This document shows positions 1-64,000 of a stretch of DNA of 64,000 bases, in pieces. The notes under the pieces were generated by a model, which had not been told where the DNA came from, ran no database searches, and saw only the letters and a list, made by a program, of their open reading frames with translations. Position 1 is the first letter of the stretch. Every line of letters starts with the position of its first letter. This stretch comes from Candidatus Zixiibacteriota bacterium (GTDB lineage: Bacteria > Zixibacteria > MSB-5A5 > GN15 > FEB-12): the NCBI GenBank assembly GCA_017999435.1, contig JAGNLV010000003.1, positions 310,001-374,000 on the forward strand, written 5' to 3'. The position numbers were made by a program, and so were the translations under genes.

Positions 1-1404
1 CTTCGGCAACACCAGCCGCATTTTCGCGTGACGCACCCTGTACTGCGTCCGATGGCCCTCATCAACCAGCACGAAGATATTGTCGTCCTCCACCGGGACC
101 TCGTCCCGTCCCACCCCGGCATCGAACTTGTCAATCACGGTGGCGATGATCTCTTCTCTCCCCTTGCGAAGAAGCTGAATCAAATGCGGCCCCGTCCGTG
201 CCTGCACCACTTCTTTGCCGCAGTTGCGGAACGTCCCCCAGATCTGGTCGTCCAGATCGACTCGATCGGTCACCAGGACAATCCGCGGATTCAGGATCTC
301 CGTATCCAGCGCCAGCGCCTTGGCCAGCATCACCATCGTCAGTGACTTCCCGCTCCCCTGGGTGTGCCACACCACGCCTCCCTTCCGATTCCCTTCCGGC
401 AGCCGCTCGTGCGCCCGCTCCATGATCCGGTGGACCGTGAAATACTGCTGATACCGCGCAATCTTCTTTGTGCCGGCATCGAACAGCACAAACCGGTACG
501 CCAGTTCCAGCAGCCTGTCCGGACGGCACAGGCAGTAGATCGCCTGATCCTGCGCCGACACCAGTCGTCCCCCCGCCTTGTCCTGCTCCTCGAAGTGCTG
601 TCGCGTCACGTTGAACGGACGCATGAACAGCGCGTCATTTTCTTCCGGTGACAGGCTCTTGTTCACCAGCGTCGCCAGCTGCCGTTCCGCGTCCTTGCTG
701 AAATCCTCCCGCCAAACCGCCCAAAATTGCGCCGGTGTGCCGGTTGTCCCGTACTTGGCGGCGTTCTGCGCTACGCCGAGGAGAAGTTGCGTGTAGACAA
801 ACAGCCCGGGAATCTGGTCGTCCTTCTGATTGCGTATCTGTTGTGACACCGCCTGGTCGACCGGCAGGCCGTCTTTGGTTTGGATCGACGGAGACTTACA
901 CTCGATTACCGCCAGTGGAATGCCATTGACGAACAGCACGATATCGGGGTACCGCTCCTGCTTTACCCCCGTCCGCTCGACCTCGTACTCCGCCGTGCAG
1001 TGGTAGACATTCCGCTCCGGCCGCTCCCAGTCGATATAGTGCAGACTGAAATGCTTGGTGTCGCCGTCGATTGACTGCGGCAGGCTCTTGCCTAAGGTCA
1101 AAAGTTCGTACAGCTTCTCATTGGTGCGAATCAAGCCGTCGTACAGGTAGTCCTTGAGCGCCTGCACCGCCGTCAGGATATTCCCTTCCGTAAACGGGTA
1201 GGTGCGCCCCTTGAACTCGATGCAGTTGAGTGTCCGGAGTTGGTCAACGAGGATCGGTTCGAGGATCACCTCCGACGTCCGCCCGTTGCGTAACTCAACC
1301 GCTTCTGCCGGCGGTATGTACTGGAATCCGAGGTTGATCAGCAGTTGGAGCGCCGGTACCTGGGAGGTCCGCATCTCGTCTATGCGCAGTTGGTCAGGAT
1401 TCAT
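1..1404 (-). CDS. hsdR: Type I restriction enzyme R subunit, partial (C-terminus beyond window)
   Basis: ATP-dependent translocase/endonuclease subunit of a type I restriction-modification complex. The frame is open from the ATG at 1404 to base 1, giving the first 468 residues. An N-terminal PD-(D/E)XK-type nuclease region is visible (YPDIVLFVNG...AVIECKS, about residues 152-172), followed by a Walker A motif (HTQGSGKS, residues 347-354) and a DEGH helicase box (about residues 443-446). The start overlaps the end of the upstream nuclease-like gene by 11 bases, so it is the last visible gene of the leftward operon beginning at 8922. HsdR proteins are usually around 1000 aa, so more than half lies outside. 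No frame damage is seen in the visible part. Confidence 0.95.
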   Translation of the reverse strand, partial: MNPDQLRIDEMRTSQVPALQLLINLGFQYIPPAEAVELRNGRTSEVILEPILVDQLRTLNCIEFKGRTYPFTEGNILTAVQALKDYLYDGLIRTNEKLYELLTLGKSLPQSIDGDTKHFSLHYIDWERPERNVYHCTAEYEVERTGVKQERYPDIVLFVNGIPLAVIECKSPSIQTKDGLPVDQAVSQQIRNQKDDQIPGLFVYTQLLLGVAQNAAKYGTTGTPAQFWAVWREDFSKDAERQLATLVNKSLSPEENDALFMRPFNVTRQHFEEQDKAGGRLVSAQDQAIYCLCRPDRLLELAYRFVLFDAGTKKIARYQQYFTVHRIMERAHERLPEGNRKGGVVWHTQGSGKSLTMVMLAKALALDTEILNPRIVLVTDRVDLDDQIWGTFRNCGKEVVQARTGPHLIQLLRKGREEIIATVIDKFDAGVGRDEVPVEDDNIFVLVDEGHRTQYRVRHAKMRLVLPK

Positions 1405-2656
1405 CCTTCTCCCTCCCCATCTTCTTCTTGTTCGGCTTAACGTAGAGATCGAAGAGGAACACATGCACCGCCACGAACCGCCCTGGATCATCTGCCAATT
1501 TGAATCGAAGCCGCCATTCGCCGGGCTGTTTTGTCCCCAAGTCAGAAACGAAATTCGGATGCTTCATGAGTAGTTCGGGCAGGTTCTTCTGTATCGTCGA
1601 GAACCCAGCGTAATGCTTATTGAACGCAATGAGTGCCGATCTGCAGTCCCGCCATGTATGGTATCCCAGCATCTGGTTGATAGCATCGCCCACCGTCTTC
1701 GGTCCGTACCAGACCTTACATTCACCCACAAACGCCTCCCGATTCTCAGCCGTGATCAATATATCGGTTTTCCCATTCCGGCGAAACGTCTCACCGGTGG
1801 CCTGCCCCTTGTAGACCGCATTGAGGCTCGCCAGCAGGAAGTCCCGAAGCTCCTCCTCATCAAGTTTGGAGGGGGCCGATGGCAGTGATTCGAGCGTTCG
1901 CCCCATATGGCGAAGGATTGACAGGATGTCCTCATAGGCCTCATCGGTGAGTCCGCGTTCCTCCTGGCCCTTGGGGCTGTTCGAGAGAGGCACGACGGGC
2001 TTTCGTCTCACCTCCAATGGATGGAAGGTGGGAGCCCCCTCCTTGCGCTCCAGCGGTATGTCAATTGTTTTTGCCACAGTCGAATACAGTGCCAGCTTCT
2101 TGCGTCGCGCCGTTATCGCGCGGCGAACATCCCTCTGCAAAACCTCGTTGTGACGCTCGATTTGACCCCGCACCTGATCAACATGATATTCGATGTTGTC
2201 GATTACTGACTTGATTTCACCGGCGAGGTCCCTCTCTGCCCTGTCGTCAGGCACTTCGACTATGATCACCAGTGCACCTGCTCCACTCGGAAAGCCGTCT
2301 GTCTGAACTTGAGCTCGGGGAATCACTGACCGGTGGGTGTTCGGGAGATAGTACCATAACTGGAAATCGCCTGTGAATGGCAGGGTCACGCGTGCGCGGA
2401 CTCCGCTGACCGACGAGCCATCCCAGCCACTGATTCGCCCGTCATCGATATCCCAAGTGAACAGCTGCCGGTGCAGGCATAAAGGTTCGTGCTGCAGCTT
2501 GGACATAACATGAGCCAAAACCACATCGTCCATGCTGCAAGAAAACTGCTCGCGCGGAATCTTCTGCACGTGGTCCACGGCTTCTTGTCGATTCTTGTCA
2601 AGGATGGTGGCAAGAGGCCCCCGGTTAAACAGCGTTTCCATCAAAGGTTCTATCAC
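1394..2656 (-). CDS. PD-(D/E)XK nuclease-like protein inside the hsd operon
   Basis: 420 aa, no confident family name. Residues about 150-200 are charged and helical. The C-terminal half has the pattern GKTDILITAENREAFVGECK, which fits a PD-(D/E)XK core (D, then ExK on the next strand), so a nuclease fold is likely. It overlaps the hsdS end by 4 bases and the hsdR start by 11 bases, so it is translationally coupled to both and probably works with the restriction complex. Alternatives: a separate restriction enzyme for modified DNA, or an accessory subunit. The nuclease assignment is inference from the motif; the operon placement is seen directly. Confidence 0.7.
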   Translation of the reverse strand: MIEPLMETLFNRGPLATILDKNRQEAVDHVQKIPREQFSCSMDDVVLAHVMSKLQHEPLCLHRQLFTWDIDDGRISGWDGSSVSGVRARVTLPFTGDFQLWYYLPNTHRSVIPRAQVQTDGFPSGAGALVIIVEVPDDRAERDLAGEIKSVIDNIEYHVDQVRGQIERHNEVLQRDVRRAITARRKKLALYSTVAKTIDIPLERKEGAPTFHPLEVRRKPVVPLSNSPKGQEERGLTDEAYEDILSILRHMGRTLESLPSAPSKLDEEELRDFLLASLNAVYKGQATGETFRRNGKTDILITAENREAFVGECKVWYGPKTVGDAINQMLGYHTWRDCRSALIAFNKHYAGFSTIQKNLPELLMKHPNFVSDLGTKQPGEWRLRFKLADDPGRFVAVHVFLFDLYVKPNKKKMGREKDES

Positions 2657-3852
2657 TTATGCTGCCCTGCCTTTCCTCCAACTCGCACCCTGCCCGTCAG
2701 TAGCACCTGCATCAGGCCGCGCTTCTGCTCCTGCAAGCGACCTTTCAGTTCGATCATCGAGGCAATGGACTTATCTACCGAGAGGAGAGCGTCACCTACC
2801 TTTCGCTGCTCCTGAACTGAAGGCAGTTCGGCCCTGATGTGCGCGAAACTGTTGTATTTAAGGTTCAGTGTATCGTCGACCAAACCTTGCGAGAACCGCC
2901 GAAAACGATGAACCATCGGCGGAAACTTGAAGAAGTATGCGGCAAACAAGGCATCAACATCAGGCCCTGGTGTTACTACGGTGTACGCAGGGCTGACAAT
3001 TCCCTCCAGTTCCGACAAAGCTGAAACACCCTGCCACATGCGCATGGTGTTGTAACCGATGTCGCCTCGGGCGATTCGCTTGTACGCGCTCTTGTCATCT
3101 GTCGATGTGTCCTTCCGGTCAACCTCATCTCTCGGGATGATGCCCCGGTCCGAGGTTACGGAGAGCAAGGGAAGGTCCTGTCTGTTCGATTCAGACCTCT
3201 CTGAAAAGACCTCACCAAGCTTCACTTTCCTCCACGTGCACGCCTCGTACCCCGGAAACCGCCGCCTCCCGGTCAGCAGTTGCTGCATCAGACCTTTCTT
3301 GAGCCGGGTCTTGGCGCCAATCAACTTCGACACCTGCTCAATCGCCAAGTCCCATCGCGCGAGAATGCTAACTATCTGTTGTTGCTCGGTCGGAGGTGGA
3401 ACCAAGATTGGCAGGTTTCTCAGATAATCGCTTTGCAGCCTCCCAGTTCCGTGACCCGAGTGGTCTACAAAACCACGCAACACGTGTTTCCGGAAGGCCA
3501 AGAAGTAGGCCAGGTAGTCGTTGCTAACCCCGGTTCTGCCACTTATCGCTTTGAGGTCCTGATTGAATGTTGACGAGCAGGGGGTCAATCCAACCGGGAC
3601 GTCCTTGTGTAAGGTCATGCCACGCACGAGGATTAGAATCGTATTTCCGGGCACTTTCCGCGCGCCTGACCGGCTCCCCAGTTCGGTGAGGTGGTGGAGC
3701 GAATCCCTCAGTCTGAACCACTTCAAGTCTTTCGCCGTGTACCACGGAATGCTCCCCCCCCAGAAATCTGCCTTCCCTTTGCCTGGTGTCCCGCCCGAGA
3801 TGATCGTCGCGATTTCACCTAGTTCCAGCTGCTTCCACCCCTTAGGCACCAT
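2653..3852 (-). CDS. hsdS: Type I restriction-modification specificity subunit (full length, two target-recognition domains)
   Basis: 399 aa, a normal length for HsdS. The N-terminal half begins WKQLELGEIATIISGGTP, a typical first recognition domain. Two similar conserved helical regions are present: KKGLMQQLLTGRRRF mid-protein and KRGLMQVLLTGRVRV near the C-terminus, the spacers expected between two recognition domains. HsdS sets the DNA sequence recognised by the HsdM/HsdR complex. Its ATG at 3852 lies in a duplicated copy of the hsdM-end sequence that supplies a Shine-Dalgarno AAGGAG seven bases upstream. It follows the CBASS cassette by 128 bases and overlaps the downstream nuclease-like gene by 4 bases. 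Confidence 0.93.
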   Translation of the reverse strand: MVPKGWKQLELGEIATIISGGTPGKGKADFWGGSIPWYTAKDLKWFRLRDSLHHLTELGSRSGARKVPGNTILILVRGMTLHKDVPVGLTPCSSTFNQDLKAISGRTGVSNDYLAYFLAFRKHVLRGFVDHSGHGTGRLQSDYLRNLPILVPPPTEQQQIVSILARWDLAIEQVSKLIGAKTRLKKGLMQQLLTGRRRFPGYEACTWRKVKLGEVFSERSESNRQDLPLLSVTSDRGIIPRDEVDRKDTSTDDKSAYKRIARGDIGYNTMRMWQGVSALSELEGIVSPAYTVVTPGPDVDALFAAYFFKFPPMVHRFRRFSQGLVDDTLNLKYNSFAHIRAELPSVQEQRKVGDALLSVDKSIASMIELKGRLQEQKRGLMQVLLTGRVRVGGKAGQHK

Positions 3853-3883
3853 ACCCCAACTCCTTCAGATACTCCCGCATCAC
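3849..3883 (-). pseudogene. Duplicated 3' end of hsdM (about 11 codons) in front of hsdS
   Basis: Bases 3849-3872 are identical to 6804-6827 at the true hsdM end, and similarity continues for about 8 more bases (6 of 8). Read leftward it encodes MREYLKELGYG followed shortly by a stop, matching the HsdM C-terminus MRAYLKELGYG. It contains AAGGAG, seven spacer bases and the hsdS ATG. Bases 3884-3980 upstream show no further match to hsdM and no other recognisable gene. This is the far flank of the CBASS cassette. Confidence 0.85.
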
Positions 3884-3980
3884 TGCAGGTGCGTGCCATC
3901 CTATCTCGCTCCTGCCCGACTGATCAACTGCATGGGATGACTTCGCGGGACGGGACGTATTGTTCCACGTGGATAGGTGG

Positions 3981-4730
3981 TCAGATCTCATGGTGTTTCT
4001 CTTTCAAGTACTTTGTGACTCTCTTGCTGATAGACTCAGGCGGTATCTGTATGCCAGAGCCAGCTATCATGTTTCCGGCATCAAGGTATTCAAGGAGGAA
4101 TCCATCCGGTGATTGAAGAGCCTGGAGCTCCCGGAGCTTGTGACCATGACAGTTTCGCAATCTATGGCCGCTTCCACAGGGACACGGTTGGTGTCCCCGG
4201 TAATCGTCGTCTGCCAGTATGCGCAGCAACCCTAACACGATCAAGTCATCCTCCGTGGAAAACTCGCTTCGGTAGAAATCCAGGATTCCGCGAAGGCCAT
4301 GCGACCATTCACCGAACGGCATTTCTCCCCGTTGCTCGACATACGAGTAAGCATACAGATATGGGACAACGGCTTCTTCGACGAATCTCAACAGTGTCAG
4401 ATTGGCTGCAAACCTCCGGCGAAGATCGAGCGGGACTCCGAGGCAGAGCGACCCATCATCATACTTGTGGTGATCTTCTGATATTCGGCCCCCTGTTTCA
4501 AAAACAGATGGGATTCGGCGCGGATAGTCAGAAGGCACTCGCAGGAGAACGTCATACGCGTCCTTGATTTCGATGCCGCCATGTTCCGCCGAAAAGGCTA
4601 AGCGACCGACGATCTGGACAGATCCGTCTTCGGCTACCTTTAGCCGAAGTTCGGGAAACTGGGCATGCAGTCCCGCAAATTGACCGATCACCAGTTGGAC
4701 CAATTCTTCTTGTATCAGCGTGGCGACCAT
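3981..4730 (-). CDS. CBASS E2-like (ubiquitin-conjugating fold) protein with C-terminal SEC-C zinc motif
   Basis: 249 aa. The core has an E2 signature: a YPRRIPSVFE strand (residues 69-78), then HHKYDDGSLCLG with the predicted catalytic Cys at residue 96. In type II-short CBASS operons a lone E2-like protein acts on the neighbouring CD-NTase, without a separate E1 or deubiquitinase gene. None is present here. A SEC-C-like metal site follows near residues 183-195 (CPCGSG...CH). It overlaps the CD-NTase end by 16 bases, and no clear ribosome site precedes its ATG, so coupling is likely. Family role is established knowledge; the function of the zinc motif is unknown to me. Confidence 0.82.
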   Translation of the reverse strand: MVATLIQEELVQLVIGQFAGLHAQFPELRLKVAEDGSVQIVGRLAFSAEHGGIEIKDAYDVLLRVPSDYPRRIPSVFETGGRISEDHHKYDDGSLCLGVPLDLRRRFAANLTLLRFVEEAVVPYLYAYSYVEQRGEMPFGEWSHGLRGILDFYRSEFSTEDDLIVLGLLRILADDDYRGHQPCPCGSGHRLRNCHGHKLRELQALQSPDGFLLEYLDAGNMIAGSGIQIPPESISKRVTKYLKEKHHEI

Positions 4731-5851
4731 GGTTTACTCGGATGAGAGATGCGAAATTGTGGTACTGCCGGTTGGTTGTAGCTCTCCATTACCTTATTGG
4801 CGACACTGGCTCCGAAGGCTTTCTGCAGAACCTTCTCGTTTTCGGTTCTGTTCGGCATACCGAGAGCGGTCAAATCGGCTTTTATCCATTGGATCCACTG
4901 GAAGAAAGCCCTGGCACCCAAGTTATCGGCCTCATGCCACTTGTCAGCGAAGTTCTCAGCGGGATTGATCGGATTAGGGATGTACCATCGGCCGCCAGCG
5001 TCCCTCGTCAGTATTCTCTCTCCCGCAAACCGCTCCCGCACCTGACCGTGCGCAAGCAATGGTGTGTAAGCGGCCAAAGCGTCCACGATGTTTGTGAGTG
5101 CAGAATGGACATCCGGCTCACCCAGATATGCGAGGGCGGCCAGTGTCGTGATAATCATGGAAATCGGTTTCGCTTCTTCCCACTGGTGTCCGCCGAACCT
5201 GATGTCTCGGTGTCGCTTGAGAAGCTGGATCGCCTTCTGGAGGGGCGTCTTGACGGAGAACTCGGGGACCTGATCTATATGGACGCCCCTTGCTGCTGCC
5301 AGTGCTTTCCTCTGGCTTTCGAACTGAGGCCTCATTCGGTTCATGAACCAGACTGCATATCCCTTTGGATTACTGCACTTCCAACATGATAGACGCTTGT
5401 CGGGTATGAGAATGGCGTCGGAACCCATTTGACCATCGGGGGTGGCGGGTAAAATATCCAAGTGGAATGCCCCGGCGTACTTGATTTGCCAGCAGCGGTT
5501 CTTCTCCACGAGTATGTCTCGGTACCGTTCGTTCTCTCGAAGCCGGTCGCCCACGAGTCTCTTCAGCTGTGCCGGTTTGGTATTCTGCGAGTTGACCTCT
5601 AAACGACACACTAAGTCGATGTCGTACTCCGGATCATCCCCGATCGGTCTCACAATCGTGCCCAAGCGGAAGGATCCATGAGAATAGATATTGGGCTTAA
5701 GAACGGCTATGGAGGAGCCATCTCGCCCCAGCCAGTCCCCTATAGCTTCGTAGTGTCCAACCGCTTTGTTGAAGTCAGTTTCCGAAATATCAAGCTCAGC
5801 GGCCATCTGGCTGAGAACTTCATTCATCGGGATGTTATCATTTGTGCTCAT
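4715..5851 (-). CDS. CBASS CD-NTase (cGAS/DncV-like cyclic-oligonucleotide synthase)
   Basis: 378 aa. The nucleotidyltransferase core is clear: HGSFRLGT (G59-S60), then YDIDL with catalytic acids D77 and D79, then a third acid in FHLDILP (D132). The enzyme makes a cyclic nucleotide second messenger after phage infection, which activates the effector encoded just upstream (CapV). Start ATG at 5851 has AGGAG seven bases upstream and overlaps the capV stop by 4 bases. The C-terminus ends in ...PWSPR rather than a glycine. The exact messenger cannot be read from the sequence. Confidence 0.92.
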   Translation of the reverse strand: MSTNDNIPMNEVLSQMAAELDISETDFNKAVGHYEAIGDWLGRDGSSIAVLKPNIYSHGSFRLGTIVRPIGDDPEYDIDLVCRLEVNSQNTKPAQLKRLVGDRLRENERYRDILVEKNRCWQIKYAGAFHLDILPATPDGQMGSDAILIPDKRLSCWKCSNPKGYAVWFMNRMRPQFESQRKALAAARGVHIDQVPEFSVKTPLQKAIQLLKRHRDIRFGGHQWEEAKPISMIITTLAALAYLGEPDVHSALTNIVDALAAYTPLLAHGQVRERFAGERILTRDAGGRWYIPNPINPAENFADKWHEADNLGARAFFQWIQWIKADLTALGMPNRTENEKVLQKAFGASVANKVMESYNQPAVPQFRISHPSKPWSPR

Positions 5852-6807
5852 TTAACCTCTCCTGAAACAGGTGTTATCGTGTGGCACGGCACAAAAGGGG
5901 ATGCCATGTGTGCCGAAAACATTCGCTTGAACTCCGGCGTTAGGTGACGACTTGTGTGGGCAGCGTTCGACAATAGGCCTTCAGCCGTTAGTTTGTCCAG
6001 AGCAAACAGTTCGTCGTGAACGAGTGGATCACATCTCAGGTACCTGTCCTTGTCGAGTAGAAGCGAAGCTTGACCGTGGGCACCCACACTTTGCCCCCGC
6101 AAGATTACGTCGACGGCAGCTTTTCGCCACTGCCAAAAACCACCGTTACTTAGTGATTCTGGTTTCTTCTGGATCGGGGAAGTTGTACTGAGACTAAAAG
6201 CGCGTAACGACTCAACAGGCTGCTGCAAGATACCTATTGCCTCGACAATACCAACAACAACTGGGTTGTTCGCCCAAACACCGCCGTCGATCAAGCGGAT
6301 GGAATCGACCTCTCGACAGACGCCAAAGTATGTAGGTGCCGAACTCGTTGCGAGGGCTATTTTCCACATCGGGACCTTATAGTCCCGCTGAAAGCGCGTG
6401 TGGTGCGCGGTCTTAAAAATGTAAACTTCGTCGGCATCGAGGTTGTATGAGGGTATAGCGAGCCGTTTCTGACTATCGGCCAATCGCCTTTCTCCGAAAC
6501 AGGCCTTCAGCGCGGAGGCCAATGGTTCGGAGCCGTATTTTCGCGTGAACAAACGCCCTGAGGTGCGAAAACTCTGCGGAAAAATCTTCGGCCCTTCTTG
6601 AACGTAGAACTCGACGATCTCTCGGGGGCTCATGCCGATTCCAAGGCTGAGAGCTATTATCCCGCCTGTCGATGTCCCCACAACCAGATCGAAGTGGTTC
6701 ACTATCGTCGTTCCAAGATCGTCCTCAATGGCGGCCAAAACTGCCGCCGAGAAGATCCCTTTGATACCACCGCCATCCAGAGAGAGTATCTGAAACCTAC
6801 CCCCCAT
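5848..6807 (-). CDS. capV: CBASS effector, patatin-like phospholipase CapV
   Basis: 319 aa patatin-fold phospholipase. It has the oxyanion motif DGGGIKG (residues 11-17), the nucleophile elbow GTSTGG with Ser46, and the dyad Asp in LIDGGVWANNP (Asp174). CapV enzymes are activated by the CD-NTase product and degrade the inner membrane, killing infected cells. The ATG at 6807 overlaps the end of hsdM by 11 bases. Its Shine-Dalgarno AAGGAG lies within the hsdM tail, the same signal that precedes hsdS. All catalytic residues are intact. Confidence 0.93.
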   Translation of the reverse strand: MGGRFQILSLDGGGIKGIFSAAVLAAIEDDLGTTIVNHFDLVVGTSTGGIIALSLGIGMSPREIVEFYVQEGPKIFPQSFRTSGRLFTRKYGSEPLASALKACFGERRLADSQKRLAIPSYNLDADEVYIFKTAHHTRFQRDYKVPMWKIALATSSAPTYFGVCREVDSIRLIDGGVWANNPVVVGIVEAIGILQQPVESLRAFSLSTTSPIQKKPESLSNGGFWQWRKAAVDVILRGQSVGAHGQASLLLDKDRYLRCDPLVHDELFALDKLTAEGLLSNAAHTSRHLTPEFKRMFSAHMASPFVPCHTITPVSGEVK

Positions 6808-8299
6808 ACCCCAACTCCTTCAGATACGCCCTCATTTGCGCCCGCGTCTCGGCCAACTGGCGCTCCAGCTCGTCTATCTCTTTCTGCACCGCCTCGATAT
6901 CGATCTCCTCCTCCTCCTCGAACGTGTCCACGTACCGGGGAATATTCAGGTTGTACTCCGCCTCCCGGATCTCCTCGATGGTCGCCCGGTACGCGTACTT
7001 TTCGACGGTCTCGTACCTCCGGTAGGATGCCACGATCTTTTCGATATCCTGATCCCGCAGCTTGTTCTGTCGCTTGCCGTCCTCGTATTCGCGGCTGGCA
7101 TCGATGAACAGCACATCGGTCTTCTCCCCCCGCCCCTTGTCGAACACGAGGATCGCCGCCGGTATCCCGGTGCCGAAAAACAACTGCGCCGGCAGCCCGA
7201 TCACCGCATCGAGCAGGTTTTCCTCGATCAGCTTTTGCCGGATGCGCCCTTCCGCCCCGCCGCGGAACAGCACCCCGTGCGGGACGATCACGCCAATGCG
7301 CCCTCTGCCCTCGACCGCCGACTCGATCATGTGGCTGATGAAGGCGTAATCCCCTTTGCTTTTCGGCGGGATTCCCCGGTGGAACCGGTTGTAGATATCC
7401 ACCCGGGCTTCGTCGTACCCCCACTTGTCCAGCGAAAACGGCGGATTGGCCACCACGATATCGAATTTCATCAGCCGGTCTTCCTCGACCAGTTTCGGCG
7501 CGGTCAGCGAGTTGCACCACTCGATCCGGGCGCTGTCTTTGTTATGCAGGAACATGTTCATGCGGCAGAGCGCCCAGGTCGAACCGTTGTTCTCCTGCCC
7601 GAACAGCGCATAGTTGTCGTTCCCGATCTCGTTGGCCACCCGGATCAACAGCGACCCCGACCCGCACGCCGGGTCGAGTATCAGCGCCCCCGGTTTCGGG
7701 TTGACGAGCTTCGCGAGGAGGCGCGACACCTGCCGGGGGGTGTAGAACTCGCCTGCTTTCTTGCCTGCTCCGGCGGCGAATTTCTCGATCAGGTATTCGT
7801 ACACGTCGCCGATCACATCGTGGTCGCTGATCACACTTGGGCGCAGGTCAAGCCGGCTGTCGTTGAAATCATCGAGCAGGTGCTTGAGCCGTCGGTTGCG
7901 CTCCTTGGCCTCCCCAAGGGCTGCCTCACTGTTGAAGCTGATGTTCCGGAAGACGTTTTCGAGCTTCGTCTTGTTGGCGTCTTCAATTGCCGCCAACGCC
8001 TTGTCAATCTCCTCGCCCACGTTGGCGGCGTTCCTTTTCTTGTACAGACTGTCGAAATCGCAGCCCTTCGGCAGGATGAAACGTTCTCGCGACAGGGCCC
8101 GCTCCACCCGGCCGGTGTCGCCCTTGTACTTCCGTTGGTATTCCTCCCGCTTGTCCTTCCACCAGTCGCTCACGTACTTGATGAAGAGCATTGTGAGGAT
8201 ATAGTTCTTGTACTCCGCTGGGTCGATAGCCCCGCGGAACGTATCGCATGCTTTCCAAACGATATCGTTGATTTCCTTCTGATTGACCTCTTTCGCCAT
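6797..8299 (-). CDS. hsdM: Type I restriction-modification DNA methyltransferase subunit
   Basis: 500 aa N6-adenine methyltransferase. An N-terminal helical HsdM domain (residues 1-150) is followed by EFYTPRQVSRLLAKL, the SAM-binding motif DPACGSG (residues 209-215) and the catalytic motif NPPF (285-288). It methylates the sequence chosen by HsdS and forms the core of the restriction complex. It starts 11 bases after the half-HsdS gene with a clear AGAGGA ribosome site. Its end now joins directly to capV; the ancestral join to hsdS is preserved as a duplicate at 3849-3883. Confidence 0.96.
   Translation of the reverse strand: MAKEVNQKEINDIVWKACDTFRGAIDPAEYKNYILTMLFIKYVSDWWKDKREEYQRKYKGDTGRVERALSRERFILPKGCDFDSLYKKRNAANVGEEIDKALAAIEDANKTKLENVFRNISFNSEAALGEAKERNRRLKHLLDDFNDSRLDLRPSVISDHDVIGDVYEYLIEKFAAGAGKKAGEFYTPRQVSRLLAKLVNPKPGALILDPACGSGSLLIRVANEIGNDNYALFGQENNGSTWALCRMNMFLHNKDSARIEWCNSLTAPKLVEEDRLMKFDIVVANPPFSLDKWGYDEARVDIYNRFHRGIPPKSKGDYAFISHMIESAVEGRGRIGVIVPHGVLFRGGAEGRIRQKLIEENLLDAVIGLPAQLFFGTGIPAAILVFDKGRGEKTDVLFIDASREYEDGKRQNKLRDQDIEKIVASYRRYETVEKYAYRATIEEIREAEYNLNIPRYVDTFEEEEEIDIEAVQKEIDELERQLAETRAQMRAYLKELGYGG
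6804..6835 (-). repeat. hsdM 3' end copy flanking the CBASS cassette (partner of 3849-3880)
   Basis: Direct repeat of the hsdM tail, with 24 identical bases then 6 of 8. It carries the AAGGAG Shine-Dalgarno and the ATG used here by capV. The two copies bracket capV, the CD-NTase and the E2 gene. Confidence 0.9.
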
Positions 8300-8310
8300 A
8301 GTTGTGTCCT

Positions 8311-8922
8311 CTATTTGGAGTGATTACGTGCCGCTTGAAGGGTGATCCGAGACACCAGCAGAGCCCGCCGTTCCGCCAACCGCTTCTCGATCTGCCGCTC
8401 GCACCTTCCGAGCCGGTCCAGTTCGGCAATAGCCTGCTGAACAGGCATCGGCGGCACATCGACCGGAAGGTCGACCAGCGCCGACTTTGGCACCACCGGC
8501 ATGTGGCTGCCCCGTCGTGCGAGGGATTCCATGAACACCTTCGCTGGAGGAGAATTGAGATACCAGGCGAGAAAGGAGGGCAGGACCTCGCCGGTGTTTG
8601 GGCGAATGATAAAAAAGTAGGCGACCGGGATCAGATTTCCCATATTCCTGCCCATGAAAACGGCCCAGTTGTCGTGCCCGCGTGACAGAAACAGGACATC
8701 TCCCGGCTGGAGCAGGAACGCGGAGGGATGCCGCGGCGGCTCAAAAGGGGTGAGCCTTTCGACCTGTAGATTCCGATCCTCATCGAAATCCTTGATCTGG
8801 ACGAGCCTGAACGGGCTCCCGTTGATCGGTTTGACCCTCCCCTTGGTAGGATATCCGAGCTGGATGTCTGCAATCTCGCCAAGTTTCCGCTTCACAATCG
8901 CCTCATCAATTGTATTTCGCAT
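8311..8922 (-). CDS. Half-length HsdS-like specificity protein
   Basis: 203 aa, about half an HsdS, with one recognition domain (KRKLGEIADIQLGYPTKGRV... through VVPKSALVDLPVDVPPMPVQQAI) and one C-terminal helical arm (AELDRLGRCERQIEKRLAERRALL). It is the first gene of the leftward hsd/CBASS operon, before hsdM. Half-S proteins can dimerise to replace a full HsdS or swap with it. No Shine-Dalgarno is visible at the ATG, which sits inside an operator-like dyad (8912-8924). Whether it acts as an alternative specificity subunit or as a methylation-only partner is not known from sequence. Confidence 0.8.
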   Translation of the reverse strand: MRNTIDEAIVKRKLGEIADIQLGYPTKGRVKPINGSPFRLVQIKDFDEDRNLQVERLTPFEPPRHPSAFLLQPGDVLFLSRGHDNWAVFMGRNMGNLIPVAYFFIIRPNTGEVLPSFLAWYLNSPPAKVFMESLARRGSHMPVVPKSALVDLPVDVPPMPVQQAIAELDRLGRCERQIEKRLAERRALLVSRITLQAARNHSK

Positions 8923-8924
8923 AC
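8912..8924. promoter_or_regulatory. Operator-like dyad over the start codon of the hsd/CBASS operon
   Basis: GTATTTCGCATAC: inverted arms GTAT/ATAC with a 5-base centre, overlapping the ATG at 8922. A near copy lies at 8975-8987. Confidence 0.5.
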
Positions 8925-8974
8925 TGCAACAAAAATATCACCATTATGTTTCCATTTCGCAACAATTTTCTTTT

Positions 8975-8987
8975 GTATTTTCGATAC
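8975..8987. promoter_or_regulatory. Second operator-like dyad upstream of the hsd/CBASS operon
   Basis: GTATTTTCGATAC: same GTAT/ATAC arms; including flanks (TG...TG) it matches the first copy at 13 of 16 positions, 63 bases apart. An AT-rich stretch with a CATAAT -10-like element on the minus strand (about 8943-8948) lies between them. Confidence 0.5.
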
Positions 8988-9112
8988 TGTTTGTCGGATT
9001 TTGCGTATCCTTCTCCAGCACCCGCCGACCGGATCGACGAGCCTCTACTGGCTACCTCGTCACCTCCCCGATTCACCGTCCAATAGGTGACAATCCGATC
9101 GGCAGAAAGTGA

Positions 9113-9141
9113 TTGCCACAATTGCCTTTACGGCGTATATT
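9113..9141 (+). promoter_or_regulatory. Sigma70-type promoter for the QatB/QatC-like pair
   Basis: TTGCCA at 9113-9118, a 17-base spacer, then TATATT at 9136-9141. The start would fall near 9148, right at the Shine-Dalgarno AAGGAGGTGA (9148-9157), giving a very short leader. Confidence 0.55.
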
Positions 9142-9164
9142 TAGGATAAGGAGGTGACACACCG

Positions 9165-9953
9165 GTGGGCAATGTCCGTCTGGGTATTCTGCCCCAGACC
9201 CATAGGTGGCGGGAGGTAGTCAAGCTGCTGGAGGGCGAGGGCTCTCTGACTGAGATCGCCAAGGCCAGCTTCGAGGCCGCCCTTGTCAGTTTCCGGCACA
9301 TCCCCAACGATCCCGGATTCACCGAGGCTCTCACCGAGATATTCAAGTTTGCCGAATCGGCCAAGACGGTTGACTTCGTTGACAGGTTGCAGGTGGTGGG
9401 GTTTGAGGTCGGTTCGGATGCCTCCGCACTTGAGCTCCTGGCCAGCCTCCGGTCACGCATCGACAATTCTTTCCGCCGGTTCTCGAATCGTACCGACCTC
9501 CAGGAAATCGCCGTCAACAGTTTCGGCGAGTCACTCATGCGCCAGACTGCGGCCGAGCTGCCGTCGCTGCTCGCCGCCCCTCCCCGGACAGCCCAGGAAG
9601 TAGTCCGGCGTCAACTGACCGGATCGCGCTTCAAGGGCCTCATGCACGAGTTCTACTCGGTGTTCACCCGCCGCTACCTCGCGTACTACCTCAGCCGCGA
9701 GCTGGCCCGCCACGTCGGCGGCCCCGGCTCCCGCTTTCGGAGCATAGATGAGCATACGGCTTTCAATCGGGCGTTTGACACCTGGGTTCGGCAATCGGTC
9801 CGCATTGCAGACGAATTCACCCCCGGCTGGTTTGCCAAGACCAGTTATCAGGAAGGGATTACCCGCCAAAACGTCTCCCGCTACGCCCATGTAGCTTTCA
9901 AGAAAATCTCCGGCGAACTCCAGCGAGGCAACGGCCATGGGCACGGGGGATAG
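9165..9953 (+). CDS. QatB-like partner of a QueC-family protein (unknown function)
   Basis: 262 aa starting with GTG, chosen because a full-strength Shine-Dalgarno AAGGAGGTGA ends 7 bases upstream. The protein begins Met-Gly. I recognise no enzyme motif. It is mostly helical, with a conserved-looking Arg/Tyr-rich segment (FYSVFTRRYLAYYLSRELARHVG, about residues 164-186). It overlaps the QueC-like gene by 17 bases, so the two products probably act together. In Qat anti-phage systems an uncharacterised QatB precedes QueC-like QatC, which is the basis for the name. No QatA ATPase or QatD nuclease is in the window. Confidence 0.6.
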   Translation: MGNVRLGILPQTHRWREVVKLLEGEGSLTEIAKASFEAALVSFRHIPNDPGFTEALTEIFKFAESAKTVDFVDRLQVVGFEVGSDASALELLASLRSRIDNSFRRFSNRTDLQEIAVNSFGESLMRQTAAELPSLLAAPPRTAQEVVRRQLTGSRFKGLMHEFYSVFTRRYLAYYLSRELARHVGGPGSRFRSIDEHTAFNRAFDTWVRQSVRIADEFTPGWFAKTSYQEGITRQNVSRYAHVAFKKISGELQRGNGHGHGG

Positions 9954-11826
9954 AGCCTTTCTCTTCGAGTGCGGGGGCGAACGGGCCGGGGATCGAGACC
10001 CCGCGGATTACCTCAACGTCATTCCACTGGACTGGCATCCGGAAACCGGCAACGTCAATTTCAGGCTCGATAACATCAGTGAGCCCATAGGCCGCGATAT
10101 CCCGGATATTTGTCTCGATATGCTTGAGATCGGCGCCTATGTCTACAGCGCGGATCAGGCGGTATCCAGAGGCGGTCCCAAGCAACGCCGCCATGGCAGC
10201 GACTGGTACCGCAATTTTGAGCTCCATATCCCGGTGAGACGTCTTGACATTTGGACCAGGCCGGCGGTGCAGAAGGCGCTCAGCGAGACACTCAACTTCC
10301 TGTCGGACGACCGCTGGGACTTCAAATTCGCGCAACTGACCAGAGAAATCCCGATCAACCTGCTGATTGACTTCAACCGGGACGGGCCGTGGTTTCCACC
10401 GGATGAGGTCATGCTGTTCTCGGGCGGCCTCGACTCGCTCGCCGGCGCGGTTGACGGACTCGTCAACCACGGCAGGAAACTGGCGTTGGTGAGTCATCGC
10501 TCGGTCGCTCCTGTCGACAGTCGCCAGCGGGAAATTGTCAGGAGACTGCAAGCGCTGGGCGGTCGCGGAGGTCAGGCGGTGCACATTCCGGTATGGGTGA
10601 ACCGGCGCGGGGCAACCGGAAGCGACACCACACAACGCGCCAGGTCGTTTCTGTACGCCATGCTGGCGGCCGCCGTGGCCATCATGCACGATATGGACCG
10701 CATTTGCTTTTACGAGAACGGGATAACGAGCATCAATCTCGCTCCGGTGGAACAGGTGGTGGGCGCCAGAGCCAGCCGCACGACTCATCCGAGAACGCTT
10801 CACGGCTACGCCCGGCTCCTGACCGCCGTCACCGGCCGGCCTTTCGAGGTCGACAATCCGTACTTCTGGAAAACGAAGTCGGATATAGTGCGAGTGATCA
10901 AGGAGGCCGGCCAGTCTGAGTTGGTGGGTCTATCCAAGAGTTGCACCCACACCCACGGCACCACGAAAGAGCACCCCCACTGCGGCGTCTGTTCCCAGTG
11001 TGTGGACCGGAGAATCTCCACGGCGCATAACGAGTTGGAGACGTACGACCCCGGGCATAAGTATGTGACGGATATCTTCAATGGTCCTCTCCCCAAGAAG
11101 ACGAAACCGACGGAGCGGACAATGGTCGAATCGCTCATCCGTCACAACCGCGAACTGGAGCAGATGGACGAGGTTCAGTTCTGGACGCATCACGAGCGGC
11201 TCTCATCGGTTTTGCCGTACGTTGACGGGAAAGGGGTCGAAAAGCCACTCAGGATATTCGAATTGCTGCACCGCCACGCTCGGCAGGTCGGGGAGGTCAT
11301 CAACGCCCAGATCAGAGCCCGTGCGGACGCCATCCGGCTGGGGCAGATCGACCCAGACTCGCTTCTGGGCATCCTGACCGAAGGAGCGTGCCGCAAGCCT
11401 ACTGCAGAACTGCCATTCCGACCGTTTCCGACGCCCGAGGGGGCCGGCTGGGAGGAGATCACGATCGAGATCACTTCCCGGGAAACGCTCCGAGTCACGT
11501 GCCGCGGGATAACGAAATCTTACAGCGCCTACGAGCTCGGGTTTGTCGATCGCCGCAAGACCGACCGGTTCACCAACCAGTGGCGGCTTCTTGAGGCTTT
11601 TGCGGCGCAGGGCGGCCAGATTTACTGGGAGAGCAACAAGTCCAGTGAGGGGCTCCAGAAGGCTGTTCAGGCGCTGAAGGCGAGGCTCTGCCGGATATTT
11701 GGCCTGAAGGACCCGCCGATTGCCAATTACACGAGGGTCTCCGGCTACGTAACCAAGTTCACGATCCGGGACGTCTCCTTCCGTGGTGGCTCACATTCCG
11801 AAATTTCGGAATCTTCACGCCCGTAA
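9937..11826 (+). CDS. QueC-like ATP-dependent enzyme with C-terminal extension (QatC-like, defence-associated)
   Basis: 629 aa. A central PP-loop pyrophosphatase motif, SGGLDS (residues 162-167), and a four-cysteine zinc cluster (Cys336, 349, 352, 355) match QueC, the 7-cyano-7-deazaguanine synthase fold. QueC itself is about 220-240 aa. Here about 150 residues precede the PP-loop and about 270 follow the zinc site, ending in a winged-helix-like segment (residues 545-600). No queC/D/E/F genes sit nearby, and the setting is a defence island, so a Qat/type IV CBASS-like immune role is more likely than queuosine synthesis. It starts within the preceding gene and is clearly coupled to it. Confidence 0.8.
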   Translation: MGTGDRAFLFECGGERAGDRDPADYLNVIPLDWHPETGNVNFRLDNISEPIGRDIPDICLDMLEIGAYVYSADQAVSRGGPKQRRHGSDWYRNFELHIPVRRLDIWTRPAVQKALSETLNFLSDDRWDFKFAQLTREIPINLLIDFNRDGPWFPPDEVMLFSGGLDSLAGAVDGLVNHGRKLALVSHRSVAPVDSRQREIVRRLQALGGRGGQAVHIPVWVNRRGATGSDTTQRARSFLYAMLAAAVAIMHDMDRICFYENGITSINLAPVEQVVGARASRTTHPRTLHGYARLLTAVTGRPFEVDNPYFWKTKSDIVRVIKEAGQSELVGLSKSCTHTHGTTKEHPHCGVCSQCVDRRISTAHNELETYDPGHKYVTDIFNGPLPKKTKPTERTMVESLIRHNRELEQMDEVQFWTHHERLSSVLPYVDGKGVEKPLRIFELLHRHARQVGEVINAQIRARADAIRLGQIDPDSLLGILTEGACRKPTAELPFRPFPTPEGAGWEEITIEITSRETLRVTCRGITKSYSAYELGFVDRRKTDRFTNQWRLLEAFAAQGGQIYWESNKSSEGLQKAVQALKARLCRIFGLKDPPIANYTRVSGYVTKFTIRDVSFRGGSHSEISESSRP

Positions 11827-12049
11827 TCGCCCACTTTTTTTCACCAGCAAATTCGTTCAGCCACAGTCGCTTACGACCATGGCCGTGGCTTTTGTCGACC
11901 TTTTTCAAGGGTCAACCGGATTTTTCGCCAATAGCGACCGGAAGGCAAATGGTTTGACACCAAACCACAGCAATCCGGTACGGACGCGGCCCGGAGGGTT
12001 CTTCCACAGTCAAACCTGCCTTCCGGGCCGCTCCTTGTTTGGTGAAGCG

Positions 12050-12559
12050 ATGAAAAGGCGACGAAACCATCCAACCCGGCTCCTGAAACTCCGCAGGAGC
12101 TACACCATGCGCGAACTGGCCCGCGTGCTGGGCGTCCATGTCCGCACCGTTCAGGTGTGGCATCGAGACGGCATGTCCCCGATCAATCCAGGCGACCGAC
12201 CCTTGCTCTTCCTGGGCGAGGAAGTCAGGCGGTTTGCCGCCGACCGACGCAAAAGGAGGAGCTGCCCCCTCCGGCCCTCTGAGTTCTACTGCCCCAGATG
12301 CCGGGCGGCGAGGGAATCGAACCTCCGGGACCTCCGCATTGAATGGGATGGCCGCCGGATGGGACGCGACGATGAGTTCGCTTTGATCAAGGGAAAGTGC
12401 CCCATTTGCGACTGCCTCCTCACGCGGTTTGCCACCCGGAAGAAGCTCTTGGGCTCGGTTTGGGAGGCGATACTCGCGCTGCGTAATGGACGTTTATGGG
12501 GTGCTGCCGGTAACTGCGTGGAGACTGACTTGAGCAGGGAGGGGTATCATGCAAACTAA
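12050..12559 (+). CDS. Helix-turn-helix / zinc-ribbon protein of a recombinase module
   Basis: 169 aa from the ATG at 12050, chosen because the upstream open frame (from 11783) overlaps the previous gene and shows no protein-like pattern. Residues 19-41 form a MerR/excisionase-like HTH (YTMRELARVLGVHVRTVQVWHRDG). A zinc ribbon follows with CxxC pairs at Cys81/84 and Cys117/120. It overlaps the downstream recombinase by 11 bases, which suggests a DNA-binding accessory or regulator of recombination. Bases 11827-12049 before it hold no gene that I can support. Confidence 0.75.
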   Translation: MKRRRNHPTRLLKLRRSYTMRELARVLGVHVRTVQVWHRDGMSPINPGDRPLLFLGEEVRRFAADRRKRRSCPLRPSEFYCPRCRAARESNLRDLRIEWDGRRMGRDDEFALIKGKCPICDCLLTRFATRKKLLGSVWEAILALRNGRLWGAAGNCVETDLSREGYHAN

Positions 12560-13670
12560 CGTGGCCAACGCCAAGATCAAACGGCGGTATTTCGAGCGGC
12601 TGGACGAAGCGGATGGGCTGGCGGAATCGACCATCGACGCCTACAACCAAGCCATCTGCCGCTACGAAGAATACTCGGGCCGGGAGGACTTCCGCAAGTT
12701 CAACCGCGCCCGCGCGGTGGGGTTCAAGCGATGGCTGGAGGAAGGAACGGGTGGTCGGGCGCTCTCTCCCGGAACGGTCTACCATACCCTGCGATATCTC
12801 AGGGCGTTCTTTACCTGGCTGTCCGGGCAGGCGGGCTACAAATCGAGGATCAGCCTCGACGACGTCGCATACCTTGCCCTCGACAAGAAGGCGGTACAAA
12901 AAGTGGTCGCGTCCCGGCCGGTCCGGTGCCCGACGCTGGAATACGTGCTCCAGCTCACCGGCTCCATCAGTCCTCAGACCGACATCGACCGGCGGGATCA
13001 GGCCCTGATTGCCTTCCTTCTGGTCAGCGCCATGCGAGATCAGGCGGTTGCGACACTGCCCCTTGGGTGTCTGAATGTCGATAGCCTGGTGGTTAGTCAA
13101 GACCCGAACGCCGGGGTTCAGACGAAGTTCAGCAAGACGATTGTCACCACCCTGATGGCTTTTGACGACCGGTTGATCGGGTACGTGCGGGACTGGGCAA
13201 GGTACTTGATTACGGTCAAGCTCTTCGGCCCTGCCGATCCGCTCTTCCCACGGAGCAAGATCGAACAGGCCGACGGGCTCTGCTTCTCAGCGATCGGTGT
13301 CGAGCCGGTGTTCTGGAAAGGCACCGGTCCGATCCGAGAAATCCTCAAGAGGCGGGCCGCCGAAGCCGGGCTCGAATACTACCATCCGCACTCGTTCCGG
13401 CATGCTGCCTTCCACATCGCCATGCGCCATTGCCGGACGGCCGAGCAGCTTCGCGCCATTAGCCAGAACTTCGGCCACGAGCATATCGCCACGACCTTGA
13501 CGAGCTACGGGCGCCTGGAAGCCGTGGAGGTAGATGGAATCATCAGAACAATGGACTTTCATCCCGGCGATGCATCCGGTTCCGGCGAAGTCAACACGGA
13601 GATGGCTAAGGAGATTCTGGCTGTAGTGGAAAAGCACCGCCGGCGGCAAGGGGGTAGCTACAATGAATAA
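12549..13670 (+). CDS. Tyrosine recombinase/integrase
   Basis: 373 aa. It has an N-terminal SAM-like core-binding domain (residues 20-95) and a C-terminal catalytic domain with Arg163 (SAMRDQ), His281-x-x-Arg284 (HSFRH), His310 (FGHEH) and the nucleophile Tyr320 (TSYGRL). It cuts and rejoins DNA at specific sites. It overlaps the genes on both sides (HTH/zinc-ribbon and excisionase-like), forming a three-gene module. It is unlike the integrase at 15426-16511, so the island carries two independent recombination systems. Confidence 0.92.
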   Translation: MQTNVANAKIKRRYFERLDEADGLAESTIDAYNQAICRYEEYSGREDFRKFNRARAVGFKRWLEEGTGGRALSPGTVYHTLRYLRAFFTWLSGQAGYKSRISLDDVAYLALDKKAVQKVVASRPVRCPTLEYVLQLTGSISPQTDIDRRDQALIAFLLVSAMRDQAVATLPLGCLNVDSLVVSQDPNAGVQTKFSKTIVTTLMAFDDRLIGYVRDWARYLITVKLFGPADPLFPRSKIEQADGLCFSAIGVEPVFWKGTGPIREILKRRAAEAGLEYYHPHSFRHAAFHIAMRHCRTAEQLRAISQNFGHEHIATTLTSYGRLEAVEVDGIIRTMDFHPGDASGSGEVNTEMAKEILAVVEKHRRRQGGSYNE

Positions 13671-13875
13671 ACTCCTGACCCCGCAAGAAGCGGCCGACCT
13701 GCTCGGCGTGAAGAAGTCCACGATCTACCAGTGGACGAGTCAGGAGTATATCCCGCACGTCAAGCTGCGAAACCTCGTGCGGTTCCGGGCCGAGGATCTC
13801 GACGAGTGGATAGCGACACTGACGAACAATGGCCGCACGAGTCGTCGGGTTGATGTGAACCGGTTGATGTCGTAA
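13663..13875 (+). CDS. Excisionase-family small HTH protein
   Basis: 70 aa with the typical start LLTPQEAADLLGVKKSTIYQWTSQEYIPHVKLRNLVRFRAEDLDEWI cut across residues 4-50: a MerR-like HTH followed by a wing. Excisionase-family proteins of this size bias recombination direction or regulate the recombinase. It overlaps the recombinase by 8 bases. Confidence 0.88.
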   Translation: MNKLLTPQEAADLLGVKKSTIYQWTSQEYIPHVKLRNLVRFRAEDLDEWIATLTNNGRTSRRVDVNRLMS

Positions 13876-14374
13876 CGGTTTCTGGTCGACCACCAAGTCT
13901 GCCGGCCACCAGAGTTCTTGTTGAACTATGGTGGGCAGTCGAGCCGACGGTGTCCATGGACGATGAGAGACCCGGCGGCGATGAGCGCGGCAAGTCGCCG
14001 GGTTTCGCCTTTCCCCTTGATATCGTGGGCGGCTCTCACTATTTCTTGGCATAACAGCGCAGGGTGCACTCTCGTGAGTCGGCTCTGGCGTTGTCTGCAG
14101 GCACAGTTCCGGAGATCCGAACGGTGCCTGAGGTAAGAATGAGTACAAAGCGCAGGGTCTTGCCCGCAAACGCAGGGGTATGCAGAAATGAAAGATTGGT
14201 CAACGATAGTGGTTATCTGGTTTGATTGCATTGCCAATTCGGCCTGCCGGCCTGGCCTCTCACCAGATGAGAAGGAAAGGTGGAGTTACTGTGTAAGGTC
14301 CTTGCCTAATGCCGGGAACGAGTAGAATGCAGTGGAATGTCCCCAGAAACTTCTGCTTAAGGAAGGAGGTCTGT
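13876..14374. other. Non-coding stretch between recombinase module and dockerin gene
   Basis: About 500 bases with no supportable gene. It contains a terminator-like hairpin just after the excisionase gene (13970-14003). Near its end is a weak promoter-like pair, TTGCCT and TAGAAT (about 14302 and 14323), ahead of the gene at 14375. No direct repeat of the tRNA-Leu end is seen here. Confidence 0.5.
13970..14010 (+). terminator. Terminator-like hairpin after the recombinase module
   Basis: Arms ACCCGGCG (13970-13977) and CGCCGGGT (13996-14003) followed by TTCGCCTTTCCCCTT; the loop is long (18 bases) and the T-run is weak. Confidence 0.45.
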
Positions 14375-15217
14375 ATGGGGACGATTGATGGCGGGGTCGC
14401 TGGGAGCGTGCATGATAAGAAGCAGGTGAATTGGCTCGTTCTGACAGCGGCAATGTGCGCGGGTTTGATGGGGCTGACAGCGTTCAGTGCGTTCGGCCAG
14501 CATGTGCCGGCGGGCCCGCAGCCTTCCGGCCGCAGCATCGGCGGGTTCCTCACTGCCGACGGCCGGTTCGACCTCGACGCCGCTCGGCGCTCCGGCTACG
14601 AAGGCCCGCTTGAGATCGAAGGCGTTGAGTCACGGATCGACCCCGCCACCCGTGAGCTGAACTTCCAGGCTTCCTTTCCTGCTTCCCTCGCCGACCACCC
14701 CGATGACATCTATTGGGATCCCACCATCTCCCCATGCGTTCCCGGCGTAGATGGAAGTGTCTGTGCCCTGACCGTCTACGACGGTAAGCTGATCGCGGGG
14801 GGCTATTTCGCCAGGGCCGGCGGCGTGGGGGCGAACAGAGTAGCCTCCTGGGATGGGAGCAGTTGGTCCCCCCTGGGGTCGGGGATGGATAACTATGTCT
14901 ATGCCCTGACCGTCTACGACGGCAAGCTGATCGCGGGGGGCCAATTCACGATTGCGGGAAGCAAGACGTCTGCCTACCTCGCTGAGTGGACCAAGTGCTG
15001 CAACGGCATCAGAGGGAATGTTGATTTCGATGAAGAGGACCGGATCACGATCGCGGATATCACCTATCTGATCGCAGCAGTGTTCCGAGGTGGACCTGCA
15101 CCGCTGTGCCTGGAGGAGGCGGACGTTGTCGCGGACGGTGAACTGAAGATATCGGACCTTACCTACCTCATTGCCCATGTGTTCCGCGGCGGGCCGGCCC
15201 CGGCTGCGTGCCCGTGA
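14375..15217 (+). CDS. Secreted repeat protein with dockerin-like tail (shortened)
   Basis: 280 aa from the ATG at 14375, chosen for the strong AAGGAAGGAGG site upstream. A hydrophobic signal/anchor spans residues 20-41. Residues 128-171 and 174-197 are one full and one broken copy of a propeller-type repeat (VxALTVYDGKLIAGGxFxxAG...NRVASWDG). The second copy stops abruptly and joins a dockerin-like domain (212-280) with two calcium-loop/helix units ending in FRGGPAP. Relatives with this repeat usually carry many copies, so this looks like loss of internal repeats by recombination. It is probably exported and attached through its dockerin-like end. Confidence 0.75.
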   Translation: MGTIDGGVAGSVHDKKQVNWLVLTAAMCAGLMGLTAFSAFGQHVPAGPQPSGRSIGGFLTADGRFDLDAARRSGYEGPLEIEGVESRIDPATRELNFQASFPASLADHPDDIYWDPTISPCVPGVDGSVCALTVYDGKLIAGGYFARAGGVGANRVASWDGSSWSPLGSGMDNYVYALTVYDGKLIAGGQFTIAGSKTSAYLAEWTKCCNGIRGNVDFDEEDRITIADITYLIAAVFRGGPAPLCLEEADVVADGELKISDLTYLIAHVFRGGPAPAACP

Positions 15218-15247
15218 GCCTTGACCGTTCTACCGAAATGACAAAAT

Positions 15248-15275
15248 GGGGCGGCCGCCAGCCGCCCCTTTCTGT
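15248..15275 (+). terminator. Rho-independent terminator after the dockerin gene
   Basis: Perfect 8-base stem GGGGCGGC/GCCGCCCC with a 5-base loop, followed by TTTCTGTT. Confidence 0.75.
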
Positions 15276-15286
15276 TGTACAGTGAG

Positions 15287-15400
15287 TCAATCCTCGAACG
15301 CGAGCCTGTCCACCGCCTCGGCCAGATGGTCCGGCGCCAGGTGGGCGTAGATCATCGTCGTCTGAATATCCGAGTGCCCCATCAACTTCTTGACCGTCGG
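15287..15400 (-). pseudogene. 3' fragment of a second tyrosine integrase
   Basis: Read leftward, bases 15287-15400 encode about 38 codons ending in a stop: PTVKKLMGHSDIQTTMIY followed by AHLAPDHLAEAVDRLAFED. This matches the C-terminus of the intact integrase next to it (PTVQKLMGHSDISTTMVY...AHLAPDHLSAAVNKLPFG). It holds the box with the catalytic His and Tyr but nothing upstream. It lies just downstream of the intact gene in the same orientation and is the remnant of an earlier or tandem integration event. Confidence 0.85.
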
Positions 15401-15425
15401 CCGGCCAGCTCCGGGCAAGCGGATT

Positions 15426-16511
15426 TCAGCCAAACGGAAGTTTGTTCACCGCCGCCGACAGATGATCCGGCGCGAGATGGGCGTACACCATCGTCGTCGA
15501 AATATCCGAATGACCCATCAGCTTCTGAACGGTCGGAAGGTCTACTCCCTGCATGACCAGGTGGCTGGCAAAAGTATGGCGCAGTGTGTGGACTTTCGTC
15601 AGATTCTCAATACCAGCGGCCTTGGCGATTCTGATGAGTTCGTCGCGCAAGTAGTTGTGGATGGTTTTGCCGGACGTCTTGACCGCAAAAACGTAGTCCG
15701 AGTCGCCGCAGTCGCGAATCCTATGCAGCCGCCGCAGGAGCTTGAGCAAGCCGTCACTGATCGGGATCTCCCGCTCCCCCGTCTTGGGCTGCCAACCCTT
15801 CTTCCTACGGATTGCGATCTGACGCCGCTCCAGGTCGACATCGGCCCAGGTCAAGTTCTCCAACTCGGCTTTGCGCATCCCCGTCTGCAGGAAGGTATAG
15901 TAAACTGCATACAGATCCGACGGACAGGCATCCAGGAATCTCCTGCACTCTTCAACCGAAAGAAAGCGCGGCGACTTGCTCTCCTCGACTCTGAGTTTAA
16001 CGATACCTTTGGTGGGATTCTCCCGAATATACCCCCATTTGATTGCCAAATTGAACACGAGCCTGAGGGTATCGATCTCAAAGTTGATTGTGCGGGCTCT
16101 GGCCGGCCTGGTTGACTCGTTTCCATCCGTCTGGACGCCGGTGGCATTTCCGTTTGGGCTCTTGCGGAAGACCTTGAAGCGATCGATAACCTCGGGGCTG
16201 ACATCGGAAACGCAGTTGACCTTCGGCATCCCAAGCAGAAACTCCCTGAAGTGGTCGATGACGGCCCGGTAGCGGTCTGTCGTTGTCGGCCGATGAGTCG
16301 CCCAGCTGTAATCGAGAAACGACTCGAAGAACTCCCGCAGCGGAACCCTCGCATGGCTGAAGCCGAACTCTTCCCGGGCGACCTTGACTTCAGCATCTCT
16401 GAGGGCGAGTTCGGCTATCCTCTTCGTCTTTCCGACGCGGCGTCTGACGCGACGGCCATTGACGCGGATGTCGAGGTACCAGACATCGCCGCGCTTGTAT
16501 ATCGTACCCAT
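15426..16511 (-). CDS. Tyrosine integrase of the tRNA-Leu island
   Basis: 361 aa phage/island-type integrase. It has an N-terminal arm-binding region (YKRGDVWYLDIRVNGRRVRRRVG), a core-binding domain (residues 55-160) and a catalytic domain with Arg213 (TGMRKAEL), His308-x-x-Arg311 (HTLRHTF), His334 (MGHSD) and the nucleophile Tyr343. It starts about 110 bases from the 3' end of tRNA-Leu and points away from it, the standard layout for an element inserted at a tRNA 3' end. A strong promoter (16562-16589) lies between. It is probably functional. Confidence 0.95.
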   Translation of the reverse strand: MGTIYKRGDVWYLDIRVNGRRVRRRVGKTKRIAELALRDAEVKVAREEFGFSHARVPLREFFESFLDYSWATHRPTTTDRYRAVIDHFREFLLGMPKVNCVSDVSPEVIDRFKVFRKSPNGNATGVQTDGNESTRPARARTINFEIDTLRLVFNLAIKWGYIRENPTKGIVKLRVEESKSPRFLSVEECRRFLDACPSDLYAVYYTFLQTGMRKAELENLTWADVDLERRQIAIRRKKGWQPKTGEREIPISDGLLKLLRRLHRIRDCGDSDYVFAVKTSGKTIHNYLRDELIRIAKAAGIENLTKVHTLRHTFASHLVMQGVDLPTVQKLMGHSDISTTMVYAHLAPDHLSAAVNKLPFG

Positions 16512-16526
16512 GGTGGCGTCTTCTCA

Positions 16527-16545
16527 TGGTCACAAATTGGTCACA
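16527..16545. promoter_or_regulatory. Direct repeats in the integrase leader
   Basis: Two copies of TGGTCACA at 16527-16534 and 16538-16545, 11 bases apart (one helical turn), between the predicted start of transcription (about 16555) and the integrase ATG. They may be an operator or an arm-type binding site. Confidence 0.4.
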
Positions 16546-16561
16546 GACCGCCGCTATGGCC

Positions 16562-16589
16562 AATATACAACAGGCTAAGTCATTGTCAA
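16562..16589 (-). promoter_or_regulatory. Promoter of the integrase gene
   Basis: On the minus strand TTGACA (16589-16584), a 16-base spacer and TATATT (16567-16562). The start would be near 16555, about 44 bases before the ATG. Confidence 0.65.
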
Positions 16590-16621
16590 ATGGAAAGTTG
16601 ATCGGAACGATCAAATCTAAG

Positions 16622-16705
16622 TGCCGAAGGGGGGACTCGAACCCCCACGTCCTTGCGGACACTGCGCCCTGAACGCAGCGCGTCTACCAGTTTCACCACT
16701 TCGGC
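16622..16705 (-). tRNA. tRNA-Leu (CAG)
   Basis: 84 bases. The acceptor stem GCCGAAG pairs with CTTCGGC, followed by discriminator A. The anticodon stem is CTGCG/CGCAG around loop TTCAGGG, giving anticodon CAG. A long class II variable arm and a T-arm with GGTTCGAGTCC are present. CCA is not encoded. A plausible promoter (TTGCGC, 16-base spacer, TATATT at 16760-16755) lies upstream. It is the attachment-site side of the genomic island. Confidence 0.97.
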
Positions 16706-16974
16706 AGTGTGTGTCAGATCCGTCCGGACCCGGCGACCGGGCTCGGTAGGGGCCAATATACGGGCAATTCTCCGCCGCGCAACCCCAATTTTCAGGCTAT
16801 TCCCCGTCGCCCGGGCGCCCGGTTTTAACCTTGCGCCTCGCCCCGGCCGGTCCCCAACTTGTTTCCCGAAAAGACGATACCGTGCCCCGCCCGAGACCGT
16901 GGCGGAGCGCCCGACCCCATGGCTCTCGGCCGGGGCGGCGACGGTACCGCCAAACGGAGACTGCAAGCGGCATC

Positions 16975-19560
16975 ATGTATACTCACGCCGATCCCGGCCT
17001 TCCCCTCCAACGAGGCGAAACTGTCCTGCAGCCCGAAAACCTCCGCCACCGCTGGCGCGACATACTCGTAGTCCTGATCCCGCTCGCCGTATATGCCGCC
17101 CTGGCGTACCCTCTGCGGATGTGGCTGGTCGACGACGCCGGGATCACGTTCGCCTATGCCCGCAGTCTCGCCCAGGGGCACGGGTTGGTGGCGCAGCCCG
17201 GCGCCAGTCCGGTCGAGGGCTACTCCAACACGCTGTGGCTGCTCCTGATGGTCCCGTTTATCCGCTTCCAGGCGTTCGACGTGTACCTCACGCCGAAACT
17301 GGTCGGTCTCGGCCTCATCGTCATCACGTTTTACCTGATGTACCGGGCGGTCGTGCGGCTCACCAACGGCAGCCGCGCCGCCGCTCTGCTGGCTCTTCTG
17401 CTGCTCGCCGCCAACGCCTCGTTCGTGATCTGGACCACCTCCGGGCTGGAGAATTCTCTTTACGCGCTGCTCGCGACCGCCCTCCTCCTGCTCACCCTGC
17501 GCTATATCGAGCGCAACCACACATCGTTCCGGTATCCGCTCGGAGCCGCCCTGCTGGTGTTGGCCGCTGGGCTGACGCGCCCCGATGGAATCGCCTACGC
17601 CGTCATCTTTCCGCTGGCGGTCCTTCTGCGGCCGTTTTCGATGGTGGGCGAACTGGTCGGCCGCAAACTCTCCCACCTGCTGCAGTACCTGCTCTACCTC
17701 AGTCTCCTCTGCGGCGGCTTCCTCTATTTCCGCCACTGGTATTTCGGGGACTGGCTGCCCAACACGTATTACGCGAAAGGCGGGCCCCGGCCGCGGGATC
17801 TCATCCCGGCCCTGACCCTGCAGGGGGAATTCCTCCCCAAAGCCGACGAACTTCTCTCTTCGTTTTTCGGCCCGCAGTGGTGGGCGGTGCTGCTGCTCAT
17901 TCTGGTGGCCGGGATCACCGCGCTGCTGGCCCGGTCGATCCGGGTGCGTCCTCTGGTGATGATGGTGGCTCTCACGTTTGTCGCCTACGGCGTCTACCTT
18001 CTCATGCCGGATGACTGGATGGGGGAGTACCGTTTCGCCACCCCGTTTTTCCTTTTCTGGTGCGCGCTGGCGGGGGCGGTGGCCTTCCTCTGGCTCGACC
18101 ACATTACGCAGCGGCGCTGGACACTCGACGCCCTGGTCCTGCTGACCGGGGCCGTTCTCCTGGGCGGGACCGCCCGCGAGCACTGGCCCCGACTCCAGGC
18201 ATTCTACAAGGCGCCGGTGGTCGACTTTGGGCGCGTGGCCGAGGACTACGCCTTCCGCTTCGACCGCTACGCCGACATTCTGCGCATCCCCGACGCTTCC
18301 GTGCTCCTCCCTGATGTCGGCGCCCCGCTCTGGTACTCCCGACTGAAAGTGTACGACTTGGGGCGCCTGACAGACAAAGTAATCGCGAGAACCCTCTATC
18401 GCAAAGCGCCAAAATTCCGTGACTACGTGTTCGACCAGATCAAGCCCACCTTCATCCACACGCACGGCAACTGGACCTACCGTGCCTCTTTTGATGACGA
18501 TCCACGATTCAGACAGCAGTATATCGCCATCCTGGAATGGCCGGACAATTGGGTGAAAGCAAACTACGGCCGGGATATGATGTCCGGTCACTACGTCCGC
18601 CGCGATGCCATCGTCGGCAGGGAGTACCTTATCGACAGCTTGAACCTGCCTGCACCGGTGACCCGGACGCCCGACACCCTCTCCCTGGCCCACGCCTGCA
18701 CCCTCAGTCGGGGTCTTGTTGCCCTTCCCGGCGGCAATCCACCCGCAACCAGCGTCGGTGTCGACTGCGGCCGAAGCTTCCGCCAACCCCTTAACCCTGA
18801 CGGTATCGAGATGATCGATCTCGATGGCTATTTCCACTGCCAGCCGGTCGAGGCGATTCACCGATGTCCGCACTTTGTGGGTGCATGTCCCGCGACCCAA
18901 GAGCCGGACTTGCTCGACCGGGACGCAAAACGGATCCGCGAGCCGGTGTCACGCGCCGATACAGTTCGCGATGCCCGCTCTCTGCCGTATCCTTTTGACA
19001 AGAAGAACCGTTCGCCGCGCGAAACCACTCGCAAGGCCGCTTGTTACTCCGGAACGGCCCAGGGCGAGGCCCTCTGCGTGAGTATGCGTTTGTGGGAGAC
19101 GACTGGGAACGAGGAATTCCGCAACCTCGGTCACACTTACTTCAACTTCCTCGTCCCGACTCGAGCGGGGAGGAATCCGTGGGTGACGCCGGTGGATTCC
19201 GGCGGCTACATCCGGATCGAGGAGTATCCGCATCGCGTTACGTCGGGCGCTGCCCCCGAGGGCATTCTCGCCGCAGTCACCGGCGTCTCCGACTACTATC
19301 GCTTCGCGCGATCCGTTTCAGCGCGCCGGCTTTACGAGGCATCGGTCACTTGTGTGAAGCGCTATCTCGTTGAGTCGCGTCAGCCTGTGACGCGCAGCTT
19401 CTGCTGCCTCGGCCGCCGCCTGCCCGCCAATGTTGACCGCCGCGCCCTCCCAGTCAGCACGTGCAGCAACCTCGCAGCCGAATCTGGCGACGAGCTCTTC
19501 CGGCACGAGGCCAGTCAATTCGCCGCCGACGCCCGCGCCACGTCAATTCCGGAGCCGTGA
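16975..19560 (+). CDS. Multi-pass GT-C-like glycosyltransferase with C5-epimerase-like C-terminal region
   Basis: 861 aa from the ATG at 16975; the frame extends further upstream but without protein-like sequence. Residues about 20-500 are a polytopic membrane protein with the early acidic motif VDDAGITFAYARSLAQG and SPVEGYSNTLW, typical of GT-C/arabinofuranosyl-type transferases using polyprenyl-phosphate sugars. Residues about 605-800 resemble the C-terminal domain of glucuronyl C5-epimerases: LPYPFD, CYSGTAQGEAL, RLWETTGNEEF, GGYIRIEEYP, GVSDYYR. The last 60 residues look random. A real fusion, or a decayed epimerase gene read through in frame, are both possible. The glycosyltransferase part is the more certain. 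Confidence 0.65.
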   Translation: MYTHADPGLPLQRGETVLQPENLRHRWRDILVVLIPLAVYAALAYPLRMWLVDDAGITFAYARSLAQGHGLVAQPGASPVEGYSNTLWLLLMVPFIRFQAFDVYLTPKLVGLGLIVITFYLMYRAVVRLTNGSRAAALLALLLLAANASFVIWTTSGLENSLYALLATALLLLTLRYIERNHTSFRYPLGAALLVLAAGLTRPDGIAYAVIFPLAVLLRPFSMVGELVGRKLSHLLQYLLYLSLLCGGFLYFRHWYFGDWLPNTYYAKGGPRPRDLIPALTLQGEFLPKADELLSSFFGPQWWAVLLLILVAGITALLARSIRVRPLVMMVALTFVAYGVYLLMPDDWMGEYRFATPFFLFWCALAGAVAFLWLDHITQRRWTLDALVLLTGAVLLGGTAREHWPRLQAFYKAPVVDFGRVAEDYAFRFDRYADILRIPDASVLLPDVGAPLWYSRLKVYDLGRLTDKVIARTLYRKAPKFRDYVFDQIKPTFIHTHGNWTYRASFDDDPRFRQQYIAILEWPDNWVKANYGRDMMSGHYVRRDAIVGREYLIDSLNLPAPVTRTPDTLSLAHACTLSRGLVALPGGNPPATSVGVDCGRSFRQPLNPDGIEMIDLDGYFHCQPVEAIHRCPHFVGACPATQEPDLLDRDAKRIREPVSRADTVRDARSLPYPFDKKNRSPRETTRKAACYSGTAQGEALCVSMRLWETTGNEEFRNLGHTYFNFLVPTRAGRNPWVTPVDSGGYIRIEEYPHRVTSGAAPEGILAAVTGVSDYYRFARSVSARRLYEASVTCVKRYLVESRQPVTRSFCCLGRRLPANVDRRALPVSTCSNLAAESGDELFRHEASQFAADARATSIPEP

Positions 19561-19562
19561 GC

Positions 19563-21074
19563 ATGCCGCCGCGCGCCGATCGCCTCTTCCGTTTCGTCGA
19601 ACGTGGACTTAAGATCGTCCTGGGACTCGGCTCCTTCGCATTTGTCGGTGTTGTCCTCGCCACTGCCGCCCTGCGGCTGGCTTATCCCTTCGAGCTGGAA
19701 TGGATGGAGGGGGCGGTGGTCGATCATGTCTGCCGCATTCTCGACGGCCGATTGCTATATGTGGCACCGACGGTTGATTTTGTCCCCTTCCGCTACACGC
19801 CGCTGTACTACTATGTCTCTGCCGCTTTATGCGTGATCACAGGTCCCGGGTTCTTTCCCCTGCGTCTCGTCTCCATTCTCGGCGCGCTGCTGGCCATGCT
19901 CCTTTTGTACCTGTTCGTCAAACGGGAGACCGGACGAGCCCTTCCGGGCCTCATCTCCGCCGGGTTGTTCGCGGCTGCTTACCCGGTCACCGGGTATTTT
20001 TATGACCTCGCCCGGGTCGACTCGCTCTTCATTGCGCTTCTTCTCTCCGCCGCGTATGTGTTCCGTTTCGATCTCTCAACTCGCGGCGCCGTCGTCTCCG
20101 GCGTGCTGTTCGCCCTCGCCTTCCTCACTAAACAGGCGGCTGGTCCTGTCGCCGCGGCCGTGTTGTTCGCGTGCCTGTTTGTGCAGTGGCGTCGAGCGTT
20201 CCTCTCTGCCGCGGGCGCAATCGTGGTCGCCGGCGGCGCCTCGTTGGCATTCAATCTCGTCTCCGACGGCTGGTTTTATTTCTATGCCGTTGAACTCGGC
20301 GATAACGTCTTCACCGCTCAGAATCTGCCCGCGCTGCTGCTCACGGTGGTTGTCGATGATCTCCTGCGGGCCTTTCCGATTGCCGCGCCGGTTGCCCTTG
20401 CGGCGTTGGTCTGCCTGATGGTCAGGGGAAATCGGTACGCGCGCCTGTTTTACGCTGCCCTCGCGCTCGGGCTGATCGCCATCGCGTTTATCGCCCGCGT
20501 CCAGCCCGGCGGCTGGACCAACACGCTCATTCCCGCCTGCGTCCTGATCGCCCTCCTCTTCGGCCTTGGCCTCGGGCGCCTCGAGGCGGCGATCCGGGCC
20601 GACGGGACAGCCAAGTGGCGCGCCGGCTTGCTCGCGGCGTATCTGCTCGCGGCCCTGCAATTGACGCTCGGTGTGTACAACCCGTCGAACCACGTTCCGG
20701 CGGCCGAGGACAAAGCCGCAGGGCGCCAGCTCATCGAACGCCTGGCCGCCATTCCCGGCGATGTGTACCTCCCCTACCACGGTTACTACGCCTCCATGGC
20801 CGGCAAGCGCACGTGGGCGCACTTTCAGGCGATCCGCGATGTCTGGTCGTCGGCCGAACATCCCGAGATTACTCGCGAGATGACCGGCACCATATCGCGT
20901 GCCATTCGCGGCCGCCGGTTTGCCGCGATTGTCCTCGACGGCGACTTCTTCCAGAAGGACGTCGAAGCCGCCTATGCCCCCGGCGCCCCGCTGTTCGAAC
21001 TGCAGCACGTGTTTTACCCTCGCGCGGGATGGCTGGTCCGTCCTGACCGCCTGTACGTCCCGAAAGCCGACTAG
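19563..21074 (+). CDS. Polytopic GT-C family glycosyltransferase (GT39-like)
   Basis: 503 aa from the ATG at 19563, two bases after the previous stop. About ten hydrophobic segments are seen. The first periplasmic loop has YPFELEWMEGAVVDH and VDFVPFRYTPLYYYVSA, the acidic and aromatic pattern of dolichyl/undecaprenyl-phosphate sugar transferases. It probably transfers a sugar from a lipid carrier to a surface glycan or protein. With the upstream gene it forms a two-gene transcription unit closed by the hairpin at 21087-21108. The acceptor cannot be inferred. Confidence 0.8.
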   Translation: MPPRADRLFRFVERGLKIVLGLGSFAFVGVVLATAALRLAYPFELEWMEGAVVDHVCRILDGRLLYVAPTVDFVPFRYTPLYYYVSAALCVITGPGFFPLRLVSILGALLAMLLLYLFVKRETGRALPGLISAGLFAAAYPVTGYFYDLARVDSLFIALLLSAAYVFRFDLSTRGAVVSGVLFALAFLTKQAAGPVAAAVLFACLFVQWRRAFLSAAGAIVVAGGASLAFNLVSDGWFYFYAVELGDNVFTAQNLPALLLTVVVDDLLRAFPIAAPVALAALVCLMVRGNRYARLFYAALALGLIAIAFIARVQPGGWTNTLIPACVLIALLFGLGLGRLEAAIRADGTAKWRAGLLAAYLLAALQLTLGVYNPSNHVPAAEDKAAGRQLIERLAAIPGDVYLPYHGYYASMAGKRTWAHFQAIRDVWSSAEHPEITREMTGTISRAIRGRRFAAIVLDGDFFQKDVEAAYAPGAPLFELQHVFYPRAGWLVRPDRLYVPKAD

Positions 21075-21086
21075 CCCAGACAAAAA

Positions 21087-21108
21087 AGCCGGCCTTGCGG
21101 CCGGCTTC
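21087..21108. terminator. Bidirectional terminator between convergent genes
   Basis: AAGCCGGC/GCCGGCTT stem around CTTGCG, preceded by AAAAA and followed by TCTC; it separates the glycosyltransferase (+) from the sigma factor (-). Confidence 0.8.
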
Positions 21109-21132
21109 TCACGATGCCTATTCTGTTGTCGA

Positions 21133-21987
21133 TCAGTTCAGGTACGCGCGCAGCGAACGGCTGCGCGAGGCGTGGCGAAGGCGGCGAATCGCCTTCTCCT
21201 TGATCTGACGGACCCGTTCGCGGGTCAGCGAGAAACGCGCGCCGATTTCCTCGAGCGTCAGCGCCTTCTCGTGGTTCAGACCGAAATACAGGTTGATCAC
21301 CTCCGCCTCGCGGGGCGTCAGCGTATCCAGCGCCTTCTCAATCTCCACCCGCAGCGAGTCTTTCAGGAGCGCCTCGTCGGGCGACGGCTGGAACTCGTCC
21401 TCGAGCACGTCGATGAGCGAGTTGTCCTCCGACACCGAAAACGGGGCGTCGAGCGACAGGTGCGAGTTGGAGATCTTGAGCGTATCCGCCACCTCCCCTT
21501 CGGTCAACTCGAGTTCTTTGGCGATCTCCTCGGGGGAGGGTTCGCGGCCGAGCCCCTGCTCCAGCCGGCTGGACACCTTGCCGATCTTGTGGAGGGTGCC
21601 GACCCGGTTGAGGGGGAGGCGCACGATCCGGCTCTGCTCCGCGAGCGCCTGCAGAATCGCCTGGCGAATCCACCACACCGCGTACGAAATAAACTTGAAT
21701 CCGCGGGTCTCGTCAAACCGCTTGGCCGCTTTGATGAGGCCGATATTGCCCTCGTTGATGAGATCGGCCAGGGACAGACCCTGATTCTGATACTGCTTGG
21801 CGACCGAGACGACGAAGCGCAAATTGGCCTTGGTAAGTTTCTCCAGGGCCTTCTTATCGCCCTGCTTGATCCGACGGGCCAGGCGCACCTCTTCCTCGGC
21901 GCTGATCAAAGGTGTTTCCCCGATCTCGCGCAGGTACAGATCCAGCGATCTGTCCTCATCGCGATACTTAAGGGACTGTTTAGCCAC
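21133..21987 (-). CDS. rpoD: Primary sigma factor of RNA polymerase (short RpoD/SigA type)
   Basis: 284 aa. Region 1.2 starts at [14 protein letters not shown]. Region 2 has [37 protein letters not shown] and the -10 recognition helix [10 protein letters not shown]. Region 3 follows, and region 4 has the -35 recognition HTH ([23 protein letters not shown]). Bacteroidetes-type primary sigma factors are this short because region 1.1 is absent. It starts with GTG; AAGGAG lies 13 bases upstream, a slightly long spacing. It directs housekeeping transcription, consistent with the TTGACA/TATAAT-like promoters seen in the window. Confidence 0.93.
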
Positions 21988-22086
21988 TGTTTACGACTAT
22001 CTCCTTCCTGTAGAAGTAGCGGTAAACCGCTGCGCGACCCCGCGCGGCACGCTTGCTCGACTGCTGTTTATACCACCGGCGCTGGG

Positions 22087-23586
22087 TTACGGTCGCAACA
22101 CCTTCCGGGTGATCGATCCGTCCGGCTCCTGGACAATCAGCGGCACGCGCTGCCTGGTCCCGGCGAGCCCGCGGGCAATCTTCTCGACATCGTCCAGCGC
22201 TTTGACAACCTCGTTGTTCACCTGCAAAATAATCGTGCCCCGGGTGATCGATGCCTGGTCGGCGGGAGAACCCGGGTAGACCCGCCCGACATACACGCCC
22301 GGCACATGCTCGACCGACACGGCGGCCGCGATTTCCGGCGTGAACGTCAGCAACTCCATCCCCAGCCAGCGGTAGAGATCGTAACCCTCGGCCGGCGCGG
22401 GAGCGGTCTCGGCCGACGCCAGGTACGAATCCCGGTCGCCGATCGCCGTCCGCACCGTCTGGCGCGCCCCGTTCCGCACCAGTTCCACGTCCACCTGGTC
22501 GCCGCTGCGCACGGTCGACACGAGGACCGACAACTGGCTGGCGTTGTTCACTTCCCGCCCGTTGAATTTCAGAATAATGTCGCCGCTGCGGATCCCCGCC
22601 CGCTCGGCCGGCGAACCGGAGAACACCGAGTCGATGCGCACGCCCCGGACGGCATCCAGCCCCTGGCGCTTGGCCTCGCGCTCGGTCACGTTGGCGAGCC
22701 ACACCCCCAGCCAGCCACGCTGCGCCCGTCCCAGTTCAATCAGGTCCGGGACCACCGCCCGCGCGAGGTTGATCGGAATGGCGAAGCCGATCCCGACCGA
22801 CCCGCCTGTCGGCGAAGAAATCGCCGCGTTCACGCCGACACACTCCCCGCGCAGATTCAGCAGCGGCCCGCCCGAGTTTCCGGGGTTGATCGAGGCATCC
22901 GTCTGGATGTAGTACTGGTATTCGGGTGTCTCCCCCAGCCCGAAATTGAGCTGGCTACGGCCGATAGCCGAGATGACCCCCACCGTCACGGTCCGGTCCA
23001 GCCCCTGCTGCGGGAACGGGTTGCCGATCGCGATCGCCCAGTCCCCTACCTTGAGCTTGTCCGAGTCGCCGAACGGGATGACGGTTGCGTCGTGTTCCGG
23101 CTCGACCTTGATGACGGCCAGGTCGGTGGCCGAGTCGGCGCCGACCAGCTTGGCCTCGTATTCAAATCCGTCGGCCGTGCGCACCGTGAGTTCCAGCGCG
23201 TTGGCCACCACGTGATTGTTGGTCAGGATGTAGCCGTCCTTGCGGAAAAAAAAGCCGCTGCCCGACGAGGTCGCCAGGCCGGCCCGCTGGTGCCACCAGG
23301 GAAGATCCTGTTCCTGCGAGCGCGCCGCGATGTTGACCACGGCGTCCTGCACCCGCTCGACCACCGCGACAAAGGGCGACTCCAACTCCCCGTTGCGTTC
23401 TACCACCGGGTAGACGCTGAGATCGCCCGCGCCCGCGGGCGGCTGGGCGGCCGACTGGGGAGAAAGGTCGAAACCGGCGGAGATCAGCACCCCCACCGCC
23501 ACACACGCCACGGCGAAAAAAGCCACCGCGACAGATGTAAACCCCCGAAATGTGTGTTTCTGCGGGGAACGGACAGTCCTATCCAC
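22087..23586 (-). CDS. HtrA/DegP-family periplasmic serine protease with two PDZ domains
   Basis: 499 aa from the GTG at 23586, chosen because it follows TGGAGG and lies downstream of the promoter at 23618-23646. An ATG at 23679 lies upstream of that promoter. A signal anchor spans residues about 15-38. The catalytic triad is intact: His125 (TNNHVV), Asp155 (SATDLAVIK) and Ser238 (NPGNSGGP). Two PDZ domains follow (about residues 275-375 and 395-495). It degrades or refolds damaged envelope proteins. A 99-base gap separates it from the sigma factor downstream. Confidence 0.93.
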   Translation of the reverse strand: MDRTVRSPQKHTFRGFTSVAVAFFAVACVAVGVLISAGFDLSPQSAAQPPAGAGDLSVYPVVERNGELESPFVAVVERVQDAVVNIAARSQEQDLPWWHQRAGLATSSGSGFFFRKDGYILTNNHVVANALELTVRTADGFEYEAKLVGADSATDLAVIKVEPEHDATVIPFGDSDKLKVGDWAIAIGNPFPQQGLDRTVTVGVISAIGRSQLNFGLGETPEYQYYIQTDASINPGNSGGPLLNLRGECVGVNAAISSPTGGSVGIGFAIPINLARAVVPDLIELGRAQRGWLGVWLANVTEREAKRQGLDAVRGVRIDSVFSGSPAERAGIRSGDIILKFNGREVNNASQLSVLVSTVRSGDQVDVELVRNGARQTVRTAIGDRDSYLASAETAPAPAEGYDLYRWLGMELLTFTPEIAAAVSVEHVPGVYVGRVYPGSPADQASITRGTIILQVNNEVVKALDDVEKIARGLAGTRQRVPLIVQEPDGSITRKVLRP

Positions 23587-23617
23587 TTGTCGCTTTCCTC
23601 CAGCCAAAGAGCCTATT

Positions 23618-23646
23618 ATGATACGAAATTTCCATCGCCATGTCAA
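23618..23646 (-). promoter_or_regulatory. Promoter of the HtrA protease gene
   Basis: On the minus strand TTGACA (23646-23641), a 17-base spacer and TATCAT (23623-23618); predicted start near 23611. Confidence 0.75.
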
Positions 23647-23790
23647 GATTTTGTTTGACTCGTCCTCACACACGCGCACCCGGACCGCCCAACCCCGCCT
23701 GATCTACGCACCCCTCGCCCAATTGATTCATTCTTCTCGCATCCTCTCCTGGTCAAACCCCCGCCCGGCCCCGAAGTTCCTGCGGAAATA

Positions 23791-23819
23791 TTGACTTACG
23801 GACGAAAACGGCCTACCTT
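23791..23819 (+). promoter_or_regulatory. Promoter placing transcription start at the aldolase ATG (leaderless)
   Basis: TTGACT (23791-23796), a 17-base spacer and TACCTT (23814-23819). The expected start, about 7 bases further, falls on the ATG at 23827, and no Shine-Dalgarno is present. Confidence 0.6.
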
Positions 23820-23826
23820 GCGCCCA

Positions 23827-24492
23827 ATGGATTCTCTCCGCGACGCCCGCGAGGTGATAGTCGCGCTCGGTCGCCGTCTCTACGAGCGCGGCCTTCTGGC
23901 CGGCACCGATGGAAACCTGTCGATCCGGTTGGCTGACGGCAGCATACTGGTCACCCCCTCCGGAGCCGCCAAGGGCTTTTTGGCCCCCGACAGCCTGGTC
24001 GTGGTGGATGCCGAGGGCCGTCAGCTTTCGGGGGCGCACCGCCCCTCCAGCGAGTGCGCGATGCACCTCGCGGTCTACCGCGCGCGGCCCGATGTCGGCG
24101 CCTGCGTCCACTCGCACGCCCCCCACGCCACCGCCTTCGCCGTGGCCGGCGAACCGCTCCCCGAGGACATACTCCCTGAGGTCGTTCTATTCGTCGGCCC
24201 CATCGCCCTGGCCGGGTACGCCCCGCCGGGAACCGATGCCGTGCCCGCTTCCCTGACGCCCTTTTTCCGAGACCACAACGCTTTCCTGTTGCAGAACCAC
24301 GGCTTGCTCACGCTCGGAGCCGACCCGGAAGAGGCCTACAACCGCCACGAGACGGTCGAACACTATGCCCGCATCCTTCTGCTGGCCCGTCAGTTAGGAA
24401 CAATCGCCCGTATCCCTGATGAAGATTTCCGCCGCCTGACCGACCTGCGCCGCCGGTCCGCGCAACCTTGGGCGGGGGGTTCAGGACGCTGA
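23827..24492 (+). CDS. Class II aldolase/adducin family protein (sugar-phosphate aldolase)
   Basis: 221 aa from the ATG at 23827. The class II aldolase fold is clear: GTDGNLSIRL with the phosphate-binding Gly/Asn/Ser, then TPSGAAKG, PSSECAMHLAVYRARPD with a catalytic-type Glu, HSHAPHATAFA with the zinc-binding His-x-His, and a late His in LLQNHGLLTLG. Family members (FucA, AraD, MtnB) act on fuculose-1-P, ribulose-5-P or methylthioribulose-1-P; the substrate is not clear. It is first in an operon through panB. Confidence 0.85.
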   Translation: MDSLRDAREVIVALGRRLYERGLLAGTDGNLSIRLADGSILVTPSGAAKGFLAPDSLVVVDAEGRQLSGAHRPSSECAMHLAVYRARPDVGACVHSHAPHATAFAVAGEPLPEDILPEVVLFVGPIALAGYAPPGTDAVPASLTPFFRDHNAFLLQNHGLLTLGADPEEAYNRHETVEHYARILLLARQLGTIARIPDEDFRRLTDLRRRSAQPWAGGSGR

Positions 24493-24495
24493 TAT

Positions 24496-25677
24496 ATGGT
24501 CCCCAAGAAAGTTGTTATCGAAAAGGCCGACCGGCTCTACCAACTCCCACCCGAACTGGCCGCGTTCCTTCCGGAAAAGGCCCGCCGCTCGCTCATCCGC
24601 AAGACGCCGGCCACCGACCTGGCGACTTTCTCCTGGCCAATTGCGTTCGATGAGGGCGACCCGGCGCCCCCGGCTCGGCTCGGCCAGGCCGACCGCGAAC
24701 AGCTCGCCCGCCTTCGGAGCGAACTGGCGGCTTGGTACCAGACGCGCTTCGGGGTGCGGCTCCATCCCGACAAAGAAATCTGCATCGGCGGCGGAGTCAC
24801 GATCCTGACCATGGCGCTCGCGACTGCTTTTGTCGACCGCGGCGACGCCGTCCTGGTGCCCGAAATCGGTCTGCCGCTGTACCGCCGCGCGGCCGTCGCC
24901 TGCGGCGGCGAACCGATCGTCTACCGGGTCAGCCCGAAGAATGGCTGGCAGCCTGACTTCGAGCCGCTGGAGAGCCGGGTCGGCAAAGCCGCTCGCCTGC
25001 TGTTTCTGAACACCCCGCACAACCCGACCGGGGCCGTCCTCGGCGAACGCGAACTGGGGGATCTGCTCGCCCTGGCCGCCCGCCACCAGACCGGCGTGAT
25101 CAACGACGCCGCCTACCTGACGCTGGCCCCCGGCCGACCGGCCTCGCTGCTGGCACTTCCCGGGGGACGGCGTAACGGGGCGGAAATCGGGTCATTCTCT
25201 TACCTGTTCGGCCTGCCCCGCCTTCCTCTCGGATTCGTGGCCGGCAACCGGGACATCATCAGCGGTGTGCGCCACGCTTTGCGCCTGGCGCCCCCCTTCC
25301 TCCCGGCGTACGCCGTCGAGCGGGCCATCGCCGCCGTCCGCCAGTTCCCCGGCGAACCGCTCCGGCGCCTGCAGACCGCCATCGCCGCCTCCAGGGCGGA
25401 GGCTGTCCGGCTCGTCGACCGGCTCGGCCTGGCAGTCAGCGGCTACGATACCGTGCCCTTCCTCTGGGCGCGCCTGGAACGGCGGCGGTCGGCGGCGGTT
25501 GCAGCCGGCCGCCTGTACCTGCGCGGGCGCATCCTCGCCCTGCCCGGCACCGCGTTCGGAGACAGCGGCGAAGGATACCTCCGCTTCTCCCTCACCGCCC
25601 CCGCTGAACTTTATGCCCAGGCGGGCGAGCGCCTCCGCCGGCGCCCCCACTTGCTGCGGCCGCCGGAGGACTCATGA
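24496..25677 (+). CDS. Aminotransferase class I/II fold protein lacking the PLP lysine
   Basis: 393 aa, normal length for a fold-type I aminotransferase. LNTPHNPTG (residues 171-179) and the NDAAY motif with the PLP-ring Asp204 are present. The Schiff-base segment, normally SxSK...RxG, reads GSFSYLFGLPRLPLGF: the lysine position is Tyr236 and the following Arg is Pro. As written it cannot form the usual internal aldimine. It starts 3 bases after the aldolase stop and overlaps folB by 4 bases. It may be a non-catalytic relative, a PLP-independent enzyme or a lost function; the rest of the gene is intact. Confidence 0.8.
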   Translation: MVPKKVVIEKADRLYQLPPELAAFLPEKARRSLIRKTPATDLATFSWPIAFDEGDPAPPARLGQADREQLARLRSELAAWYQTRFGVRLHPDKEICIGGGVTILTMALATAFVDRGDAVLVPEIGLPLYRRAAVACGGEPIVYRVSPKNGWQPDFEPLESRVGKAARLLFLNTPHNPTGAVLGERELGDLLALAARHQTGVINDAAYLTLAPGRPASLLALPGGRRNGAEIGSFSYLFGLPRLPLGFVAGNRDIISGVRHALRLAPPFLPAYAVERAIAAVRQFPGEPLRRLQTAIAASRAEAVRLVDRLGLAVSGYDTVPFLWARLERRRSAAVAAGRLYLRGRILALPGTAFGDSGEGYLRFSLTAPAELYAQAGERLRRRPHLLRPPEDS

Positions 25678-26075
25678 AAGACGTCATCCGCATCGTCGGC
25701 ATGGCCTTCTACGGCTACCACGGCGTAACCGCCGAGGAGCGCGCCACCGGCCGGCGCTACGAGGTGGACTGCGCGCTCGAGGTCGATCTGGCCGAGGCCG
25801 GACGCTCCGATGAACTCCGCGACACGGTCGACTACGACGAAGTGTACACGGTCGTGCGCGAGACGGTCGAGGGGAAATCGTTCGCCCTGCTCGAACGCCT
25901 GGCCGCCGACCTCGCCATCAAACTGCTTGACAGATTTCCCGTGTACCGGGTAACTTTGCACGTGCGCAAACTGACGCCGCCGATAGCCGGCCATATCAGG
26001 TATATCGAGGTCGAGATCACCCGCTATCAGGCCGATCCGTCAAAACTGGTGGGCGACAACCGCTCTACACTCTGA
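25674..26075 (+). CDS. folB: Dihydroneopterin aldolase
   Basis: 133 aa, standard FolB size. It begins IRIVGMAFYGYHGVTAEERATGRRYEVD with the substrate-binding Glu, has DTVDYDEVY mid-protein, and the catalytic Lys lies in TLHVRKLTPPI. It converts dihydroneopterin to 6-hydroxymethyl-dihydropterin in folate synthesis, the step before FolK, which is encoded next. The ATG overlaps the end of the aminotransferase-like gene by 4 bases. Confidence 0.93.
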   Translation: MKDVIRIVGMAFYGYHGVTAEERATGRRYEVDCALEVDLAEAGRSDELRDTVDYDEVYTVVRETVEGKSFALLERLAADLAIKLLDRFPVYRVTLHVRKLTPPIAGHIRYIEVEITRYQADPSKLVGDNRSTL

Positions 26076-26085
26076 GGAGACCCGC

Positions 26086-26598
26086 ATGCCCGCGACCACT
26101 GTCTACCTGCTCCTGGGATCCAACCTCGGCGACCGCGAACGCAACCTTGGGGCCGCCCGCGACCGCCTCGCCCACATTCCCGGCATCGAGCTGATCGACG
26201 CGTCGGCCATTTACATCAGCGAGGCCGACGGGATGGAGGGGGAGAACCCCGCTTTCCTCAACCAGGTCGTCAAGGCGGAGTACGCCTACCGCGCGCAGGA
26301 ACTCCTCGACGAGCTGGAGAAAATCGAACGGCTCCTCGGCCGCACCGACAAAGGCGGCAAACTCCCCCGCCCCATCGACCTCGACATCCTCCTGTTCGGC
26401 GACGCCGTGATCGCGACCGACCGGCTGACCGTTCCCCACCGCGAACTGCTCCACCGCGGGTTTGTCATGATCCCGCTTCTCCAGATCGACCCCGAGCTCG
26501 TGCATCCGGTCACCCGGGAACCGATTGCCGCGTCAGTGACCGATGACCACCGAAACCAGGTGCTGCTGTACAAAGAGTATGCCGCCCGTTTCATCTGA
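26086..26598 (+). CDS. folK: 6-hydroxymethyl-7,8-dihydropterin pyrophosphokinase
   Basis: 170 aa. HPPK signatures are clear: YLLLGSNLGDRERNL at the start, ENPAFLNQVVKAEY, and RPIDLDILLFGD with the magnesium-binding Asp pair, then VPHRELLHRGFVMIPLLQI. It adds pyrophosphate from ATP to the FolB product. GAGGAG lies 9 bases before the ATG. Its end overlaps the kinase gene that follows by 20 bases. Confidence 0.95.
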   Translation: MPATTVYLLLGSNLGDRERNLGAARDRLAHIPGIELIDASAIYISEADGMEGENPAFLNQVVKAEYAYRAQELLDELEKIERLLGRTDKGGKLPRPIDLDILLFGDAVIATDRLTVPHRELLHRGFVMIPLLQIDPELVHPVTREPIAASVTDDHRNQVLLYKEYAARFI

Positions 26599-27244
26599 GC
26601 CGAATTACATTGCCGTCGAAGGCGTCATCGGCGTCGGCAAGACGACGTTCGCGACCATGCTGGCCGAGCGGATCGAGGCCGACGTCATCTATGAAGACGC
26701 CTTCAACAATCCCTTCCTGGTCGATTTCTACAAGAACCGCAAGCGCTTTGCCCTGTCCTGCCAGCTCTATTTCCTCATGTCGCGGTTCCAGCAGCAGCAG
26801 CAGCTTCGCACCCACGACCTGTTCGCCAAACGCGTCGTCTCCGACTACCTCTTCGCCAAAGACGCCATTTTCGCTTCGGTCAATCTGTCCGACCGCGAGC
26901 TGGCCCTCTACAACAAGATCGCCCCGGCGCTGGCCCAGGATGTCCCGAAGCCCGATCTCGTGATTTACCTCCAGGCCTCCACGCCCAAACTGCTCGAGCG
27001 CATTCGGCACCGCAACTACCCGTTCGAGAAATCGATCGACACCGACTACATCGAAGTGCTCAACAAGGCCTACGACTACTACTTCTTCAACTACACCGAG
27101 ACGCCGCTGCTGGTGGTAAAGACCGAGAACATCGACTTCGTCAACAACCCGAGCCATTTCGACGATCTCATCGACCAGCTGCACAAACCGATCGCCGGCA
27201 AGAAGTACTACTCCCCGTCCGGCGACACCGCCCGCATCGGGTGA
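26579..27244 (+). CDS. Deoxynucleoside kinase (dAK/dGK family)
   Basis: 221 aa from the ATG at 26579 (MPPVSSEPNYIAVEG), starting inside folK. P-loop GVIGVGKT, the ED pair in YEDAFNNPF, the DRS-like segment VVSDYLFAKD, and the LID arginines RIRHRNYPFEKS match bacterial deoxyadenosine/deoxyguanosine kinases. It phosphorylates salvaged deoxynucleosides. A folK-dNK-panB order is a recurring arrangement in FCB-group genomes as far as I recall. Confidence 0.9.
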   Translation: MPPVSSEPNYIAVEGVIGVGKTTFATMLAERIEADVIYEDAFNNPFLVDFYKNRKRFALSCQLYFLMSRFQQQQQLRTHDLFAKRVVSDYLFAKDAIFASVNLSDRELALYNKIAPALAQDVPKPDLVIYLQASTPKLLERIRHRNYPFEKSIDTDYIEVLNKAYDYYFFNYTETPLLVVKTENIDFVNNPSHFDDLIDQLHKPIAGKKYYSPSGDTARIG

Positions 27245-27256
27245 GCGAGCAAGCCC

Positions 27257-28090
27257 ATGTCGAAAGTCAGCCAAACCAAGCGCACCACGATTCAGACCTT
27301 CATCACGAAGAAGGCCAAAGGCGAGAAGATCACTGTCCTGACCGCGTACGACGCTTTCACGGCCGCCCTCCTCGATGCGGCCGGTATCGACGCCGTTCTG
27401 GTCGGCGACTCGGCCGCGAATGTGCTCCACGGTTTCGACTCCACGATTCCGATCACGACCGAGATCATGGTCGCGCACACGGCCGCGGTCGCCCGCGGGG
27501 CGAAACGCGCCCTGGTGATCGCCGACATGCCCTTCCTCTCTTTCCAGCCCTCCGAGGAGACGGCGATCCGCAACGCCGGCGGGTTTCTCAAGGCGGGTGC
27601 GCAGGCGGTGAAGATCGAGGGGGGGCTGGAAATCGCTCCGCTGGCGGCTAAACTGGTCGGCTTCGGCATCCCCGTCATGGGGCACATCGGGCTCACCCCG
27701 CAGTCGATCCACCGCTTCGGCGGCCCCAAGGTCCAGGGACGCGAGGAACGCTCCCGCACCTACCTGAGAGAATCCGCGCTCGCTCTCGAAGAGGCCGGCT
27801 GCTTCTCGATCGTGCTCGAATTGATGCAGGCCGACGTCGCGCGCGAGATCACCGAGTCACTCCACACGGCCGCCACGATCGGCATCGGCGCCGGCGCGCA
27901 CTGCGACGGCCAGGTGCTCGTGATCAACGACATGCTCGGTCTGCACGAGGAGGGTTTCCGCCCCAAGTTCCTGCGGGAATATGCGGACCTGAAGACGATC
28001 ATCGCCGACGCCGTCAGGCGCTACATCGAAGACGTGAAATCCGGCGATTTCCCCGGCGATGACGAATCGTTCGGCCCGCAGCCGCACTGA
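27257..28090 (+). CDS. panB: 3-methyl-2-oxobutanoate hydroxymethyltransferase
   Basis: 277 aa. PanB motifs: ITVLTAYDAFTAALLDAAGID, VGDSAANVLHGFDSTIPIT (metal-binding Asp), VIADMPFLSFQ, KIEGG, MGHIGLTPQS and catalytic ELMQAD. It makes ketopantoate for pantothenate/CoA synthesis. It is the last gene of the rightward operon; only 24 bases separate it from the convergent membrane gene. Confidence 0.96.
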   Translation: MSKVSQTKRTTIQTFITKKAKGEKITVLTAYDAFTAALLDAAGIDAVLVGDSAANVLHGFDSTIPITTEIMVAHTAAVARGAKRALVIADMPFLSFQPSEETAIRNAGGFLKAGAQAVKIEGGLEIAPLAAKLVGFGIPVMGHIGLTPQSIHRFGGPKVQGREERSRTYLRESALALEEAGCFSIVLELMQADVAREITESLHTAATIGIGAGAHCDGQVLVINDMLGLHEEGFRPKFLREYADLKTIIADAVRRYIEDVKSGDFPGDDESFGPQPH

Positions 28091-28114
28091 TCGGACGCCC
28101 GGGCGCCTTATCCC

Positions 28115-30145
28115 CTACAAGCCCAGGTCCGGGTACAGCTCCCGCAAGCGGTTCGTCGTGGCGGAGTCCAGCCCGGCCTCCACGGCGCGCCGGATGCACT
28201 CCTCCCCCTGTGTCCGCCGCCCGGTCGCGAGAAAGTATGTTCCCAGTTCCGCCATCCGGCCCGGCGGCGCCCCGCCATACGCGTTGGCGAGCTCGAGGTA
28301 CCGGAAATAGAGATCGCGGTCGCGCTTGTCGCGGTAGTAGTCGGCCAGCCCGAGCGCGGCCCGATGCTCGGTGGAATCCATCGCCAGCGCCCGGCGATAC
28401 CACTTCACCGCCCCATCCTTGTCGCCCTGCAACCAGAGGAGCTTGCCGCGGTTCACCATGTTGACCGGCTGATGCGGACTCATTCCGAGAGCAATGTCGA
28501 TATAGATTTCAGCGCTGTCGAGCCGACCCGCGGCCAGGAACGTTGCACCGAGATTGCCGTAGGCCGGGCTGAACGCCGGGTTGGCCTGCATCACCTGCCG
28601 AAACAGAGCGAGCGCCTCCGGATATTTCCCCTCGTGGAGCCGATCCAGCCCGTCGCGATTCCACAGGTAGCCGGGAAACCGGGCCAGCCAGGCGTCGTAC
28701 AACTCCTGCGCCTGCGTCGAGTCTCCCCGGTCAAGGTAGTAGGAGACGAGGATGGTCCAACTGATCTGGCTCTTCGGCAGATCCCAGTTCATGAGTTGCT
28801 GGAACTGGTCGGCGGAGGCTTCGGGCGCCGTCTGGAGAGCCGCCCGGCCGCCCAGGATGATGACGTTGAGGCCGAGCGCCAGCAGCACCGCCGGCGCCGC
28901 GACCGCCACCGCGCGGAGCCGCCGGACCAGCGGATACAGACAGACGAGCGCGATCGGCACGCCCGCGAAGGCGAACAGATCCCAGTCGCGCGGCATCCCG
29001 AGTTTTGGATCGAAGATGAACACCGCGCCGGCGGCGCCGAGACCAAAGAGCGCGAGAAACATCACCGCCCGTTTCCCGGCGCCGCGCCGCCGGAGCGCCG
29101 GCATCAACGCCGGCACGCACACCAACAGCCCCGGAAACAGAACCAGCGCCTGGTTGACAAAGTCGAGCAGGTGCGTGTCGGAGAAGAGGGTGTACCCTCC
29201 GACGGTGAACCGGTTCGGGGTCGGCGGCAAAAACGCCAGCCGGAAGAAAGACCACGTCGCCATCGCATGCCGGAAGACGGCGAGTACGGCCGCCAGCAGA
29301 CCCACCGCGAGCGCTGCTTTCACGCCGCGCGAGGCGCGCCCCAGCGCGCGGCCGATCCCGGTATCGGCCAGGAGCAGGAACACGGCCGCCGGAATCAGCA
29401 CGACCCCCATGACGTGAAGCAGGGCGGCTGCCGCCAGCGGCGCGAGGATCCACCACCGGCGGATGCGCCCCTCCGCCGCCAGCAGACCCACCAGCCCGAA
29501 AGCCGCCACGGCCGTGACAAATAGGGCGTACAGTTCAACGTAGCCGCAATACAGCAGCATGTACCCCGGGGTTGTCATCCCGACCGCAAAGAGCAGGCGC
29601 TCGCGCCGGTGTTCAAACAGCCGCGCGGCCGCCCACCAGACCAGCCCTAAGTAGATCAGCCCGGCCCCCACCGCCAGCACCTGAAAACTCAGCAGCGCCG
29701 CCGCCTTGGTCGGCCCGCCGACCAGGTCGCGCACCCACAGGTGCACGAGCGCTTCCCCGAGCGCCCGCGACTTGATGAGCGGATTCTCCGTGGCGTACGT
29801 CCCCAGCAGCGTGTAGCCGTCGCCGAGAAAATGGGTTCTGGCCCGCAGGCCGATAAACAGCGCCGCCATAAGCGCCGTGTGGCTGACCGCCCACCAGGCG
29901 AAACGGCGACCGCCGTCGGACGCGTCCCCCCCGTCGCCGGCCCGCCGCCCATAGAGAAGGACCGCGGCGGCCCACAGCACGGCCGCCGCCGCCGGCGCCC
30001 ACGCCCACGGATCCCCGAAGTACGACGCGGCCGAGAAAGCCCAGAGCCCCCTCGGCCGAACGGTCGAAGCGAGGAGCACCAGCCCGGTAGCGAGCGCGTA
30101 GATGATGCCGACCCCGATGAACTCTCTTCGCATTGTTGCCGCCAT
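28115..30145 (-). CDS. Polytopic membrane protein with C-terminal TPR repeats
   Basis: 676 aa. The first ~440 residues contain around 11-12 hydrophobic segments. The first extracytoplasmic loop has RTHFLGDGYTLLGTYATENPLIKSRALGE, reminiscent of GT-C glycosyltransferase-like membrane proteins. Residues about 455-670 are TPR-like helix pairs (YPEALALFRQVMQANPAFSPAYGNLGATFLAAGRL and similar). GGAGGG lies 11 bases before the ATG. A glycan or protein-modification role is possible but not shown. Confidence 0.8.
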   Translation of the reverse strand: MAATMRREFIGVGIIYALATGLVLLASTVRPRGLWAFSAASYFGDPWAWAPAAAAVLWAAAVLLYGRRAGDGGDASDGGRRFAWWAVSHTALMAALFIGLRARTHFLGDGYTLLGTYATENPLIKSRALGEALVHLWVRDLVGGPTKAAALLSFQVLAVGAGLIYLGLVWWAAARLFEHRRERLLFAVGMTTPGYMLLYCGYVELYALFVTAVAAFGLVGLLAAEGRIRRWWILAPLAAAALLHVMGVVLIPAAVFLLLADTGIGRALGRASRGVKAALAVGLLAAVLAVFRHAMATWSFFRLAFLPPTPNRFTVGGYTLFSDTHLLDFVNQALVLFPGLLVCVPALMPALRRRGAGKRAVMFLALFGLGAAGAVFIFDPKLGMPRDWDLFAFAGVPIALVCLYPLVRRLRAVAVAAPAVLLALGLNVIILGGRAALQTAPEASADQFQQLMNWDLPKSQISWTILVSYYLDRGDSTQAQELYDAWLARFPGYLWNRDGLDRLHEGKYPEALALFRQVMQANPAFSPAYGNLGATFLAAGRLDSAEIYIDIALGMSPHQPVNMVNRGKLLWLQGDKDGAVKWYRRALAMDSTEHRAALGLADYYRDKRDRDLYFRYLELANAYGGAPPGRMAELGTYFLATGRRTQGEECIRRAVEAGLDSATTNRLRELYPDLGL

Positions 30146-30279
30146 GGCGCCGTGTTCCCTCCGCAGGAAGACTTACGCCAGTATACACCGGCGGCGGGTG
30201 CAAGACAAGCTTTCCCGGCGGCCCTGGTCGGCGGAGAATGGGCCGGCCTCGGGTGAGGACCGGCCGGTGAGTGGGGTAG

Positions 30280-31992
30280 TCAGAGGCTGAAGACGCCGGC
30301 GAGGTAGAGCACGGTGAACAGGGCGAAGGCAATCCCGGCTCCGATCGCCAGGTAGAGCCAGACCGGTTTTCCGGGGACCGCGGCCGGCGCCGCCGCCGCG
30401 CGGCTCTCCTGCTGCCGGCGCTCCTCCTGCCGCCGGCGGTCGAAATCCTCCCAGTCCAGGAGGAACTCTGCGCACGACCTGTACCGCCGCGCGATCCGGA
30501 TCGCCAGCAGCCGGTCAAGCATGGCCGCGATCTCTTCGGGCAGGAACATGCGGATGTCGTCGAGATCCAGGTTGTCGTTCTCGTCGTACCGCGGGTTGCG
30601 CCCGGTGAGCATCTGGTGCAGGATCACGCCGATCCCGTACACATCCCCCTGGCGCGAGCTCTTCCGCTCCGGCGGGCTGTACCAGTTCTTCTGCTTGGGA
30701 CCGTCGTAGTGAATCGGCAGGGCGAAATCGGAGAGCTTCACGACGTCGTCTTTGTCAAACAGGATGTTGGAGGGGCGGAGATTGCCGTGGAGGATGTTGT
30801 TCTTGTGGGCGAAGTCGACGGCGGCGGCGACCTGACGGATGATCGCGAGCGCTTTCTCCCAGTCGTACTTCCGCACCATCCGGTCGGCCAGCGAGCCGCC
30901 CTGCATGTACTCCGCGATAATCACCGTCGACTTCCGGTCCCCGCCCGCTCCGTAGATATCGACAATGTGCTCGTGCTTGAGCGTCGCCAGGAGCTTGGCC
31001 TCCTTGCGCCCCGCCTCTCCCTTGTGATGTTTCTTGATCACGTAGAGCCGCTTGTTGACCCGGTTTTCCACCAGGATGGTCGAGCCGAACTGGGTCTCGC
31101 GGATGGTGTCGAGGTACCGGCATTTCCCCAGAAACGATTCGGTCCCGGAGACGGTCAGGTCGGAGGTGTCGCCGCGCAGGCTCCCGCCCCCCATTGCCTC
31201 AAGCAGCGCGTCCTTGAGCTCGACCGCCGCTTGGTACCGCTCGCCCCGGTCCTGGGCGAGGCACTTCGAAATGATCCCGTCGTAGGCCTCTCCCAGGTCG
31301 GCCGTGATCTCCGAAGGGAGTTTGAACTTCCCGAGCGGCTTTTTCCCGCACAGGATCTCGTACAGGATCACGCCCACGGCGTAGATGTCGGTGGTGTGGT
31401 CCACCCCGGCTGAGCTGACTTTTTGTTCGGGCGACATGTACGACAGCGTCCCCATCACAACGTCAGAAGCCGTCATCTCGGCCTCCGGCGTCCCGACAAT
31501 CTGGGCGATTCCGAAATCCGCCACCAGGGCATTGCCCTGGCGGTCGATGAGGATGTTGGCCGGCTTGATGTCGCGGTGGATCACGCCGTTCTTGTGGGCG
31601 TAGTCGAGCGCCTTGCACACCTGCACGATCATCTCGAGTTTCGTCCGCAGCGGGATCTTGGCCGAGTCGATCACCTCCCGCAGCGAGGTCCCGTCGATGT
31701 AGTCCATGACGAAGTAGTAGCGGCCGCCCGCCTCCCCCTTGTCGATGATGTGGACGATGTTGGGGTGGTTGAGCCGGGCGATGACCATCGACTCGCGCTC
31801 GAAGCGGCGGACAATGTCCGGGTCGGTGGAAAGATTCGGCGAGAGAATCTTGATCGCGACGTCCCGGTCGAGCGATTCCTGCCGGCCCTTGTAGATGACG
31901 GCGATCCCTCCCTGGCCGATTTTCGCCGTCAGCAGGTACGGCCCGATCCGGACCGCCTTGGGGGGCGCCGGGTTGTCGACAGCTTGCGTCAT
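30280..31992 (-). CDS. Membrane-anchored serine/threonine kinase fused to a pseudokinase
   Basis: 570 aa. Domain 1 (residues about 17-270) is a complete Hanks-type kinase: GQGGIAVIYKG, VAIK (Lys48), HRDIKPANIL (Asp141), DFG (159-161) and SPEQ. Domain 2 (about 290-515) keeps the fold and a YVIK lysine (320), but HRD has become HGN (402-404), the next Lys is Arg406 and DFG is DFA (422-424), so catalysis is very unlikely. A charged linker and one membrane helix (543-567) end the protein, so the kinases face the cytoplasm. Domain 2 may regulate domain 1 or bind a partner. Confidence 0.92.
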   Translation of the reverse strand: MTQAVDNPAPPKAVRIGPYLLTAKIGQGGIAVIYKGRQESLDRDVAIKILSPNLSTDPDIVRRFERESMVIARLNHPNIVHIIDKGEAGGRYYFVMDYIDGTSLREVIDSAKIPLRTKLEMIVQVCKALDYAHKNGVIHRDIKPANILIDRQGNALVADFGIAQIVGTPEAEMTASDVVMGTLSYMSPEQKVSSAGVDHTTDIYAVGVILYEILCGKKPLGKFKLPSEITADLGEAYDGIISKCLAQDRGERYQAAVELKDALLEAMGGGSLRGDTSDLTVSGTESFLGKCRYLDTIRETQFGSTILVENRVNKRLYVIKKHHKGEAGRKEAKLLATLKHEHIVDIYGAGGDRKSTVIIAEYMQGGSLADRMVRKYDWEKALAIIRQVAAAVDFAHKNNILHGNLRPSNILFDKDDVVKLSDFALPIHYDGPKQKNWYSPPERKSSRQGDVYGIGVILHQMLTGRNPRYDENDNLDLDDIRMFLPEEIAAMLDRLLAIRIARRYRSCAEFLLDWEDFDRRRQEERRQQESRAAAAPAAVPGKPVWLYLAIGAGIAFALFTVLYLAGVFSL

Positions 31993-32015
31993 ATCGTGCC
32001 CATCGGCAAAGAAAA

Positions 32016-32047
32016 ACAGGGATAGCGGAGAATCCCGCTATCCCTGT
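32016..32047 (-). terminator. Terminator after the cohesin-like secreted protein
   Basis: 13-base perfect arms (32016-32028 and 32035-32047) followed on the minus strand by TTTTTCTTT. Confidence 0.9.
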
Positions 32048-32073
32048 AATCATCGGCACGAAGGCCTGATTTC

Positions 32074-32931
32074 TTATTTGACGAGCGTCATTTTTCGGGT
32101 CTCGACCCCATCCTCGTAGGTCAGCCGGTAGAAATAGACGCCGCTCGGCCGCCCCGAGGCCTCAAATGTCACCTGGTGGCTCCCGGCCGCCATCCGACCG
32201 TTCACCAGCGTGGCGATCTCCTGCCCAAGTACATTGTAGACAACCAACTGCACGTCCTGCGCGGTCGGCAAAGTGAAGCCGATCGTCGTGCTCGGGTTGA
32301 ACGGATTCGGATAATTCTGCGCCAGCTCAAACCGCCCCGGCATCAGGTTTTCCTCGTCCTCAATCCCGGTCGGCGACTCCACCAGCACTCCACCGGCCCG
32401 GAACCCCGGCATCATCGTCACCCCCTCCGCCGTCGCTCCCTGCACGTACTTCCACAAGCGGGCGGCCGGTCCGCCATCCGAAAGCGCCGAGTCGATCGCC
32501 AGGGAATCGATCCGGGCCAGCCCGAGCGGCGCCGAGGGCGACACCGTCACCCAGAGGCGCGCAATGATCCCGTTGACGGCCGGAATCGTTGGAATGGGCG
32601 CTACCAGATTCGGCGCCAGCGCAATCTCCACCGTTGTGAGACCCGACGCACTGACGTGGGCCATGCCGGTGAAATCGGCCGTCATGATGGAGCCGACGAA
32701 GCTGACCGAATCCACCGTGAGGGAGGAACTCGCTAGGCGGAGCGGGATATAGATGCCGGTGCTCACTTGGTCGTTGTTGCTCAGTCGAATCGGTACGGCC
32801 ACGTGCTGCCCGGGCCGGGCCGCGACCGTATCCAGTGTGACCTGCGCCGCCCATGGGGCGACCGGCGGAACCGCCTCGCTGCCGGCCGCACAGAGGAGCA
32901 CCGCCAGGACCGTTAACAACAGCTTTCTCAT
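32074..32931 (-). CDS. Secreted cohesin-like protein with type IX secretion tail
   Basis: 285 aa from the ATG at 32931, chosen for the signal peptide that follows (MRKLLLTVLAVLLCAAGSEA) and the GGAAAGGGA site. Residues about 25-185 form a beta-rich domain like cohesins (ARPGQHVAVPIRLSNNDQVSTGI...). Residues about 200-285 are a type IX sorting domain: ELAQNYPNPFNPST, YNVLGQEIATLVNG, GVYFYRLTYEDG, TRKMTLVK. It would be exported and fixed or released at the surface. A cohesin partner for the dockerin-tailed proteins in this window is possible. Confidence 0.75.
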   Translation of the reverse strand: MRKLLLTVLAVLLCAAGSEAVPPVAPWAAQVTLDTVAARPGQHVAVPIRLSNNDQVSTGIYIPLRLASSSLTVDSVSFVGSIMTADFTGMAHVSASGLTTVEIALAPNLVAPIPTIPAVNGIIARLWVTVSPSAPLGLARIDSLAIDSALSDGGPAARLWKYVQGATAEGVTMMPGFRAGGVLVESPTGIEDEENLMPGRFELAQNYPNPFNPSTTIGFTLPTAQDVQLVVYNVLGQEIATLVNGRMAAGSHQVTFEASGRPSGVYFYRLTYEDGVETRKMTLVK

Positions 32932-33244
32932 ACTGCAATCCCTTTCCTTATCATCCTTCTGTGCTTTGGCGTCTTCTGACCCTGCCGATCCGTCCGCGCA
33001 CGAGTTGGAGGAGACCGGCAGGTCCGGCCCCCCTTTGGGCAACCTTCATGCCGGGTCCCCGAAAAACGCCGGCGGTGTGAGCGACGCGGCCCGCCGCCGG
33101 TGGGCTCCCGCAATTAACGCGAAGTCAACAACTTACGATTGTCGACGAGAGAGGGGCTATCGGCTCCGGAGATTTATGCCGGGTGGCGGGGCCTGTGCGT
33201 TGTGCATTCGCTTGCGGTTGGGGCGATCCAGCTACGCAAAAGAA

Positions 33245-33270
33245 AAGCCGACCCGTCGCCGGGTCGGCTT
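33245..33270 (-). terminator. Terminator after the DegP/pseudo-DegP pair
   Basis: 11-base perfect arms (33245-33255, 33260-33270), followed on the minus strand by TTTTCTTTT. Confidence 0.9.
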
Positions 33271-33302
33271 AGCCGTTCTTGCTGCCGGATCAGGCGTTTG
33301 CC

Positions 33303-34757
33303 TTACGGCCAGTCGGTCTTCAAATTCACGAACATTGTCTTGCCGCCCCGCCACACGAAGAGAATGACCTCCCGGGGCTTTTCAACCTTCATTCCGGTCA
33401 TGACACTCTCGACGTCGGCCACCGACCGCACGGGTGTGGAGCCGAGCCGCTGAATCACGTCGCCGATCTGCAGGCCGCTGAGTTCGGCCAGCCCACCCGC
33501 CTCGATCTTCGAGACCACGACCCCTTCGAACTTCTCGGGATCCTGATTGGCGATCATGTAATCGGAGAAGACGAGGTCGCGGACCGTGAACTCGAACTCA
33601 TCGACCTTCAGTTCCTTCGCGTCGGCCGCGGCGATGGGCGCGTCCGCCAGCGTCACCAGCACGTGAAGGGTGTCGATCGTGCTGGGCCCGAGTCGGAGCA
33701 CGCCGAGCTCGACGGCCGCTCCCGGGCCGAGGTCAGAGATGGTCCGCTGGAAGAGCGGCAGCTTCTCTTCCTTGTCCACATCGATCGCCTGGCCGTTGAT
33801 TTCGAAAATGACGTCCCCCACTTCCAGACCGGCTTCCTCCGCCGGGGAGCCCTTGACGACCTCGTTGACGATGATCCCTCCGAGCGTTTCCAGATTCCAG
33901 AACGCGGCGATATCGGCCGTCAGCGCCTGGAGGGTGATGCCCAGCCAGCCGCGGCCGCCCTCCCCCTGGCGCGGCGGTTCCGCGATCAGGCGCGTTAGGC
34001 GCTCCGCCGTGACCACGCCCAGGAGCGGTATCCCGGCATCCCCGAAAGTGCCGAGCATCCCGGAGCCGTCATCCCCCCCGGTGGTCGGATCCGCCAGCGC
34101 TCCCAGCATCCCGACCGGCTCCAACTGCTCGCTGAAGAGGACACTGGCCGCCTGGAGCGAACTGAATCCCACGGTCAGCGCCATCTCCTCCGGCGAAGTC
34201 ACTCGCGCCGCAACCATGCCCACATCCGCCGCCAGCGGGGGACTCACGAACTCCGGGAGCAGCCAGAACAGGCCGACCCACTGCCCGACCTGGAACTCCT
34301 GGCCGCCCCGGAACGCCACGGGCGTAAAGGTGTCCCCTTTGCCGTCGATCTGGAGGAAAGCGAAGTTGGTGTAGCGGTCATAGCCGAGGTATTCGCCCGC
34401 GTAGGTCTTTCCGTCCATGCTGGTGACCGTAATGCGGACCGGCCGGGTTTTGACGGCGAATCCGGAGAATGAGGGGATAGCGGTTTCGGTCCCCACCCCC
34501 GAACCGTCGAAAATAACCAGCCCGCTGTCGTTGACAATCGTGCCGAGATACCGGTCGGTCTGCTCGGTGGAGTGGACCCCGAATGAGATCTCGACATCCA
34601 TGTCGATGACGACCGTGAACGCGCGCACCTTCTCTTCGAGGGTGCGGAAATCGAAATGCTGAGCGAATGCAGCGGCCGGCGCCAGCAGCCACAGGGCCGC
34701 CCACACCGCCGCCGGAGCAAGCCTCGGTACCATCCGCCCGTGGCCGCGCTTACTCAT
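33303..34757 (-). CDS. DegP-like protein with degenerate protease domain and two PDZ domains
   Basis: 484 aa with a signal peptide (LAPAAVWAALWLLAPAAAFAQ). The N-terminal half follows the trypsin-like HtrA layout, but the triad is gone: the His region reads NDSGLVIFDGSG, the Asp region YTNFAFLQID, and there is no GNSGG serine motif. Two PDZ domains (about residues 265-370 and 395-480) are well formed. The ATG overlaps the end of the active DegP-like gene by 8 bases, so the two are co-translated. It is probably a non-proteolytic partner, chaperone or regulator. Confidence 0.8.
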   Translation of the reverse strand: MSKRGHGRMVPRLAPAAVWAALWLLAPAAAFAQHFDFRTLEEKVRAFTVVIDMDVEISFGVHSTEQTDRYLGTIVNDSGLVIFDGSGVGTETAIPSFSGFAVKTRPVRITVTSMDGKTYAGEYLGYDRYTNFAFLQIDGKGDTFTPVAFRGGQEFQVGQWVGLFWLLPEFVSPPLAADVGMVAARVTSPEEMALTVGFSSLQAASVLFSEQLEPVGMLGALADPTTGGDDGSGMLGTFGDAGIPLLGVVTAERLTRLIAEPPRQGEGGRGWLGITLQALTADIAAFWNLETLGGIIVNEVVKGSPAEEAGLEVGDVIFEINGQAIDVDKEEKLPLFQRTISDLGPGAAVELGVLRLGPSTIDTLHVLVTLADAPIAAADAKELKVDEFEFTVRDLVFSDYMIANQDPEKFEGVVVSKIEAGGLAELSGLQIGDVIQRLGSTPVRSVADVESVMTGMKVEKPREVILFVWRGGKTMFVNLKTDWP

Positions 34758-36132
34758 GGGGGGTAACCTCCTGGTTCTTGTCCGCCTTCAAGAGCACAAA
34801 CCGCGTCGATCCCGTCCGGCTCACCGTCAGCAGGATCCTCTCCGTGTCCAGCGCCGACAGTTCCCGATAGCGCGCGGCGAACTCCTCGAGGGAGCCCACC
34901 GCAGCGTCGTTGACTTTCTGAATCACATCGCCCGCCCGCAGGCCCCCTTCCCCCGCCGGGCCGGTGCGCTTCACCCCGACCACGATGACCCCGAGGGTGT
35001 CGGGAAGGGTCGCGTCAATCTGCATCTGCCGGGTGATCGCTTTCACCGTAAACCCCCATCCTTTGGCCTCGAAATCTTCCCCCTGCAGGTCGCCGAGGCG
35101 TTTGGTCCGCAGGCGCACCGGCATGGTCGCGCCGTCCCGTTTCACCGAGAGCGTCACCTCACTCCCCGGGGGGATGCGGGAGATCCGGTTGTAGAATGCG
35201 GGCAGTTCCTCGACGAACCGGGCCGACACCGGGCGCCCGTCGACCGCCGTGATGATATCGCCGGCTTTCAGGAAGCGTGCCTCCGCCGGCGACCCGGGGT
35301 CGATCGAGGATATGAGCACGCCTTCGCCGCTGTCGGCGCCGAAGAAATCGGCCAGCTCCTGGAGCGCCTGGGCGTGGACCCCGATCCAGCTTCGTTCGAC
35401 CGCTCCGTGATCGAGAATCGCCGCCGTCACTTCCTTGACTACGTTGACCGGGATGGCGAACCCGATGTTGTTGGCGAACAGGGTGGCGCGCGAGTTGATT
35501 CCGACCACCCGACCGTCCAGATCGACCAGCGGGCCGCCGGAATTCCCCGGGTTGATCGCCGCATCCGTCTGAATCCAGAGATTGTACTTTCCGGTCTGCT
35601 CGCCGGTAGGCAGCCGCACGTCATCGTCGAAATACCGGTCGCGGGTGGAGATGACGCCGGCGCTGACCGAGCGGGAGAGGGACAGGGGCGAGCCCATGGC
35701 GAGCACGTACTGGCCGACATGGATCGAATCGGAGTCGCCGAACTCCGCCGGCTGCAGCGGCTTGTCATACTTTGAGAGGTCCAGCTTGATCACCGACAGA
35801 TCGGTCATTGGATCCCCCCCGACAAACTCCGCCGGTACCTGCTCCTTGTCGTACAGGGTGCAGATAATCCGCACGGCTTTCCCGGCCACGTGGTAGTTGG
35901 TCACGACGTAGCCGTCTTTGTGAAAAATCACCCCGGAGCCGATGACGGCCTGCTTCTCGAGTTCTCCGGTGTCGTAGTTCCTGATGACCGGCTGGATATG
36001 CACGAGCGCCGGGAGCACCCGGTCGCGGGCATAGTAGATGCGTTCCTGAAGATCGGTTGGCGCCGCCGCCCGTGTCACGGCCGCACACATGAATAAGAAC
36101 AGCAGCACAACCCCGACTTGCCTGAGGTGCAT
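34750..36132 (-). CDS. DegP/HtrA-family serine protease with two PDZ domains
   Basis: 460 aa from the ATG at 36132, chosen because AAGGAG lies 6 bases upstream and a signal peptide follows (MHLRQVGVVLLFLFMCAAVTRAAA); the frame extends upstream without protein-like sequence. The triad is intact: His81 (TNYHVAG), Asp111 (MTDLSVIK), Ser198 (NPGNSGGP). PDZ domains span about residues 255-340 and 355-450. It is a periplasmic quality-control protease and first in a two-gene operon with its inactive relative. Confidence 0.92.
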   Translation of the reverse strand: MHLRQVGVVLLFLFMCAAVTRAAAPTDLQERIYYARDRVLPALVHIQPVIRNYDTGELEKQAVIGSGVIFHKDGYVVTNYHVAGKAVRIICTLYDKEQVPAEFVGGDPMTDLSVIKLDLSKYDKPLQPAEFGDSDSIHVGQYVLAMGSPLSLSRSVSAGVISTRDRYFDDDVRLPTGEQTGKYNLWIQTDAAINPGNSGGPLVDLDGRVVGINSRATLFANNIGFAIPVNVVKEVTAAILDHGAVERSWIGVHAQALQELADFFGADSGEGVLISSIDPGSPAEARFLKAGDIITAVDGRPVSARFVEELPAFYNRISRIPPGSEVTLSVKRDGATMPVRLRTKRLGDLQGEDFEAKGWGFTVKAITRQMQIDATLPDTLGVIVVGVKRTGPAGEGGLRAGDVIQKVNDAAVGSLEEFAARYRELSALDTERILLTVSRTGSTRFVLLKADKNQEVTPHE

Positions 36133-36338
36133 CCTGGCTCCTTGCATCGTTTTTTCTCGTGCCCTTATAACACGCCTGTGCGCGGAATGTTCGGTGAGCC
36201 CCAAGGGTCCCCGGCCGCGCGGCCGCCGCCTGCTCATCGGCATCGGCGGCTCCGCTCGGCCGGTCGCTCCGGTCCGCGGAGAGTATAGAACCCGCGCCCG
36301 CCCCCGGCAAGTTTTAACGCCCCCGGCGCAACAAGAAA

Positions 36339-36366
36339 CGGCCGGGCGGCTCAAACCGCCCGGCCG
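36339..36366 (-). terminator. Terminator of the ECF-sigma envelope operon
   Basis: 11-base perfect GC-rich arms (36339-36349, 36356-36366) with a 6-base loop, followed on the minus strand by TTTCTTGTT. Confidence 0.88.
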
Positions 36367-36392
36367 CGCATGCCGTCCTCCGTTCGCCCGCG

Positions 36393-37244
36393 TCAGCGGA
36401 AGCGCACATCCACCGCGCCGAGCCCGAGCTCGAGAATCAGTCGGAGACGGGTCGAAGCTCCGGCGTAGTCGTCCGACTCCCAGACGTCGTCGGCAATCTC
36501 CCGCAGGCCGCCGCCGTGAATCTCGACCGACGACAGCAGGCCGCCCCCCGGTCCTTCGATGCGGCAGGGGATGTCCACGGGCAGAGTGATCTCGGCCGAG
36601 CCCAGCCCCACCTTCACCCGGATCTCCGACTCCCCGTGGTACTCTCCGCGGAAGTCGAGATCGAAGGAGCCGACACCGCCCTCGAACTCACAGGATTCGA
36701 AATTGGCGTTGCCCAGGTCGGTCGCCGTCACCGAGCTCGCGCCGGCCTCGAACCGCAGTTCTCTCATGCGGGCCGGGTTGGGTTCTCGGAACCCGATTTC
36801 GGCCGAGGCGGCGCCGAATTCGACAGCGACTTCCTCCAGCCGCAGCCCGCCCAGCTCGATCTCGGCATCGCAGGCCCCGATGTCGAGGCTCAGGTTCATC
36901 GGATAGGCGCGCGAGAACACGACCTCCCATTCATTGTCGCCCGTGTCGCCCCCGCTCCCCGAGAGCCGCTCGCTCTCGGCCTGAAGCATTCCGACGCCGC
37001 CGCGCACTTCATAGTCGACGGCGCAGTCGACCTTGTCCTCGTCGTAGGCGAAGTCGAACACGGCCGCCTCGGCGATCTCCCCCGGATCGATCCGGAGCTT
37101 GCCGGCCGCGAAGTCAATTTGCACGTTGATCCGTTCCGCCCCTTCCGCCGCCACCGGGGTATTTTTCCGCTCCCGCGCCTGGAGGGCCGCCGCCGGCAAC
37201 GCCGCGAGGGCCGCTAGGAGCCAGAATCTGAAAACGCCGCGCAT
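36393..37244 (-). CDS. Secreted toast-rack (DUF2154/LiaF-C-like) protein
   Basis: 283 aa from the ATG at 37244 with a signal peptide (MRGVFRFWLLAALAALPAAALQA). The rest is a run of short beta-strand repeats (ISxxAG-type: LDIGACDAEIELGGLRLEEVAVEFGAASAEI cut by turns, then FEGGVGSFDLDFRG, KVGLGSAEITLPVDIP), as in toast-rack and LiaF C-terminal domains. In LiaF the domain senses envelope stress. It is last in the operon led by the ECF sigma factor. Confidence 0.75.
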   Translation of the reverse strand: MRGVFRFWLLAALAALPAAALQARERKNTPVAAEGAERINVQIDFAAGKLRIDPGEIAEAAVFDFAYDEDKVDCAVDYEVRGGVGMLQAESERLSGSGGDTGDNEWEVVFSRAYPMNLSLDIGACDAEIELGGLRLEEVAVEFGAASAEIGFREPNPARMRELRFEAGASSVTATDLGNANFESCEFEGGVGSFDLDFRGEYHGESEIRVKVGLGSAEITLPVDIPCRIEGPGGGLLSSVEIHGGGLREIADDVWESDDYAGASTRLRLILELGLGAVDVRFR

Positions 37245-37326
37245 AATCTCCCTTCCGGTCCAAGACCGATCAATCACGACACCTGCTGAGGGATGGTACG
37301 GACGGGGGCAGCGAATGTTGCCCCGC

Positions 37327-38625
37327 TCACTCCTGCGGAGGTTCGCGGCGTTCGGGGGGCTCGGGCGCCGGCGGCCAAGGGGTGATGATCGGCGGCGGTT
37401 CGTGCAGCGGCGGCGGCGCCGGCGCCGGCGGCCCGGTGTCGGCCGGCTTGCGCTCCTTCCAGCTCACATAGTCGCGGAAACCGAACCGAGTCAGGATCGC
37501 CCCCCCAATCCCGGCGAACACCGGGAAGCTTGTGACCGGAATGGCGGCCGCCAGGAGGGCGTAGCCGAGCCCGAGCAGGAAGGCGTTACCCCCGCCGAGC
37601 AGGACAATGACGAGGAGCCAGAGCAGCGCCAGCAGAAGCGTTCCCAGCGCGGTGCGCAACTGCGTCCCCTGGCGGGCCCCGGTGAGCCGCCTCAGCACCC
37701 ACCCGCCGATAGTCCCGCCGAACGACACAAACCCCATTCCGATCGCGCCCGCATACACCAGCGGCACGAACGGCACGACGAGGATACCCACGAGGGTGAT
37801 GATGAAGAGCGCGATGATGACGGGGAGCAGGAGGGAAAACAGGAACCCCAGGGCGCAGGTGCGGACGCGGTGGCCGGTGATGCAGGCGTCGATCCGTCCC
37901 GCCTGCCGCGGAGCCACCGCCAGAACGAGAAAGCCGAAAAAGAGCAGCCCGCAGGCCAGGGCGGTCGCCAAAACGAGGGCATCGACCGAGACGGCCCGGG
38001 TCAGGCTCTCCACGTCGAGCGGGCCGCCCGTCTCCCGCACCGTCCCGCTCACCACTCCGCCCGGCCGAATGATCACGCTGGGCGCCTCGACGCTGCCGTC
38101 CACCTGTCCGGTCTCGGTCACCAGTACCCGTTTGTCAATCGACCGGACATCCCCCTTCACCCACCCCTTGACCGTAACCCGGCCGGTGGCGATGATGTCG
38201 CCGTCGACATACTCATCATACCCGATCGTCACCGAGCGCTCGAACGGCTTCACCGCCACCAGGCGGATGGCGCGGAGATCGATCGGCAGGGTGGTGCGCG
38301 GCTGCAGCCGGTCGGTGAGCCTTCCCCCCTCCTGCCCCGGCGTCCCTTCCACCCAGACATCGGCGTTGAAGTCGTACACCCATTCGCGACCCGAGGTGTC
38401 GGTGGCCACGGCGCGATCTTCGGAGAGACGGATTTCGAAAAAAACGATGCCGGGGGGGGCGGTGGCCGGACCGGCCACGTCGGCAGGCAAATCGGCGGCG
38501 AGCGACGATTCCGCCGCACGCTCATCCGGCGCCTCCTGGGCCAGGACGGCCGGGAACTGGCGGGGGCCCGCGAGGAGGCCCGCGAGAAGAAGGGACAAAC
38601 CGAACTTTCGCACTGCGGTGCGCAT
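37327..38625 (-). CDS. Bactofilin-like/polymer-forming domain fused to a polytopic membrane domain
   Basis: 432 aa from the ATG at 38625 (AGGA 8 bases upstream; a GTG two codons earlier is an alternative). A signal peptide is followed by a periplasmic part. Residues about 140-215 show the repeating short turns of polymer-forming proteins (VDGDIIATGRVTVKGWVKGDVRSIDKRVLVTETG cut by turns, then GSVEAPSVIIRPGGVVSGTV). Residues about 225-385 have five or six membrane helices, and the tail is proline-rich. A possible envelope scaffold within the ECF operon. Confidence 0.7.
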   Translation of the reverse strand: MRTAVRKFGLSLLLAGLLAGPRQFPAVLAQEAPDERAAESSLAADLPADVAGPATAPPGIVFFEIRLSEDRAVATDTSGREWVYDFNADVWVEGTPGQEGGRLTDRLQPRTTLPIDLRAIRLVAVKPFERSVTIGYDEYVDGDIIATGRVTVKGWVKGDVRSIDKRVLVTETGQVDGSVEAPSVIIRPGGVVSGTVRETGGPLDVESLTRAVSVDALVLATALACGLLFFGFLVLAVAPRQAGRIDACITGHRVRTCALGFLFSLLLPVIIALFIITLVGILVVPFVPLVYAGAIGMGFVSFGGTIGGWVLRRLTGARQGTQLRTALGTLLLALLWLLVIVLLGGGNAFLLGLGYALLAAAIPVTSFPVFAGIGGAILTRFGFRDYVSWKERKPADTGPPAPAPPPLHEPPPIITPWPPAPEPPERREPPQE

Positions 38626-38657
38626 GGCCACGTCCTATGTTCCAACGCCGCGAACGA

Positions 38658-39578
38658 TCAGTACTGGGCCACCGTGACGTCGCCCGATGACGTCGTCAGG
38701 TTGATCCTCGGCCCGCCGCGGCCGAAACTCCCGATCAACTGCTGCCGCGTCACTGACTCGATCACGAGCGGCACTTGGCTCTGTATTCCTCCGCTCGCCG
38801 TCTCTACGAGGAAGCGGCCGGAGGCCGCCGGCGGAATCGCAAACGTAATCTTGCCGCTGGTGGTCGCGACAAAGAAGTCCCTCGGGCTGTCCAGCTCCGT
38901 CCGGACATGCACCTCTCCCGTGTGGGTGGCGATATCGAGCGCCCCCCGCACCTGGTTTACCGTCACCGTCCCGGTCGTCGCCTTCACGCGAATGTCCCCC
39001 TCGATCCACAGGAGGTCGATATCTCCCTGGGGCTGGCTGACGGTCACCGGGCCGAAGATATATTCGGCCCGCGTCGCGCCGGACTCGTTTTCCACCCTGA
39101 CTGCGCCCTCGATCGAGGCGAGGGTGATCGTGGCCGCGAGTCCCTGGACGGTCACGTCGCTGCGGACCGGCACCGAGACTTTGTAGGCCACCTCTCCGGG
39201 CGCATCCTCTCCCTTCCCGAACACTTTCTGCCAGAACGAACGCCCGCGGCTCGTGATGCCCAGGTAATTCGTCTGTACTTCCACCGCCGTCCCATTAAGG
39301 CGGGTCTTGATTTCGATGTGGTCGGCCAGTTCCTCGGCCTCGTCGCGGCTGCCCGCCCGAACCCGCTTGACCGCCTCGATGACGACCCGGTTGTCCTCAG
39401 CGCCCGTGATCTCGACCGATCCCCGCACGAGCCGGAGATCGAGACGGACCGGCTCGGGGGCCTCGACGATTTTCTGGTAATCGAACGTGAATTCTTCCCC
39501 CGCTGCCGGCGGCGCGGTGGCCGCCAGGAGAATCAGAAGGCGGGCAACTGTGCGGGAAAGCCGAGGCATCTTGCGCAC
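38658..39578 (-). CDS. Secreted DUF4097-like beta-repeat protein
   Basis: 306 aa. A signal peptide (LLILLAATAPPAAG) is followed by a beta-helix-like series: VRLDLRLVRGSVEITGAEDN, VTVSQPQGDIDLLWIEGDI, VKATTGTVTVNQVRGALDIA, THTGEVHVRTELDSP, TTSGKITFAIP, TSSGDVTVAQ. This is the DUF4097 pattern, usually encoded with ECF sigma/anti-sigma genes. The start is GTG at 39578 or ATG at 39569; both have purine-rich sites upstream. It follows the ECF sigma gene by 17 bases. Confidence 0.8.
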   Translation of the reverse strand: MRKMPRLSRTVARLLILLAATAPPAAGEEFTFDYQKIVEAPEPVRLDLRLVRGSVEITGAEDNRVVIEAVKRVRAGSRDEAEELADHIEIKTRLNGTAVEVQTNYLGITSRGRSFWQKVFGKGEDAPGEVAYKVSVPVRSDVTVQGLAATITLASIEGAVRVENESGATRAEYIFGPVTVSQPQGDIDLLWIEGDIRVKATTGTVTVNQVRGALDIATHTGEVHVRTELDSPRDFFVATTSGKITFAIPPAASGRFLVETASGGIQSQVPLVIESVTRQQLIGSFGRGGPRINLTTSSGDVTVAQY

Positions 39579-39595
39579 CCTTTACCTTTCCGGGT

Positions 39596-40159
39596 TCAGA
39601 TCGACTTGAGCTTCTTTTTCAGAAGCTCCCGGGCCCGGAAAATCCGGGCCTTGACGGTTCCGATCGGTATGCCTAGTAGATCGGCTATTTCCTCATAGGA
39701 TTTATCTTCCTTGTGCCGGTAGACGATCACCTCCCGGTACTTCTTCGGCAGCGAGTCGATCGCTTCTTCGATATTGAAGCGCTGCTCTTTGCGCACGAGG
39801 TCGTGTTCCGGGTGGTAGGAGTAGTCGGGGACTTCAATCGTCCGCCCGCTGGAATCGCGGTCCATCTGCCCCTCCAGCGACAGGACCTGAATGCGCCTTT
39901 TGCGCAGGTGGTCGATCGCGCAGTTGGCCGCAATTTTGTACAGCCAGGTCGAGAACCGGTACTCCGACCGGTACGAGGCCAGCGAGGAAAAAGCCTTCAT
40001 AAACGTTTCCTGAACCAGGTCGTTGGCGGTTTCCCGGTCCCGGACAATCTTGTAGACGATATGAAAGACCGAGGGCCGGTGCCGCTCGGTGAGGATACGG
40101 TACGCCTGCTGGTTGCCTGCGAGGGCCTGCTCGATAACCTGGGCGTCGTTGTCCTGCAC
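39596..40159 (-). CDS. ECF-family RNA polymerase sigma factor
   Basis: 187 aa, GTG start. Sigma2 region: YRILTERHRPSVFHIVYKIVRD, ANDLVQETFMKAF, YRFSTWLYKIAANCAIDHLRKR. Sigma4 region with HTH: LPKKYREVIVYRHKEDKSYEEIADLLGIPIGTVKARIFRARELLKKKL split over residues 137-185. It leads a four-gene operon of exported or membrane proteins, suggesting control of an envelope response. No classical zinc anti-sigma gene is present; one of the downstream proteins may fill that role. Confidence 0.93.
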   Translation of the reverse strand: MQDNDAQVIEQALAGNQQAYRILTERHRPSVFHIVYKIVRDRETANDLVQETFMKAFSSLASYRSEYRFSTWLYKIAANCAIDHLRKRRIQVLSLEGQMDRDSSGRTIEVPDYSYHPEHDLVRKEQRFNIEEAIDSLPKKYREVIVYRHKEDKSYEEIADLLGIPIGTVKARIFRARELLKKKLKSI

Positions 40160-40550
40160 CGATATCTCTTTCTGCTGTACGATTCAGGTGAAGCGCTGTT
40201 TCGCCTCGACGGTCAAGAATATACAACCGATCAACGACTTACAAGGGAAAAGTAGGGGACCGGCGCACCGCCGGTCGGACCGGCCGCCGATGCAACCTGG
40301 ATGATAACTCCTTTTCGAGTCGCGACTTCTCGGGCGCTCACCGTGCTCGGGGGGCCCTGTCAGGTGGGCCGAGATGGAGATCCATCTTTGGCGGCGCCCC
40401 TCGTGAATCGGCGCTCTGCCGGCGGGCGTTGTCCGCATCGCCGCCTGGGCCGGTTCCACTTACCTCACGTCCGCCCGCTCCGGGAACACGATCGCCGGCC
40501 GCTCGGGGCGGCCGCATGTTTTCACCCGGGTTCCCGCCCGACCGATCGTC
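40160..40550. other. Intergenic region upstream of the ECF operon
   Basis: 391 bases without a supportable gene. It contains the hairpin at 40258-40276 (terminator-like for the lipoprotein gene, minus strand, followed by CCCTACTTTT). Nearer the ECF gene is an AT-richer stretch with minus-strand TATATT near 40217-40222, probably the promoter area; I cannot fix a -35 element. Confidence 0.45.
40258..40276 (-). terminator. Hairpin downstream of the lipoprotein gene
   Basis: Perfect 8-base arms GACCGGCG/CGCCGGTC with a 3-base loop, followed on the minus strand by CCCTACTTTTCC. It lies 275 bases beyond the gene end. Confidence 0.4.
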
Positions 40551-41186
40551 TCAGCCGGCCCTTTTCACCGATTTGAGCATGGCGAAAAATCCACTCTGCA
40601 TTTCCACCGCCGTCTTTTCCGGTCCGGTCAGTTTGAAGAAGACATTTCCTTCGGGGGCCTCGATCACGGCGGCCACCATCCGGTAGTCGGCGTGGGCTTC
40701 GCCGCCGCCGCCCATCGGCCCGCCCATGGCCCCGCTGTAGGTCCCTCCGACCGAGATCACGTGGACCGGGAGGCTGTCCGCCTGCAACGATGAGCGCTCG
40801 GCGCGTTCCGAGGGATTGTCCTTCTCCCCGGTCGCCATCTGGCCGATCCACCGGTCGATATTGGCCGCCACCGATCCCCCTCCGCCCGGCCCGAAGTAGA
40901 ACACGGTGACCGTCGCCGAATCGGCATCTCCGCTGACCGGGCGGAGGTAGTAGCTTGCCTGGCGCATGCCCGACGGTCCCAGGTCGACCCAGGCGGCGGG
41001 CGGCTGAAACGTCATTCCCGCGAGCGCGACCGGCCGGCCGGTCAGGTCGAACTGCGCCGGATCCACCCGGGCGATCCGGTCCGCCATCCCGCTTGGCCCG
41101 CCCGCGGTCCCGGCCTGCTTGTCTCCCGATGAACACCCGATCACCAGCGCGGCCAGCGCCGCGGCGACTCCCGCTCGTACACCCAT
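40551..41186 (-). CDS. Putative lipoprotein of unknown function
   Basis: 211 aa from the ATG at 41186, preceded by AGGA. The signal ends in the lipobox-like LVIGC, so lipidation at Cys is likely. The remainder is a compact domain (AGMTFQPPAAWVDLGPSGMRQASYYL, TVFYFGPGGGGSVAANIDRWIGQM, VFFKLTGPEKTAVEMQSGFFAML), similar in layout to proteins that test user-level traits of secreted stress factors, but I cannot name a family. Probable envelope protein. Confidence 0.7.
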   Translation of the reverse strand: MGVRAGVAAALAALVIGCSSGDKQAGTAGGPSGMADRIARVDPAQFDLTGRPVALAGMTFQPPAAWVDLGPSGMRQASYYLRPVSGDADSATVTVFYFGPGGGGSVAANIDRWIGQMATGEKDNPSERAERSSLQADSLPVHVISVGGTYSGAMGGPMGGGGEAHADYRMVAAVIEAPEGNVFFKLTGPEKTAVEMQSGFFAMLKSVKRAG

Positions 41187-41320
41187 GCTTGGTCCTTTCC
41201 TCGCCCGTCCCGTCAATTGGGGACGGTCTCGGTCAATTTCTCGATTTTTGCGGCACATGGTAGGCAATATCGCGGCCCCTGGCAACCTCCGATTTCCGGA
41301 GGCCCGGCCGTTCCACAAAG

Positions 41321-41348
41321 AAACACCCCCGCGCGGGCGGGGGTGCTT
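41321..41348 (-). terminator. Terminator of the TSP3-repeat gene
   Basis: GC-rich hairpin with arms AACACCCCCGC and GCGGGGGTG-type, followed on the minus strand by TTTCTTTG; lies 27 bases after the stop at 41375. Confidence 0.75.
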
Positions 41349-41374
41349 CCCGAATTCCACAACAGCCGGCCGTC

Positions 41375-44023
41375 TCACCACGGGCAGTTGGCCGGCGCCG
41401 GACCCATCCGGTAGAGGTACGCGATCAGATGGGTCAGATCGGCCACATCCACCTTCTCAAGTCCGTCGCCGTTGATGTTGGCCTCCGCGAGACACGGCGG
41501 CTCCGGACCGTGACGGAACAGGTAGTTGACCAGGTAGGTAACGTCGGAGATATTGGCCACCGGTTCGCCGTCGCCGTTCACATCTCCCCGCATCCCGACG
41601 CAGCAGCCGTCGCAGACATCCCCGATCCCGTCCTGGTCGGTGTCGGCCTGGTCGGGGTTGTATTTCTCGGGGCAGTTGTCGCACGCGTCGCCGACCCCGT
41701 CGCCGTCGCCGTCCGTCTGGTCGACATTGGCCGTCGCCGGGCAGTTGTCGCACACGTCGCCGACATTGTCGCCGTCCGCATCCGCCTGATCGTCGTTCGG
41801 CTCCGCCGCGCAGTTGTCGCAGGCGTCGCCGTAGAGATCGCCGTCCGCGTTGTCCTGGTCCGGGTTGGCCGCGGCCGGGCAGTTATCGCACACGTCGCCG
41901 ACATTGTCGCCGTCCGCATCCGCCTGGTCAGCGTTCGCGACCGCCGGGCAGTTGTCCACATCGCCGCAGACATTGTCGCCGTCGATGTCGTTCTCGGCGT
42001 CGAACGGGCACTCGTCGCAGGCGTCGCCGATCCCGTCGCCGTCGCTGTCAAGCTGGTCGGCGTTGGCGATTGCGGGGCAGTTGTCGCAGGCGTCCCCGAC
42101 GCCGTCCGAGTCGCCGTCCGCCTGGTCGGCGTTCGCGACCGCCGGGCAGTTGTCGCAGGCATCGCCGAGCCCGTCGTCGTCGAGATCCGCCTGGTTGGTG
42201 TTGGCTTCCGCCGGGCAGTTGTCGCACACGTCGCCGACATTGTCGCCGTCACCATCCGCCTGGTCGGCGTTCGCGATCGCCGGGCAGTTGTCGCACGCAT
42301 CGCCGAGCCCGTCGTCGTCGAGATCCGCCTGGTCGGTGTTGGCTTCCGCCGGGCAGTTGTCGCACACGTCGCCGATCGCGTCGGCATCGCCGTCGGCCTG
42401 GTCGCCATTGACCACCGCCGGGCAGTTGTCGCAGGCGTCGCCGACCGTATCCTCGTCGCCGTCCGCCTGGTCGACGTTCGCCTCAGCCGGGCAGTTGTCG
42501 CAGACGTCGCCGATCGCGTCGGCATCGCCGTCGGCCTGGTCGGTATTGCTGTCGGTCGGGCAGTTGTCGCAGACGTCGCCGATCGAGTCTCCGTCGCCGT
42601 CCGCCTGGTCGGCGTTGGCCACCGCCGGGCAGTTGTCGACATCGCCGCAGACGTTGTCCCCGTCAACGTCGTTGTCGGGATCGTTGGGACACACGTCGCA
42701 GGCATCGCCGAGACCGTCGCCGTCGCTGTCCATCTGGTCGGCGTTGGCGATCGTAGGGCAGTTATCGCAGACGTCGCCCCGTCCGTCGCCGTCACCGTCC
42801 GCCTGGTCGGCGTTGGCCACCGTCGGGCAGTTGTCACAGGCGTTCCCCCGGCCGTCCAGGTCGCTGTCCGCCTGGTCCGGGTTGGCGATTTCCAGACAGT
42901 TGTCGCACGCATCGCCGTCCCCGTCCCCGTCACCGTCCTCCTGTCCGGGGTTGTTGACGGCCGGGCAGTTGTCGCAGGCATCGCCGAGACCGTCGCCGTC
43001 CGCATCCGCCTGCGTCGGGTTGGCCACCAACAGGCAGTTGTCACACACATCGCCGTCGCCGTCCCCGTCGGCATCCGCCTGGTCCGGATTGGCCAGCGAC
43101 GGGCAGTTGTCGCAGGCGTCGCCGAAACCGTCCCCGTCCCCGTCCGCCTGCGTGGGATTGGCGACCGTCGGGCAGTTGTCGCAGACGTTCCCTTTCCCGT
43201 CGCCGTCGCTGTCAAGCTGGTCCGGATTGGCGATCGCCGGGCAGTTATCGCACACGTCCCCTTTGCCGTCGCCGTCCCCGTCCGCCTGGTTCTGGTTGGC
43301 CATCGTCGGGCAGTTGTCGCAGGCATCGCCGAGACCGTCGCCGTCCGCATCCGCCTGCGTCGGATTACTGACGGTGGGGCAGTTGTCCGGCAGGCAGGTT
43401 TGGCCGGGTACGGTCGGATCGCCGAATCCGTCGTTGTCCACGTCGACGCAGTACTCGCAGTTGTCGCCGATGTGGAGCGCGCCTTTCCAGCGCGGCTCAA
43501 AGTAGACATCCTGGCCGACGTCGTTGACCGCCGTCATGTCCCACGCCGACCCGGGGCTGAACGACAGCGTGTCGAGCGTGATCACGTCGCTCGGCGACCA
43601 CCCGGTCAGGGTGAAGTAGTAGGTCGCCCAGTGCCGCCACTGGGTGCTGCCCGGCAGGCCGGACGAGAACATCACGGCCCCGCTGGTCAGGAAGCGGCGA
43701 TTGGCGTTGGTCAGCGCGAGATTGTCGTTTTCGTAGAAGAACGGCCCGACGTCGTAGGCATCGTCCAAAGCGGCCGACGGCTTCGCGCTGTCCATCACGA
43801 GGCTGGGATGATCCCAGGTGAACCCCGCCCCGTTGCCCATCACCAGATGATCCGTCCACCCCCACAGTTCGACCACCACTTTCAGCTGCCCGGTCGCCGC
43901 TTCCGGGCACACCGTCGCCACCAGCTTCATCGTATCCGGAATACCCGGATCCTCCTGGGCCAGGGCGGCCCCGCCCAGGAGCAGACATCCCAGAAGCACG
44001 CATCCGAAAAATCGTGTCCGCAT
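41375..44023 (-). CDS. Secreted thrombospondin type 3 repeat protein with dockerin-like tail
   Basis: 882 aa from the ATG at 44023, chosen for GGGAGG upstream and the signal peptide MRTRFFGCVLLGCLLLGGAALA. Residues about 25-190 form a beta-rich domain of unknown type. About 24 repeats of 23 aa follow, pattern DNCPxxANxDQADxDGDGxGDxC, each with calcium-binding Asp residues, interrupted by two variants (DNDVDGDNVCGDV type). The C-terminus (about 70 aa) is dockerin-like: GDVNGDG...ISDVTYLVNYLFRHGPEP and VADLTHLIAYLYRMGPAP. A long, stiff, calcium-dependent surface stalk is likely. Promoter at 44229-44257. Confidence 0.9.
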   Translation of the reverse strand: MRTRFFGCVLLGCLLLGGAALAQEDPGIPDTMKLVATVCPEAATGQLKVVVELWGWTDHLVMGNGAGFTWDHPSLVMDSAKPSAALDDAYDVGPFFYENDNLALTNANRRFLTSGAVMFSSGLPGSTQWRHWATYYFTLTGWSPSDVITLDTLSFSPGSAWDMTAVNDVGQDVYFEPRWKGALHIGDNCEYCVDVDNDGFGDPTVPGQTCLPDNCPTVSNPTQADADGDGLGDACDNCPTMANQNQADGDGDGKGDVCDNCPAIANPDQLDSDGDGKGNVCDNCPTVANPTQADGDGDGFGDACDNCPSLANPDQADADGDGDGDVCDNCLLVANPTQADADGDGLGDACDNCPAVNNPGQEDGDGDGDGDACDNCLEIANPDQADSDLDGRGNACDNCPTVANADQADGDGDGRGDVCDNCPTIANADQMDSDGDGLGDACDVCPNDPDNDVDGDNVCGDVDNCPAVANADQADGDGDSIGDVCDNCPTDSNTDQADGDADAIGDVCDNCPAEANVDQADGDEDTVGDACDNCPAVVNGDQADGDADAIGDVCDNCPAEANTDQADLDDDGLGDACDNCPAIANADQADGDGDNVGDVCDNCPAEANTNQADLDDDGLGDACDNCPAVANADQADGDSDGVGDACDNCPAIANADQLDSDGDGIGDACDECPFDAENDIDGDNVCGDVDNCPAVANADQADADGDNVGDVCDNCPAAANPDQDNADGDLYGDACDNCAAEPNDDQADADGDNVGDVCDNCPATANVDQTDGDGDGVGDACDNCPEKYNPDQADTDQDGIGDVCDGCCVGMRGDVNGDGEPVANISDVTYLVNYLFRHGPEPPCLAEANINGDGLEKVDVADLTHLIAYLYRMGPAPANCPW
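41612..43387 (-). repeat. 69-base tandem repeats encoding TSP3 units
   Basis: About 24 in-frame 69-base units plus two longer variants. The codon pattern gives nearly periodic cgtcgccgtcgcc-type sequence, which also opens long false frames on the opposite strand. Confidence 0.9.
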
Positions 44024-44228
44024 ACCATACCTCCCGCAAACGCTTAGCGGTGACAAGGACTCCCAAGATCTAATGAATGTTCTCATTGTGATCCTTCTCG
44101 GTGGACGCCCGGCCGGGAAACCGTCGATCGATATGCCGAGGCGCGCCCCCTCGATCGCGGGCAGGAGAAGCGGCGGTCGCCGATCCGGACGGCGGAAAAT
44201 GATCCGTGATTCGGCTGATTTCTAATTC

Positions 44229-44257
44229 AACATAGCGTGGATCTGGTAGTCTGTCAA
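44229..44257 (-). promoter_or_regulatory. Promoter of the TSP3-repeat gene
   Basis: On the minus strand TTGACA (44257-44252), 17-base spacer, TATGTT (44234-44229). This predicts a leader of about 200 bases before the ATG at 44023; no gene is seen in 44024-44371. Confidence 0.7.
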
Positions 44258-44371
44258 GTGCTTTTCCCGCGTGGCCCGCGCCCCTCTCGCGCTTGCGCCG
44301 ACCGTCGCCAACGCCTATGTTGTCGCTGCCGTTTGCGGTCCGCAACAACCGACAGGAGGATTCTTTAGTCT

Positions 44372-45313
44372 ATGCTGTGCCGCTGTGATCCTCACCCCAG
44401 GCGCCGCGCCGTCGCGGCCGGCGTCGTCAGCCTGCTTCTCATTCTGTCCGCCGGCGCCCCTGCCGCTCAAGGAGACAATCCCGATATGAAACCCGTCTAT
44501 CACTTCGTCCGCCTGTTGGGCACCCGCGCCGGGTGGCCCGACGACATGACCCCGCGCGAGGAGCAGGTCATGGCCAACCATTTCGCCTACCTCAAGGACC
44601 TGACGCGGAAAGGAATCGTGGTGGCGGCCGGGCCGGTCTTCAACCCCACTTTCGGCCTGATCATCCTGCGCACCGGGTCCGAGGCCGAGGCGCGCGCCCT
44701 CATGGACAGCGAGCCTTCGGTCGCGGCCGGCGTGCACACCTACGAACTGCAGCCGATGACGCTCTCCCTCCTCGCCGACCACCGCTCGCCGCTGCGCTAT
44801 GTCTCCCGTCCGAGCGCGCGCTCGCTGCGCAAAGAGATTGTCGTCCCCGTCTCCGCCGACTCGGCCTGGACCCTCTGGACGACCAATGCCGGCCTGGAGG
44901 CCTTCCTGGTCGAGAAAGCCAACGTCGACCTGCGCCTCGGCGGCTCGTTCGAGCTGTATTTCTCGATGGCCTCCCCGGTCGGCCAGCGCGGGAGCGAGGA
45001 CTGCGCGATCCTGAGCTTCCTTCCCGGACGGATGCTCTCGTTCGAGTGGAACGCTCCCCCCTCGTTCCCGTCCCGCCGCGACGGCGAGCGCACCTGGGTG
45101 GTCGTCGAATTTGAACCGCTGGCTCCCGACCGGCCGGCCGCCGACTCGGGTGTGACCCCGGCCGCGCCGGCTGCGGCGCAAACCCGCATCACCCTCACCC
45201 ACCTCGGTTGGGGGGAGGGGGAAGACTGGGACAGTCTCTATGCGTACTTTGACCGCGCCTGGGGGCTGGTTCTCGATGCTCTGCGGGAGTACCTGGCGGG
45301 TACGGCCGAGTGA
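44372..45313 (+). CDS. Exported YCII-like and SRPBCC (AHSA1-like) domain fusion
   Basis: 313 aa. A signal peptide (residues about 14-33) is followed by a YCII-like domain (about 40-135: YHFVRLLGTR..., HFAYLKDLTRKGIVVAAGPVF, GLIILRTGSEAEARALMDSEP), then an SRPBCC/AHSA1-like domain (about 148-310: KEIVVPVSADSAWTLWTTNAGLEAFL, LRLGGSFELYF, ILSFLPGRMLSFEWNAP, TRITLTHLGWGEGEDWDSLYAYFDRAW). AGGAGG lies 12 bases before the ATG. Both domains are small-molecule-binding folds; the ligand is unknown. Confidence 0.8.
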   Translation: MLCRCDPHPRRRAVAAGVVSLLLILSAGAPAAQGDNPDMKPVYHFVRLLGTRAGWPDDMTPREEQVMANHFAYLKDLTRKGIVVAAGPVFNPTFGLIILRTGSEAEARALMDSEPSVAAGVHTYELQPMTLSLLADHRSPLRYVSRPSARSLRKEIVVPVSADSAWTLWTTNAGLEAFLVEKANVDLRLGGSFELYFSMASPVGQRGSEDCAILSFLPGRMLSFEWNAPPSFPSRRDGERTWVVVEFEPLAPDRPAADSGVTPAAPAAAQTRITLTHLGWGEGEDWDSLYAYFDRAWGLVLDALREYLAGTAE

Positions 45314-45448
45314 GGGTGGCGGCGCCGGCGCGCGGCGCCCCGGCGCGTGTATAACGAATAACGAGACTTGTCCCCGACAGAGGAGCGCAATACATTAATT
45401 CGACCCGGGCCGACGCCGGCCGGTCCGGAGTTGATTGAGGAGGATTGT

Positions 45449-48400
45449 ATGCGCGCTCTGTGGAACCGTCTGAGCGGCCGGGTGCCGCTGGTGCTGTTGT
45501 CGCTCGTCGCCGTCATCGCCCTTGCCACCACCCTGACCCTGTGGGCCCAGTTGCAGACCGATGACCGGAACGTTCGGGTCAAAGATTTCCGCCCCCAGGA
45601 GACGACCGATCGGCGCACGAATGTCACAATCACGTTTTCCGCCGACCTCGTTTCCCCGGACAGCCTGAACCGGCCGGTCGCCGCGCCGCCGGTGAGTTTC
45701 GAGCCGCCCCTGGCCGGCGCCGCCCGGTGGATTGAACCGGCGGTGCTGCGATTCTTTCCGGAGTCTCCCCTGGCCCCGGCCACCGCGTACACCGCGACCG
45801 TCGCCTCCGACCTCGCCTGGCGCGACGGCCGCCGGATCGCCGAGAAGCGCACGTTCTCGTTCCGCACCGACCCCCTCAGCATCATGGGGGTCTCCTCCTA
45901 CACCATGCCGGCCGAGGATCGGCCCGGCCATGTCCGCGTTCACGTCGACCTGCGTTTCAACTACCCAATCTTCATTGAGGATCTCACCGAACGGCTGACG
46001 ATCGAAGGGAAGAAGAACGCCGAGGCGGGCCGGCTCTCGTTCAGCCTGCTTGATGTCATCAATACCCAGACCGCCGGGCGGAGCGGTGCGGGCGACGAAT
46101 CCGGCGGTCCGGCCACCGCCGACATCATCTCGCTCGCCACCGATCCCGTGCCCGCCTCCGACTCCGAGCAGGTCTACCTGGTCACGATCAGAGCCGGCGT
46201 CGACTGCCCGAACTGCGGCCGTCCCCTGGAGCGCGACCACACGGGCGACCTCGTCGTGCCGCCCCGGGAGCGCCTGGTCGTGCACGAGGTGGGGACGTAC
46301 ACGGAAGGGATCCGGCCGCTGGTCTACCTTTCCTTCTCAACCATGATTGCGACCGACCGGGTCGAGGATTTTGTCGCGGTCGAGCCCGCGGTCGACTTCC
46401 GCGCCGAGACCCGCTTCAACCAGATCCTCCTGACCGGCGCTTTCACGCCCGGCGAAACCTACACCGTCAGCGTCGCCTCCGGCCTCCGGTCGCAGGCGGG
46501 CGCCGTTCTGGCCGACGACTTCTCCGGCCGCGTCACCATCCAGGACATCCCCCCCACCGTGCTGTTCCGCTCGGAGGGCATCTACCTTCCGAGAGAGAAT
46601 TCCGGACTTCTGGAAATCGAGACGATCAACGTTGATTCCCTCGCGGTCGAGATCGAGCACATCTTTGCGAACAATCTCGTCTATGCCCTGGCCGGGGGTC
46701 AGGCCGATCCGTTTGAGCGGGGCGCGGCCGACATCCGCGCTGTCGGCCGCACCTTCTTCACCGCTCGGCACGCCGTGCCGGAGCGGAAGAACGAGAAGGT
46801 CCCCACGACTGTCGACGTCGCCGGCATCGTCGGCGACACCGCGCGCGGCATCTACAAGATCAGCGCGTACAGCCCGACCTCGCGGTGGGTCCGCGACTCC
46901 CGCCTCGCCCTGCTCACCGACCTCGGCCTCATCGCCCGCCTCTCGGAGGATTACCTCGTGGTCTGGGTCAACCGCCTCTCGACGGTCGAGCCGGTTCGGG
47001 GGGCCGAAGTCCGCCTGTACAGCCGGAACAACCAGCTCCTGCTCCAGGGCCGGACGGATTCCCGGGGCGCGGCGGTTTTCGAGAAGATCGTCGAGCAGAC
47101 GGCCGGGTTTGAACCGTACGTCATCACCGTCGAATACGAGGGTGACCTCTCCTATCTTCGCTTCGCCGAAACCGGCCTTGACCTGACCGACTTCGAGGTC
47201 AAGGGCCGGCCCCTGCTCACCCGGGGTTACGAGGCGTTCGTCTACACCGACCGGGGCGTTTACCGTCCGGGGGAGACAACGCACGTGGCGGTCCTCGTGC
47301 GCGCCCCCGGGGGCGCGGTCCCCGCCGACTTTCCCTATTTCCTGAACATCAAAGACCCGACCGGCCGCGATTTTCAGACTGTCCGCCTCACCACCGGCCG
47401 CAGCGCGTTCGCCGCCACCGATCTGGCTCTCCCCGAATACGCCCGCACCGGCAAGTACACCGCCATCGCACGCATCGGCGACGACCTCGAGATCGGCCGC
47501 ACCGATTTCCAGGTCGAGGAATTCGTGCCCGACCGGATCAAGGTGTCGGTCGAAACGGCCCGGGCGGCCTACACGGTCGGCGAGAACATCCCGATCAACG
47601 TCGCCGCCGAGTTCCTCTTCGGCTCCCCCGCCGCCAACCACGCCGTGGCCGGCCGCGTGCAGATCGAGCCGCACACTTTCGTCCCCTCGGGTTACAGCAA
47701 GTACAGTTTCGCCGACTCGCAGCGGAAATTCATGCCGCGCACGGACAATCTTCCCGACGCGGCGCTGGACGGCGACGGCCGGCACACGTACAGCTACACC
47801 GTGCCGCGCGACCTCACGCCCCCGTCCGCTCTCCGGGCGCTCATCGGCGCCTTCGTCTCCGAGCAGGGCGGCCGCGCCGTCAGTGGGTACCGCGAGGTGA
47901 TCATCAACCCGTACCCGCGCTACGTGGGGGTGCGGCTGGATCTTGAAGGGTACGCAACGCCGGGCGAGCCGTTCGCCGCGCGCGTCATCGCCCTCAACCC
48001 CGAGGGCCGGCCCGTGCCGCTCGCGGCCGCCGAGGCCCGCCTGTACCGCGTCACCTGGAACACCGTGCTCACCCGCGATTCGCAGGGACGCTACCGCTAC
48101 AAGTCTGAGCGCGATGAGACGCTCCTTCAGACGCAGACGGTCGCCCTGGCGGATTCCGGGGCTGTCGTCTCCTTCACCCCCGACACCCACGGCGAATTCC
48201 GCCTCGTGATCGCCGACCCGTCGGGCGGCCATTCGGCTGACGTCTCCCTCTACGCGTCAGGCTGGGGGTACGCCCCGTGGTCGATGGAGGAACCGGAGCG
48301 CATCGAGATCGGTCTGGACAAGACGGTCTACCGGCCCGGCGAGGACGCGGTCGTACAGATCCGCGCCCCCTTCGGCGGCACGCTCCTGGTCACGGTGGAG

Positions 48401-50932
48401 AAGGAGACGGTGCACGAGTCGTTTGTCATGGCCATGCCGGACAACACGGCCGAGGTCCGCCTCCGGGTCAAGGACGGGTATTTTCCGAACGCCTACGTCA
48501 CGGCCACGGTGTTGAAGAAGGCCGCCGAGGTTGACCGCTCGGCACCGGCCCGCGCTTTCGGCATCGCCCCGCTCTTCCTGCAGAAATCCGAGCGCGATCT
48601 TAACATCGCTCTCGAGGCCCCCGAGGTCATGCAGCCCCACCGCACCATGACCGTCGGCGTCCGTGTCGGCGTCCCCGGCCCGACTCAGCTCACGCTCGCG
48701 GTCGTCGATGCCGGCATTCTCCAGTTGACCGGTTTCGCCGCCCCCGACCCGCTGGAATTCTTCTACGGCCAGCGCGCCCCGTCGCTGCGGCCTTACGACA
48801 TCTACTCCTTCCTCTACCCCAACATACAGGCCGCGGAGAGCCACCTGGCGCCCGGGGGCGACCGTTTCTTCGAGGCCGCCCGCCGCCGCCACCTCAACCC
48901 GTTCGCCGCCGGCCGCGTCCAACCGGTCGCACTCTGGTCGGGGCTGGTGACGACCGACGCTTCCGGCCGCGCCTCGATCGATTTCCGCCTCCCCGCCTTC
49001 AACGGCCGGCTCGTGCTCATGGCCGTGGCCGCACAGGGCAACCGTTTCGGCTCCGCCGTGCGCGAAGTCACTGTCCGCGAAAACCTCATCGTGCAGGAGA
49101 GCTTCCCGCGCTTCGTCAGCCCGAACGACGTGGTCACCGGTCTCGTCACCGTGTTCAATCACACCGGCGACTCGGGCGAGGTGACCGTGGAGCTTGAACT
49201 GGACGGTCCGGCCGAAGCGGTCGGCGACAAAGCCCGGACGATCGCGCTGGCCGACGGCGCCGAGGGTTCGGTGGCCTTCACGTTCAAGGCCGGCGTCGTG
49301 CCTGGTCCCATCGCTGTCCGCATCCGCGCAACCGCCGGCGCCGACCAGACGGAGGCAGCCTTCCAGTTGCCCAACCGTCCCGCCCGCCCGCTCTCCACCC
49401 GCTATGGCGCGGGCGTCGTCACCGACACCGCCGCCGCCCGCATCGTACCGCCGGCCGATGTGATCCCGCGCACCGCCCGGTTCACCCTCCAGACGTCGTC
49501 GCTGAACGCCCTTCAGTTCCGCCGCCAGATCGAGTACCTCCTCTCCTACCCGTATGGGTGCGTTGAACAGACTACCTCGCGGGTGTTCCCGCTCCTGTAT
49601 TTCGAGTCTCTGGCGCGTTTCGTCAGTCCCGAACTGCTCGGCGGGAACGCCCCCGACTACTTCGTGCAGGAGGGGATTCGGCGGCTGGGGGCGATGATGC
49701 GGGCGGACGGCACGTTCAGCTTCTGGCCCGGCGGCGGCCCGCCTTCGCCCTGGACGAGCGTGTACGCCGGACACTTCCTGCTGGAGGCCCGACAGGCGGG
49801 GTTCGTGGTCGAGGACGATCTCTACGAGGCGGTGCGCAAGCGCCTCCTGGCGTGGGCGCGCGGCCGCGACCTGACCGACGCCGATGCCGAGATCCGCGTC
49901 TACGCGGCCTACGCGCTCGCCTCCACCGACCAGCTCGACCGCAAGATTCTCAACGAACTGCGCCAGATTCCGATCGCGCCGCTGTCGCTGCAGGCGAAGT
50001 TCCACCTGGCCGGCGCGCTCGCCCTCGCCGGCGACCGCACCGCCGCCTTCGCCATCATCGACCCGATCGAGATCCAGCCGGCCGTTTTTCCCCCCGAAAC
50101 CGGGGGCACCCTTGCCTCCGGCACGCGGACGAGCGCGGTCATGCTCGATGTCCTCGCGCGCCTCGACCCGGACAACCCCTCGGCGGCTGTGCTCGCCCGC
50201 GATCTGACCGAGAGCGCCCGAGTCGGACGGTGGTACACGACCCAAGAGAGCGCCTTTGCGCTCATGGCGCTCGGCCGCTACCTCGGGTCGCGCCCGGCCG
50301 CTGATTTCACCGGCCGCGTCGCCCTGGCCGGCGACTCCGCCTACACCTTCGATGAAACCGGCCTGAGCCTCACGCGCGAGAATTTCCTCGGCCGCGAGGT
50401 CACGATCAGCATCGACGGCGCCGGTCCGTGCTACTACTACTGGCAGCTTTCCGGCGTGTCGACTTCTCCCGCGGTCGAAGAATTCGCCCGCGGGATCCGG
50501 GTGGCCCGCGAGTATCTCGATGCCGACGGCAACCCGCTCGAACTCGACAGCGTCCGCCTCGGCGACCAGGTCATCTGCCGCATCGAAGCGATCGCCGAGC
50601 GGGACAATCTCTCCCACGTCGCGATCAACGATCTCCTCCCCGCCGGATTCGCCGTCGAGAACCCGCGTCTGAAGACGACCCCGCGCCTCGCCTGGATCCC
50701 CCGCGAGAGCGCCGCCATCGGCAACTCCGACATTCGCGATGACCGCGTCCTGCTGTTTGTCGACCTCAACCCGAAGACCGCGGTTGTCTATCATTACTCG
50801 CTCCGCGCTGTCGCCGCCGGCGAATTCCAGGTTCCCCCCATCGCCGCCGAGTGCATGTACAACCCGGTGATCGCAGGCGCCTCCGGCAGCGGCGTGCTCA
50901 CCGTGCGCCGCCCGGGCGGAGACGGGAGGTAG
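45449..50932 (+). CDS. Bacterial alpha-2-macroglobulin (thioester type)
   Basis: 1827 aa from the ATG at 45449 (GGAGG 5-10 bases upstream). An N-terminal signal anchor (VPLVLLSLVAVIALATTLTLWA) is followed by Ig-like macroglobulin domains and a bait region. The thioester site YPYGCVEQT has Cys1371 and Gln1374, followed by the alpha-helical toroid domain and receptor-binding-like end. These proteins trap foreign proteases at the inner membrane/periplasm and are paired with PBP1C, whose gene starts 11 bases downstream. No damage is seen across 5.5 kb. Confidence 0.95.
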   Translation: MRALWNRLSGRVPLVLLSLVAVIALATTLTLWAQLQTDDRNVRVKDFRPQETTDRRTNVTITFSADLVSPDSLNRPVAAPPVSFEPPLAGAARWIEPAVLRFFPESPLAPATAYTATVASDLAWRDGRRIAEKRTFSFRTDPLSIMGVSSYTMPAEDRPGHVRVHVDLRFNYPIFIEDLTERLTIEGKKNAEAGRLSFSLLDVINTQTAGRSGAGDESGGPATADIISLATDPVPASDSEQVYLVTIRAGVDCPNCGRPLERDHTGDLVVPPRERLVVHEVGTYTEGIRPLVYLSFSTMIATDRVEDFVAVEPAVDFRAETRFNQILLTGAFTPGETYTVSVASGLRSQAGAVLADDFSGRVTIQDIPPTVLFRSEGIYLPRENSGLLEIETINVDSLAVEIEHIFANNLVYALAGGQADPFERGAADIRAVGRTFFTARHAVPERKNEKVPTTVDVAGIVGDTARGIYKISAYSPTSRWVRDSRLALLTDLGLIARLSEDYLVVWVNRLSTVEPVRGAEVRLYSRNNQLLLQGRTDSRGAAVFEKIVEQTAGFEPYVITVEYEGDLSYLRFAETGLDLTDFEVKGRPLLTRGYEAFVYTDRGVYRPGETTHVAVLVRAPGGAVPADFPYFLNIKDPTGRDFQTVRLTTGRSAFAATDLALPEYARTGKYTAIARIGDDLEIGRTDFQVEEFVPDRIKVSVETARAAYTVGENIPINVAAEFLFGSPAANHAVAGRVQIEPHTFVPSGYSKYSFADSQRKFMPRTDNLPDAALDGDGRHTYSYTVPRDLTPPSALRALIGAFVSEQGGRAVSGYREVIINPYPRYVGVRLDLEGYATPGEPFAARVIALNPEGRPVPLAAAEARLYRVTWNTVLTRDSQGRYRYKSERDETLLQTQTVALADSGAVVSFTPDTHGEFRLVIADPSGGHSADVSLYASGWGYAPWSMEEPERIEIGLDKTVYRPGEDAVVQIRAPFGGTLLVTVEKETVHESFVMAMPDNTAEVRLRVKDGYFPNAYVTATVLKKAAEVDRSAPARAFGIAPLFLQKSERDLNIALEAPEVMQPHRTMTVGVRVGVPGPTQLTLAVVDAGILQLTGFAAPDPLEFFYGQRAPSLRPYDIYSFLYPNIQAAESHLAPGGDRFFEAARRRHLNPFAAGRVQPVALWSGLVTTDASGRASIDFRLPAFNGRLVLMAVAAQGNRFGSAVREVTVRENLIVQESFPRFVSPNDVVTGLVTVFNHTGDSGEVTVELELDGPAEAVGDKARTIALADGAEGSVAFTFKAGVVPGPIAVRIRATAGADQTEAAFQLPNRPARPLSTRYGAGVVTDTAAARIVPPADVIPRTARFTLQTSSLNALQFRRQIEYLLSYPYGCVEQTTSRVFPLLYFESLARFVSPELLGGNAPDYFVQEGIRRLGAMMRADGTFSFWPGGGPPSPWTSVYAGHFLLEARQAGFVVEDDLYEAVRKRLLAWARGRDLTDADAEIRVYAAYALASTDQLDRKILNELRQIPIAPLSLQAKFHLAGALALAGDRTAAFAIIDPIEIQPAVFPPETGGTLASGTRTSAVMLDVLARLDPDNPSAAVLARDLTESARVGRWYTTQESAFALMALGRYLGSRPAADFTGRVALAGDSAYTFDETGLSLTRENFLGREVTISIDGAGPCYYYWQLSGVSTSPAVEEFARGIRVAREYLDADGNPLELDSVRLGDQVICRIEAIAERDNLSHVAINDLLPAGFAVENPRLKTTPRLAWIPRESAAIGNSDIRDDRVLLFVDLNPKTAVVYHYSLRAVAAGEFQVPPIAAECMYNPVIAGASGSGVLTVRRPGGDGR

Positions 50933-50943
50933 CGGAGGACCCG

Positions 50944-53262
50944 ATGCCCTTCCGTGCGCCGCGCCGAAAGGTGAAGCTGGCGGCGGCGAGTCTCGCGCTC
51001 GCCCTCGCCCTGCTGGCCGCGCTCGACCGGTTCGTCTTTCCCCTCCCGGTCGAGCGCCTGTCCCGGCCGCACGCCCGGTTCGTTTACAGCCGCGACCGTG
51101 TTCTCCTGGCGAGCTTCACCTCGCGCGATTCGTTCTGGCGCGCGCCGGTCCCGTACAACGGCCTCTCGCCGCGCCTGATCGAGAGCGTTTTGGCGGTCGA
51201 GGACCGCTGGTTTCGCCGGCACCCGGGGGTCAACCCGGTCGCCCTGCTGGGGGCGGCGTGGGACAACCTGCGCGCCGGGCGGGTTGTCCGCGGCGGCTCC
51301 ACCATCACCATGCAGATCGCCCGCATGATGGAGCCGAAAGAGCGGACGGTTGGCGGGAAGGTCATCGAGATGCTCCGCGCCGTCCAGCTCGAGGAGCACT
51401 ACTGCAAAGACGAACTCCTCGAGATCTACTTCAATCTCGTACCGTACGGGGGCAACATCGAGGGAGTCGGCGCCGCGGCCCACTTCTACTTCGACAAACC
51501 GGCCGACCGCCTCACCTGGTCGGAGGCGGCGATCCTGACGGCCATTCCGGCCTCGCCCAACACCTACCGTCCCGACCTCCACCCCGAGCAGTGCCGGGCG
51601 CGGCGGGATTTGATTCTCCGCCGGCTGCACGCGCGGGGGGTGATCGACGCGGCCGAACTTGCCCGGGTGCTGACCGAAGAAATCCCCCCCGGGCGGCAGG
51701 AGCGGCCTTTCGTCGCCCCGCACTTCTGTCAGATGCTCGCCACCGCCTGCCCGGACTCGGCCGTGCTGCGCAGCACGCTCGATTTCGACACCCAGCTGCT
51801 GTGCGAGCGGCTCGCCGCCCGCTTCCACGGTTTCCTCGCTCCCCGCGGCATCCACAATCTCGCGATTGTGGTGCTCGACAACACCGACGGCAGCGTCCTG
51901 GCCCTGGTCGGTTCGCCCGATTTCACCGACCGGGCCCACCACGGCCAGGTCAACGGCGCCGTCGCCCGCCGCTCCCCCGGCTCCGCCCTCAAACCGTTCG
52001 TCTACGCGCTCGGCTTCGACGACGGCCTGATCACGCCCCGGTCTCTGCTCGACGACATCCCGGTCGCCTACGCCGGCTACTCCCCCGAGAGCTATGACGA
52101 GCAGTATCACGGCGTGGTCTCGGCGAGCAACGCGCTCGTCAATTCGTTCAATGTGCCGGCGGTCAACCTCGCCTACCAGGTGGGCCTCCGGCGCGTCCAC
52201 GCCCTTCTCAACGACGGCGGCCTCGGTTTGAACCGGAAGTACTATGAGTACGGCCTGCCGCTCGTTCTCGGCGCCTGCGAGGTGTCGCTGCTGGACCTGG
52301 CCGCCCTCTACTCGTCGTTCGCGCGGGGCGGGCGGCTGCTTCCGCCTTCCCTGCTTGCGGCCGATTCAGCCGCAGCCGGGAAACCGCTGGTCTCTCCCGA
52401 GGCGGCGTGGCTCACGACGACCGTCCTCGCCGACCTCCAGCGGCCCGACTTCCCCGCCTCGTGGGAATTCACCCGCGACCGCCCCGCTGTCGCCTGGAAA
52501 ACCGGCACGTCGTACGGGCGGAAGGACGCCTGGGCGATCGGTTATAACCCGTGCTACACGGTGGGCGTCTGGACCGGCAATTTCTCCGGCGCGGGGTCGC
52601 CCTACCTGGTCGGGGCCGAGACCGCCGCGCCGCTCATGTTCGAGATTTTCGACGCCCTCATGCGCGGCCGGGAACCGACCTGGTTCGCCCGGCCGGCCGG
52701 GATCGAACTGCGCGAGGTCTGCGCCGTCTCCGGGATGCCGGCATCGGCCGACTGTCCGGCGACCGTAACCGATTTCGCCATCCGTGACCGCTCGCCGGTG
52801 CGGACGTGCACGCTGCACCGCCGGGTGCTCGTGGACCACGCCACGGGGCACGCCCTCTGCCGCGCCTGCGCGGTCGGCCGCGCGGTCGACACCGTGACTT
52901 TCGAGGAATGGCCCGCGCGGGTGACCGGCTGGCTTTTGACCACCAGCGCCGCCCGGCCCATCCCCGATCACAACCCGCAGTGCACCGGCCTCATCCAGAC
53001 CGACCACCCGGTCATCGCTTCTCCGGAGTCCGACCGGGTGTATGAACTTCGGCCGCACGTCCCAAGGCAGTACCAGAAAATCCCGTTCCGCGCCTCCATC
53101 GCCCACACCGGCCGCCGTATCCACTGGTTCCTCGATCACGAGTTGTTCGCCACCAGCGCGCCGGGCGACGACGTCTTTTATGACCCTGAGCCGGGCCCGC
53201 ACACCCTGATGGTGGTCGACGACTTCGGCCGCTCCAGCACCGTCTCCTTTGTTGTCCAGTAA
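50944..53262 (+). CDS. pbpC: Penicillin-binding protein 1C
   Basis: 772 aa, typical length. One N-terminal membrane helix (KLAAASLALALALLAAL) is followed by a GT51 transglycosylase domain (AVEDRWF with Glu86; GGSTITMQIARM). The transpeptidase domain has SALK (Ser347, Lys350) and the KTGTS box at 519-523; the BiPBP_C domain closes the protein (VIASPESDRVYELRPHVPRQYQKIPFRA split around 680-710). It polymerises and may cross-link peptidoglycan. Its link with alpha-2-macroglobulin suggests repair of the wall after attack. Confidence 0.95.
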   Translation: MPFRAPRRKVKLAAASLALALALLAALDRFVFPLPVERLSRPHARFVYSRDRVLLASFTSRDSFWRAPVPYNGLSPRLIESVLAVEDRWFRRHPGVNPVALLGAAWDNLRAGRVVRGGSTITMQIARMMEPKERTVGGKVIEMLRAVQLEEHYCKDELLEIYFNLVPYGGNIEGVGAAAHFYFDKPADRLTWSEAAILTAIPASPNTYRPDLHPEQCRARRDLILRRLHARGVIDAAELARVLTEEIPPGRQERPFVAPHFCQMLATACPDSAVLRSTLDFDTQLLCERLAARFHGFLAPRGIHNLAIVVLDNTDGSVLALVGSPDFTDRAHHGQVNGAVARRSPGSALKPFVYALGFDDGLITPRSLLDDIPVAYAGYSPESYDEQYHGVVSASNALVNSFNVPAVNLAYQVGLRRVHALLNDGGLGLNRKYYEYGLPLVLGACEVSLLDLAALYSSFARGGRLLPPSLLAADSAAAGKPLVSPEAAWLTTTVLADLQRPDFPASWEFTRDRPAVAWKTGTSYGRKDAWAIGYNPCYTVGVWTGNFSGAGSPYLVGAETAAPLMFEIFDALMRGREPTWFARPAGIELREVCAVSGMPASADCPATVTDFAIRDRSPVRTCTLHRRVLVDHATGHALCRACAVGRAVDTVTFEEWPARVTGWLLTTSAARPIPDHNPQCTGLIQTDHPVIASPESDRVYELRPHVPRQYQKIPFRASIAHTGRRIHWFLDHELFATSAPGDDVFYDPEPGPHTLMVVDDFGRSSTVSFVVQ

Positions 53263-53265
53263 GTT

Positions 53266-53299
53266 GCCGGCCCCTGACAGATCCTGCGCCGGGGCCGGC
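53266..53299 (+). terminator. Hairpin after pbpC
   Basis: 9-base perfect arms GCCGGCCCC/GGGGCCGGC with a 16-base loop and no T-run; terminator-like only. Confidence 0.35.
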
Positions 53300-53396
53300 G
53301 AACAAACGAAGAACTTGGCATGTTCCGATTCCGACATATATTACGGACAGCAGGATGAGTTATCCGCCGACGAGAGGTGAGGCAGTAAGGTTCGCT

Positions 53397-54851
53397 ATGA
53401 GAGCCCGGCTTATAACGGCGCTGATTTTCGGAATGGTGCTGGGCGGTGGCCCGGCATCCGAGGCCGCCACTTTCCGCGTCCCCGCCGACTACCACACCAT
53501 CCAGGGCGCTATCGACGCCGCCGACGGCGAGGATACGGTGCTGGTATCCGACGGCGTCTGGACCGGTCCCGGCAATTACGATCTGGTCGTCCCCGGCACC
53601 ACGATTGTCATCGCATCGGTCCACGGCCCGGCGGTCACGATCATCGATTGCGCGGGAGCCGACTTTCTCGACCACCGCGCGTTCGATCTCGGGAGCGGCG
53701 GGCTCGGCGCGGGGCGCGACAACACGTTCGCGCTGCGCGGGTTCACGATCCGCAACGGGGTCGCGGCCGGCGGCGGCGGCGCGCTCGTCGGCGACCGCTG
53801 GCGCCTCGACATCGAATACTGCATTTTCGAAAGCAACCGCGCCGTCGACGGCGGCGCCGTCTCTTGCGACTCCTGCCGGGTCGATATCCGCACCTCGCGC
53901 TTCCGCTACAACCTCGCCGAGCGCGGCGGGGGCGCGCTGTACGGCGTGGGCGGGGGCGTCATCAGCGGCTGTCGGTTTGATCTCAACCGCGCCGAGACCG
54001 GCGGCGCGCTCGCCGATTTCCGCGACCTTACTTTCCTCGACTGTGTGTTCCAGCAGAATGAGGCCCGCTACGGCGCCGCCCTGCGGCCCCTGCCGGCCGA
54101 CAGCGTCTCGTTCGCGGCCTCGGGAACCACCTTCAGCCGCAACCGCGGCGACGCCGCTGTTTTCATCGCCTACGGCGCGGCCGACCTCTCCCACTGCACT
54201 TTCGCCGAGAACGACGGGGGCCTGGCGCTCACCGCCGCCGCTCCGATCCTGACCGACTGCATCCTGGCCGACAACGCCGGGAAACCGGTTGTTTGTTTCG
54301 ACCCGATGCCCGGCCGCACGAGCGACCCCTTCCTCAGTTACTGCTGCGTTTCGGATTCGGGCCTGGATCTCCCCGGGTGCGCGGTGTCCTTCTTCACCAT
54401 GCCGAACAACCTCATCGCCGACCCGATGTTCTGCTACCTCACTCCCGATGACTACCGGCTCGAGGCGGGATCCCCGTGCGTCGGGGCCGCCTCCGACGGC
54501 GGCAACATGGGCGCGGCCCCGACCGGCTGCTCCGCCACCGACGTGGGCAGCGATCCCGATCCCCCTCTCGCCGCCGCATTCCGCCTCGATCAGAACTGGC
54601 CGAATCCGTTCAATCCGTCGACCGCCATCGGCTACACCCTTCCCCAGTCCTCGCACGTGCGGCTCGTCGTTTATGACGTCCTCGGGCGGGTGGTTCGGGT
54701 GCTCGTCGATGCCCACCGGCCGGCCGGCGCCCACACGGCGGAGTGGGACGGTCTGACGTCCTCCGGCGCACCGGCCGCCAGCGGTGTCTACGTCTACCGG
54801 TTCACCGCCGGGCCACTGTCGGCATCGAAGAAGATGCTCCTCCTGAGATAG
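53397..54851 (+). CDS. Secreted parallel beta-helix protein with type IX secretion tail
   Basis: 484 aa from the ATG at 53397 with a signal peptide (MRARLITALIFGMVLGGGPASEA). It opens with FRVPADYHTIQGAIDAADGEDTVLVSDGVW, the usual start of right-handed beta-helix (polymorphic outer-membrane/pectate-lyase-like) domains, then helix coils (RGFTIRNG, YCIFESNRA, CRFDLNRAETGGAL, DCVFQQNEA). The C-terminus is a type IX sorting domain: LDQNWPNPFNPSTAIGYTLP, VYDVLGRVVRVLVDAH, GVYVYRFTAG, KKMLLLR. Surface or released protein; no catalytic residues identified. Confidence 0.85.
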   Translation: MRARLITALIFGMVLGGGPASEAATFRVPADYHTIQGAIDAADGEDTVLVSDGVWTGPGNYDLVVPGTTIVIASVHGPAVTIIDCAGADFLDHRAFDLGSGGLGAGRDNTFALRGFTIRNGVAAGGGGALVGDRWRLDIEYCIFESNRAVDGGAVSCDSCRVDIRTSRFRYNLAERGGGALYGVGGGVISGCRFDLNRAETGGALADFRDLTFLDCVFQQNEARYGAALRPLPADSVSFAASGTTFSRNRGDAAVFIAYGAADLSHCTFAENDGGLALTAAAPILTDCILADNAGKPVVCFDPMPGRTSDPFLSYCCVSDSGLDLPGCAVSFFTMPNNLIADPMFCYLTPDDYRLEAGSPCVGAASDGGNMGAAPTGCSATDVGSDPDPPLAAAFRLDQNWPNPFNPSTAIGYTLPQSSHVRLVVYDVLGRVVRVLVDAHRPAGAHTAEWDGLTSSGAPAASGVYVYRFTAGPLSASKKMLLLR

Positions 54852-55246
54852 CCTGACGGTCTGCCCTCTCCCTGCCGTTGACCCGGCCCTTCCCCCTGCG
54901 GTCTGGCCGCCGGCCGCTTCGCTCCCGACCCTGGACCGTGCCTGCCGCATTGTGCCGCAGCCTCCGGGCCTGACCCGCTTTGACAACGACGTCGACCGGG
55001 GCAATTGGAGTTTTGGCCGATTTTCCTTGAGTACCCCGGAATTCCCGACAAGTGGGGTCCGTCGGCGGGGGAGGAGCCTCCAACAGGATATTAAAGGTTG
55101 ACGAGGTAGATTAAGTCCGAAGGCGCAGCTGATGCATCTTCACCGGCGTGTAGCCGTATTTCATTATGTGTGAGATACTTAATAAATCTCTCTGCTGATT
55201 GAATCTTTCTCCCTGTTATTTTCTTCAGCATTCCTACCGATACTTC
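54852..55246. other. Intergenic region between beta-helix gene and redox operon
   Basis: About 395 bases with no supportable gene. The first half is GC-rich; from about 55090 the sequence becomes strongly AT-rich, leading into the redox-operon promoter. Confidence 0.5.
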
Positions 55247-55275
55247 TTGACAAAAGAGAGATATGATGGTAGTAT
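55247..55275 (+). promoter_or_regulatory. Strong sigma70-type promoter of the redox operon
   Basis: TTGACA (55247-55252), a 17-base spacer and TAGTAT (55270-55275). The start would be near 55282, giving a leader of about 88 bases that contains the palindrome at 55305-55322. Confidence 0.75.
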
Positions 55276-55304
55276 TTCTCCACAATGTTAACGTGCCCAA
55301 GACG

Positions 55305-55322
55305 ATGTGAAATATTTCACAT
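55305..55322. promoter_or_regulatory. CRP/FNR-family binding palindrome in the redox-operon leader
   Basis: ATGTGAAATATTTCACAT, a perfect 18-base palindrome containing the CRP consensus TGTGA-N6-TCACA exactly. It lies downstream of the predicted start, a position that would normally give repression. Confidence 0.75.
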
Positions 55323-55369
55323 AACCGGTCCCGCGGCCTGGAGGCTGCCGACAACCGAAGGATGACATC

Positions 55370-56284
55370 ATGTCCATGAACAGACGCGCCTTTCTCGGCG
55401 TCGCCGCCACCGGCTCGGCCGCCCTGCTCCTCGGCCGACAACCTGCCTCCGCCGACACGATCGAATCCGCCGATTTCTCCAACAGCCGCGGCGTGCTCGT
55501 CGATACGGTCGCCTGCATCGGCTGCCGCAAGTGCGAGGCCGCGTGCAATGAGGCGAACCGGCTGACCTCGCGGAGCGCGGAGACATTTGAAGATAAAACG
55601 GTGCTCGAACAGCACCGCCGTCCCGACGCCCGCGCCTTCACCGTCATCAACCGCTTCTCCGATCCTGCCCGGCCGGCCGAACCGTACACGATGAAAGTGC
55701 AGTGCATGCACTGCAATCGTCCCGCCTGCGTCTCGGCCTGCATAGTCGGCGCTCTCCGGAAGACGCCGGAAGGCCCGGTCATTTACGACGCCTGGAAATG
55801 CATCGGCTGCCGCTACTGCATGGTGGCCTGCCCCTTCCAGATCCCTGCCTACGAGTATGAGAAGGCTCTCGATCCTCAGGTTCGCAAGTGCACGTTCTGC
55901 TACGAGCGCATCACGGCCGAGGGGAAGCTGCCGGCTTGCGTGGAGATCTGCCCGAACGAGGCCCTCACCTACGGCCGGCGCGACGAGCTGATCGCCCTCG
56001 CCCGTACCCGGATCAAGGCCTATCCCGACCGCTATGTCAACCACGTCTACGGCGAGTTCGAGGCCGGCGGCACCTCCTGGCTCTACCTGTCGCCGACCGA
56101 CTTCGCCTCCACCGAGCTTCCCCGGCTGTCCCATGACCCGATCCCGGAGCGCACCGAGAAGATCCAGCACGGCATCTTCAAGTCGTTCGTCCCGCCGCTC
56201 GCGCTCTACGGCCTGCTCGGGCTCATCATGCACTCGCTACGCAATGGCCGGAGCAGCCAGGCCGACCGGGAGGTGAAGTCATGA
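55370..56284 (+). CDS. HybA-like periplasmic 4Fe-4S ferredoxin subunit
   Basis: 304 aa. A Tat signal (MNRRAFLGVAATGSAALLL) implies export in folded form. Four 4Fe-4S cluster motifs are seen: CIGCRKCEAACNEAN, CMHCNRPACVSACIVGA, CIGCRYCMVACPFQIP and CTFCYERI...CVEICPNEA. A C-terminal membrane helix (PPLALYGLLGLIMHS) anchors it. In HybA/HmcB/DsrO-type complexes it passes electrons between the quinone pool and periplasmic cytochromes or enzymes. It overlaps the next gene by 4 bases. Confidence 0.92.
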   Translation: MSMNRRAFLGVAATGSAALLLGRQPASADTIESADFSNSRGVLVDTVACIGCRKCEAACNEANRLTSRSAETFEDKTVLEQHRRPDARAFTVINRFSDPARPAEPYTMKVQCMHCNRPACVSACIVGALRKTPEGPVIYDAWKCIGCRYCMVACPFQIPAYEYEKALDPQVRKCTFCYERITAEGKLPACVEICPNEALTYGRRDELIALARTRIKAYPDRYVNHVYGEFEAGGTSWLYLSPTDFASTELPRLSHDPIPERTEKIQHGIFKSFVPPLALYGLLGLIMHSLRNGRSSQADREVKS

Positions 56285-57543
56285 CCGCCGCCTTTCCCGT
56301 CCCGATCCGGACCCGGTTCTTCACCCCCGGCACCAAAGTCCTCTTCGGGCTGATGGTCGCGGGTCTGGCCGCCTACGCCTACCGTCTGATCGCCGGCATC
56401 GGCGCGGCCACCAACCTCAACGACCAGTATCCCTGGGGCATCTGGATCGCCATCGACGTCGCCTCCGGGGTGGCGCTGGCCGCCGGCGGCTTCACCACCG
56501 CCGCCCTGGCCGACATCTTCCACCGCGAGGAGTACCACGTCATCACCCGCCCGGCCCTGCTGACCGCCATGCTCGGCTACACCTTCGTCGTCATCGGGCT
56601 GCTCGCCGACCTCGGCCGCTACTACAACGTCTGGCACCCCATGCTCCCCGAGATGTGGCAGGGGAATTCGGTTCTGTTCGAGGTCGGCATGTGCGTGATG
56701 ATCTACCTGAGCGTCCTCTACATCGAATTCCTCCCCATCGTCGTCGAACGCTTCAAGGGGCGCGTGCGCCTGCCGGGCCCGTTCCGCGTGCTCAACCGGG
56801 TCACCGAATCCTGGCTTGAACTGGCCGAGAAATACCTCCCCCGCTTCATCTTCTTCTTCATCATCGCCGGGGTCGTCCTCTCCTGCCTCCACCAGTCGTC
56901 GCTCGGCACCCTCATGGTAATCGCGCCGACCAAGCTTCACCCGCTGTGGTACACCCCGATTTCGCCGCTGCTGTTTTTGCTCTCGGCCATCTCGGTCGGG
57001 TTCCCCATGGTCATTTTCGAGTCGATCCTCGCCAGCCGCTCGTTCAAGCTCCCGCCCGAGACGCAAGTCCTGTCGTCGATCGCCCGCTATACCCCGATCA
57101 TCCTCGGCGTGTACCTCGCCCTGAAGATCGGCGACATCACGCTGCGCGACGCCTGGCCGTACGTCTGGGCGTTTTCCAACGAATCGTTCTTCTGGCTCGC
57201 CGAGATCCTCTTCGGCGTGGTCGCCCCGATCGCCATTCTCGCCGGCGAGAAGCGCCGGGCCTCGGTCCGCTGGCTCTTCCTCGGGGCCTCGCTGGTCGTC
57301 GGCGGCGTCGTCCTCAACCGCCTGAACGTCTTCCTCGTCGGCTACGAGCCGCTCTACCCGCAGGGGACGTACTTCCCGTCGATTTTCGAAATCATGGTCA
57401 CCGTCGGCCTCATCTCCGCGCTCGTGCTCGTCTACCGCTGGATCGTCATCACCTTCCCCGTCATCTCCGTTCCGCTCCACGCCGTGCCGGAGCACGCGCG
57501 CGCCGCCGAGGGCGCCCGACCCAACCTGAAGGGAGCGAAGTGA
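56281..57543 (+). CDS. NrfD/HybB-family quinone-interacting membrane subunit
   Basis: 420 aa with about ten membrane helices. NrfD-type features include NDQYPWGIWIAIDVASGVALAAGGF near the start, HREEYHVITRPALLTAMLGY, and ISPLLFLLSAISVGFPMVIFES. It oxidises or reduces menaquinol and exchanges electrons with the ferredoxin subunit encoded upstream. Its TGA overlaps the ATG of the cytochrome gene by one base (TGATG), so the three genes form a tight operon. Confidence 0.92.
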   Translation: MTAAFPVPIRTRFFTPGTKVLFGLMVAGLAAYAYRLIAGIGAATNLNDQYPWGIWIAIDVASGVALAAGGFTTAALADIFHREEYHVITRPALLTAMLGYTFVVIGLLADLGRYYNVWHPMLPEMWQGNSVLFEVGMCVMIYLSVLYIEFLPIVVERFKGRVRLPGPFRVLNRVTESWLELAEKYLPRFIFFFIIAGVVLSCLHQSSLGTLMVIAPTKLHPLWYTPISPLLFLLSAISVGFPMVIFESILASRSFKLPPETQVLSSIARYTPIILGVYLALKIGDITLRDAWPYVWAFSNESFFWLAEILFGVVAPIAILAGEKRRASVRWLFLGASLVVGGVVLNRLNVFLVGYEPLYPQGTYFPSIFEIMVTVGLISALVLVYRWIVITFPVISVPLHAVPEHARAAEGARPNLKGAK

Positions 57544-58718
57544 TGAGACCTCTCGTGCGCTTCGTCGGTGCGGCGGTCGTGCTCGCGATCGGGCTTGCGG
57601 CCGACCCGGCTGCCGGTCAGGCGCGAAAGCCGCAGAACATCCACGACAACATTGCCGATGCCACCAACCTCGACTGCACCCAGTGCCATGATTGCGCCGA
57701 GCCGCGCCCGGGCAGCTCCTGCCTGAAGCCCTGCCCCTCGCACACCATGACTCACATGACGGCCAAGCACCAGTTGTCCGAAGCCCCTGAGACGCTGCTG
57801 CTGGACCGGCTGGCCGCGCAGTATCGCCCGGTCACGTTCAACCACAAGCGCCATGCGTCCATGGCGGAGATGGGGAACGACTGCGCCACCTGCCACCACT
57901 TCAGCCCGCCCGGGCGCATCCCCCCCTGCGCGGAATGCCACGGCGAGGAGAGTACCGCCGCCAACCTCCGCCAGCCCAGCCTCAAGGGAGCTTACCACCG
58001 CCAGTGCCTCTCCTGTCACCGCGAATGGAGCCACGACACCAAGTGCGTCGTTTGCCACCTGCCCGCGGACCTGGCGGGGGTACCCGCCGACCGCGTCGAC
58101 TCCACCGACATCATGGGCGTCCCCCACCCTATCATCACCGTGCCCGAGAAGCGCGTCTACCAGACGCCTTACAGCGAGGGCCCCGTGGTCACGTTCTACC
58201 ACGACGAGCATATTGATCTGTTCGACCTCGCCTGCGCCAACTGCCACAAAAAGGAAAACTGCTCGTACTGCCACGATCTGGAGCAGCCCGCGCGCTTCGC
58301 GAAATCGCAGGAGGAGGTTCACGGGATCTGCAACGACTGCCACCGGGACGACCCCTGCCGGCGCTGCCACGACACCTCCGAACGCCCCGGTTTCAGCCAC
58401 CAGGCTACCGGTTTCACGCTCAGCGGCCACCACCGCGACCTGAACTGCCGCGCCTGCCACCCGACCGGGAAACGCATCAGCCGCATCAGCCGCGAGTGCA
58501 TCGCCTGCCACGCCGGCTGGAAAGCGGGGACCTTCAGCCACACGATCACCGGGCTGCAGCTCGATGCAACCCACGCCGACTTCGACTGCGAGGCGTGCCA
58601 CCTTGATTTCGCCTACGACGAAAAGCCGGACTGCTCCACCTGCCACGACGACAACCGGACGCACCGGGAGGCGCCGCCGGGCGTCTATGTCAAGCCGGCC
58701 CGGGTGCAGAAGCCGTAA
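57543..58718 (+). CDS. Periplasmic multihaem cytochrome c (13 CxxCH sites)
   Basis: 391 aa with a signal peptide (LVRFVGAAVVLAIGLAADPAAGQ). Thirteen CxxCH haem-binding motifs are counted, from CTQCH (near residue 40) to CSTCH near the end, with many additional His residues for bis-His ligation and VTFNHKRHA / VTFYHDEHID segments typical of cytochrome c7/class III repeats. It probably takes electrons from the ferredoxin-NrfD complex and passes them to an unidentified periplasmic acceptor. The true start is the ATG at 57543; earlier sequence in this frame overlaps the NrfD gene. Confidence 0.93.
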   Translation: MRPLVRFVGAAVVLAIGLAADPAAGQARKPQNIHDNIADATNLDCTQCHDCAEPRPGSSCLKPCPSHTMTHMTAKHQLSEAPETLLLDRLAAQYRPVTFNHKRHASMAEMGNDCATCHHFSPPGRIPPCAECHGEESTAANLRQPSLKGAYHRQCLSCHREWSHDTKCVVCHLPADLAGVPADRVDSTDIMGVPHPIITVPEKRVYQTPYSEGPVVTFYHDEHIDLFDLACANCHKKENCSYCHDLEQPARFAKSQEEVHGICNDCHRDDPCRRCHDTSERPGFSHQATGFTLSGHHRDLNCRACHPTGKRISRISRECIACHAGWKAGTFSHTITGLQLDATHADFDCEACHLDFAYDEKPDCSTCHDDNRTHREAPPGVYVKPARVQKP

Positions 58719-58748
58719 GGCCGTTGAGCAGAGCGCGACGGATAGACG

Positions 58749-58782
58749 ACGGCCCTCCCGATCGGGAGGGCCGTGTTCTTTT
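58749..58782 (+). terminator. Terminator of the redox operon
   Basis: Perfect 26-base palindrome (58749-58774) followed by GTTCTTTT. Confidence 0.92.
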
Positions 58783-58822
58783 GCCCCTGCGCGGATGTCC
58801 GTCCGCGTCCCGCCTGAGCGAA

Positions 58823-58850
58823 GCGCCCGCTCCCGTCAGGGAGCAGGCGC
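58823..58850 (-). terminator. Hairpin downstream of the C39-repeat protein gene
   Basis: 12-base arms with one mismatch (58823-58834, 58839-58850). T-rich sequence follows on the plus strand (TTCTTAAT) rather than the minus; likely shared by both convergent genes. Confidence 0.55.
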
Positions 58851-58890
58851 TTCTTAATAACAGACCGTAGTGGCTCGTCGGTCGAAGGCG

Positions 58891-61800
58891 TTACGGGCAC
58901 GGCGTCGGCGCCGGACCGCCCCGGAAGAGGTAGCTGACCAGGAAGGTCAAATCGCTCACCTTGATCGCGCCGTCAACCACCAGATCGGCCTCCGGCGGAC
59001 AGAGCGGCGCCGGGCCGCCCCGGAACAGGTAGGCGGTGAGGTAAGTCAGATCGCTGACCGCCAACGATCCGTCGTGCGTCACGTCGCCCCGCAGCGCACA
59101 GCACTGGTACGGGACATGGACCCGGTACCCGTAGCCGTCCGGATCGCCCACGTGGTTGCCGGAGTTGTCGCTCACGCCCGCGGCCGGGTTGTTCGAAGCG
59201 CTCGTCGTTGTCACCCAGTCGTTCCAGGCGGAGGGATTCCAGTTGTCGAAGCCGAACCGGAATGTGGCCGTGATCGGGTTGCCGCCCGTCGGATCCCACC
59301 ACGAGACCCACCAGTCGGCGCCGACCTTGTGGAGCTGGTGCAGCCACCCGGCCGGCTCGAGCCAGTTCAGGTAGTAGCGCGGGATCGTGTCCAGGACCTT
59401 CACGTGGAAGTCGAACAGCCCGGTCGGATTCCCCGGCTTCACGTCGTACCAGTACGAGTTGGGATGGTTCGGGTTGGTCCCGCCCTGCGGCTCGCACTTC
59501 ACGGTGTCGGCCCCGGAGGGCGGCTGCGGGCAAATAATGATCGCCCACTCGAGGATCGCGTGGACGGGCAGCCCCGGCTGCGGCGGCACCGGCGGCAGCG
59601 AGGGATCGAACGGATTCTGCCCGTAGAACGGGGCGATGTCGGCCGTCGCCGTCGGATAACCCGCCAACTCCATCGTGAACAGAGGCGCCCCGACAAACTG
59701 CTGACAGGCCGCCGGCATGACGTCGTAGCGGTCGTGGTGGATCGTCCCGTGCGGACCGGAGACGTTGGCCGCGTCGTTGTGCGCGCCGGCGCTGTGCGCC
59801 GACCCGGCCGGCGGTTCGCCCTCGTTGTTGTCGAAGTACGGATCCGAAATGCAGAACGCCGAGTCAAGCGGATCCGGGCACGTCCCCGCCACCGTCACAT
59901 AGTGCCCGCCGATGCGCTCGCAGTACCCCGTCTGCATCTCCTGCCAGAACCCGATGAGCAGGATCACGTCCTGGCTCTCGAGCACCTGGTCGCGGATGAA
60001 TTCATAGGGCACCGCGGGATCGAGCGGCATCACCACCATGGTATAGCGCGTACCCAACCCGACACTCGCCAACCAGTTCTGCGCCCCGGTCGCCAGGTTG
60101 AGCACGCTGGTCCCGCTGCTGCCGACGTTCGTCTGCGCATACAGCGCCAGCGAATCAACGAACGGCTTCACGTTGTTCGTGTCGTGGTCGTCCCATGCAC
60201 CCGCCACCGGGTAAATGCCCACCAGCGGGTAGTTGTCGTTCCACGGCGGCGAGATCGGGCTTGGCGCAAACGGCCGCGGATCGACCGGGCTCGGCTCGAA
60301 TTTCGAGTCGAACCACCAGAAGCAATTGGCCAGCGCGACCGGTCCGCAGTGGCTCCAGGCTCCCGACGGCGGATACCGCCAGTTGTCCTGCTTCTGATCG
60401 AAGTCCGGCATTCCATAGGGCGCATAGTCCTCGTAGGGGAGCTTGTAGTACTCGCAGGTGTCGATCGGCTGCACCGTATGCGGACAGATTACGAGCGCCT
60501 CGGTGATGACCGTATACACCTGGCCCCCGCCGTAGGGCGTCGGGTCGATATTCAGGTTCATGCCGTAGAAATTGTTCAGCGTCATGGCATCGGCCGGGTA
60601 GTTCACCACCTCGACCGGCCCCGTGAACCCGGGCGGGGTCGCGCTCATACATTGGTACGGGTCGTGCTGAATCTGGCTGTGCGGCCCGCTGATATTGTCG
60701 GCGTCGTTGTGCACGGTCCCGATGTGCGCGCTGCCCGCCGGCGGCTCGCCTTCGAGCGCATCCAGCCACGGATCCGAAATACACATCTGCCGCTGGGCCA
60801 AATCGGTGCACACCCCGGCCACCGTCACATAGTGGCTGCCTATATAGCTGGCGGCGGCGGCGCCGCGGTCCTCCCAGAAACTCAGCAGCAGAATGACATC
60901 CTGGCAGTCGAGAACCTGCCGCTGGATATATTCGAAAGTCGGCGCCAGCACCGCGGTGTCCCGGTACTGACCCGCGAGGCCGCGCACGGCCAGATAGTTC
61001 TTGAATCCGGTCTGCAGGTATCCGGGCTGTGTCCCGGTCCCGCCGACATTCGTCTGCACGTAGTTGGCCGCCAGGTCGGTGATGAACGGCTGGACGTTGG
61101 TCGGATCGTGGTCGTCGGTCGGAAGGTAGGCCGTCACCAGGGGATACCCGTCGTTGGGCGGCACCATGCCGAACGGCCGGGGATCCACCGGGTTGGGCTC
61201 GAACTTCGAATCGAACCACCACAGGCAGTTGGCCAGCGCCGCCGGGCCGTCATGCGACCACCTCCCGAGCTGATCGGTCCAGCCCGCCTGCTTCATGTCG
61301 AAGTCCGGCATCCCCTCCGGCGCGTAGTCGAGCTGCCGCGGCTTGTAGTAGTCGCAGGTGTCCGCCGACGCCGCCCCGCCGGTGATAACAAACGACAGGT
61401 CGAGCGATCCCTTGCAGGTGTGGATGATGAAGTTCGGCTCCATCTCGAGCATCTGGAAATTGAACCCCTGCACATCCACCGAGACCCACTCGGGGTTGTA
61501 GTCCGGTACTACCAGGTCGAAGATGTAGTGGCCCTGCAGATCCGGCTGGCTGATGACGATCTGCCGCTGAATGAACTGCCCTTCGTCCACCCCCGGCAAC
61601 GGCGGGGTGGTCTCGCCCGTCGCCGACCAGGCCGGCGTCGACCAGTTCACCGCCACCGTCACCAGGCTCGGCATCGCCGGCATATACTTCCCGACCGTGA
61701 ACTCGATGTGAATGTCTTTCTTCCGCGTCGAGTCGAACGGATCATCGTAGAACCAGATGTTGTACCAGTTGGTCTGCGGGTAGTAGTACCACCCCTGGCC

Positions 61801-62526
61801 GTAGGCCCCGACGCCGCCGCCGGTCACCAGTTGCCCCGCCGGATCCACCGTGATCCAGAACTGGTTCATCTTCGGCATGGCCGGCTCCCACATGTCAATC
61901 CAGTTCAGGTTCCCCCAGGTCGCCCACACGGCGTCGTCATTCCAGTGATCCTGCGTCGACTTCCACCCCCAGGTCGTGCCGGTCGGATCGGCGACGATGG
62001 CCGACACGTTCAGCCAGTAAATCGTCCCCGCCTCCTGCCAGAACCAGTCCGCCTCGGGCAGAAACACGTTGTACTGGAAGTAGGCCTGGTGGTCGTTGTA
62101 GAGCACCTCGCCGGTCAAGGGATCGTACCATCCCTCCATCGACGGCGGGTCTAACGGCTGGGCATCCCACTGCGTCACCTCCCGTTCCCACAGGGTCTCT
62201 CCCGGCATGCTGTACCCGGTCGGACTCTGGCTCGCCGGAATATCCGCGTGGATGCTCAGGACGAACGATACAATTTGCCCCTCGATCCCGTGCTTCCATG
62301 AGCCCCAGAAGTGGATGTCCTTCACCCAGCCCGTCTCGCTGCACTGCCAGTCATCGGCCAGAACGAGCGGCTGTGTGGCGTTCACATCCCATCCCGCCTC
62401 ATCCGGAAGCTGGGGATAGTGCATCTTGTGCCCGTCGGCCGGCACCCAATCGGCGGCGGCCGGCCCGATCAAGACCGCCACCAAAAGAGTGAAACCCGCC
62501 AGACGGAGCAAGTGCGAATGCTTCAT
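58891..62526 (-). CDS. Large secreted protein with two C39-peptidase-like repeats and dockerin-like tail
   Basis: 1211 aa with a signal peptide (LAGFTLLVAVLIGPAAA). Residues about 30-370 include an all-beta domain (LADDWQCSETGWVKDIHFWGSW). Two long repeats follow (about 390-680 and 690-960), each starting with CxYYK...DYAPxGMPDFD. They have a papain-like layout: xGPxALANCxWWFDSKFEP, then GxHYVTVAG and CISDP. The cysteine position of C39 peptidases is Asp426 in repeat 1 and Cys727 in repeat 2; His565/His875 and Asp585/Asp895 complete the sites. The tail (about 1138-1211) is dockerin-like. Repeat 2 may be an active protease. Confidence 0.8.
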   Translation of the reverse strand: MKHSHLLRLAGFTLLVAVLIGPAAADWVPADGHKMHYPQLPDEAGWDVNATQPLVLADDWQCSETGWVKDIHFWGSWKHGIEGQIVSFVLSIHADIPASQSPTGYSMPGETLWEREVTQWDAQPLDPPSMEGWYDPLTGEVLYNDHQAYFQYNVFLPEADWFWQEAGTIYWLNVSAIVADPTGTTWGWKSTQDHWNDDAVWATWGNLNWIDMWEPAMPKMNQFWITVDPAGQLVTGGGVGAYGQGWYYYPQTNWYNIWFYDDPFDSTRKKDIHIEFTVGKYMPAMPSLVTVAVNWSTPAWSATGETTPPLPGVDEGQFIQRQIVISQPDLQGHYIFDLVVPDYNPEWVSVDVQGFNFQMLEMEPNFIIHTCKGSLDLSFVITGGAASADTCDYYKPRQLDYAPEGMPDFDMKQAGWTDQLGRWSHDGPAALANCLWWFDSKFEPNPVDPRPFGMVPPNDGYPLVTAYLPTDDHDPTNVQPFITDLAANYVQTNVGGTGTQPGYLQTGFKNYLAVRGLAGQYRDTAVLAPTFEYIQRQVLDCQDVILLLSFWEDRGAAAASYIGSHYVTVAGVCTDLAQRQMCISDPWLDALEGEPPAGSAHIGTVHNDADNISGPHSQIQHDPYQCMSATPPGFTGPVEVVNYPADAMTLNNFYGMNLNIDPTPYGGGQVYTVITEALVICPHTVQPIDTCEYYKLPYEDYAPYGMPDFDQKQDNWRYPPSGAWSHCGPVALANCFWWFDSKFEPSPVDPRPFAPSPISPPWNDNYPLVGIYPVAGAWDDHDTNNVKPFVDSLALYAQTNVGSSGTSVLNLATGAQNWLASVGLGTRYTMVVMPLDPAVPYEFIRDQVLESQDVILLIGFWQEMQTGYCERIGGHYVTVAGTCPDPLDSAFCISDPYFDNNEGEPPAGSAHSAGAHNDAANVSGPHGTIHHDRYDVMPAACQQFVGAPLFTMELAGYPTATADIAPFYGQNPFDPSLPPVPPQPGLPVHAILEWAIIICPQPPSGADTVKCEPQGGTNPNHPNSYWYDVKPGNPTGLFDFHVKVLDTIPRYYLNWLEPAGWLHQLHKVGADWWVSWWDPTGGNPITATFRFGFDNWNPSAWNDWVTTTSASNNPAAGVSDNSGNHVGDPDGYGYRVHVPYQCCALRGDVTHDGSLAVSDLTYLTAYLFRGGPAPLCPPEADLVVDGAIKVSDLTFLVSYLFRGGPAPTPCP

Positions 62527-63081
62527 GCTTCCTCCACTGACATTCGTGACTGTACGATTCAGTTTTGCCGATATAGCGATTCCTGCTGACCGACCTCAGC
62601 GGATACGATGCCAAGCCGCGCGTGGAAGTTCTGCTCGACGGCGTCGTTCGACGATGTCACTTTAAGCAACAGCCATGCGTATCCGCTTTAATTAACGGGT
62701 TCTGACAGCACCTGTCAAGGTCTAATTCGCTCGCCGGGACAGGAGATGGATCCTTCACCCGGCCGGAGGTCGCCTCCGGGGACCGGGCGCACTGTCCGCG
62801 GTGCGCGTAACCCGCCGTGCGAGTCCATGTTGACTATCATCTTCCGCCCCCGGCGCCGCCGGCCCCCGCATTCCGGGCGCTGATTTTATGTTTGCGTCGG
62901 CCTACCCCAACCCCTATCGTGAAACCGGGAAAGAATGATGGGCCGATCCACGACGAGCGGGAGCAGCGTATGGCGGTGTATGCAAATGATCCTCTGAGCT
63001 TCGTCGGGATGCTGCGGCGCGGCGAACCGGCGCGAGCGGCGCGACCCTCGTAACCCCGTGTCTTCTGAAAGGAGATGGCTC
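62527..63081. other. Intergenic region before the aquaporin gene
   Basis: About 555 bases with no supportable gene. An inverted repeat TGACAG-CAC-CTGTCA lies at 62703-62717, a possible operator; no convincing promoter pair was found. Confidence 0.4.
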
Positions 63082-63771
63082 ATGAAGCAGTATGGTGCGG
63101 AGTTCATCGGAACGTTCTGGCTGGTTCTCGGGGGATGCGGTAGCGCCGTGCTGGCGGCCGCCTTTCCCGGCCTGGGTATCGGCCTTCTCGGCGTCGCCCT
63201 GGCCTTCGGACTGACAGTGCTGACGATGGCGTTCGCAATCGGCCACATTTCGGGCTGCCACCTCAACCCGGCTGTCTCGATCGGCCTTTGGGCCGGCGGA
63301 CGATTCCCCGCCGGCAAGCTCTTGCCGTATATCGTGGCCCAGCTCCTGGGCGGGCTCCTCGCCGGCGGCATCCTCTATCTCATCGCCAGCGGCAAAGCCG
63401 GTTTCGACGTGGCGGCCGGGTTCGCCGCCAACGGCTACGGGGAGCACTCGCCGGGCGGCTATGCGTTGCCGGCGGCGCTGGTGAGCGAAGTTGTCATGAC
63501 CGCCATGTTCCTCGTCGTCATCCTCGGCGCCACCGACAAACGCGCCCCCCAGGGGTTCGCTCCGATCGCGATCGGCCTGGCCCTCACCCTGATTCACCTG
63601 ATCAGCATTCCTGTCACCAACACCTCGGTCAACCCCGCCCGCAGCACGGGCGTGGCCCTCTATGTCGGCGGCTGGGCCGTGCAACAGCTCTGGCTCTTCT
63701 GGGTAGCCCCGATCGCCGGCGCCCTGGTCGGAGCCGTCTGCTACCGTCTCATCGACAGGAGTCATACCTAG
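63082..63771 (+). CDS. aqpZ: Aquaporin Z-like water channel
   Basis: 229 aa from the ATG at 63082, chosen for AAAGGAGA upstream. Six membrane helices and the two half-helix motifs CHLNPAVS and TSVNPARS are intact, with [20 protein letters not shown] at the start as in AqpZ. The pore residues (Phe, His, Thr, Arg type) fit a water rather than glycerol channel. It is followed after 64 bases by a secreted/outer-membrane protein gene. Confidence 0.95.
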
Positions 63772-63835
63772 CGGCCGGCCCGGCCGGGCCGCACACACAC
63801 ACGAGGCAGCACTCACCAAACAAAGGATGGAACAC

Positions 63836-64000
63836 ATGATGAAGAAAGTCTCACGAATGGGGATCTTCCTCCTGCTGGCGCTCGCCGCGGCCGCCCCCGG
63901 GCGAGCCGCCGACCTCGCGGGCAAAACCAGCCTAGGAGTCAGGCTCCCGTTCGTCATCCCGCTGTTCGAGGGGAAGAACTTCCAGTACTATGAGTACCCC
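63836..64000 (+). CDS. Start of an exported, possibly outer-membrane beta-barrel protein (partial)
   Basis: The first 55 codons are visible, beginning ATG ATG at 63836 with AAGGA upstream. A signal peptide (GIFLLLALAAAAPGRAA) is followed by LGVRLPFVIPLFEGKNFQYYEYP, the alternating pattern of an outer-membrane barrel strand. The gene runs off the window. Confidence 0.7.
   Translation, partial: MMKKVSRMGIFLLLALAAAAPGRAADLAGKTSLGVRLPFVIPLFEGKNFQYYEYP

What the first reader, a model, noticed from the sequence alone, without database searches (positions are those of the whole stretch)
9165..11826. Two-gene QueC-like defence locus whose proteins both begin Met-Gly
A QueC-fold enzyme (PP-loop SGGLDS, four-cysteine zinc site) with large extra domains is coupled to an unknown partner, as in Qat systems, but without QatA or QatD nearby. 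Recent work, as I recall it, describes QueC-like immune proteins that attach a deazaguanine to N-terminal glycines of partner proteins. Here both proteins start Met-Gly, so after methionine removal either could be a substrate. This could be a minimal two-gene version.
Basis: partly seen in the sequence, partly recalled or inferred. Interest (0 to 1): 0.68.

Follow-up and report, generated by a model that had tools for sequence, protein, structure and literature searches.

The report
Two-gene Qat-like defence module
Two overlapping genes in a mobile bacterial defence island encode a remote relative of the phage-defence pair QatB and QatC, here without the usual helper genes and with a DNA-acting domain probably fused on instead; the conserved glycine at the start of the small protein is probably where the enzyme attaches a chemical group, and many host genomes seem unable to make the group that was expected.

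Summary
P1 (9165-9953, 262 aa) and P2 (9937-11826, 629 aa) overlap by 17 bases. P2 is QatC-like over residues 6-479 (structure Z 32.4 to crystal QatC) with about 147 extra C-terminal residues. P1 matches no family profile, but its predicted fold matches crystal QatB (Z 12.2, 208 of 215 residues; next row 5.4) and profile comparison agrees. Homologous adjacent pairs occur in Zixibacteria, Proteobacteria, Leptospira and viral contigs; QatA and QatD were not detected beside them. Gly2 of P1 is invariant (19/19; MGHxRLxxLP[RK]TxxW). The Met-Gly of P2 occurs in this window only and comes from reading P1's His-Gly codons in the overlap. P2 relatives form a clade beside QatC whose C-terminal slot varies: fold unproven here, winged-helix-like or a DpnII/MboI-type nuclease in others. 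So this is a divergent two-gene QatBC-type module; P1 is the likely Gly2 substrate, P2 is not. That the attached group is a deazaguanine is doubtful: CDG-recognition residues are replaced, and 6 of 11 carrier genomes, this one included, have no detected QueE or canonical QueC. Defence function and modification are inferred.

The parts
9148..9154 (+). Shine-Dalgarno-like AAGGAGG ahead of P1
   Evidence: sequence read; 10 bases before the GTG start
9165..9953 (+). P1: QatB-like partner, 262 aa, all-helical with a flexible N-terminus
   Evidence: ORF; AlphaFold2 model pLDDT 80, 11 helices; best structural match QatB 9y01_A Z 12.2, 208 aligned; hhalign to QatB score 44.3 against at most 15.7 in 40 shuffles
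9165..9209 (+). Conserved P1 N-terminus MGNVRLGILPQTHRW, proposed P2 substrate with Gly2 as acceptor
   Evidence: G2 19/19, H3 17/19 (Asn here), L6 18/19, P10 16/19, W15 18/19; residues 1-8 have pLDDT below 50
9937..9953 (+). 17-base overlap of P1 and P2; source of P2's Met-Gly
   Evidence: P1 reads GGC CAT GGG CAC, P2 reads ATG GGC AC.; overlaps of 4-38 bases with the longest-ORF start in 12 relatives
9937..11826 (+). P2: QatC-like QueC-family enzyme with an extra C-terminal domain, 629 aa
   Evidence: PADLOC QatC 1e-51, NCBIfam QatC 5e-55 but below its cut-off, structure Z 32.4 to QatC over residues 6-479
9937..10395 (+). P2 QatC-type N-terminal extension (residues 1-153)
   Evidence: aligned with QatC from model residue 6 on; QueC and Cap9 align only from about residue 154
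10396..11049 (+). P2 QueC core (residues 154-371)
   Evidence: matches B. subtilis QueC 3bl5 Z 12.6 and Cap9 9nto Z 12.5 over this range
10420..10437 (+). PP-loop SGGLDS (residues 162-167)
   Evidence: invariant in the P2 alignment A3
10774..10788 (+). SRTTH (residues 280-284): substrate-pocket segment equivalent to QatC T278-H282
   Evidence: alignment; QatC T278 is Ser or Thr and T280 is Thr, Ser or Ala in this family
10942..11001 (+). Four-cysteine zinc site C336, C349, C352, C355
   Evidence: invariant in the P2 alignment and aligned with QatC cysteines
11050..11382 (+). P2 QatC-type C-terminal extension (residues 372-482)
   Evidence: structural match to QatC runs to model residue 479-482
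11383..11823 (+). Extra C-terminal domain (residues 483-629), perhaps winged-helix-like; fold unproven
   Evidence: beyond the end of QatC; order of strands and helices in the model; no Pfam match and no profile link to the wHTH-like domains of relatives
12050..13670 (+). Island context: HTH protein (ATG about 12050) and tyrosine integrase next to the module
   Evidence: same pair follows the module in L041, L043, L044, L045 (integrase 47-52% identity, HTH 34-43%)

Best explanation
The locus is a two-gene anti-phage module built on a divergent QatB/QatC pair. P1 (QatB-like) binds P2 (QatC-like) and its flexible tail, beginning with Gly2 once the first methionine is removed, enters P2's QueC-type active site. 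P2 uses ATP to activate a carboxylate and joins it to the amine of Gly2. QatA and QatD are absent; in their place P2 carries a C-terminal domain that probably acts on DNA (a domain of unproven fold here, winged-helix-like or a restriction-nuclease domain in relatives) and that gives the modified complex its output. Shown by computation: the QatC-like architecture, QatB fold of P1, invariant Gly2, linked inheritance of the pair, exchangeable C-terminal domain, placement in mobile defence islands. Inferred: complex formation, modification of Gly2, DNA as target, phage defence. Unknown: the group attached and the trigger.
For: P2 to QatC: profile 1e-51, phmmer to solved QatC 6e-29, structure Z 32.4, 411 of 428 residues. 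P1 to QatB: Z 12.2, 208 of 215 residues, rmsd 4.0, next unrelated row 5.4; hhalign E 1.2e-5, score 44.3 against at most 15.7 in 40 column shuffles and 20.8 reversed. Gly2 19/19 and a conserved Pro/Trp tail, as QatB has Gly2, Pro16 and Trp18 in a tail needed for defence (PMC13279940). P1 lies next to P2 in every relative with enough contig; their distance matrices agree, r 0.93, never reached in 2000 permutations. P2 clade is split from QatC with support 99/98. C-terminal slot: DpnII-MboI nuclease in two relatives (1e-9), winged-helix-like ends in others, and an independent QatC-TatD fusion (1e-46). Neighbours: CBASS and type I RM here; type I, IIG and III RM and Cas9 beside relatives; integrases and viral contigs.
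Against: No experiment. P1 does not match the NCBIfam QatB profile. Z 12.2 for a helical protein is below the level (about 13) that is safe on its own. The fold of the window's own C-terminal domain is unproven: no profile match, so a DNA role is carried over from relatives. Matching trees and gene order would also arise from shared inheritance without a complex. Defence role rests on neighbours and homology.
Confidence: 0.68

Rival explanations
1. P2 does the Cap9 reaction: it joins CDG (7-carboxy-7-deazaguanine) to Gly2 of P1, giving an N-terminal 7-deazaguanine.
For: QueC fold, PP-loop and zinc site kept; Gly2 invariant; Cap9 does this to CD-NTases (PMC11996544), and the same is proposed for QatB (PMC13279940, PMC13329287). 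Five of 11 carrier genomes do have QueE and a QueC.
Against: The Tyr/Asp pair that holds CDG is replaced by Ser/Thr and Thr/Ser/Ala. QueE and canonical QueC are both undetected in six of 11 carriers, among them genomes 98, 97 and 93% complete, and carriage does not follow QueE (5/11 carriers, 7/21 non-carriers). CDG was absent from the QatBC crystal made with CDG and ATP, and activity was not reconstituted (PMC13279940).
Confidence: 0.3
2. P2 is an ordinary or accessory preQ0 synthase for queuosine, and P1 is unrelated.
For: Pfam QueC match above cut-off; this genome has no other canonical QueC.
Against: N- and C-terminal extensions as in QatC; QueC-specific pocket residues absent; no QueE found in this genome; QatC itself does not complement a queC mutant (PMC13329287); conserved pairing with P1.
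Confidence: 0.03
3. The pair is a regulatory or toxin-antitoxin type unit of the mobile element, not a defence system; the C-terminal domain controls the island's genes.
For: Winged-helix-like ends in several relatives; an HTH protein and an integrase follow in the Zixibacteria islands.
Against: Nuclease domain in the same slot in two relatives; close kinship to the proven defence pair QatBC; neighbours are restriction, CBASS and Cas9 genes.
Confidence: 0.15
4. P1 and QatB only share a general helical-bundle shape; P1 is an unrelated partner protein.
For: 11% identity; no hit to the QatB profile; helical folds often score well by chance.
Against: The two QatB entries are the only rows above Z 5.4 among the 1000 aligned chains and are covered almost fully; profile comparison is well above shuffles; same gene order and a similar Gly2/Pro/Trp tail.
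Confidence: 0.08

Closest known systems
qatABCD (QatB and QatC), Gao 2020; structures in PMC13279940
   Same: QatB-fold partner upstream of a QatC-like enzyme, overlapping genes, Gly2 and Pro/Trp tail, QueC core with the same N- and C-terminal extensions, PP-loop, zinc site, non-CDG pocket. Published QatBC alone defends against lambda.
   Different: No QatA, no QatD; tail motif MGH with Trp at residue 15 and very short, instead of MGTS with a 30-90 residue tail; P1 undetected by the QatB profile; P2 below the QatC cut-off; extra C-terminal domain; QatC T278/T280 positions vary (Ser/Thr and Thr/Ser/Ala).
Cap9 of type IV CBASS
   Same: QueC-family enzyme paired with a partner that exposes an N-terminal glycine.
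   Different: Cap9 is about 185 aa, keeps the Tyr/Asp CDG site, and its partner is a CD-NTase; here the partner has the QatB fold, and the nearby CD-NTase (4715-5851) begins MSTND and belongs to an E2/patatin CBASS on the other strand.
QatC-TatD fusion of Bradyrhizobium ottawaense pBoOM27 (L086:3259-5388)
   Same: QatC-like enzyme with an extra DNA-acting domain fused at its C-terminus.
   Different: Fused domain is TatD; partner is annotated as QatB; a P-loop NTPase gene is still present upstream.
Canonical QueC
   Same: Core fold, PP-loop, four-cysteine zinc site.
   Different: No pocket residues for CDG, large extensions, conserved protein partner, no queDE neighbours.

Membership tests
qatABCD system | QatA (KAP-type NTPase) present | tested here: not met
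   no QatA relative in window or 304 kb of flanks; no KAP NTPase in the genome
qatABCD system | QatD (TatD nuclease) present in the operon | tested here: not met
   phmmer with two QatD queries, none in window or flanks
qatABCD system | Partner matches the QatB profile NF041924 | tested here: not met
   no QatB hit at E up to 1 for P1 and four relatives; both control QatBs hit
qatABCD system | Partner has the QatB fold | tested here: met
   Z 12.2, 208/215 residues, well above the next row; supported by hhalign; near the limit for helical proteins
qatABCD system | Partner N-terminus MGTS | tested here: not met
   Gly2 invariant but motif is MGH/MGN
qatABCD system | QatC architecture: N-extension, QueC core, C-extension | tested here: met
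   Z 32.4, 411 of 428 residues of 9y01_B
qatABCD system | QatC equivalog cut-off (NF041925, 280 bits) | tested here: not met
   187 bits for the window, 188-201 for relatives
qatABCD system | QatC invariant threonines T278 and T280 | tested here: not met
   Ser or Thr at 278, Thr, Ser or Ala at 280
qatABCD system | Protects against phage; needs Gly2 and the PP-loop | not testable with these tools
   needs plaque assays
Cap9 / type IV CBASS | CDG-recognition Tyr and Asp | tested here: not met
   replaced in every relative (residue roles from PMC13279940)
Cap9 / type IV CBASS | CD-NTase partner with N-terminal glycine | tested here: not met
   partner has QatB fold; nearby CD-NTase begins MSTND
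Canonical QueC | queD/queE neighbours and QueC pocket motifs | tested here: not met
Protein N-terminal deazaguanylation | 7-deazaguanine adduct on Gly2 | not testable with these tools
   needs intact-mass analysis

The most novel reading that the evidence does not exclude
QatC-type enzymes of this clade attach something other than a 7-deazaguanine to the N-terminal glycine of a QatB-like partner, so the modification works in cells that cannot make CDG; and the enzyme's C-terminus is an exchangeable DNA-acting output module that replaces QatA and QatD. N-terminal glycine conjugation would then be a general platform with different partners, attached groups and outputs.
Probability: 0.4. Interest if true: 0.8.

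Novelty: new variant of a known kind. Interest (0 to 1): 0.6.

Why it matters
The chemistry of QatC is an open question: its activity has not been reconstituted and its pocket lacks the CDG-binding residues. This clade offers a natural test, because many carriers seem to lack the CDG pathway altogether. It also gives a QatB-type protein with a very short tail and a QatC-type enzyme with its probable output domain fused on (nuclease, winged-helix-like; TatD in a separate fusion), which may make the link between modification and effect easier to assay than in the four-gene system.

Tried and rejected
Both proteins as substrates: rejected, P2's Met-Gly occurs in 1 of 14 relatives and arises from the overlap. 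G000:C7 QueC hit as the host's canonical QueC: rejected after reading it; it sits beside a poly-Gly TIR gene. C4 hit as QueC: read as an NAD-synthase-like protein. Triple PTPS protein as QueD: unconvincing, it lies near a phenylalanine-hydroxylase-like gene and no QueE. Sequence search of P1 against PDB and Pfam: only chance hits. Foldseek alone did not show QatB in its top 50; the VIA realignment found it. Linking the window's C-terminal domain to the winged-helix-like ends of relatives by hhalign failed (prob 0.3, no better than shuffles), and Trans_reg_C matches are below cut-off (0.058-0.16). P1 in plasmids by tblastn: none, although a distant pair on a Leptospira plasmid was reached through P2. 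Literature searches found no description of a two-gene, QatA/D-less form, but only open-access papers are held.

Full report
What is there. P1 (9165-9953, + strand, 262 aa, GTG start) and P2 (9937-11826, 629 aa) overlap by 17 bases. P1 has no other in-frame start between the preceding stop and the alignable start, and AAGGAGG lies 10 bases upstream, so its second residue is securely glycine. P2 carries SGGLDS and four zinc-site cysteines, all conserved in the aligned relatives.

P2. It matches QatC profiles (PADLOC 1e-51; NCBIfam 187 bits, below the 280-bit cut-off) and the sequences of solved QatC (6e-29 and 8e-23). The AlphaFold2 model (mean pLDDT 80) fits crystal QatC 9y01_B/9y02_B at Z 32.4 over 411 residues, model residues 6-479, that is the whole of QatC with both extensions; QueC and Cap9 fit only the core at Z 12.5-12.6. 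Residues 483-629 lie beyond QatC.

P1. No Pfam, PADLOC or NCBIfam family, including the QatB profile, which both control QatBs hit. The model is all-helical with a disordered start (pLDDT 80, residues 1-8 below 50). Among 1000 chains realigned, the two QatB crystal structures rank first (Z 12.2 and 12.1, 208 and 199 residues aligned, rmsd 4.0 and 4.3), and the next row is 5.4. This is slightly below the level that is safe for a helical protein alone, but profile-profile comparison with twelve QatB rows gives prob 81, E 1.2e-5, score 44.3, against at most 15.7 in 40 column shuffles and 20.8 for the reversed profile. I therefore treat P1 as a QatB homologue, with moderate to high confidence.

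Distribution. P1 relatives were found in ten genomes of the window's class (this one included) and one more distant genome (G154) among 194 searched, in genome contigs named as Zixibacteria, Pseudorhodoplanes, Armatimonadetes, Chromatiales and Betaproteobacteria, on a Leptospira noguchii plasmid and in viral contigs. The QatC-like gene follows directly in every case where the contig is long enough, though some copies are broken or frameshifted in the assemblies (G054, L048, L050, L051). P1 and P2 core distances correlate at 0.93, with no permutation of 2000 as high; shared inheritance explains this as well as contact would. No QatA or QatD relative lies in the window or in 304 kb of flanks.

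The glycine. Gly2 of P1 is invariant in 19 of 19 sequences; His3 in 17, Leu6 in 18, Pro10 in 16, Trp15 in 18. QatB has Gly2 in MGTS, with Pro16 and Trp18; Gly2 and the stretch 16-22 are needed for defence (PMC13279940). P2's Met-Gly occurs in 1 of 14 relatives and is the shifted reading of P1's CAT GGG CAC codons. So only P1 is a candidate substrate.

What is attached. In Cap9 and QueC a Tyr and an Asp hold CDG; QatC has two threonines there, T278 and T280, and its activity could not be reconstituted (PMC13279940). In this clade the first position is Ser or Thr and the second Thr, Ser or Ala. QueE, which makes CDG, was not found in this genome although the search rings in 10 of 14 control genomes. 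Among 11 carriers, strong QueE hits occur in five (G015, G017, G034, G061, G154) and not in six (G000, G040, G054, G062, G063, G099; completeness 98, 78, 97, 93, 89, 88%); among 21 non-carriers seven have one. A canonical-type QueC is found in the same five carriers and not in the six. So carriage is not tied to CDG supply. Two cautions: draft genomes can miss genes, and this genome also encodes a Cap9-like QueC fragment at a contig edge, whose presence would suggest some CDG source.

The C-terminal slot. A tree of the QatC-like cores separates this clade from QatC with 99/98 support; within it the C-terminal types form separate groups. Leptospira and G154 carry a DpnII-MboI nuclease domain (1e-9 and 5e-9, above cut-off). 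Proteobacterial and viral-contig members end in winged-helix-like segments (such as NVHGRGYRINP), with Trans_reg_C below cut-off (0.058-0.16); this is a reading of sequence, not a proven match. L097 has yet another end. The window's own domain has the strand/helix order of a winged helix but no profile or sequence support. Independently, a Bradyrhizobium QatC is fused to TatD (1e-46). The slot after QatC is thus used for DNA-acting domains at least twice; extension to the window's domain is inference.

Context. The window has a CBASS set (CD-NTase, patatin, E2) lying between type I RM genes on the other strand. Relatives sit beside type I, IIG and III RM genes and Cas9. In the Zixibacteria the module is followed by the same HTH gene and tyrosine integrase (integrase 47-52% identity), which marks a cargo slot of a mobile island.

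Mechanism and verdict. Best reading: a two-gene QatBC-type module in which P2 modifies Gly2 of P1 and a fused C-terminal domain supplies the output that QatA and QatD may supply elsewhere. It works like QatBC; it is not a qatABCD system, since QatA, QatD, the MGTS motif and both profile cut-offs were tested and not met. Published work already shows QatBC alone can defend (PMC13279940) and that only about a third of QatC-cluster genes lie beside qatA and qatD (PMC13329287), so the two-gene form is a new variant rather than a new kind. Defence, modification and the attached group remain untested.

Noticed in passing
L063:2-904 (G000:C7:2-904); L128:770-3932; L129:774-3929: In the window's own genome a Cap9-like QueC fragment at a contig edge is followed by a ThsB-like TIR protein beginning MGGGGGGGRG. 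On Rhizobium and Agrobacterium plasmids the full operon is TIR-TGT fusion, Ogg-HhH, Cap9-like QueC, and a TIR beginning MGGGSSGS or MGGGGGGDG: it resembles the type IV CBASS QueC/TGT set with a TIR in place of the CD-NTase, so the TIR may be an N-terminal deazaguanylation substrate.
   Followed up: partly
L097:1-3327: Viral contig on which a poly-Gly TIR (82% identical to that of the window's genome) is directly overlapped by a P1-family gene (MGHTRLGELPRTRKW) and a P2-family gene: the TIR/QueC system and the two-gene module side by side.
   Followed up: partly
window 2653-8922 (- strand): A CBASS set (E2 3981-4730, CD-NTase 4715-5851, patatin 5848-6807) lies between HsdM/HsdS genes of a type I RM system.
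   Followed up: no
L086:3259-5388: Bradyrhizobium ottawaense plasmid pBoOM27 encodes a 709-aa QatC fused to a TatD nuclease (PF01026, 1e-46), with no separate qatD annotated next to it.
   Followed up: partly
L039:6376-8187; L040:6449-7519: Two proteins without a QueC domain share P2's C-terminal domain (E 2e-15 and 2e-5). The first sits in the same cargo slot, between type I RM genes and the HTH/integrase pair.
   Followed up: partly
L057:4352-8089; L152:2779-6505: Another QatC-like context: a protein of about 188 aa, a QueC-like protein of about 460 aa (SNGLDS in the Sinorhizobium copy), an XRE-type regulator and a PIN protein, without a glycine at position 2 of the small protein.
   Followed up: no
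L030 / L025 (G054:C47:2009-2509): The P2 gene of G054 is cut short shortly after the PP-loop (188-aa frame), so one carrier has a broken copy.
   Followed up: no
L153 (G000:C1:599439-600641): A single open frame of about 447 codons with three tandem PTPS (QueD/6-pyruvoyl-tetrahydropterin synthase) matches, near a phenylalanine-hydroxylase-like gene.
   Followed up: no
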